DNA of 28,438 nucleotides, taken from a virus. Positions 1 to 28,438 of this stretch are shown here, piece by piece. Positions within the stretch are counted from its first letter, which is position 1; every line of letters begins with the position of its first letter. A program made the translations under genes and the position numbers. The notes under the pieces are model-generated. The model was not told the DNA's origin, ran no database searches, and worked only from the letters and a program-made list of their open reading frames with translations. The stretch spans positions 1 to 28,438 of IMG/VR virus record IMGVR_UViG_3300004806_000067. One strand, written 5' to 3'.

Positions 1-381
1 ATTTGTACCGTTGGTTAAATCAAAAGATGCAATGGCGCTAAAGCCAGTTTCATTACCAATTGTGCATTGTGCAGTATTACCATATTTTACATATGCACTT
101 AGTGTGTAATACGTATTTGCTGAAACCGTAATATTTGAAACCGGTCTCTTATTAGGAGAAGAACCCACACTAGTCATTAAAAACGCACTATTTGTTCCGT
201 CTGGTGCTAATACAGATGTTGCAACTGTGGTATTATCCTGAGTTCCCCAATAACCATTAGTTATATCTTTACTATACGCAAATAAATTCTTAGTTACACC
301 AGAATTTGGATTAAACGTCACCTCATCAAATGAGTTGGCGTAAAATATTCCAGTATTAGCAATTCTTATTACATTAGCCAT
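1..381 (-). CDS. Fibre-type protein with carbohydrate-binding-like N-terminus, cut at its C-terminal end by the window edge
   Basis: An open frame of 127 codons begins with ATG at 381 and runs off the left edge without a stop. The start lies 5 nt after the stop of the giant fibre gene, so the two are probably co-transcribed and translationally coupled. I see only a weak ribosome-binding site (GGAT). The protein starts MANVIRIANTGIFYANSFDE and then has a segment of the form NLFAYSKD...W...APDGTNSAF...YYTLSAYVKYG. The same pattern (NLLLYSNSF...W...GTNAYKL...YTFSFYAKA) occurs inside the preceding 1872-residue fibre, which suggests a paralogous jelly-roll, carbohydrate-binding-module-like domain. 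That fold is common in phage fibres, where it may bind host surface glycans. The role is inferred; the C-terminal part, which would show whether this is a full fibre, is not visible. Confidence 0.7.
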   Translation of the reverse strand, partial: MANVIRIANTGIFYANSFDEVTFNPNSGVTKNLFAYSKDITNGYWGTQDNTTVATSVLAPDGTNSAFLMTSVGSSPNKRPVSNITVSANTYYTLSAYVKYGNTAQCTIGNETGFSAIASFDLTNGTN

Positions 382-386
382 TCATT

Positions 387-3300
387 TTATCCAAATACTA
401 AATCATAACTATTTGTGGCACCATTATAGTATTGGTACATTTGAGAAACATTATTTGCGTTAGCATAACCAACTCTGTTACCAACATAGATTGAGTTAGC
501 TGAAGGTATGTATCCTGTGGTGTTACCTGTAATCTGTACAGCCGCATTACCTGTTGTTACTAGGTTGAGTGCAATATTGGCATCTGAACCGCCGACACCA
601 TATACTGGACCATTACCTGCTGCACCACCATAAACGTTTCCAAAATTTGTGATGACACCAAATCCATAAGATACTGAAAAGTTTCTATAACCAGCAACAG
701 AAAAATTATGGTATCCGTATTGTTTAGTTACATAATTTAAGTTTATAGAACTATCAGAACCTTGTGCAGAAATTGTAGGACCATTACCACCAGTAGTACC
801 TGTAGTGCCACCTGTTGCTTGTACATAATTAACTGCTGATGCTGTGTGAGATACACGGAATTGTTCTTGGCTTAAATCATTTGTTTGGAAACGGTGAGCA
901 CCTGTACTCTTGGTACTGTACGACATATCTATAGCACCGTCTGTACCAATAGAACGAATTATAGGTGAACTACCAGTCTGTCTTCCTTGGACTTGAACAT
1001 AGTTTACTGTAGATCCACCGCCACCAGGAGCTTCAGATACTTGTAGAGCAGGTCCACCAGGTGTATAAAATGTTAATGCTGAAGCAATTGTTTTAACTAT
1101 TGGATAGTTTGAATTACTAACAACAGCATAACCTGTGCCGTTTGATGAACCTGGTCCGGTAAAAGTAATTGTTGGTTGTTCAACATATCCAGAACCTGGA
1201 TTTGTAATAGTAACAGGGAATATTGAATTTATTACCCAAGTAACTGTTACAGTTGCACTAGAACCAGAACCAGTTAATGTTGTTAAACTTACTGGCTGTG
1301 TTGATGGTAAACTAGTATAAAGTGTAGATGTAGCTGGGGTAATAGAAGTAATTGCTCCGGCATTAACTGTTTGTACAATCAAATTTGCAGCGTTACTAAA
1401 AGGTACACCTCCAACAACTTGTAAAATATCACCAACATTATAACCAGAACCACCATTGTTTACTGTGGCTGAAGTTGTATAATATAGTGTAACGTTTGCT
1501 GTTGCTTGAATACCACCAGGAGTTGTTGGAGGTGATATAATAACTGATGCATTTCCTGTATAAAAACCACCAGTTGTTCTAACAATAGATGTAACACCTG
1601 TATTAGAACCGACTAAATTAACACCATTGGCTGTCTGTATATTAAATGCACCAGTACCTTTTGGTAACATCAGCATAGATACGTTAGCATCTGTACCTTG
1701 TGATGAAAGAACAACTGAATTACCTGTGACAGCACCAGAAGTCTGTAAGTAATTTACACCACCTGTTGGTGCAGTAACAAATAAACCGTTAGCATTATTG
1801 GAAACTAGACCTACAATATTGCCTGGAGGAAAATATATACCACCAGTACCGCCGCCATATTGTAATATAGATAGTGATGTATTTGATCCTGCTGACGCTT
1901 GAATACTTCCAGTGCTAGTTACTTTAAATCCATTATCTGTCTGCACACCACCAACAAAATTCCAAGCAGAACCATATGTCTTGGTAAATACACCATCACC
2001 TAAGAAAATAGTACCTGAATTACCTGTTGTTGGTAATCCGTTGTTGATAGTAATTGAACCACCAGTAACATATACGTTACCTGTAGCACCAATACCACCT
2101 TGAACCACCAAAGCACCAGTAGTATTACTTGTTGTTGCTTGGCCACCCATGACAGTTAAATTACTGCTTACGTTGGTTGTACCACCACTACTTGGTGTAA
2201 TATACAAATTACCATTTGATGCTTGAGTTAGTGCTGGATTTGACGCTAATGATAATGTTGGTGAACCGCTTATTGCTGCTATTGTTGTGGCCAAATATGG
2301 ATGAACAGTAGAACTTTGTTCAATCTGTGCACCATAAATGTAAATACCACTTGTTCCATCTCCAGTAAATGATGTTGCACCGGTATTGTTGGCTGCATAG
2401 ATGGAAGGTATCATAACTGATGCAGCTGCACCTTTTATTGCAGTCAATACTATTCTATACCAACCGTTTGATGCAGGAATTACTGTTGTGGTACCACTAG
2501 TCCAATAACCTCCGTTTGTTACTGTTCCTGCAACACCTGTATTTAAATTGATAACAGAATATACATCTCCTGAGGCTGAATCCGACATATCAATTTGTAT
2601 ATAATTGTATTCAGCGGCTTTGGCATAAAACGAGAAAGTATACTGTATGTTTGAAATATACGGAATTGGTTGTTTCAGTACATGAATTCCCGTAGTGTTT
2701 GTGGAAACTAATTTATATGCATTTGTTCCACCAAATGGGTCTGTTGTTGCAGATGTTAATGATACAGAACTAGAAATAAGTCCCCAAGGAGCGGTACCAA
2801 AAGAATTTGAATATAACAATAAGTTCTGTGTACTTCCTACAATATTAGTAGAAGTAAATGAACCGGCAGCCTGTGTAGTACCACCAATCACCATGTTATC
2901 AATAGTACCACCGGTCAATACAGCATTAGCAGTTGTTATGGTGTTAGCAACAATACCACCAGCCACATTGACTGCTGATGTAGAAGTATTTGCTACATAT
3001 AAATTAGATGCAGCTGGTATAACAACAAAACCATTTGAGTAGTTATTTGCAGTACCCCACAACAATGATTGTACACCATTATTGAATGAACCCAAGTACC
3101 AAGTATTTGCAGCTGGTGTACCAATTGTTCCCCAACCACCAGCATTATGGTTTAACAGTATTTGATTACCTGATGCTCTAGAAAAGGAAGCAGTAGCACC
3201 AAAATATAAATTTGTTGGAATATAACCCGAACTTGTATTATCTCCATATTCTGCTCCGACTGTTGCCGGTCCGCCAGTAGTATAGATTTTTGTAGTATAC

Positions 3301-6005
3301 GCATTAGAAATATAACTGTTACCAGAAACACCAAGACCACCCTGAACAACTAATGAACCTGTTGTATTAGATATAGATGCTACGTTACCTGTTGCAGTAA
3401 CAACACCTGTATTTGCCCATGTTAGTGCCTGACCTGAATTGTTTGTGACCCAAGATGATGCTGATGTTGAATAACCTAATGCCCATGTTTGTGCTGATGG
3501 TGTGTTGATATTTCCAATTGAACCCCAAAGAGTACCAGGTCCATTCATTGAATAAACTGGAGCATTTGTAATATAAGACTCAAAATATTGTCCCGATGTT
3601 AGACCACCAACATATAAACCACCAGCAATACCAACACCACCTTTTACTACCAAAGCACCAGCAGCGGGTCCAGCACTCAAAATTGGTGCCGTATTAGCAA
3701 TAACAACTTGTGAACCACTATTGACTGTAATCAATGAACCAGTATTCGGTAGAGCATTGTTTGCTGTTACCCACAGACCAGCAATGTTTGCATTAGCACT
3801 TGTCATTGCTCCTTGTAGTAGAGCAATGTTGACGTTTGCTTGGTTAGATACACCTTGTAAATAAGAAACGTTTGCACTAAGATTATTATTAGCCGCATTT
3901 ACATAACTGAACAGTAATGTTGAGTTGGCATTTACAGATGCCAAAGCACCTTGAAGATAGATAGTGTTTGCTGATGCTGAATTTGCTTGAGTATAGGCAG
4001 CAAAAGCATAAGTGTTGATTGATACCGTATTGGCATTGACAGAGTTTAATGCACCTTGAAGATAGATGGTGTTAGCATTCGCTGTATTCAATGCACCTTG
4101 TAGGTATACCGTATTGGAACTAGCAGAATTTGCTTGTGTATATGCTGAATAAGAATAAGTATTGATTGCATTGAGAGAAGTATTCTGTGCTGCATCAATA
4201 GCAAACAAGTAAGATATGTTAGCATTAGCTGCATTTACATAGCCAAATAATAAGCTAGAGTTTGCATTAGCTGTATTGAGTGCATTTTGTAGATATATTG
4301 TATTAGCTACTGAAGAACCAGCAGTATTTTGAATTGTACCATCCGCAAATTTAACTGGTATGCCATTCAATACAAGACCTGTTCCATACTTGAATCTTGC
4401 TACTTCATTATTTGTATTTGTACCACCTAACGCAAAGATAATGTCGTTATTATATCCCGTAGACATTATCATGTTACCGCCACCGGTAATCGTATTACCA
4501 GTTACTAACCAATAACCATCATTTTTACCGATTAAGTTATAACCAGGGTAATTATAGTTAGATGAACCGAGACCAAGGTCTAAGAATCCATCGTTGATTG
4601 TTCCGTTATCTGCTGAAATGAATAAGTCACCAGAAGCATTAGCTCCAGAATTAATATTCTGTATGTTAACACCACCAGCATAGCCATTATAATTTGCTGT
4701 AAACTGGTTGATAATTTGTGGTTCCAACAAATAACCTGTTGGTATACCAGTATATAATGCATTGAAGCCGTTAGCTGTATAACCAAAGAATTGACCAGTA
4801 TTACCTGTAATAACTTGTGTAGTTGTATTACCCGTGAAGGTAATGTTACCCGTTACATTTAAGTTACCTTGAATAGTTGTACTACCAGAAATAGTACCAC
4901 CACTTGTTACAAAGTTATATCCTGTGTTTGCTCTAGGTAATATAAAAGCAATGTTTGCATTGGCTGTATTAAGTCCACCTTGCAAATACGTGGTATTTGA
5001 ACTTGCAGAATTTGCTTGTGTATATGCTGAGTAAGCATAGGTATTAATTGCTACTGTATTGGCATTAACACTATTCAATCCGCCTTGCAGATATATGGTG
5101 TTAGAACTGGCTGAATTTGCTTGAGCATATGCAGAATAAGAATACGTATTTACACCAGAAATATTAGTATTCTGTGCATTATCAATTAAAAGTAGATAGG
5201 ATATATTAGCATTAGCACTTGTCATTGCACCTTGTAACAGAGCAATATTCGCATTTGCAGATGCCATGGCACCTTGTAATAACAGAGTATTAGCAGAAGA
5301 CCCAGCTAAATTAGCAGCTGCATATGCTGAGTAAGCATAGGTATTAATTGCGGCAAGTGAAGTGTTCTGTGCCGCATCAATAGCAAACAAATAACTTATA
5401 TTGGCATTTGCTGATGCCATAGCACCCTGTAACAACAAGGTGTTTGCTGATGAACCTGCCAAGTTAGCAGCCGCATACGCAGAATAGGCATAATTATTTA
5501 CAGCTGCAAGAGAAGTGTTTTGTGCATTATCTATAGCAAACAATAAAGCAATGTTAGCATTTGCAGATGCCATAGCCGCTTGCAACAATAATGTATTTGC
5601 AGAAGATCCGGCTAAATTGGCAGCCGCATATGCTGAATAGGCGTATGTGTTTATAGCGGCAAGAGAAGTATTCTGTGCTGCATCAATAGCAAATAACAAA
5701 GAGATATTTGCATTGGCAGTATTTAATCCACCTTGTAATAATACAGTATTAGCCGATGCTGTGTTAGCTGTGTTATATGCAGGTTGTATCTGTGGAAATA
5801 CATTATTGGCTGCATTGTATGCTGATTGTGCTAATACTGTACCTGTATTTGCCTGTGCATATGCAGAATTGGCTAAAGCATAAGCCACATTGGCTTCGTT
5901 ATATGCTGATGTAACTTGTGATGCATTGACTGAACTGGCACCAACAAAGGTAGTTGTACCTTTTACAACCGAAGCGTTTACTGGATTTATTTTTACGTTT
6001 ATCAT
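387..6005 (-). CDS. Giant repeat-rich tail fibre protein, 1872 residues
   Basis: Long Asn/Ala/Thr/Gly-rich protein with the layout of a phage fibre and no transmembrane segment or enzyme motif. In order: a short N-terminal region (1-30), probably for attachment; an Ala/Asn repeat zone (about 31-355) with 'AYxxANxA' and 'LLQGAMASANAN' units, including three perfectly spaced 51-residue copies; a globular module (about 433-562) ending in LNGIPVKFADGT; a second repeat zone (563-745); 'LVVQGG.G..GN.YV' motifs near 781, 881 and 1296; a carbohydrate-binding-like domain (about 1058-1240); a GSGY beta module (1504-1630); and four related units of about 42 residues (about 1417-1457, 1667-1708, 1726-1770 and 1788-1828). 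The start at 6005 follows AAAGAATAA, a weak ribosome-binding site, 10 nt after the 117-residue gene. It most likely forms a trimeric host-recognition fibre. No S74 chaperone domain is present, so its folding helper is unknown. Confidence 0.85.
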   Translation of the reverse strand: MINVKINPVNASVVKGTTTFVGASSVNASQVTSAYNEANVAYALANSAYAQANTGTVLAQSAYNAANNVFPQIQPAYNTANTASANTVLLQGGLNTANANISLLFAIDAAQNTSLAAINTYAYSAYAAANLAGSSANTLLLQAAMASANANIALLFAIDNAQNTSLAAVNNYAYSAYAAANLAGSSANTLLLQGAMASANANISYLFAIDAAQNTSLAAINTYAYSAYAAANLAGSSANTLLLQGAMASANANIALLQGAMTSANANISYLLLIDNAQNTNISGVNTYSYSAYAQANSASSNTIYLQGGLNSVNANTVAINTYAYSAYTQANSASSNTTYLQGGLNTANANIAFILPRANTGYNFVTSGGTISGSTTIQGNLNVTGNITFTGNTTTQVITGNTGQFFGYTANGFNALYTGIPTGYLLEPQIINQFTANYNGYAGGVNIQNINSGANASGDLFISADNGTINDGFLDLGLGSSNYNYPGYNLIGKNDGYWLVTGNTITGGGNMIMSTGYNNDIIFALGGTNTNNEVARFKYGTGLVLNGIPVKFADGTIQNTAGSSVANTIYLQNALNTANANSSLLFGYVNAANANISYLFAIDAAQNTSLNAINTYSYSAYTQANSASSNTVYLQGALNTANANTIYLQGALNSVNANTVSINTYAFAAYTQANSASANTIYLQGALASVNANSTLLFSYVNAANNNLSANVSYLQGVSNQANVNIALLQGAMTSANANIAGLWVTANNALPNTGSLITVNSGSQVVIANTAPILSAGPAAGALVVKGGVGIAGGLYVGGLTSGQYFESYITNAPVYSMNGPGTLWGSIGNINTPSAQTWALGYSTSASSWVTNNSGQALTWANTGVVTATGNVASISNTTGSLVVQGGLGVSGNSYISNAYTTKIYTTGGPATVGAEYGDNTSSGYIPTNLYFGATASFSRASGNQILLNHNAGGWGTIGTPAANTWYLGSFNNGVQSLLWGTANNYSNGFVVIPAASNLYVANTSTSAVNVAGGIVANTITTANAVLTGGTIDNMVIGGTTQAAGSFTSTNIVGSTQNLLLYSNSFGTAPWGLISSSVSLTSATTDPFGGTNAYKLVSTNTTGIHVLKQPIPYISNIQYTFSFYAKAAEYNYIQIDMSDSASGDVYSVINLNTGVAGTVTNGGYWTSGTTTVIPASNGWYRIVLTAIKGAAASVMIPSIYAANNTGATSFTGDGTSGIYIYGAQIEQSSTVHPYLATTIAAISGSPTLSLASNPALTQASNGNLYITPSSGGTTNVSSNLTVMGGQATTSNTTGALVVQGGIGATGNVYVTGGSITINNGLPTTGNSGTIFLGDGVFTKTYGSAWNFVGGVQTDNGFKVTSTGSIQASAGSNTSLSILQYGGGTGGIYFPPGNIVGLVSNNANGLFVTAPTGGVNYLQTSGAVTGNSVVLSSQGTDANVSMLMLPKGTGAFNIQTANGVNLVGSNTGVTSIVRTTGGFYTGNASVIISPPTTPGGIQATANVTLYYTTSATVNNGGSGYNVGDILQVVGGVPFSNAANLIVQTVNAGAITSITPATSTLYTSLPSTQPVSLTTLTGSGSSATVTVTWVINSIFPVTITNPGSGYVEQPTITFTGPGSSNGTGYAVVSNSNYPIVKTIASALTFYTPGGPALQVSEAPGGGGSTVNYVQVQGRQTGSSPIIRSIGTDGAIDMSYSTKSTGAHRFQTNDLSQEQFRVSHTASAVNYVQATGGTTGTTGGNGPTISAQGSDSSINLNYVTKQYGYHNFSVAGYRNFSVSYGFGVITNFGNVYGGAAGNGPVYGVGGSDANIALNLVTTGNAAVQITGNTTGYIPSANSIYVGNRVGYANANNVSQMYQYYNGATNSYDLVFG
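5250..5708 (-). repeat. Three tandem 153-bp (51-codon) repeats in the giant fibre gene
   Basis: The motif LFAID recurs at residues 104, 155 and 206, exactly 51 residues apart. At DNA level the string caag(a/t)gaagt occurs at 5354, 5507 and 5660, a spacing of exactly 153 bp. Each unit has the order LFAID, QNTSLAA, NxYAYSAYAAANLAGSSANT, LLLQ(A/G)AMASANAN. Diverged partial copies continue to both sides and reappear near 3950-4300. The copies differ mostly at third codon positions, so they are held by protein selection rather than very recent duplication. Confidence 0.9.
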
Positions 6006-6015
6006 TTATTCTTTT

Positions 6016-6369
6016 TTATGGTGTGATGCCAATAACACCAGTAACTCCTGGTGATACGTGTATAACTCCTTCCAAAACTCTTGTGACGTTTTGGCTAGGG
6101 TCTATCAAAATCACATCATAAACAAGCTTCCCAGCAGGAAGATTGGCGGTTGTAGCTGAATTTGCTGATAATTGGATGATACCATTTGCTGAATCGTAAA
6201 TGGATGATGTAAATTGTAATGCTATATTACTTGTGTAATATGATTTTTTGGCTTGGGATTGTACCGAAAACGAATAAAGATTATATCCAACAGAATTGGC
6301 ATCATCTAAAGTTATTTGGGTTGTGAAGGTTTCACCCTGATTGATGAACTGGTCTTGGTAAGCAGCCAT
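6016..6369 (-). CDS. Small beta-sandwich virion protein, 117 residues ('NQGETF' type)
   Basis: The protein begins MAAYQDQFINQGETFTTQIT and continues through alternating beta-strand-like segments (YNLYSFSVQSQAKKSYY, GKLVYDVILIDPSQNVTRVL) to EGVIHVSPGVTG. From memory this layout matches a small structural protein family widespread in T4-like marine phages, whose members start with an I(D/N)QGETF-like strand and end with V(V/L)EG.V.V.PGVT. Its place between the adhesin block and the giant fibre suggests a connector or baseplate-to-fibre adaptor, but that is inference. The start at 6369 has the best ribosome-binding site of the left half: GAGG at 6378-6375, 5 nt from ATG. That site lies inside a hairpin (see the leader feature), so translation is probably controlled. 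Confidence 0.75.
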   Translation of the reverse strand: MAAYQDQFINQGETFTTQITLDDANSVGYNLYSFSVQSQAKKSYYTSNIALQFTSSIYDSANGIIQLSANSATTANLPAGKLVYDVILIDPSQNVTRVLEGVIHVSPGVTGVIGITP

Positions 6370-6458
6370 GGAGTCCTCATTAATTATTCTTATTATGAGG
6401 TTATTTAGTCAACAGAATGTCTTATGTCCAGGAGTAAAAACGCTTTTTGGACTCCTGG
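6366..6458 (-). promoter_or_regulatory. Structured leader with alternative hairpins over the ribosome-binding site of the 117-residue gene
   Basis: Read on the minus strand there are three competing pairings. (a) CCAGGAGT (6458-6451) pairs with ACTCCTGG (6435-6428); the stem extends through AAAAA/TTTTT with a two-base CC bulge and a GCG loop. (b) CCTCAT (6400-6395) pairs with ATGAGG (6380-6375), which hides the GAGG ribosome-binding site. (c) The 5' arm of (a), CCAGGAGTCC (6458-6449), can instead pair with GGACTCC plus TGG (6376-6366) with one bulged A, covering both site and start codon. ACTAAATA (6409-6402), six of eight matches to the T4 late promoter TATAAATA, lies between arms; a start about 5-7 nt downstream would lose the 5' arms of both sequestering structures. 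This resembles known T4 leaders in which read-through transcripts are untranslatable and late transcripts are translated. Pairings are seen; function is inferred. Confidence 0.5.
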
Positions 6459-6469
6459 AAGTCGTCTGA

Positions 6470-6505
6470 AAAATTTCTAGCCCCGGACAAGGATTTTGAA
6501 ATTTT
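6470..6505 (-). other. Inverted repeat at the end of the 145-residue gene, weak terminator-like
   Basis: GAAATTTT (6498-6505) and AAAATTTC (6470-6477) on the plus strand are perfect inverted repeats of 8 bp around a 20-nt loop that contains CCCCGG. On the minus strand the 3' arm ends in a short T-run (ATTTTTC), and the stop codon of the 145-residue gene (6504-6506) lies at the outer base of the 5' arm. The stem is AT-rich and would be weak, so this may be a poor terminator, an mRNA-end stabiliser or chance. The rest of the 134-bp gap is covered by the leader entry. Confidence 0.3.
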
Positions 6506-6941
6506 AGGTATTTGCTATTGGTAAAGCAACTTGCATAATTTGTGACAAATCAACTGGATTAGTTTGTAACAAACCAAAACTTATCAAAGTATTTGCTAAA
6601 TCAGATTTTTGTTGTATTTCTCTATTTCTAACTAATTGTGCTCTGATATTTTCATCCAATTCAGTTGATTTAGGTCTTAAACTAAATCTTGTAGTTGTAA
6701 TAGGTTTGTTGACCAAATCAGCAATGAAAGATAAGTCTGTTTCAGAATCACTTCTTGCTTGTACAATTTCAACAGGAGTTGTATATTGTTTAATAAGATG
6801 TTCTAACTCTTGCTGATTTTTTGGTAAAGGTGCCACCAATGAAATGTTTATAATTGCTGGGTGGTTGTCAAAAGTCACACCAAGCATCCTATTATTTGCA
6901 TCAAAATTTACAATAGTGTAATTTACTGTATTTGCATCCAT
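6504..6941 (-). CDS. Hypothetical protein, 145 residues, between putative adhesin and fibre genes
   Basis: I do not recognise this family. The N-terminal half looks like mixed beta structure (NYTIVNFDANNRMLGVTFDN, AIINISLVAP), followed by a helix (NQQELEHLIKQYT). The C-terminal half is charged and helical (STELDENIRAQLVRNREIQQ) and ends in a hydrophobic segment. It differs from its neighbours in lacking Asn/Gly/Thr repeats, so it is unlikely to be a fibre shaft. Small genes directly after an adhesin or fibre in T-even phages often encode fibre-assembly chaperones; that is a positional guess only. A possible ribosome-binding site AAGGA lies about 11-12 nt before the ATG at 6941, a rather long spacing. 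The gene is followed by the structured 134-bp gap. Confidence 0.6.
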   Translation of the reverse strand: MDANTVNYTIVNFDANNRMLGVTFDNHPAIINISLVAPLPKNQQELEHLIKQYTTPVEIVQARSDSETDLSFIADLVNKPITTTRFSLRPKSTELDENIRAQLVRNREIQQKSDLANTLISFGLLQTNPVDLSQIMQVALPIANT

Positions 6942-6968
6942 TATTTTTTCATCCTTGAATAATTTAAG

Positions 6969-8438
6969 TTAATTTAGGTTACCCTTAAGAGTACCTCCAC
7001 TATTATTTAGTGTGGTTGATGAAGATCCTTTGACTAAGTAAGAGCCTGCAGCTCCACCTGCCGCACCTCCAGCACCATTTGTTCGTCCTGTAGCGCCTGT
7101 ACCGGAATAATAAGTTGATCCACCATTAAAACCTTGAGCACCAGTACATCCTGTTCCTCCGATAGCACCAGTACATCCTGTAGATCCGGCAGCACCTACT
7201 GCGCCGCCAGCGCCTCCGTGTCCGCCTGTGCCTCCTGTTCCTCCCTTACCTCCTTTTCCAGCGTTAGTTCCTCCGGCACTACCGCAAGCACCGCCTGCAC
7301 CACCTGCGCCTGCTGTTCCAGCACCTGCAGATTGACCGTAACCAGCGCCTGCACCACCTGAACCTCCTGAACCACCACCTCCTCCAGCTCCTCCAGAGCC
7401 ACCTGTATAATAGTTGGTGTTAGTGGTGTAATTGTGAGTATAATATGTGTATGGGTCACATGAATAATAATCGTAGTGATAAGTAGTATAGTACGTGAAA
7501 TAATGTGGTGTATCACTTGTATGTTGAAGTTGACCTATGTGATAAAATGCAGTCAATCTACATCTCTCATAATTACAAACAGGGTAATAATTAGTTGACC
7601 CTACTTGTGAACCAACCATGTATGGACCACCGCAACCATTAAAACCGGCTCCAACACATCCTACATCATTACCACAATATACGTGTGCACGATTCCAATA
7701 TGCTGTTGTATAGTCAAACCCACAATATCCGGCACGTTCAACAAATGAGCAAGCGTAACCTGATACACAAAAAGCATAAACAAAACTATAAACTGGGGTA
7801 TAATAATCAATTCCGGTATATGGACCATTTGTTGTACAACCTACATGATGTTGCCGTGTATAACCGGTAAATGGACCACTAACAGTACCATTATCATAGG
7901 TGTAATAGTTGACTCCTTGACCACCTGTGCCACCCGTATCTCCTGTACCACCAGTACCACCATTACCGCCACCACCTCCACCACCTTCTATTGTTCCATA
8001 GTTGTTGATAGTTACTGATTGACTCGCATAGTTTGAAAGAATAGCAGTACCACCAATACCACCACCAGCAGTACCACCCCCACCTTCAATTATTCCATAA
8101 TTATTCAGAATAACACTTGAACCGACTGGAAATTGACCAATACTCAATGCTGGAGTAGCAGAACTGGTTCCACCTACTGTAGCAGTAGAATCAACTAATA
8201 CTTTGTATGTTGTTGGTGTGCTTGGAGAACCAAATACTGTTGAACTTAAAGTTAAATTTGTTTGTGTTGTACTGACATATGCGGCCGCATGAGCATTATT
8301 CATACAGACATTTGTGGAACCTACATTGGCTAATTTTTGAAATGTTGAACATCCAAAACTAAACGATGCACCAGCCGCTCTACCCAAAGCGGTATTAATA
8401 TCAGATACTGAAATTTGTCCTGTTATAGGTGTGGCCAT
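6969..8438 (-). CDS. Glycine-rich putative receptor-binding adhesin (gp38-like), 489 residues
   Basis: The N-terminus contains ISVSDINTALGRAAGASFSFG, a pattern I know from phage tail proteins that carry 'S..DINxELG' attachment segments. Residues 110-175 have paired 'LNNYGIIEGGGG' and 'INNYGTIEGGGG' motifs followed by GGxGG runs, and residues 345-465 are a second long Gly-rich block (GGTGGTGGHGGAGG). Such blocks in T-even gp38-type adhesins fold as packed polyglycine-II helices that display receptor-binding loops. Between the blocks sits an insert (176-344) with ten cysteines and very many tyrosines, probably the variable recognition surface. The C-terminal SSTTLNNSGGTLKGNLN resembles the closing strand of such proteins. 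The start codon directly abuts the stop of the preceding S74 fibre gene (8439), which suggests translational coupling and a shared fibre complex. Placement as an adhesin is inferred from architecture. Confidence 0.7.
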   Translation of the reverse strand: MATPITGQISVSDINTALGRAAGASFSFGCSTFQKLANVGSTNVCMNNAHAAAYVSTTQTNLTLSSTVFGSPSTPTTYKVLVDSTATVGGTSSATPALSIGQFPVGSSVILNNYGIIEGGGGTAGGGIGGTAILSNYASQSVTINNYGTIEGGGGGGGNGGTGGTGDTGGTGGQGVNYYTYDNGTVSGPFTGYTRQHHVGCTTNGPYTGIDYYTPVYSFVYAFCVSGYACSFVERAGYCGFDYTTAYWNRAHVYCGNDVGCVGAGFNGCGGPYMVGSQVGSTNYYPVCNYERCRLTAFYHIGQLQHTSDTPHYFTYYTTYHYDYYSCDPYTYYTHNYTTNTNYYTGGSGGAGGGGGSGGSGGAGAGYGQSAGAGTAGAGGAGGACGSAGGTNAGKGGKGGTGGTGGHGGAGGAVGAAGSTGCTGAIGGTGCTGAQGFNGGSTYYSGTGATGRTNGAGGAAGGAAGSYLVKGSSSTTLNNSGGTLKGNLN

Positions 8439-10934
8439 TTATTTTTTTAACTCATCAACTTCTTGTTTTAACTCTGCAATAGCTTGGAAAGCTAATGCAC
8501 ATAATTTTTCGTAATCAACTGCTAAAGAACCATCTGGTCGTTCTCTTACAGCTACTTCAAACCCTGCTTTAATAAGGTCTTGAGCAATAACACCAAAATC
8601 AGATTTTCTCATAAAATACTCATCTGGTGTATTTTGTTCTTTTAGATATTCATCTTTCCAATCGTATAATTTTCCACCAATTTCTGTGACCATATTTAGA
8701 GCGTTTGGTATTGGTCTAATATTTTCTTTAAACTTTTTATCAGAAGAATAATACGCAGTAATGTTGTTATATGAATATAAAGCACCACTTGATGGATTTA
8801 CAAATAAATAATCGGTTCCATATGCGGCATTACCTGATCCCCATAATATTTGATAATTGGAATTTGAGTGATTACCATAAGTAATAGCTCCCAGATAAGT
8901 GCCAGCTGCTTGGTATGCAGTAGTTGCTGTAAATGCAGCAGATCCTAATTGATTATATGTAGCAAATCCACCAGCTGCTCCTGCGGCATTACCTAAAGTA
9001 GTTGCAACACTTGTACCAAGTCCACTTGTTACTTGTGAAAGTGGAATTGCAATAGGCGCTGTTGTTGCACTTTGTACACGTCCAGCCGCATCAACCGTAA
9101 ATACAGGAACCGCAGTTGCAGAACCATAAGAACCTGAAGTCACACCAGAATTTGGATGACTGATTGTGAATGTATTTCCACTAGCTGTTATACTAACTAA
9201 TTGTGTATTACTGGAAATAATCTGTAGTGTTTGGTTTGTTAAGTTTACAGAACCTGTACCAGTACTTCCAGAAGTATTTAATGTAGAAGATACTGCATTT
9301 GTTGAAATTGCTTGAACACGTCCAGCTGCATCAACTGTGACTGTAGGTATAGCAGAAGCTGAACCATAAGTACCAGGAGTTACACCGGAAGTTTGTGGCG
9401 ATATTGTAAATGAATTTCCACTAGCTGTTATATTAACTAATTGTGTATTACTTGAAATAATTTGTAATGTTTGATTCAATAAAGAAACACTACCTGTACC
9501 CGTATTGGCTGATGTTGATAATGAAGAAGATACAGTATTATTAGCTATTGAAGTAACACGACCATAAACATCTACTGTTACGGTAGGAATTGTTGTTGTA
9601 TTACCGTATGATCCAGCAGTAACACCTGACGATGTTAAATTCAAATTAGGATATAATGTGTTTCCTGTAACAATTACTGGTGAGTTTACATTACTTGTTA
9701 CACTTACCACACCTAAATTGGCACGAGCAAATGAAGCATTTGCAACTATACTTATATTATTTGAAATATTATACAAATAATTAGCCATATTGGCTGTTGC
9801 AATTGATGTGGTACTAGTAGATATTAAATTATCTGTTAGATATTCGTTTGTTAAGATACGATAATAATTTGAATTATTAACATCTAATATATCCCAATAT
9901 GCTTGAGATTCATTCCAACGAATAGACGCATTTGCACCGGTTGAACCACGTCCTACAGCAATAACAGCATTGTTTTGAGCTACAGATGTGTTAGCAGAAA
10001 TGACAAAGGTGTTTGTATTGTATACCGTTGTACCATTCAATACAAAGTTACCATTAATAGCTAACTGTCCTAAAATTTGTGCATTACCGAATGTAGATGA
10101 TACTTGAGTATTTGATGCGGTAATTGCTGTGTTAACAGTCAACGCATTAATCGTAGATGTTCCTCTGATTGTTTCTGAGCCAACACTAAAATTGTTTGTA
10201 GTAATAGTTGTGTTTGCCTGTATAACATTGGCATATAAAGTATTTGGTGTAACTAGTGTTTGTCCTGTTAGAACTCCAACGTTAACCGTATTTGCTTGTA
10301 TGTTGTTTATTGTAGATGTACCAAGAACAGTTTCATTTCCTGATAGGTATTCATTAACAGCAGAAATATCATTACCAACACTTAAATAGTGACCGACTGT
10401 AGTATTTTGAGATACTATTGCACTATTTGATATTGTTGTAGTACCGGAAATGCTTACTGTATTTGATACTGTTGTTGCACCACCAATAGTTGTTGTACTG
10501 GCAACAGTTAAGGTGTTAGAAATATTTGTATTACCAGACACATTCAAATAACCACCGATTGTGGTGTTATTAGAAACCGCTAAACCTGTATTTGATCCTA
10601 AAGCCAATAAAAGGCCACCAATGTTTGCTTGGCCTGTATTAGTTAAACCTAAAACTGTATTTGTGAAGTATACTTGTGAATCTACACGTAAGTTGTTTTG
10701 AACATATGCAGAAGAACCTACACCAGCAACTTGAAAATATCCTTGAACAGTTGCATTACTTGTTTGTAACCCCAATGTTGAATCATTGAGATATAATGTA
10801 CCAGTAGATTTTATATAACCATTTGAAACAAAGTTATTATGGTCTATTACTAAACTATTAGTCGTAGTAACCCATTGGCCAAAAGTATTGGAATAACTTA
10901 TATTGGAAATTGTAACGGGAGTAAATGTAGCCAT
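8439..10934 (-). CDS. Tail fibre with C-terminal peptidase S74 intramolecular chaperone, 831 residues
   Basis: Residues 1 to about 370 are fibre shaft built from short beta motifs such as 'TTIGGYLNVSGNT' and 'STTTIGGATTVSN'. Residues about 440-650 hold two full and one partial 80-residue repeats containing GVT.G(T/S)YGSA.A.P..TVDAAGRV, a common phage fibre module. The last 101 residues are a peptidase S74 domain: SDKKFKENI with the candidate catalytic Ser731 and Lys736 (five residues apart, as in the Ser-Lys dyad of endosialidase chaperones), then LYDWKDEY, DFGVIAQDL, VDYEKL and a terminal coiled coil (AIAELKQEVDELKK). In this family the domain drives trimerisation and then cleaves itself off just before the serine. 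The gene starts at 10934 with AAAGG five nt before ATG. It is followed without a gap by the putative adhesin gene. Confidence 0.9.
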   Translation of the reverse strand: MATFTPVTISNISYSNTFGQWVTTTNSLVIDHNNFVSNGYIKSTGTLYLNDSTLGLQTSNATVQGYFQVAGVGSSAYVQNNLRVDSQVYFTNTVLGLTNTGQANIGGLLLALGSNTGLAVSNNTTIGGYLNVSGNTNISNTLTVASTTTIGGATTVSNTVSISGTTTISNSAIVSQNTTVGHYLSVGNDISAVNEYLSGNETVLGTSTINNIQANTVNVGVLTGQTLVTPNTLYANVIQANTTITTNNFSVGSETIRGTSTINALTVNTAITASNTQVSSTFGNAQILGQLAINGNFVLNGTTVYNTNTFVISANTSVAQNNAVIAVGRGSTGANASIRWNESQAYWDILDVNNSNYYRILTNEYLTDNLISTSTTSIATANMANYLYNISNNISIVANASFARANLGVVSVTSNVNSPVIVTGNTLYPNLNLTSSGVTAGSYGNTTTIPTVTVDVYGRVTSIANNTVSSSLSTSANTGTGSVSLLNQTLQIISSNTQLVNITASGNSFTISPQTSGVTPGTYGSASAIPTVTVDAAGRVQAISTNAVSSTLNTSGSTGTGSVNLTNQTLQIISSNTQLVSITASGNTFTISHPNSGVTSGSYGSATAVPVFTVDAAGRVQSATTAPIAIPLSQVTSGLGTSVATTLGNAAGAAGGFATYNQLGSAAFTATTAYQAAGTYLGAITYGNHSNSNYQILWGSGNAAYGTDYLFVNPSSGALYSYNNITAYYSSDKKFKENIRPIPNALNMVTEIGGKLYDWKDEYLKEQNTPDEYFMRKSDFGVIAQDLIKAGFEVAVRERPDGSLAVDYEKLCALAFQAIAELKQEVDELKK
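9061..9690 (-). repeat. 240-bp direct repeats in the S74 fibre gene
   Basis: Sequence around 9061-9300 and 9301-9540 lines up base for base at an offset of exactly 240 bp, for example the near-identical stretches beginning ctagctgtta at 9181 and 9421. A third, shorter and more diverged copy follows at about 9541-9690. Each unit encodes 80 residues with the order TGTGSV, NQTLQIISSNTQLV, ITASGN.FTIS, SGVT.G.YGSA, TVDAAGRVQ. This is intragenic duplication of a fibre-shaft module. Confidence 0.85.
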
Positions 10935-10935
10935 T

Positions 10936-11154
10936 TTAGCCTTTTTCTAATAGTTGCTTCATCATCTGTTTGATATCATTCATATCATCCTTGATTGAAT
11001 TAATTTCTGTTTTGACTCGGCTTAATTCTTCTTTTTGAGTATTAATCATCTTTACTTTAGACAAGTAATCATTTTTTTCTTTAATATCGGTATTTATGAG
11101 TGCCATAGAATCCGTATCTCTTACAAAATTTGTTCCGGTAACCTTAACTAACAT
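10936..11154 (-). CDS. Small coiled-coil virion-associated protein, 72 residues
   Basis: The N-terminal 22 residues (MLVKVTGTNFVRDTDSMALI) match, from memory, a short segment of the type 'V.GTNFVRD..S.ALINTD' seen in small genes beside baseplate and fibre genes of T4-like marine phages. From about residue 40 to 70 the protein is a textbook coiled coil: hydrophobic residues L44, V47, I51, I54, M58, I61, M65 and L68 alternate at 3-4 spacing. AGGAA lies 7 nt before the ATG, a good ribosome-binding site. It is 2 nt downstream of the 735-residue structural gene and 1 nt upstream of the S74 fibre gene, so the three are likely translated as a coupled set. It may form a trimeric clamp or adaptor between baseplate and fibre; that role is inferred. 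Confidence 0.75.
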   Translation of the reverse strand: MLVKVTGTNFVRDTDSMALINTDIKEKNDYLSKVKMINTQKEELSRVKTEINSIKDDMNDIKQMMKQLLEKG

Positions 11155-11156
11155 AT

Positions 11157-13364
11157 TTAAATTCCTGTTCCTGGTGGTAAAGCAATCGCACGGATGTCTG
11201 TTAAGAACGGTGGATTTGTTGAATCGGATGCAGCCAAAACAACTTTGATAGCAAATTGACTGAATGAGTTGAAACTCTGACCTAAACTGTTTGTGTAAGA
11301 AATATTATTATTTGCTTGACCACTACCAAATACGCCTGGTGCCACTTCATATTCAATAATATTTGACAATGATGTTGAATACAAACCAATGTTTGTTACT
11401 GGTGTCATTAATTGCCAGTTGCTAGATTCAAATGGTTGTGTGTCTGTTGGACTTAACAATTTGTAATATACTAATACTGTGGATCCTAGTGGTTGATATG
11501 CACCGTAGAATACTCTCAAGTCTCCAGATACACTAGACGGAGCCAATACAACTTTCTTAGTGAAGTATTTAGCTAAAGAATTACCACCAGATGCAGAAGT
11601 TTCACCTTGTACAATGATAGATGCATTGGCATTACCAGCTCTTGTTGTTGGGTCAGAGATAGTAATTGTTGGTGTCTTATAGTAACCAGAACCTCTTGTT
11701 GTCACATAAACAGAAGTTATGTTACCTGTTGCAACGTTTCTGGAGTATCCTAGAACCGCTTGAGTTCCGTTTGCAGAATCTGGAGCTGATATTGAAATTG
11801 TTGCAGATGTATTATATCCTGAACCTGGATTAGTAATTACGATTGTGTTATTACTAATACCCATATTGTTGATATTATATCGTACAGTAAACAATGATAC
11901 TGCATCATCAGAAATAATAGGACTTACGTTAGGATCAGTTGAACTTAATGTGGCATACAAAGAGAATTGATTTATAGCACCTCTATTCAAAACTCTTGGT
12001 CCTAAATTATCATTTAACCATACATTATCGGGTGTTGGTGTTCCATATTTTCCAGGATTAATTGAATATGTATTTGTCGGTGTATTACCATTAAATAAAG
12101 TACCTTGATAACTATAATTTAAACCAGTTGCTGTTGGTACAAAATCAGATGTTGTCACATTCAAAGCATCAATTCTTCTTTTTGGTGAATATGTGTTATG
12201 AAGGTTGTTTATAGAGTTTGCATCAATTCCATGATAGATATCATTGATACCTAGTTTTCTGTAAGGCAGATTTTTTGGTACACTAAAAGGTATCTGTGGT
12301 TTTTGTGTCGTATCAAAAACACAACGGTCAATCACAAACATCAAATCTTTAGTTTGGTCTGCTGTCCATGTAATTGAATTTTGAGATTCAAACAAAGCAC
12401 CAACATAAGGAGCTGCACCAATCTTTGTTGGTGAAGCTGGGTTGGCATCTGTAGGATTTGCTTTTGCTGTTGATGGTACAGCTATTTGATTTTGTTGTGC
12501 ATAATACACTTGATAATCAGATGAACTTGATTGTAACATAATAGCATACAATACTCCAGGACGAATATAGACTGGAGCCTGGAACATAAATTCGGTATAT
12601 GTTGCAGAATCTAAGTAATGTGGTGTAGTTGATGTTACAACTTGATTAGGATTCAACACAACTGTAGAATAATCCAACACTTGGCCGTTTGGATAACCAT
12701 TTAATGTCCCAATAATTGACAACTTGATTGGCACATTTGTAGTAGGCTTTGAATAGAAAAATAACTTAACAGAATTAATAAAAATACCGTTAGGATAATT
12801 TTGTGCTGAAATAATAAATGTTTGTGCTAAAGGATCAATATTTCCTTTGACCGCAGCCGGTATAATAGTAGATGTTACTGTTGAGTTTGTACCAACCAAT
12901 GAATTGTTTATTTGATTGGATTGTATGAATACTTGACCAGAAGAATCTACTGATGGAGCAAAATCATGTGATTGTGAATTTGATTGCAATCCAGAAGCAT
13001 AGAAAGTAGATTCAGCATATGTTGTTGCAGATGAAGGATCATTAAAGGTACTTCTGTTATCAACACGAAATATTCTTTGGCCTGTCTGAAAAACACCTGG
13101 CGGAACATTAAAGATACCAACAAAATTACCAGCCTCATCTGTTGACAATGAAGGTGGTGCAGTACCGTTTGTTATTGCTTGAGATATGTTTGTGGCAGTA
13201 CCGTTAATTGTGTATTGTGAAGCAATTGGTCCGTAGAAATCATTTGTACCTAAAGACAGATTTACTGTGTTTCCTGATGCCAAATAAGCAACCTTATTGA
13301 CAGCATCATAGCTGGCTATTGTTGCCTGATAGGTGTAATTTACTGAATATACTTGAGTTGTCAT
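11157..13364 (-). CDS. Outer baseplate structural protein, 735 residues ('DPLAQTF' type)
   Basis: Residues 175-290 contain NIDPLAQTF, NGIFINSVKLFFYSK and VYIRPGVLYAIMLQS. The C-terminal half contains AKYFTKKVVLA, GDLRVFYGAYQPLGSTVLVYYKLLS, FESSNWQLM and, near the end, FSQFAIKVVLAASDSTNPP with DIRAIALP. From memory this combination is typical of a large structural protein region that in T4-like marine phages lies next to, or fused behind, the DUF4815 domain; here it is a separate gene directly after DUF4815. A GSGY beta module with two repeats (residues about 505-590) interrupts the region between VRYNINN and the LAKYF strand. It probably belongs to the peripheral baseplate, in the position of T4 gp9-gp11, but I cannot assign a T4 equivalent. 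The start at 13364 has GGAACAATAA before it; the upstream 35-bp gap contains a late-promoter-like element. Confidence 0.75.
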   Translation of the reverse strand: MTTQVYSVNYTYQATIASYDAVNKVAYLASGNTVNLSLGTNDFYGPIASQYTINGTATNISQAITNGTAPPSLSTDEAGNFVGIFNVPPGVFQTGQRIFRVDNRSTFNDPSSATTYAESTFYASGLQSNSQSHDFAPSVDSSGQVFIQSNQINNSLVGTNSTVTSTIIPAAVKGNIDPLAQTFIISAQNYPNGIFINSVKLFFYSKPTTNVPIKLSIIGTLNGYPNGQVLDYSTVVLNPNQVVTSTTPHYLDSATYTEFMFQAPVYIRPGVLYAIMLQSSSSDYQVYYAQQNQIAVPSTAKANPTDANPASPTKIGAAPYVGALFESQNSITWTADQTKDLMFVIDRCVFDTTQKPQIPFSVPKNLPYRKLGINDIYHGIDANSINNLHNTYSPKRRIDALNVTTSDFVPTATGLNYSYQGTLFNGNTPTNTYSINPGKYGTPTPDNVWLNDNLGPRVLNRGAINQFSLYATLSSTDPNVSPIISDDAVSLFTVRYNINNMGISNNTIVITNPGSGYNTSATISISAPDSANGTQAVLGYSRNVATGNITSVYVTTRGSGYYKTPTITISDPTTRAGNANASIIVQGETSASGGNSLAKYFTKKVVLAPSSVSGDLRVFYGAYQPLGSTVLVYYKLLSPTDTQPFESSNWQLMTPVTNIGLYSTSLSNIIEYEVAPGVFGSGQANNNISYTNSLGQSFNSFSQFAIKVVLAASDSTNPPFLTDIRAIALPPGTGI

Positions 13365-13390
13365 TTATTGTTCCAATGAAATCTGTTTAA

Positions 13391-13398
13391 TATTTATT
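13391..13398 (-). promoter_or_regulatory. T4-type late promoter-like element (AATAAATA)
   Basis: AATAAATA on the minus strand is a 7/8 match to the T4 late consensus TATAAATA and fits the looser NATAAATA form. It sits in the 35-bp gap after the DUF4815 gene and 26 nt before the ATG at 13364, leaving room for a short leader with a ribosome-binding site (GGAA). In T4-like phages such elements are read by the sliding-clamp-activated polymerase with the late sigma-like factor. The window is AT-rich and the same octamer type also occurs inside genes, so chance is possible. Confidence 0.45.
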
Positions 13399-13399
13399 A

Positions 13400-16300
13400 T
13401 CAACTAGGACCATCACCGCCACCACCGCCACCATCACCGCTGTCATTTGGTTGAGGTGCAGCCGGTATCACAGGATATGATGGTTGTGCCGGTGGTTGTG
13501 CAGCTACAATAGATGGTACCGCAGGAATTACTTGGGTAATGTATTGATTTGTGATATTATACACGATTGGTGGTGGTGGCACAATTGCTGGTGGAGGCGG
13601 AGGCGGTACATATGTACTCGCAATTGTCTGTTGGTAGACATAACGAGATGTTATATTGATTACTGAACCAGCATAATAATTTGATACTGAAGATGCATCA
13701 GCACCCAACTGTATCGCTGTTACACCAGTAAAGTATGAACCACCGCCTGGCATTTGTATCTCACTACCAGCATTTGTATATGATAGACTTGGTGGATTAA
13801 CTGTTGTGAACACCAAATTACCAGCACTATCTCGGATAGTCAAAGCAAAACCACCAGAACCTGTACCACCAGTTGTAGTACCTGACCAACTGATTGTATG
13901 ATAACCAGTTGTCAATGCAGCAGCTGTCGTATAGGACGATGTTGTAGCATAACCAGTCACACTTAATACTTGAGATCCATCCAAACTAATGGCTGTTGTT
14001 CCATCAGAAGATGCTGTGAATGTGTAATAATCAGAATTTGTAATGTTCAGTTGGAATGAAGCACTAAACGGTTGTGAATAAGATGCATCACCCCAAACAC
14101 CATATTGATTTAAGAAAGAACAATATGCTGAATTTGTTTGTACTGAAATTAAATTACCTGAGTAACTTGTTCCTTGTGTTGTAACATATGTACCACCGAC
14201 ACCTTTGATTGTGCCGGAATTTTTGATACTAATGATTGCACTTGAAGAAACTGTACCAGAGGCTGTAGCAGTACCATAAACATAGTTACCGTTTTGGTCA
14301 AAATTACCATTCTGTAGTGTTATTGTACCAGGCAAAGTTAAGTTGTTTGGTAGTTTAAGGTTCTTGGCAATGTATAATCTAACAGCACCAGTACCATACA
14401 CATAAGTAGAAACTACACGACCAACTGGATAGAATGTGCCTGTGTTGCTGACATAGTAACCTACAACATCATCTTCAGCAAATGTTCCTGAAACACTTTG
14501 TAACTCAATAGTGTTTGGAGATATCATGTATCTGTCAACGTTTGTTCCATCAAACCATGTCTTAACTGGTGTGTTGAAAGCTAATCCTTTAGATTTAACA
14601 ATAATTTGTTGAGGTCTAATATAAGGTAATATAGCTGAATTCGTTAAGAATCCATTATTTGTACTATATGAAGATGGTACAGAAGATTGACCAGATGCAG
14701 TTGTTATCGTAGTTGATTGACTTTGATAATTTTGTGTACCTGTTGTTGTACTTGTAAGTGTTGGTGCAGGTGAATTTAGTGCAGCTGCATTGTTGTTCAA
14801 TACTGTACCAGGAATAGCTTGCCAATCTGTTGAATTACCTGCTGTCACACCATTAGTTTGCTGATATATCTGCATTGTTGGATCTGTAACAAGTACAGGA
14901 GCCGCAATTTGACTATCAACCCAATTGTCAACTGGTGGATTCAGTTGTTGGTAACCTTCTAATAATGTTACTGAGAATGGATTTACCGATACTGTGCTAC
15001 TTGCTAATGGTTGTACAATCGTATTTGCTTTTGTAAACGGCAAAGTAAATATATTCGTTTGTGTACCATTGATACTAGATATTTGGTAAGTATTTGTGCC
15101 TGTTGATGTACCAAGAGAATTCAATGCAACAGGATTTTGCAATTGGAAGTTATTGACCGTAGCCAATGGACCTAATTGTTTCTTACGAATATTGATATTC
15201 GCCATGTAATCAGGATTTTGTGTATCTACAGTTGCAAAAGAGGAGAAGTCATCAACCAAAATACCATAATTTGGACGTGTGATATTATTCACATCAGGAA
15301 TCTGCGCTGAAGCCGCTGTAGACTCTAATAAACTTAATGATGTATAATATTCTAAATTATTAACACGATTCTCTAGGTCAGTAATATCACTCTTGACCCA
15401 ACGTTTGTGTATAACTTTATTAACGGATAAGTTTGTAGTTAATCCTACATTTCCTTCACCTGGAACATATGCAGTATATGGATCTAATGATAGATTTGCA
15501 ATGACTAAAGAACCATCAGGCTCTGTAGGTAATATAGGTGATACTGCTGGTGAACCTTGAATGATTTGGAAGGTATTGTCTTTAGTTAATACCAATTTAT
15601 CTTTTCTAGCAAGATAATATGAATAGTCTGATACATAACTACTCAAATTAGTTGGAATTAAAGTACCTTGAGTATTATCTGTTAAGTTATAATCCCATAC
15701 ATATGACGTTTGGCCATTTTGTCGTGTTGGTCTAAAGTCAATACAATCTCTTAGGTTATATGTTGTGCCATGTGTAGAAATAAACACAGGAATCTGAGCA
15801 TAACTTTCTGGATATGAAGACTTTGGTGACAAGTATGACATCACACTAAAATAACCATCGCCACCTGAATGTGAATAGTAATCAAATATAACCAAAATGT
15901 TACCTGTTGGTAATGGTGCACCTGGTAATAAAGTTATACCTGCATGGTCATAGAAATTATCTTTTTGGCCATTATCAAATTTAAAGTTATTTGTAATGTC
16001 GTAAGTTGCTGAGGATAATATTCCTGAAACGGCTGATGGTGCTAAAGCTTTATTCTTTGTATCAACAATCTTTTTAATCTTCTTAACATCAGAGACATAC
16101 AAAGACATTCTAGATGAACTAATACCAGCATTAGTGATATATGCTTGACCACTACCTGTTCCTGGAGTTGATGGTGCATATAGAGATACGTTTGTGCCAG
16201 AAACACTTGTAAATGATGCAGCCACATTACCCGTATCACCTGTCACCAAGTTCTTAATCTTCAATACTTGGCCAGAATCGGAAATATTATCACCACTTGA

Positions 16301-18391
16301 TACAAATACATTGGCTATAATGTTAACAGTTTTACCCGCATATAATGTTGTTGCAAAATTTACTGTTGTTCCATTTGTTATGGTTGTTGTAACAGAATCA
16401 ACCATATCCAATATATTACCTGTTGATGTGTCAATAACTGTGAAATTTTGTTGTACGGCATTTGTAGACAATGTTCCATTACCAATAAACTTCGTAGGTC
16501 CAGAACTGATAGTTAAGGTAAGTCCAGAACCTGAGAATGTTTGATTGCGGAATATTCTTGTTGAATAATAACTAGAATTAACTACGTTGGCAACATATGA
16601 ATAACCAATTGGGAATATTAATTCTGGTCCTTGTGTATTATTTAATATCGTGGCACCAGTTGATATGCCGTTTGTTTTACCACTTAAAGCAATATTTGCA
16701 TTAGCTGTAAAAGCATAACCACTAGTTGGTTGTTTAACAATAGATTGAACAGCACCATTATTAAACGATAGTGTGAATGTAGAAGATGATGTTGGTGTTA
16801 CTGTAAATGTATTATCTACAGTAAATGTTTTTGTTGTTCCTGAAGTAGTATAAGAAATAACTTTTCTTGTGTCAGTTGTACCACTTGTTGTAACTGTCAA
16901 TATTAAACCATAATAAGCATTAGCAACTGTTGAGTATAAACTACTTGTATCATTAATAACAAGTGTGGATGTTGTGCCACTATTTGCGGTATTACTTAGA
17001 CTGTTTGCACTAATATCAGACACAAATGCATTGTATACATAACTCTTTGTGTTTGAGTTTGTTCCTGCGGATACGAATTGTAAACCTCTGATAAAACCAG
17101 TACCTACTTTTGTTGAATTGTATGTTGCTGAGTTAGATGTTACAATGTTTGCGGCTGGAACGCAATGTAAATCAATTGGTGTTATTAATGTTGGATCAAA
17201 ACCAGTTGATGTTCCTGTACCACCAACCGTATCAACAATAAAATAATTTCCGTAATCCATGTATACCAAATTCTTATAGATTTGGTTGTTTGCTCTGGAT
17301 CTGTCACTTGTTAAAGTAATTTTAGATTGGTTCTCTACTCTGTAACCGTGTACATAAGCAATACCAGGACCAACTGATAAATCATATTTGGTTGAATCAC
17401 CATATGCATTTGATGCTGGAGTTAATTTGAAATCTTCAACAATGTAATCACCGTTGGTTTCATAATCACGTTTGGCAAAATAGTCATCAATCGTTGAATA
17501 TACAGTACCATCTACTTGTTTAACAATACTACCAGCATTAATTCTTAACAATTCAATGAACTGGTTATCATTACCTAAAGTCAATGGCAATGTAGATAAT
17601 GTTAATTGAATTACATAACGGTCAGCACCAGGAGCCTGATAGTTTGATGCACCAAGAGCAGGATCTAATAAAGAAACATCAGAAATATAATCATAAATTG
17701 TTTCTGTAATTTGTAAACCAACACGATAAGATGGTGAATTGTTATACTTATTAAGAATAATGGTTTGTGGTGAAACGTTTACAAAGTTACCAATTGAGTA
17801 ATTTGTATATGAACCATCAGCGTTTTGTGTACCTGATTGTGAATAACCGTTAACAACATAGAAAACACCACCAGAAATTGAGGCTACTGAAGAATAACCT
17901 GTTGATGATTGTAGTGTGGTTGATGTTGAAACTGTAGCACCGATGTTTGTACCATCAGTTGGTAAAATTGTCATGTTGTCCGTGAATTGTGGACCTGATA
18001 TGTAAGTTACAATCAATGTTGGTGGATCACCTGCAACTGAACCAGAACCTGTTGCTTCTGCTGTTGCAATAACTTTAGCTAATACAGTACCAGTAGAATC
18101 TTTAATGATTTTATTTAAAAAAGAACTAGCAGTAACTGTAACGTTATTGTATTGTGTATTTAATCTGATATAGTAACAATACAGATTTGTTGTTACTTTA
18201 CCACCAGAGATTGGTGTATTTTGAGAAAAGATACTACTGGCAAAATCCGAAATCTGATTTTGTAAAATTGTTTGAGATTGTGTTAATTCTCTTGCTTGTA
18301 CCGCAGAACCAGGCTTAAACAATATACGATGAAAATTCTTTGTTGGATCAAAATCATCATAGTACGGACTTACGTTGAAATTCAGAGACAT
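13400..18391 (-). CDS. DUF4815-family baseplate structural protein with PA14-like C-terminal domain, 1663 residues
   Basis: The N-terminus MSLNFNVSPYYDDFDPTKNF, followed by HRILFKPGSAVQARELTQ, is the signature of the DUF4815 family, large virion proteins of T4-like marine phages. Other family blocks are YDHAGITLLPGAP and VIFDYYSHSGGDGYFSV (about residues 815-850), NLRDCIDFRPTR (about 878), and a coiled-coil stretch ITDLENRVNNLEYYTSLSLL (about 1000-1020). The C-terminal third looks extended: residues about 1418-1534 resemble a PA14-like sugar-binding beta sandwich (YGVWGDASYSQPF, YTFTASSDGTTAISLDGSQV), then an 'AIQLGADASSVSNYYAGSVI' motif, then a Pro-rich and Gly-rich tail (about 1594-1663, YVPPPPPPAIVPPPP and GDGGGGGGDGPS). 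AAAGG lies 10 nt before the ATG. It is probably a peripheral baseplate or short-fibre anchor, in the place of T4 gp10. The exact function of DUF4815 is unknown. Confidence 0.85.
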   Translation of the reverse strand: MSLNFNVSPYYDDFDPTKNFHRILFKPGSAVQARELTQSQTILQNQISDFASSIFSQNTPISGGKVTTNLYCYYIRLNTQYNNVTVTASSFLNKIIKDSTGTVLAKVIATAEATGSGSVAGDPPTLIVTYISGPQFTDNMTILPTDGTNIGATVSTSTTLQSSTGYSSVASISGGVFYVVNGYSQSGTQNADGSYTNYSIGNFVNVSPQTIILNKYNNSPSYRVGLQITETIYDYISDVSLLDPALGASNYQAPGADRYVIQLTLSTLPLTLGNDNQFIELLRINAGSIVKQVDGTVYSTIDDYFAKRDYETNGDYIVEDFKLTPASNAYGDSTKYDLSVGPGIAYVHGYRVENQSKITLTSDRSRANNQIYKNLVYMDYGNYFIVDTVGGTGTSTGFDPTLITPIDLHCVPAANIVTSNSATYNSTKVGTGFIRGLQFVSAGTNSNTKSYVYNAFVSDISANSLSNTANSGTTSTLVINDTSSLYSTVANAYYGLILTVTTSGTTDTRKVISYTTSGTTKTFTVDNTFTVTPTSSSTFTLSFNNGAVQSIVKQPTSGYAFTANANIALSGKTNGISTGATILNNTQGPELIFPIGYSYVANVVNSSYYSTRIFRNQTFSGSGLTLTISSGPTKFIGNGTLSTNAVQQNFTVIDTSTGNILDMVDSVTTTITNGTTVNFATTLYAGKTVNIIANVFVSSGDNISDSGQVLKIKNLVTGDTGNVAASFTSVSGTNVSLYAPSTPGTGSGQAYITNAGISSSRMSLYVSDVKKIKKIVDTKNKALAPSAVSGILSSATYDITNNFKFDNGQKDNFYDHAGITLLPGAPLPTGNILVIFDYYSHSGGDGYFSVMSYLSPKSSYPESYAQIPVFISTHGTTYNLRDCIDFRPTRQNGQTSYVWDYNLTDNTQGTLIPTNLSSYVSDYSYYLARKDKLVLTKDNTFQIIQGSPAVSPILPTEPDGSLVIANLSLDPYTAYVPGEGNVGLTTNLSVNKVIHKRWVKSDITDLENRVNNLEYYTSLSLLESTAASAQIPDVNNITRPNYGILVDDFSSFATVDTQNPDYMANINIRKKQLGPLATVNNFQLQNPVALNSLGTSTGTNTYQISSINGTQTNIFTLPFTKANTIVQPLASSTVSVNPFSVTLLEGYQQLNPPVDNWVDSQIAAPVLVTDPTMQIYQQTNGVTAGNSTDWQAIPGTVLNNNAAALNSPAPTLTSTTTGTQNYQSQSTTITTASGQSSVPSSYSTNNGFLTNSAILPYIRPQQIIVKSKGLAFNTPVKTWFDGTNVDRYMISPNTIELQSVSGTFAEDDVVGYYVSNTGTFYPVGRVVSTYVYGTGAVRLYIAKNLKLPNNLTLPGTITLQNGNFDQNGNYVYGTATASGTVSSSAIISIKNSGTIKGVGGTYVTTQGTSYSGNLISVQTNSAYCSFLNQYGVWGDASYSQPFSASFQLNITNSDYYTFTASSDGTTAISLDGSQVLSVTGYATTSSYTTAAALTTGYHTISWSGTTTGGTGSGGFALTIRDSAGNLVFTTVNPPSLSYTNAGSEIQMPGGGSYFTGVTAIQLGADASSVSNYYAGSVINITSRYVYQQTIASTYVPPPPPPAIVPPPPIVYNITNQYITQVIPAVPSIVAAQPPAQPSYPVIPAAPQPNDSGDGGGGGGDGPS

Positions 18392-18403
18392 TTTTTTATA
18401 CCT

Positions 18404-19801
18404 TTAGTAACTTAATATAGCCTTAAATTGTTCTATACCGTCTGTACTTCTATATATTGCTGACCTATTTTCAATGTATATAATAGATCCTGTGAATAGT
18501 ATGAAGTTTGGTGTGCTGTAGGACAATAAAGTTCTTGTTGTTTTTGACGAATTTCCGTATACAGAAGCATTGATAATTGGACTACCTGTTATATTTATGA
18601 GGTTAACCACATTGGTTGCCGAATTAAAACTCAATACAGTTGCAGTAAAAGTGGCAGTAGCTAAGGTAGGTCCTTGGAAAATAATCTCATCTGGTGTAAA
18701 ACCACCAAAACCTGATGCAACCACAAAATCGGTTGTAGCCTTATACACAGATGAATTGGCTGGATAAGGATTTGAGGAATAGTCTGAGGGATTCACCATA
18801 ATACCAAATTGTCTATAACCAATTGATACTGCTGCACCTGATTGTGTTGTAGAGTTGGTTGGAATATTACCATTTTCAGAACCATCAAATTCAACAACAT
18901 ACATCACACGAGATGGTGAGAAGTCTACTGATGGATCCCATCCATGGCCAAATAATGGTGATGCAGGCGCTATGGCAACTGCACCAGAACCTGCGGTGGA
19001 ACTGATAGTTACATTCGCATAGGTGTAATTTGCGCCAGGATTTGTAACAACAATATCTGTAATTACACCATTACTCACTACAGGAGTTCCTGTTGCACCT
19101 GTACCATCTCCAGTCACAGTCACAACGATTGCACTATTGCCTGGATCATATCCTGAACCGCCATTAGTCACATTGATTACGTCAATTGAACCAGTACCTA
19201 CAGCCGACAATAATGGATTTTCAGAAATTGGTGCTGGTCTAACAGGCAACCAATTGTTATCCATAAACTTGACTTTTGAACCGGTATCAATCGTGTATAT
19301 GTATTTCCACTTATATCCGTCTATACCTTGGTAGATATTGTTTGTGTTATATGTACCTGGTTGGAAATATGGTTCTACGGTTGATGCAGTACCGTTATTG
19401 TTCCATAGACACTTAAAAACTTGGTCGTAACGATTTCTAACATAAAATTCAAGTAACAATAATCCATTTACATCAGTAGCAAACATATCAATGTCATCAC
19501 GGTAATAATCGTAGATAGTTCCTGTTGTCCAATCAAATCTTTGAATGATTGGTATGATATCGTTTGCTGTGATTCTTTTTAAAGCAAAGATATTCTTGTA
19601 AAGACTTTTAACACTTCTTACATCTTGTGTAGGAGCTGGAGGGTTATTTTCATCTGGCCATGGATCAGTTCTTGCAATAAATCCATAAAGTGTACTCAAT
19701 GGAACAGTATAATATGGAGGTAAAGTAGCAACTGGCGCATAGTATTGTTCAGATACTGAAATCGTTTTTGCTGTGTGTGTAAGTAGTGATTGATTAGCCA
19801 T
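18404..19801 (-). CDS. 8: Baseplate wedge protein gp8-like, 465 residues
   Basis: In T4, gp8 is one of the wedge proteins that surround the hub and joins gp6, gp7 and gp10. Here the N-terminal 190 residues contain YGFIARTDPWPDENNPP, VKSLYKNIFALKRITANDI, RFDWTTGTIYDYY, the GYKWKYIYTID strand and WLPVRPAP, blocks I know from gp8 of T4-like marine phages. After residue 280 the family continues with LFGHGWDP and YRQFGIMVNP. Residues about 205-280 are a GSGY beta-repeat insert that T4 gp8 (334 residues) lacks, which partly explains the larger size. The C-terminus (ATATFTATVLSF to EQFKAILSY) also fits. No clear ribosome-binding site precedes the ATG at 19801; AATAAATA lies only 6 nt upstream. Confidence 0.8.
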   Translation of the reverse strand: MANQSLLTHTAKTISVSEQYYAPVATLPPYYTVPLSTLYGFIARTDPWPDENNPPAPTQDVRSVKSLYKNIFALKRITANDIIPIIQRFDWTTGTIYDYYRDDIDMFATDVNGLLLLEFYVRNRYDQVFKCLWNNNGTASTVEPYFQPGTYNTNNIYQGIDGYKWKYIYTIDTGSKVKFMDNNWLPVRPAPISENPLLSAVGTGSIDVINVTNGGSGYDPGNSAIVVTVTGDGTGATGTPVVSNGVITDIVVTNPGANYTYANVTISSTAGSGAVAIAPASPLFGHGWDPSVDFSPSRVMYVVEFDGSENGNIPTNSTTQSGAAVSIGYRQFGIMVNPSDYSSNPYPANSSVYKATTDFVVASGFGGFTPDEIIFQGPTLATATFTATVLSFNSATNVVNLINITGSPIINASVYGNSSKTTRTLLSYSTPNFILFTGSIIYIENRSAIYRSTDGIEQFKAILSY

Positions 19802-19807
19802 AGTATG

Positions 19808-19815
19808 TATTTATT
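19808..19815 (-). promoter_or_regulatory. AATAAATA element just before the gp8-like start
   Basis: AATAAATA on the minus strand overlaps the TAA stop of the preceding gene and ends 6 nt before the gp8-like ATG, where no Shine-Dalgarno sequence is visible. As a late promoter it would start RNA at about the start codon, giving a nearly leaderless message. It may instead be an AT-rich translation-enhancing context. Confidence 0.25.
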
Positions 19816-21388
19816 AAGCGTGTGTGACAGCAACAAAAGTATTTTGTGTAGTACCATCAATACTCATATATCTTACCAAGATTGTTGATGTTCCTGGTAT
19901 TGCATAATTGGTTGCATTGAGTGTTGAATTTGTTGCAGAAAGGCCGTGTGTAAATGTCTGGTTAGTTCCAGAAGTATTTGTGATCCATGCAACAACTTCT
20001 TTACCCGCCAACAAATTAGTTAATGTCACAGTCAAACCTGTTGCGGTCTGAGCACGAACTAATGAATTGTTTGCAAAATCAATAGTGATAGCTGTCTGAG
20101 CACTTGGATAAACTAATGGTGTGTAGACAAATCCTTTTTGTGGGTTAACATAACCATAAAACTGTGCATCTAAAGCATTAAAAGTAGCAACTTGTATTGG
20201 TGTATTTGATCCAATTACATTATTATAAAATACTATTTGTGAACCACGAGCCGTATCTGTATAATTTTCGGCAGCAATAATATCTATTCTACCAACACCT
20301 AATGGTGCAAATCCTGTAGTTCCGTATCCGTTGCCGGCAATTCTAAACAATACATCACCATTTTGTGATGCTGTTGGTGCATCTACTGTACCTCTAGCAC
20401 TTCTGCCTGCAATAATAGAATATGCTGTGTTTTGATTGACACCAAACGAATCAATAACAAATCTACCAGCAGTATTTGCTTTACCCGATAGATGCAATAA
20501 TGTACCTGCTTGTGAAGGTGTCTGTACATTTGCAGTTGCACTAATCGTCATTGCAGATTGCGTTGATGTGAATGTAGTGTTTGTCAGAACAACTAGTGCG
20601 TTCATATTAACAATACCAGATACACTTAATGTGCCAGTAATATTTCCTGTACCATTCACAATCAAATTAGCAATATTCATTGACTGTGCAATTGTATTAC
20701 CTGAAATATTTAAATTGTTTATATTAATAGTTGCTGTGTTTTGAACTGCTGTGTTTGCTAAATTAAAAGCTGCGGTCAAAGTTGTTGTATTTGCAGAAGC
20801 TAACACCGTACCATCAGCAAAATAAAATGGCATACCATTCATCATATACAAACCGTTTGCAGTCATCTTGGCAATTATGTTTGATGAACTACCACCACCT
20901 GCAACAAACCTAACTTCTCTGCCTGAAGTGGTTGAACCTACAATCAGGTTACCACCAGGATAGTTTGAACTAACACCTTGAGCATAGATATAACCATCTA
21001 ATGGATTAACTGCCGTACCAATGTTATTGAATTCTTGGCCTGGCTGATAATTCTTGTTTGCATACCCCATATCAATGAAGTACGTTGAATCTGAACCTGT
21101 ATTGGCTGTTACTACTATATCAGCAGAACCACCATCATTAGTATTAACCAAGTTTGTTTGAATGTAAGACTCACCACTAGAAGAAAATTGTGCAACCGTA
21201 TTAGGTAAGTTTTGTTGATTTGTACCAACATTCAATACTTCATTAGAATACAAACCTTGTGCTAAAGTATGTACAGTCAATTGACCCGTTGAAAGAGTAG
21301 GAACATCTACACCTACAAATAATGTGTTTGATGTGTTGGCATTAATCTTAGTTATTAATGGCAGCTGAGTAATTTTTGATGAAGGCAT
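19814..21388 (-). CDS. Short fibre-like structural protein, 524 residues, inside the baseplate cluster
   Basis: The N-terminus (MPSSKITQLPLITKINANTS, then NTLFVGVDVP) looks like the 'S.ITQLP....' opening of phage fibre and collar proteins. Residues about 66-197 form a module with TNDGGSADIVVTANTGSD, GYIYAQG, NLIVGSTTSGREV and MNGMPFYFADGTV. The same order of motifs occurs in the giant fibre (its residues about 433-562, ending LNGIPVKFADGT), so the two share a paralogous domain. The middle is short beta-repeat shaft (SGNTIAQSMNIANLIVNGTG), and the C-terminal 100 residues (VTLTNLLAGKEVVAWITNTS) resemble the closing beta domain of fibres. AGGA lies 8 nt upstream of the ATG. The gene lies between the gp7-position gene and gp8, so it may be attached to the wedge as a short fibre or collar-like protein. 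Confidence 0.75.
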   Translation of the reverse strand: MPSSKITQLPLITKINANTSNTLFVGVDVPTLSTGQLTVHTLAQGLYSNEVLNVGTNQQNLPNTVAQFSSSGESYIQTNLVNTNDGGSADIVVTANTGSDSTYFIDMGYANKNYQPGQEFNNIGTAVNPLDGYIYAQGVSSNYPGGNLIVGSTTSGREVRFVAGGGSSSNIIAKMTANGLYMMNGMPFYFADGTVLASANTTTLTAAFNLANTAVQNTATININNLNISGNTIAQSMNIANLIVNGTGNITGTLSVSGIVNMNALVVLTNTTFTSTQSAMTISATANVQTPSQAGTLLHLSGKANTAGRFVIDSFGVNQNTAYSIIAGRSARGTVDAPTASQNGDVLFRIAGNGYGTTGFAPLGVGRIDIIAAENYTDTARGSQIVFYNNVIGSNTPIQVATFNALDAQFYGYVNPQKGFVYTPLVYPSAQTAITIDFANNSLVRAQTATGLTVTLTNLLAGKEVVAWITNTSGTNQTFTHGLSATNSTLNATNYAIPGTSTILVRYMSIDGTTQNTFVAVTHA

Positions 21389-21396
21389 TTATTTTC

Positions 21397-24300
21397 CTAA
21401 TTTATTAAAAGTATATTACCATCTTCAGTTGTTAGTGTTACCCCATTTTCTGTTGTCAATTCCACAAATTGTGTGTTTGAACTGGAATTGAATATTTGAA
21501 TATGTGGTGCAGTAGCTACATATGTTCTATTTACAGATATCAACGAATTAGAAATACTTGAAGTTAAGTTCGCTGAGAAGTAAACAATATTATTAACATT
21601 ATCTACAGAAGTTGTTGTGTAATTGTTACCAGAAACTCTTACGATATCACCTGTACGAACAATATCACCTAATGTAATATTTGCATAGTTGTTATAATAT
21701 AAACTGTCCTGGCCGCCTTTTACTATACCATAAGTGTTGGTAATACTGTTGATATTTATGTAGTTTTGACCAGTATTTCCTGTTACATATGCTACATTTC
21801 CAAAAACCACCCAAGTGTTTGATTGTAGTACGACCGTATTTGATATATCATTGGCTGAAACGACCATGGAACCTAAGGTGTCACCATAGGTTGTTGTAAA
21901 CCTAATATAACTTCCTGGTGGCACCAAAACACTCATAAGTTCACCAACAGGAATGTTTGAGAATTGTAGTATATTATTACTTGGATTACTAAAACTTCCT
22001 TGTAATGTCAATTGTGGATTGTTTGTTCCAGCATAATCAGATAGATTGTTACCGGTATAACCAGTATCAGTCATTGCAAAATTTATCTGTGCATTTGATT
22101 TAATTGCATATCTACCAACAATATTCATACCAGATGGGTGTAATAAATTGAGTAGTATATCTCTATATTTTTCAATTTCTTTTTCAACCGTAATTTGGTA
22201 TGTGTAATTGTTGTAATTTGAACTTTGAATTATGTCAAATCCACTTGGCTGACCTTGTGAATTGATGTATTGACCTTGACTAATCACTAAACCATTTAAG
22301 AATTTGGCTGTTGCAAGAGCTGTTCCATCTCCATATTTCCTTACACCAGTCGCATCATAATATGAATTGTATTGTGTATTTGCCATCACCATTGCGATAC
22401 CAGTATTTGATGCAATCTTTAATGGTAAAGATGGGTTTGGACTTGAAGTGTAATTGAATACCCTTAGATTGTATATGGAATTTGCTGGAGTTGAATAACC
22501 CTGTAATAATGTAATTGAATCTACAGTTGCAGTATAGGTGGCCACATTTGTGTTGGCTCCCTGATATACTTTTAAACCTCTTTGTGGTAGATTTGAAACA
22601 AATACATTAGAAACAACAATATCTTGTACTTTTAATGATACGTTTGGTACTGCAACATAATCATCACCAGGATAATTCAAATTAATTGTTGTAACAGATC
22701 CTACTCTGTTTGTGACAACTGAGAATTGTGCACCTTGACCAACAATTCCTGGTACATACAAAGATGCAGGTGAGGTGTTAGATGTTGTAATAGAAACGGT
22801 TGGTAGTGAGGTTGTTGTATAACCTAATCCACCCAAAGGATACAAATCAGAACCTTGACTATACACATAAGAAACAGCCGTTATAGCACCTGTTCCACTA
22901 ACATTGGTTACGTTTGCATATGCACCATAACCAGAACCACCAGTGATAGTAATTTTATCATTAACATGATATCCAGCTCCTGGATTTGTAATTTGAATTG
23001 GTGCTAAAATACCAAAAGTACCTAAATCTGTTTCATTGCCAACAATATCTACGAATACGGATTTTGGAGAAACAGTTGGTATTTGTGAGATACCGCCACC
23101 ACCATTATCAACAGTTACCGATGATATTGGATAAGTGTTGAATGTTGCAAAGTTAAAAGCTTGTGATAATGTAGTATTTGCGTTGGCGGTATAAAAAGAT
23201 ATTATATTACCAGTTAAATTTGAAGTATAACCAATCACGTTAGCACCAATAGTTGGTGTACCAGTTACATAAGTTAATTGAACTGTGTTTGCAGGTGTAT
23301 TTGCTTTTACAACTGTAGACTTAAATGTAGCACTTGATAAGTTAGCCCCTTGATATATAGTTTCACCAACAGTAAAATTAACAGGTTTAATTAATGTTAT
23401 ATAAGAACCAGATGAGAAAAAATTATATTGTGCATTTGCAATTGTTACATTAGTAGCTAAAGCAATAGAATCTAATGGTATTAGAGATACTATTGAAGTG
23501 TTAGCTAAAGATGGATCAACAGAGACTACAGAAGCGTGTGCTTTAGATACATCTGAGCCTGAAATATTAATATTTGTATAATTGGCATAAGCAGGTTCAA
23601 CTTGATTTACCAATGGTGATAATGAATAACCATAACCACCGTTGATTACATTGATACGTTGAATTGAACCTGTAGTTGTTGAACCAACAGATGCATTTGC
23701 ACCAACAGGAAATTGAACACCACTATTCAATCCACCATATACAATAACTGGATCACCTACTGAATATTGTAATCCTCTATTGAGTGGATCAATATTGACA
23801 GAACTTAATTGACCAACAATCTTTGCACGTAAAACTTCAGCACCATTCGTACCAGAAGGCACAATTTTGCCATTTAGAAAATATACATCTTGATTATTAT
23901 TATCAACTATTCTTGCAAACTCACCTGACTGGAAAAGTCTTTCAATATTAGAGATAAAAACTTCTGTCTTATTACCAGCCAACACCACGTTTTCAATCGT
24001 GGCAATAGATTTTGTGGTTTCACCAAAAACTCTTAGGTTTGTGGTAATTAAGAAATTTGAATCTAGTGATGCTAATTTTAAACTCTTAGCAACATACCAA
24101 GTTCCTGAAGATGCTTTGAGTACAGCATCACCTGTGTTGAAAATATCAAAATCTGAATTAAATAATACTCTAAACAAAAATTGATAAGAAGCTATTGTAC
24201 CTTTAGTCTGATACAACTGCCTTGCAGCTTTAATTGCCGTTTGTTCACTAATTAGTGCATCTTTTGGAAAATATGGTAAAAAATCATTAATAAAGTATTG

Positions 24301-24495
24301 AAGAAATTGATCCGTTGTGGTATCAATATCTTTATAAGCCAATAGATTTTTAGAAGCATCTAATAAATTACCATTTTGTTCCATCCATTCATAGTATGCT
24401 TCTAGGAATAAAACAAAATTGGCATAGTCCGGGTTTTCTGTTACAAAAGCCGGTAACTGTGAACCTACTAGTAGAGAATTCTTATTTGTTATCAT
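21397..24495 (-). CDS. Wedge-associated baseplate protein in the gp7 position, 1032 residues
   Basis: The N-terminal 120 residues are helical and highly characteristic: LPAFVTENPDYANFVLFLEA, YYEWMEQ, IDTTTDQFLQYFINDFLP, RQLYQTKGTIASYQFLFRVL. The C-terminal part has KFLNGLVISQGQYINSQGQP, YTYQITVEKEIEKYRDILLN and LLHPSGMNIVGRYAI. I recognise both blocks from a large structural protein that follows gp6 in T4-like marine phages. The middle is beta-rich, with GYGY/GAGY repeats (residues about 278-292 and 498-548). The ends probably contact the wedge and the middle decorates it. T4 gp7 is also 1032 residues long, but I see no convincing sequence likeness, so the equal length may be coincidence and I give no gene symbol. 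The start is 5 nt after the gp6 stop with only a weak ribosome-binding site, which suggests coupled translation. Confidence 0.75.
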   Translation of the reverse strand: MITNKNSLLVGSQLPAFVTENPDYANFVLFLEAYYEWMEQNGNLLDASKNLLAYKDIDTTTDQFLQYFINDFLPYFPKDALISEQTAIKAARQLYQTKGTIASYQFLFRVLFNSDFDIFNTGDAVLKASSGTWYVAKSLKLASLDSNFLITTNLRVFGETTKSIATIENVVLAGNKTEVFISNIERLFQSGEFARIVDNNNQDVYFLNGKIVPSGTNGAEVLRAKIVGQLSSVNIDPLNRGLQYSVGDPVIVYGGLNSGVQFPVGANASVGSTTTGSIQRINVINGGYGYSLSPLVNQVEPAYANYTNINISGSDVSKAHASVVSVDPSLANTSIVSLIPLDSIALATNVTIANAQYNFFSSGSYITLIKPVNFTVGETIYQGANLSSATFKSTVVKANTPANTVQLTYVTGTPTIGANVIGYTSNLTGNIISFYTANANTTLSQAFNFATFNTYPISSVTVDNGGGGISQIPTVSPKSVFVDIVGNETDLGTFGILAPIQITNPGAGYHVNDKITITGGSGYGAYANVTNVSGTGAITAVSYVYSQGSDLYPLGGLGYTTTSLPTVSITTSNTSPASLYVPGIVGQGAQFSVVTNRVGSVTTINLNYPGDDYVAVPNVSLKVQDIVVSNVFVSNLPQRGLKVYQGANTNVATYTATVDSITLLQGYSTPANSIYNLRVFNYTSSPNPSLPLKIASNTGIAMVMANTQYNSYYDATGVRKYGDGTALATAKFLNGLVISQGQYINSQGQPSGFDIIQSSNYNNYTYQITVEKEIEKYRDILLNLLHPSGMNIVGRYAIKSNAQINFAMTDTGYTGNNLSDYAGTNNPQLTLQGSFSNPSNNILQFSNIPVGELMSVLVPPGSYIRFTTTYGDTLGSMVVSANDISNTVVLQSNTWVVFGNVAYVTGNTGQNYININSITNTYGIVKGGQDSLYYNNYANITLGDIVRTGDIVRVSGNNYTTTSVDNVNNIVYFSANLTSSISNSLISVNRTYVATAPHIQIFNSSSNTQFVELTTENGVTLTTEDGNILLIN

Positions 24496-24500
24496 TTACT

Positions 24501-26573
24501 TTATGTAGTAATGTTGACAACAACAGATAATGGATCAAACGGATCAACTGTAATGATTCTATTAAATGCTGATGAAATGATTGTGGTTGTCGGATTTGCA
24601 GTAATTGTTAATTGCCCCAAAGGATTATCAACATCTAAAGGACCAAAACTATTTAATGTAACAACACCGTTCACATAGTCTACGGTACCAACATTATTAT
24701 TAAATATTGTTTTAACATTCAATGCATTATTATAATATGACCTCAATTGTCCATATTGTCCTTGCAATATAACAACGGCTGCACCAAGTTGACCTGTTGT
24801 GTCATTTGCAGCATTAGTAATTACGGCTAAAGCACTTGTATAACCTGTACCTGCATTGGTAACAACGATTGATTTAATTTGTCCATTACCATTCAATATA
24901 GCTTCAGCTGTTGCACCTGTACCATCACCAGAGATTGTTACTGTCGGTGGATATTGATAACCAAAACCAGGATTGATAATTGATAATGAATCTACACCAA
25001 CAGATTGTACTGGTATTTCTTCAATGTAAATACCATCAATTATATTAGATGCATTTGATGGATCTCTAAATTGAACTGCTGGAGAACTATTGATACCACT
25101 TAACAATATACCCCTTTGTAATGGTGTATTGAAGTAGAAATTATATGTTGTCGGTGTGGTTAAATTTGGATAGAATTTCTTTTGTACTTGTATAGAAAAA
25201 TCTGCCGTAACAATAGATGGGTCAGCAGTTATGATTGCCGTATTTAAAGCAGATGAACTAAAAGTTGAATTAAAAGTATTAAGAGTTGTTGATGTAAAAT
25301 TATTAACAGCTGCAACAATTAAAGATTGTAATTGACTTGATGTATAGTTTGTCTTCTTAGGATCATAACGTACATTTGCCGTGACTTTTATGTATGTGTA
25401 ATCCGGATCTATAATAACTGGTCTAACTGTCATTACAGAAATTGGAGTAATGATTTCATTAATGATTTGTTGCTTTTGTACATCTGTTAGTGTATAAGAA
25501 CCGGATGGTTTTAATGCAACATAAACTTGTCCATATGCTGGTGGATTATTTTCTTGGCCACCCCATACGTTGACAGCATCAAATTTAATACCTAAATTAT
25601 TTTGACTAATCAATGTAATATAATCTTCTTTAGTTACCGCTCTATTCTGAGATGAGAAGGCTTTTGGTGCCTGGAATTTAATAGAAGAAATAGATTCTTT
25701 TGCTCCACCTTGACCTGTAGCAACTACAGAAAATGTAGAGGTGTTTGAGTAACCAGCAATTGAATCTAGTAATATAAAGTTGTTTGCACCAGTTGCTAAC
25801 GGTCCTGCTGTAACGATATAAGAGATTCCAACAATATTACCATCAACTAATTGTTGTCCTAATATACCATCACCAAAGTAAATTTGATAGTTGCCGTTTT
25901 GACCTTCTTGTAAAAAGTAAACAGCATCTGAACCGGTTAATTGTAAATAACTAGGTGCCAATGTGAAGACTTGATAAGCTGAATTGGTACTACTCTGTTG
26001 TACAGAAACCACCAATGTTGTTGTGTCTATATTAACATCTGGTATAGTAAAGATATAGTTTGGATTGGTTGCCGAATCCACCAAATAAGATTGAGTAGTT
26101 GGTATACCTTGTTTAATGATTACATTATTAAACGTAGCCGTATTGTTCTGTACGTTGACCGTATAAGAATCTGTAGTAACAAAATTATAGTTTACACCAT
26201 CAATTGCTTCCGACAATAGATTAGTAAATTTAGGTAAAGTCAAAGAACTTTGTGTGACTTGATTAATCTTAAGATTGATTGTGGCTGAAGGTGCAATTGC
26301 AGATTTTGGTACATAGTCCAATAATTTTGCCTGAGAAACCACAGAATTACGTGACAATGCAGTATCTAGGAACATCTCATTGGCAACCATGTTCAGGTAA
26401 AAAGCATTGTATTGTGTATTATATGCCAAAACATCCAACAATGTAGATAGTGCAGAACCTTCGTAGTTATAGTCTTGCAAAACCGGTTGTGATTGCAGGA
26501 ATGTTCTAAGATTGTTTTTAATTGAATTAAAATCCAAATCTGTTACTTGTATATTACTGTTAGCTCCTGCCAT
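24501..26573 (-). CDS. 6: Baseplate wedge protein gp6-like (baseplate J-like), 690 residues
   Basis: gp6 forms the inner iris ring of the T4-type baseplate and is the wedge component most conserved among contractile tails (baseplate J-like family). Visible family features: N-terminal helices with FNSIKNNLRTFLQSQP, YNYEGSALSTLLDVLAYNTQ, YNAFYLNMVANEMFLDTAL and RNSVVSQAKLLDYVPKSAIA; the beta region IYFGDGILGQQLVDGN; RAVTKEDYITLI; NVWGGQENNPP; and the end block YNNALNVKTIFNNNVGTVDY with VNGVVTLNSF. Residues about 525-605 are a GSGY beta-repeat insert just before that end block. Length is close to T4 gp6 (660). The start is 1 nt after the gp25 stop, with AAGAGAT upstream, so gp25 and gp6 are translationally coupled. 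Assignment is secure from sequence plus gene order gp25-gp6. Confidence 0.92.
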   Translation of the reverse strand: MAGANSNIQVTDLDFNSIKNNLRTFLQSQPVLQDYNYEGSALSTLLDVLAYNTQYNAFYLNMVANEMFLDTALSRNSVVSQAKLLDYVPKSAIAPSATINLKINQVTQSSLTLPKFTNLLSEAIDGVNYNFVTTDSYTVNVQNNTATFNNVIIKQGIPTTQSYLVDSATNPNYIFTIPDVNIDTTTLVVSVQQSSTNSAYQVFTLAPSYLQLTGSDAVYFLQEGQNGNYQIYFGDGILGQQLVDGNIVGISYIVTAGPLATGANNFILLDSIAGYSNTSTFSVVATGQGGAKESISSIKFQAPKAFSSQNRAVTKEDYITLISQNNLGIKFDAVNVWGGQENNPPAYGQVYVALKPSGSYTLTDVQKQQIINEIITPISVMTVRPVIIDPDYTYIKVTANVRYDPKKTNYTSSQLQSLIVAAVNNFTSTTLNTFNSTFSSSALNTAIITADPSIVTADFSIQVQKKFYPNLTTPTTYNFYFNTPLQRGILLSGINSSPAVQFRDPSNASNIIDGIYIEEIPVQSVGVDSLSIINPGFGYQYPPTVTISGDGTGATAEAILNGNGQIKSIVVTNAGTGYTSALAVITNAANDTTGQLGAAVVILQGQYGQLRSYYNNALNVKTIFNNNVGTVDYVNGVVTLNSFGPLDVDNPLGQLTITANPTTTIISSAFNRIITVDPFDPLSVVVNITT

Positions 26574-26574
26574 A

Positions 26575-26967
26575 TTATCTATCTCTTTCTAGTAGAAGTG
26601 TTACTGTTGTAGGTAGTGTTGCGTTGACCAAATAATAAGACAAAGTAACATAATAACCATTTTTGTCTGGTGACGGATTAACACTTACTGTTGTGAGTTT
26701 TGCTCTCGGTTCGTAATTGGCGATTAAATTTAGAATTTCTTTCTCTAATATTCCTGCTGATACTGGACCCATATTCTCAAATAAGATATTGTCTAAATTT
26801 GAACCTAAATCTGGATTAAACAGTCTATCATAGTGCCTTGTCTGTAATAGGTTTCTGATAGAACGAGTTACAGCTGTAGTATCATAACTTAAAGCAATAT
26901 CACCCGTTACTGGTTTCTTAGTAAAGGTGAAATCTAAATCCGAGTATAATTTGTTTATTGTTGCCAT
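26575..26967 (-). CDS. 25: Baseplate wedge and sheath-initiator protein gp25-like, 130 residues
   Basis: gp25 clamps gp6 in the wedge and its sheath-like part primes assembly of the contractile sheath; it is related to GpW/TssE-type proteins. The sequence shows the family pattern: YSDLDFTF near the start, TAVTRSIRNLLQTRHYDRLF, NPDLGSNLDNILFENM, then the conserved EPRAKLTTVSV and a terminal beta strand (TLPTTVTLLLERDR). Length 130 is typical (T4: 132). The gene is directly upstream of gp6, the universal order in contractile tails. No strong Shine-Dalgarno is seen; GATAAATA lies 4 nt before the ATG. Annotation as a lysozyme, which appears in older records for this family, would be misleading because no catalytic motif is visible. 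Confidence 0.92.
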   Translation of the reverse strand: MATINKLYSDLDFTFTKKPVTGDIALSYDTTAVTRSIRNLLQTRHYDRLFNPDLGSNLDNILFENMGPVSAGILEKEILNLIANYEPRAKLTTVSVNPSPDKNGYYVTLSYYLVNATLPTTVTLLLERDR

Positions 26968-26971
26968 TGTC

Positions 26972-26979
26972 TATTTATC
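26972..26979 (-). promoter_or_regulatory. GATAAATA element just before the gp25-like start
   Basis: GATAAATA on the minus strand fits the loose T4 late form NATAAATA (7 of 8 to TATAAATA). It lies in the 13-bp gap after the spike gene and ends 4 nt before the gp25 ATG. As a promoter it would give an almost leaderless mRNA. Chance in an AT-rich gap is a fair alternative. Confidence 0.25.
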
Positions 26980-26980
26980 G

Positions 26981-27748
26981 TTATAAAATTGGCGTAGCAA
27001 TAATACCAGTTACTCCAGAACCATTCTGTACACCAGGGTGTACGTGAGCATTAATACCGACTCTAACCGATTCTAAAGTACCAATATAGTCGTTGATGAT
27101 AGGTGAATTTACTGACACGGAAGAAGTTATAGTTCCTGGTAAAGCCGCCAAAGTAGGTACTCCAGCGTTTATAAATCCTGTTGTTTGTATACCTATGGCT
27201 GCAGAAACTTGCATTTGTGAAGTAATATTACCAATAGCCGCAACGGTTTGATTCGTTCCAATATCACCATTCACATTTAAATCTGCGTTTATATTGACGT
27301 TTGCCGCACTTATATTGAAGTCTCCTTGTGCATTAAAGTCAAAATCACCATTCACCGTCTGTTCACAATTGCCTTCAACAACTTGGTTTAAATCACCTTT
27401 GACAGTTTGATATACATTACCATCCACTTGATTGTATGAATCTCCTTGTACGTGAAATACGGAGTCTCCTTGTACAGTAATATTACAGACACCTTTAATC
27501 AATACATTTTTGTCTTGTATAGTGATTTCATAACCATTTCCATACACCTTGTGCACTTCATCACCATTAGGATGCATTTCAATAAATGTTCCAGAACGGT
27601 GTTGCAATCTAACTCTTTCTCTTGTTGGAGTATCATCCATCTCAAGGAAGTGACCAGATTCTGTTTGTTGTATGTTATTGTATGGGTATATTGGTTGGTA
27701 ATCCGTATTAGCTGCGGATTCCGGTTCAGTCCATGATAAGTCAGCCAT
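26981..27748 (-). CDS. Tail spike beta-helix protein (gp5C-like needle) with HxH tip, 255 residues
   Basis: The N-terminal part has ESGHFLEMDDTPTRERVRLQ, HRSGTFIEMHPNGDEVHKVY, the same type of sequence that leads into the needle of T4 gp5 and VgrG proteins. Residues 84-147 are eight consecutive octapeptides of the form VxGxxxxx (VQGDSVFH, VQGDSYNQ, VDGNVYQT, VKGDLNQV, VEGNCEQT, VNGDFDFN and two degenerate ones), the hallmark of the T4 gp5C triple-stranded beta-helix. The C-terminal part holds NAHVHPGVQNGSG: H235 and H237 give the HxH motif that binds metal at the apex of P2-type spikes. It should trimerise and pierce the outer membrane on contraction. AAAAAGGA, 6 nt before ATG, is the strongest ribosome-binding site in the window. 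No OB or lysozyme domain is on this gene; the OB domain is on the next gene upstream. Confidence 0.88.
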   Translation of the reverse strand: MADLSWTEPESAANTDYQPIYPYNNIQQTESGHFLEMDDTPTRERVRLQHRSGTFIEMHPNGDEVHKVYGNGYEITIQDKNVLIKGVCNITVQGDSVFHVQGDSYNQVDGNVYQTVKGDLNQVVEGNCEQTVNGDFDFNAQGDFNISAANVNINADLNVNGDIGTNQTVAAIGNITSQMQVSAAIGIQTTGFINAGVPTLAALPGTITSSVSVNSPIINDYIGTLESVRVGINAHVHPGVQNGSGVTGIIATPIL

Positions 27749-27769
27749 TTAAAATCCTTTTTATTACAC

Positions 27770-28438
27770 CTATGTATTAGCACTTGGTGATGCAGCTACA
27801 ATACTCTGAGCATTATTGATAGAATCTTTTAAAGCCGCAGTAGCTTCACTTAAACATTGTGCAAATAAAGCTGCTAATTTTGTAGGTAAACTTTCAATAT
27901 ACGCTATAAGTTTTTTTACTTGTTGTATATAATTTTGTATTGCGGATAGTTTTGATTTAATATCCTTTGCATATTTTTGAATAATCTTAAATTGTGCTTG
28001 TATGGCCTTTGCGGCTGCTCTAACTTCATCTGCAAATGGTGATGATGAAGTTGATTTCCATAATGCGGCTAGAGCTGTTCTGATAGCCTGAACAACTTGT
28101 TTAATCTGTAACGATACTAAAGCAATATTGTATTTAATTCCTGCTGAGATATCACAAACGTGAACTCTATCAGAATTTGTTTTAGCAATAGCTGTATTCG
28201 CAACAATACCTCTTGCAAGTGGTGGTGTTGTTGGTTTACCATTAGTGTATCTTACTTGTCCAGCAGGCATTTGAGGTCCTGCAGCTTTCTGTGCTGGTGT
28301 TTGTGGGTTTTGAAAACCTTTATTACCACTTGAACCAGTCTCAGAACCTGCCTCTCTATATATTCCAGGCATAACTCCTGTCATAATAGGAAACTGTGCA
28401 GACATACCATCACCAAAGAAACCAGTCACCCAATCACC
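27770..28438 (-). CDS. 5: Baseplate hub protein with gp5-type OB-fold end and helical C-terminus, N-terminal part missing
   Basis: The frame is open to the right edge, so the gene starts outside the window; a GTG at 28429 is in frame but is almost surely internal (it encodes V in GDWVTGFFGDG). The visible start, GDWVTGFFGDGMSAQFPIM followed by TGVMPGI, matches the last strands of the T4 gp5 N-terminal OB domain ('G..V.GFF.DG..AQ.P...G..PG'). After a Pro/Gly linker (residues about 35-75) come about 120 helical, Lys/Ala-rich residues (VSLQIKQVVQAIRTALAALW, IQKYAKDIKSKLSAIQNYIQ, LPTKLAALFAQCLSEA). There is no lysozyme domain after the OB fold, unlike T4 gp5. The needle is supplied by the next gene, 21 bp downstream. 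The helical tail may hold the hub trimer or dock the spike; this is inferred. The symbol is used for the OB-domain relationship only. Confidence 0.75.
   Translation of the reverse strand, partial: GDWVTGFFGDGMSAQFPIMTGVMPGIYREAGSETGSSGNKGFQNPQTPAQKAAGPQMPAGQVRYTNGKPTTPPLARGIVANTAIAKTNSDRVHVCDISAGIKYNIALVSLQIKQVVQAIRTALAALWKSTSSSPFADEVRAAAKAIQAQFKIIQKYAKDIKSKLSAIQNYIQQVKKLIAYIESLPTKLAALFAQCLSEATAALKDSINNAQSIVAASPSANT

Follow-up and report, generated by a model that had tools for sequence, protein, structure and literature searches.

The longest gap between open reading frames in this DNA (positions 6370-6503) raises the question of what its inverted repeats and putative promoter do for the 117-residue gene that follows. 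The window, i.e., the complete stretch of 28.4 kb that was analysed, is a fragment of a T4-like myovirus from an IMG/VR record, and the source phage is uncultured. All long genes are on the minus strand; they encode a gp5-like hub, gp25, gp6, other baseplate wedge proteins, an S74 tail fibre, a glycine-rich fibre and a protein of 1872 residues, and further include the two that border the gap, an orphan 145-codon ORF and the 117-residue gene. Homologues of the 117-residue protein occur in cyanophages, pelagiphages and methylophages, and in cyanophages the matching PHROG families are annotated as L-shaped tail fibre assembly or tail-fibre protein; none were found in bacterial genomes. The 145-codon ORF has no relative in PHROG, Pfam or the viral contigs, and the DNA of the locus shows no direct similarity to isolate phages.

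We read the gap, with a probability of roughly 0.6, as a late-operon boundary that combines a promoter for the tail-fibre unit with devices that silence read-through RNA. A gp55-type late promoter, ACTAAATA, would start a unit with the 117-residue gene at its head, and the DNA around this promoter would block expression of that gene from RNA entering from the upstream tail genes. In close relatives the device would be a hairpin around the promoter, either terminator-like with the promoter as its loop or hiding the Shine-Dalgarno sequence. RNA started at the promoter would escape such a hairpin because its 5' arm is missing. In the window, the device would be a weak lock in which promoter, 5' arm and 3' arm over the Shine-Dalgarno sequence follow each other as in T4 gene 49, and a conserved 75-nt boundary element just upstream, in place of a terminator, may be part of it. 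The features are listed in the table.

Table. Features in and next to the gap, in window coordinates
Feature	Position	Strand	Basis
117-residue gene	6016..6369	-	PHROG 3304 'L-shaped tail fiber protein assembly' / PHROG 1084; E 2.9e-21 and 7.6e-20
Start codon ATG of the 117-residue gene	6369-6367	-	Read directly
Hairpin 2, 3' arm ATGAGG	6375..6380	-	Covers Shine-Dalgarno GAGG 6378-6375
Hairpin 2, 5' arm CCTCAT	6395..6400	-	Pair probability 0.94-0.95 in read-through RNA; contains the expected start
Probable late promoter ACTAAATA, T4 gp55-type, Aeh1-like CTAAATA	6402..6409	-	NNTAAATA recurrence in homologous leaders
Conserved non-coding element of ~75 nt, window copy	6427..6500	-	nhmmer E 3.8e-14
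Hairpin 1, 3' arm ACTCCTGG	6428..6435	-	Inside conserved element
Hairpin 1, 5' arm CCAGGAGT	6451..6458	-	Inside conserved element
Upstream 145-codon ORF	6504..6941	-	Stop codon abuts conserved ~75-nt element

Direct reading of the minus strand confirmed that the inverted repeats and the ACTAAATA octamer lie where the original prediction had placed them. The promoter is the firmest part of our reading of the locus. Viral contigs supplied 184 leaders of homologous genes, and merging of similar ones left 102 groups, which are not fully independent because of shared ancestry (two that are discussed below, L006 and L248, are close). In 66 of these groups NNTAAATA occurs 12-70 nt 5' of the ATG, compared with 10.2 +/- 3.2 in shuffles, and the nearest homologues have ACTAAATA or GCTAAATA at the same place. 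Many homologues, on the other hand, lack the promoter gap or the hairpin. The window has four inter-gene NNTAAATA sites, all before late structural genes; the other three precede the gp25, gp8-like and 735-residue genes, and those at gp25 and gp8-like are found at the same junctions in relatives. Octamers that resemble TATAAATA, or the Aeh1 form CTAAATA, are thus enriched over chance close 5' of late genes. CTAAATA is the published late motif of phage Aeh1 (PMC1524935, PMC2988020), where it is likewise preceded by A or G; unlike Aeh1, the window and its relatives have both NATAAATA and (A/G)CTAAATA in one genome. The gp55 gene is outside the window fragment. The recurrence at the same place and the match to the Aeh1 consensus indicate that ACTAAATA is very probably a T4-type late promoter, as had been proposed, and T4 spacing leads us to expect a transcript start at about 6396.

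At two other junctions of the window the late promoter is even closer to the gene. The site at 26972-26979 (minus strand) leaves only 4 nt to the gp25 ATG (GATAAATAgacaATG), a spacing kept in 49 of about 56 gp25 copies with the conserved element, and the site at 19808-19815 (minus strand) ends 6 nt before the gp8-like ATG. By T4 spacing, the late mRNAs of both genes would lack a leader or begin at the AUG.

In close relatives, about seven cases of terminator-like hairpins with compensated stems were observed at the 117-residue gene. A hairpin of 7-12 bp has the late promoter as its loop in L006, L248, L010, L007, L001/L008, L216 and L232, and more weakly in L231. A T-run directly follows the G+C part of the 3' arm in six of the eight loop-promoter cases, and a G+C hairpin with a U-run is present in L006, L248, L010, L001, L216 and L232. 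The arms vary between loci yet pair, and every one of the eight inner pairs occurs in two to three Watson-Crick types. When the flanks of the promoter were shuffled, 8 of 66 groups had a hairpin around the promoter at p<=0.005, where 0.3 were expected, and fold z values were about -5 in L006, L010 and L216. Six genomes together have 75 late-promoter-like sites; only four of them reached p<=0.005, and all four were at homologues of the 117-residue gene, so the arrangement is specific to this junction. A DNA scan with CTAAATANATGAGAGG gave 66 matches; because a similar number is estimated by chance alone at that length, it was used only to confirm L006, L010 and L248.

Other relatives arrange the same parts differently. 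The promoter is enclosed by other hairpins in L204 and L199, whereas L055, L058, L057 and L083 have a tandem order, terminator and then late promoter, like that described for the tail-fibre gene boundary at the T4 35/36 junction (PMC1524935; GAGGGACCCTTCGGGTTCCCTTTTTCTTTATAAATA). This differs from L006, L010, L216, L232 and L001, where it is the loop of the terminator-like hairpin that contains the promoter; a scan of the whole T4 genome found no promoter so placed. Gene 36 of T4 has its late promoter after a UUCG terminator (T4 155806-155868, L469:6307-6369), and the same promoter is also in the loop of a hairpin, CCCTTTTTCTTTA...TAAAGGGG, which covers the Shine-Dalgarno sequence. The window leader contains no intrinsic terminator, i.e., no G+C-rich hairpin with U-run, and its promoter is not within a strong hairpin.

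What the window does have at this position is the 75-nt element, located between the upstream stop codon and the late promoter. The leaders L274 and L275 have a long block in common with the window that includes the hairpin-1 region, and of the 118 stretches that a pattern scan found in viral contigs, most contain the ~75-nt block (ttcgaaatttt.cgttCCGgCC..aaAattttc........atccaaaa.TCCAAAAAGCG..TTTACTyctag). These represent about 76 distinct, nearly gap-free sequences, about 56 before gp25 and about 20 before the 117-residue gene, with a few rows manually reassigned. The 5' end is at or within about 10 nt of the upstream stop (stop -54 to -64 from TCCAAA), and the 3' end is 5-33 nt before the late promoter. 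Clustering of the upstream genes, on C-terminal parts only, gave 11 clusters that show no similarity to each other. The copy closest to that of the window is upstream of gp25 in another phage (L335:848-918; BLASTN 85% over 80 nt, 6429-6508), although the gp25 proteins of the two are only 50% identical. Diverged copies were also seen at other gene junctions (L228:750-823 and L298:9998-10069; nhmmer E 5e-9 and 2.5e-8).

A coding function of the element was rejected, as no frame is open across the copies and there is no start. RNAalifold found 0 pairs, folding stability over 73 copies gave no structure signal on either strand (mean z about 0.04-0.24), and Rfam covariance models gave no match for the window or for six loci, at least four of which have the element. 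A BLASTN search with one copy found no match in isolate phages. A prophage or host repeat was also rejected: the only exact match in 84,980 genomes is antisense in a bacterial gene and was taken as chance. By these comparisons the element is conserved as DNA or unpaired RNA, i.e., for its sequence and not for an RNA fold.

Such conservation can also be explained by a reading in which the element, and not the hairpins, is the functional part, as a DNA or single-stranded RNA site that a phage protein recognizes at late-operon boundaries, acting in 3' end formation or as an upstream promoter element. The near-gapless copies that extend from the stop codons of unrelated genes to just before a late promoter agree with this, as do the missing structure signal and the conservation beyond that of gp25. 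However, most late promoters lack the element, and since the search for copies required an exact 16-base core, conservation of the core is built in and only the flanks are independent evidence. The variable distance to the promoter further disfavours a role as a core promoter part. We regard a protein site as a serious possibility, but lean somewhat against it as a replacement for the boundary reading.

Hairpin 1, which the original prediction had used as a switch arm, belongs to this element, and the other copies fold differently. With a dG of -11.5 it is the fifth most stable 36-nt fold of the minus strand of the window; on the plus strand it comes first. Its z of -4.1 is an outlier among the element copies, and hairpin 1 is therefore a peculiarity of the window copy; a conserved RNA structure was rejected on the same comparison, and a terminator because there is no U-run. 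The alternative pairing proposed over the start codon was not borne out either: GGACTCC-A-TGG is complementary to CCAGGAGTCC, but the CCAGGAGTCC/GGACTCCATGG pairing has a probability of <=0.0001 and was rejected.

This leaves hairpin 2 as the candidate lock in the window. All folding was done at 37 °C. The proposal that CCTCAT/ATGAGG hides GAGG holds for read-through RNA, in which the Shine-Dalgarno sequence is predicted to be unpaired with a probability of only 0.003 (occlusion against shuffled upstream sequence, p=0.035), but the stem is weak (dG -6.3, z -2.1), 6 of 200 shuffles are equally good, and 29% of shuffled leaders have a stem of at least 7 pairs over GAGG. Release of the ribosome-binding site in the late transcript is not predicted for the longer RNAs: in RNA from 6396 the site is unpaired at 0.05 when at least 30 nt of coding sequence are included, because GAGGACU pairs with the gene's own codons and the late RNA hides the site again. 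With only 15 nt of coding sequence the value is 0.51, and a lock acting on nascent RNA is therefore possible. The stability of the leader as a whole does not exceed that of dinucleotide shuffles (z -1.13 for 6340-6520 and -1.67 for 6366-6505), a comparison on which the prediction had been staked. These models lend weak support to a translation switch in the window.

The occlusion test was calibrated on known T4 genes. In T4 I-TevII, I-TevI and gene e, a hairpin conceals the ribosome-binding site, and its loop contains or adjoins the late promoter (PMC2988022, PMC3014915). The same test gave unpaired values in late and read-through RNA of 0.85 and 0.00 for gene e (p 0.015), 0.83 and 0.00 for I-TevII (p 0.005) and 0.63 and 0.00 for I-TevI (p 0.02), next to which the contrast in the window is weak. 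T4 soc and 49 were not recovered by the test, so its sensitivity is limited. Gene 49 (endonuclease VII) nevertheless offers the closest order of parts, with AATAAATA directly followed by CCCTTA ... TAAGGG and the 3' arm at the Shine-Dalgarno sequence, compared with ACTAAATA A CCTCAT ... ATGAGG in the window. The two differ in that the late RNA of the window is predicted to refold, and in their setting, a late gene within an early unit for gene 49 and a late operon for the tail-fibre gene of the window.

Relatives with about 68% protein identity to the window (L208, L210, L211 and L212) have TCCTCAT-caACTAAATA...-ATGAGGA, i.e., the lock of the window over the Shine-Dalgarno sequence, but with the promoter inside the loop. 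They closely match T4 I-TevII (CCTCGT-ATAAATATGAAT-ACGAGG), and both leader groups of this type (L208 and L211) gave p about 0.01 in the occlusion shuffle test. The analogy with T4 that had been drawn is supported by these relatives and by the order in gene 49. The arm pair is absent from L006, L010, L274 and others with other arrangements.

These relatives bear on a simpler account, in which the late promoter is the one functional part in the window, CCTCAT/ATGAGG is a chance complement of a purine-rich Shine-Dalgarno sequence, and read-through and late RNA are translated alike. The frequency of equal stems in shuffled leaders, the small difference in exposure of the site between the two RNAs and the unremarkable total fold are what it would lead one to expect. 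It does not account for the same arms in the L208 group at another place relative to the promoter, nor for hairpins around the promoter that recur in many relatives, and we consider it rather doubtful, if clearly not negligible. Finally, a role of the element as a recombination linker for swapping the gp25-to-tail-fibre module between phages is unlikely: two direct copies about 22 kb apart do span gp25 to the tail-fibre junction in G019, G027 and G028, possibly as a module-exchange pair, unrelated upstream families abut the element, and the copy most similar to the window's tail-fibre one precedes gp25 in another phage, but most genomes have one copy only, the two in G025 have diverged (65%), and a linker has no need to sit at late promoters.

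The late-operon boundary thus appears to follow ordinary T4-style logic, plus a variant in which promoter and terminator are fused and a conserved element that is unexplained. There is nearly an even chance, in our estimate, that an uncultured T4-like phage family uses two devices not described before to mark its late-operon boundaries, namely a terminator hairpin with a late-promoter loop and a mobile 75-nt element at the gp25 and tail-fibre junctions. For the promoter in the terminator loop the literature covered was open-access papers, and an earlier description in other phages is possible. The element itself is strongly conserved, non-coding and placed at late-operon boundaries, without an Rfam match and, for the one copy tested, without a match in isolate phages. 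If the boundary reading is correct, the hiding of late genes in read-through RNA known from T4 would reach structural tail-fibre genes and uncultured aquatic phages. It would also have a counterpart at the level of transcription, with one piece of DNA serving as both promoter and terminator: a compact part of 40 nt that would stop the incoming polymerase and start a new RNA unable to form the stop.
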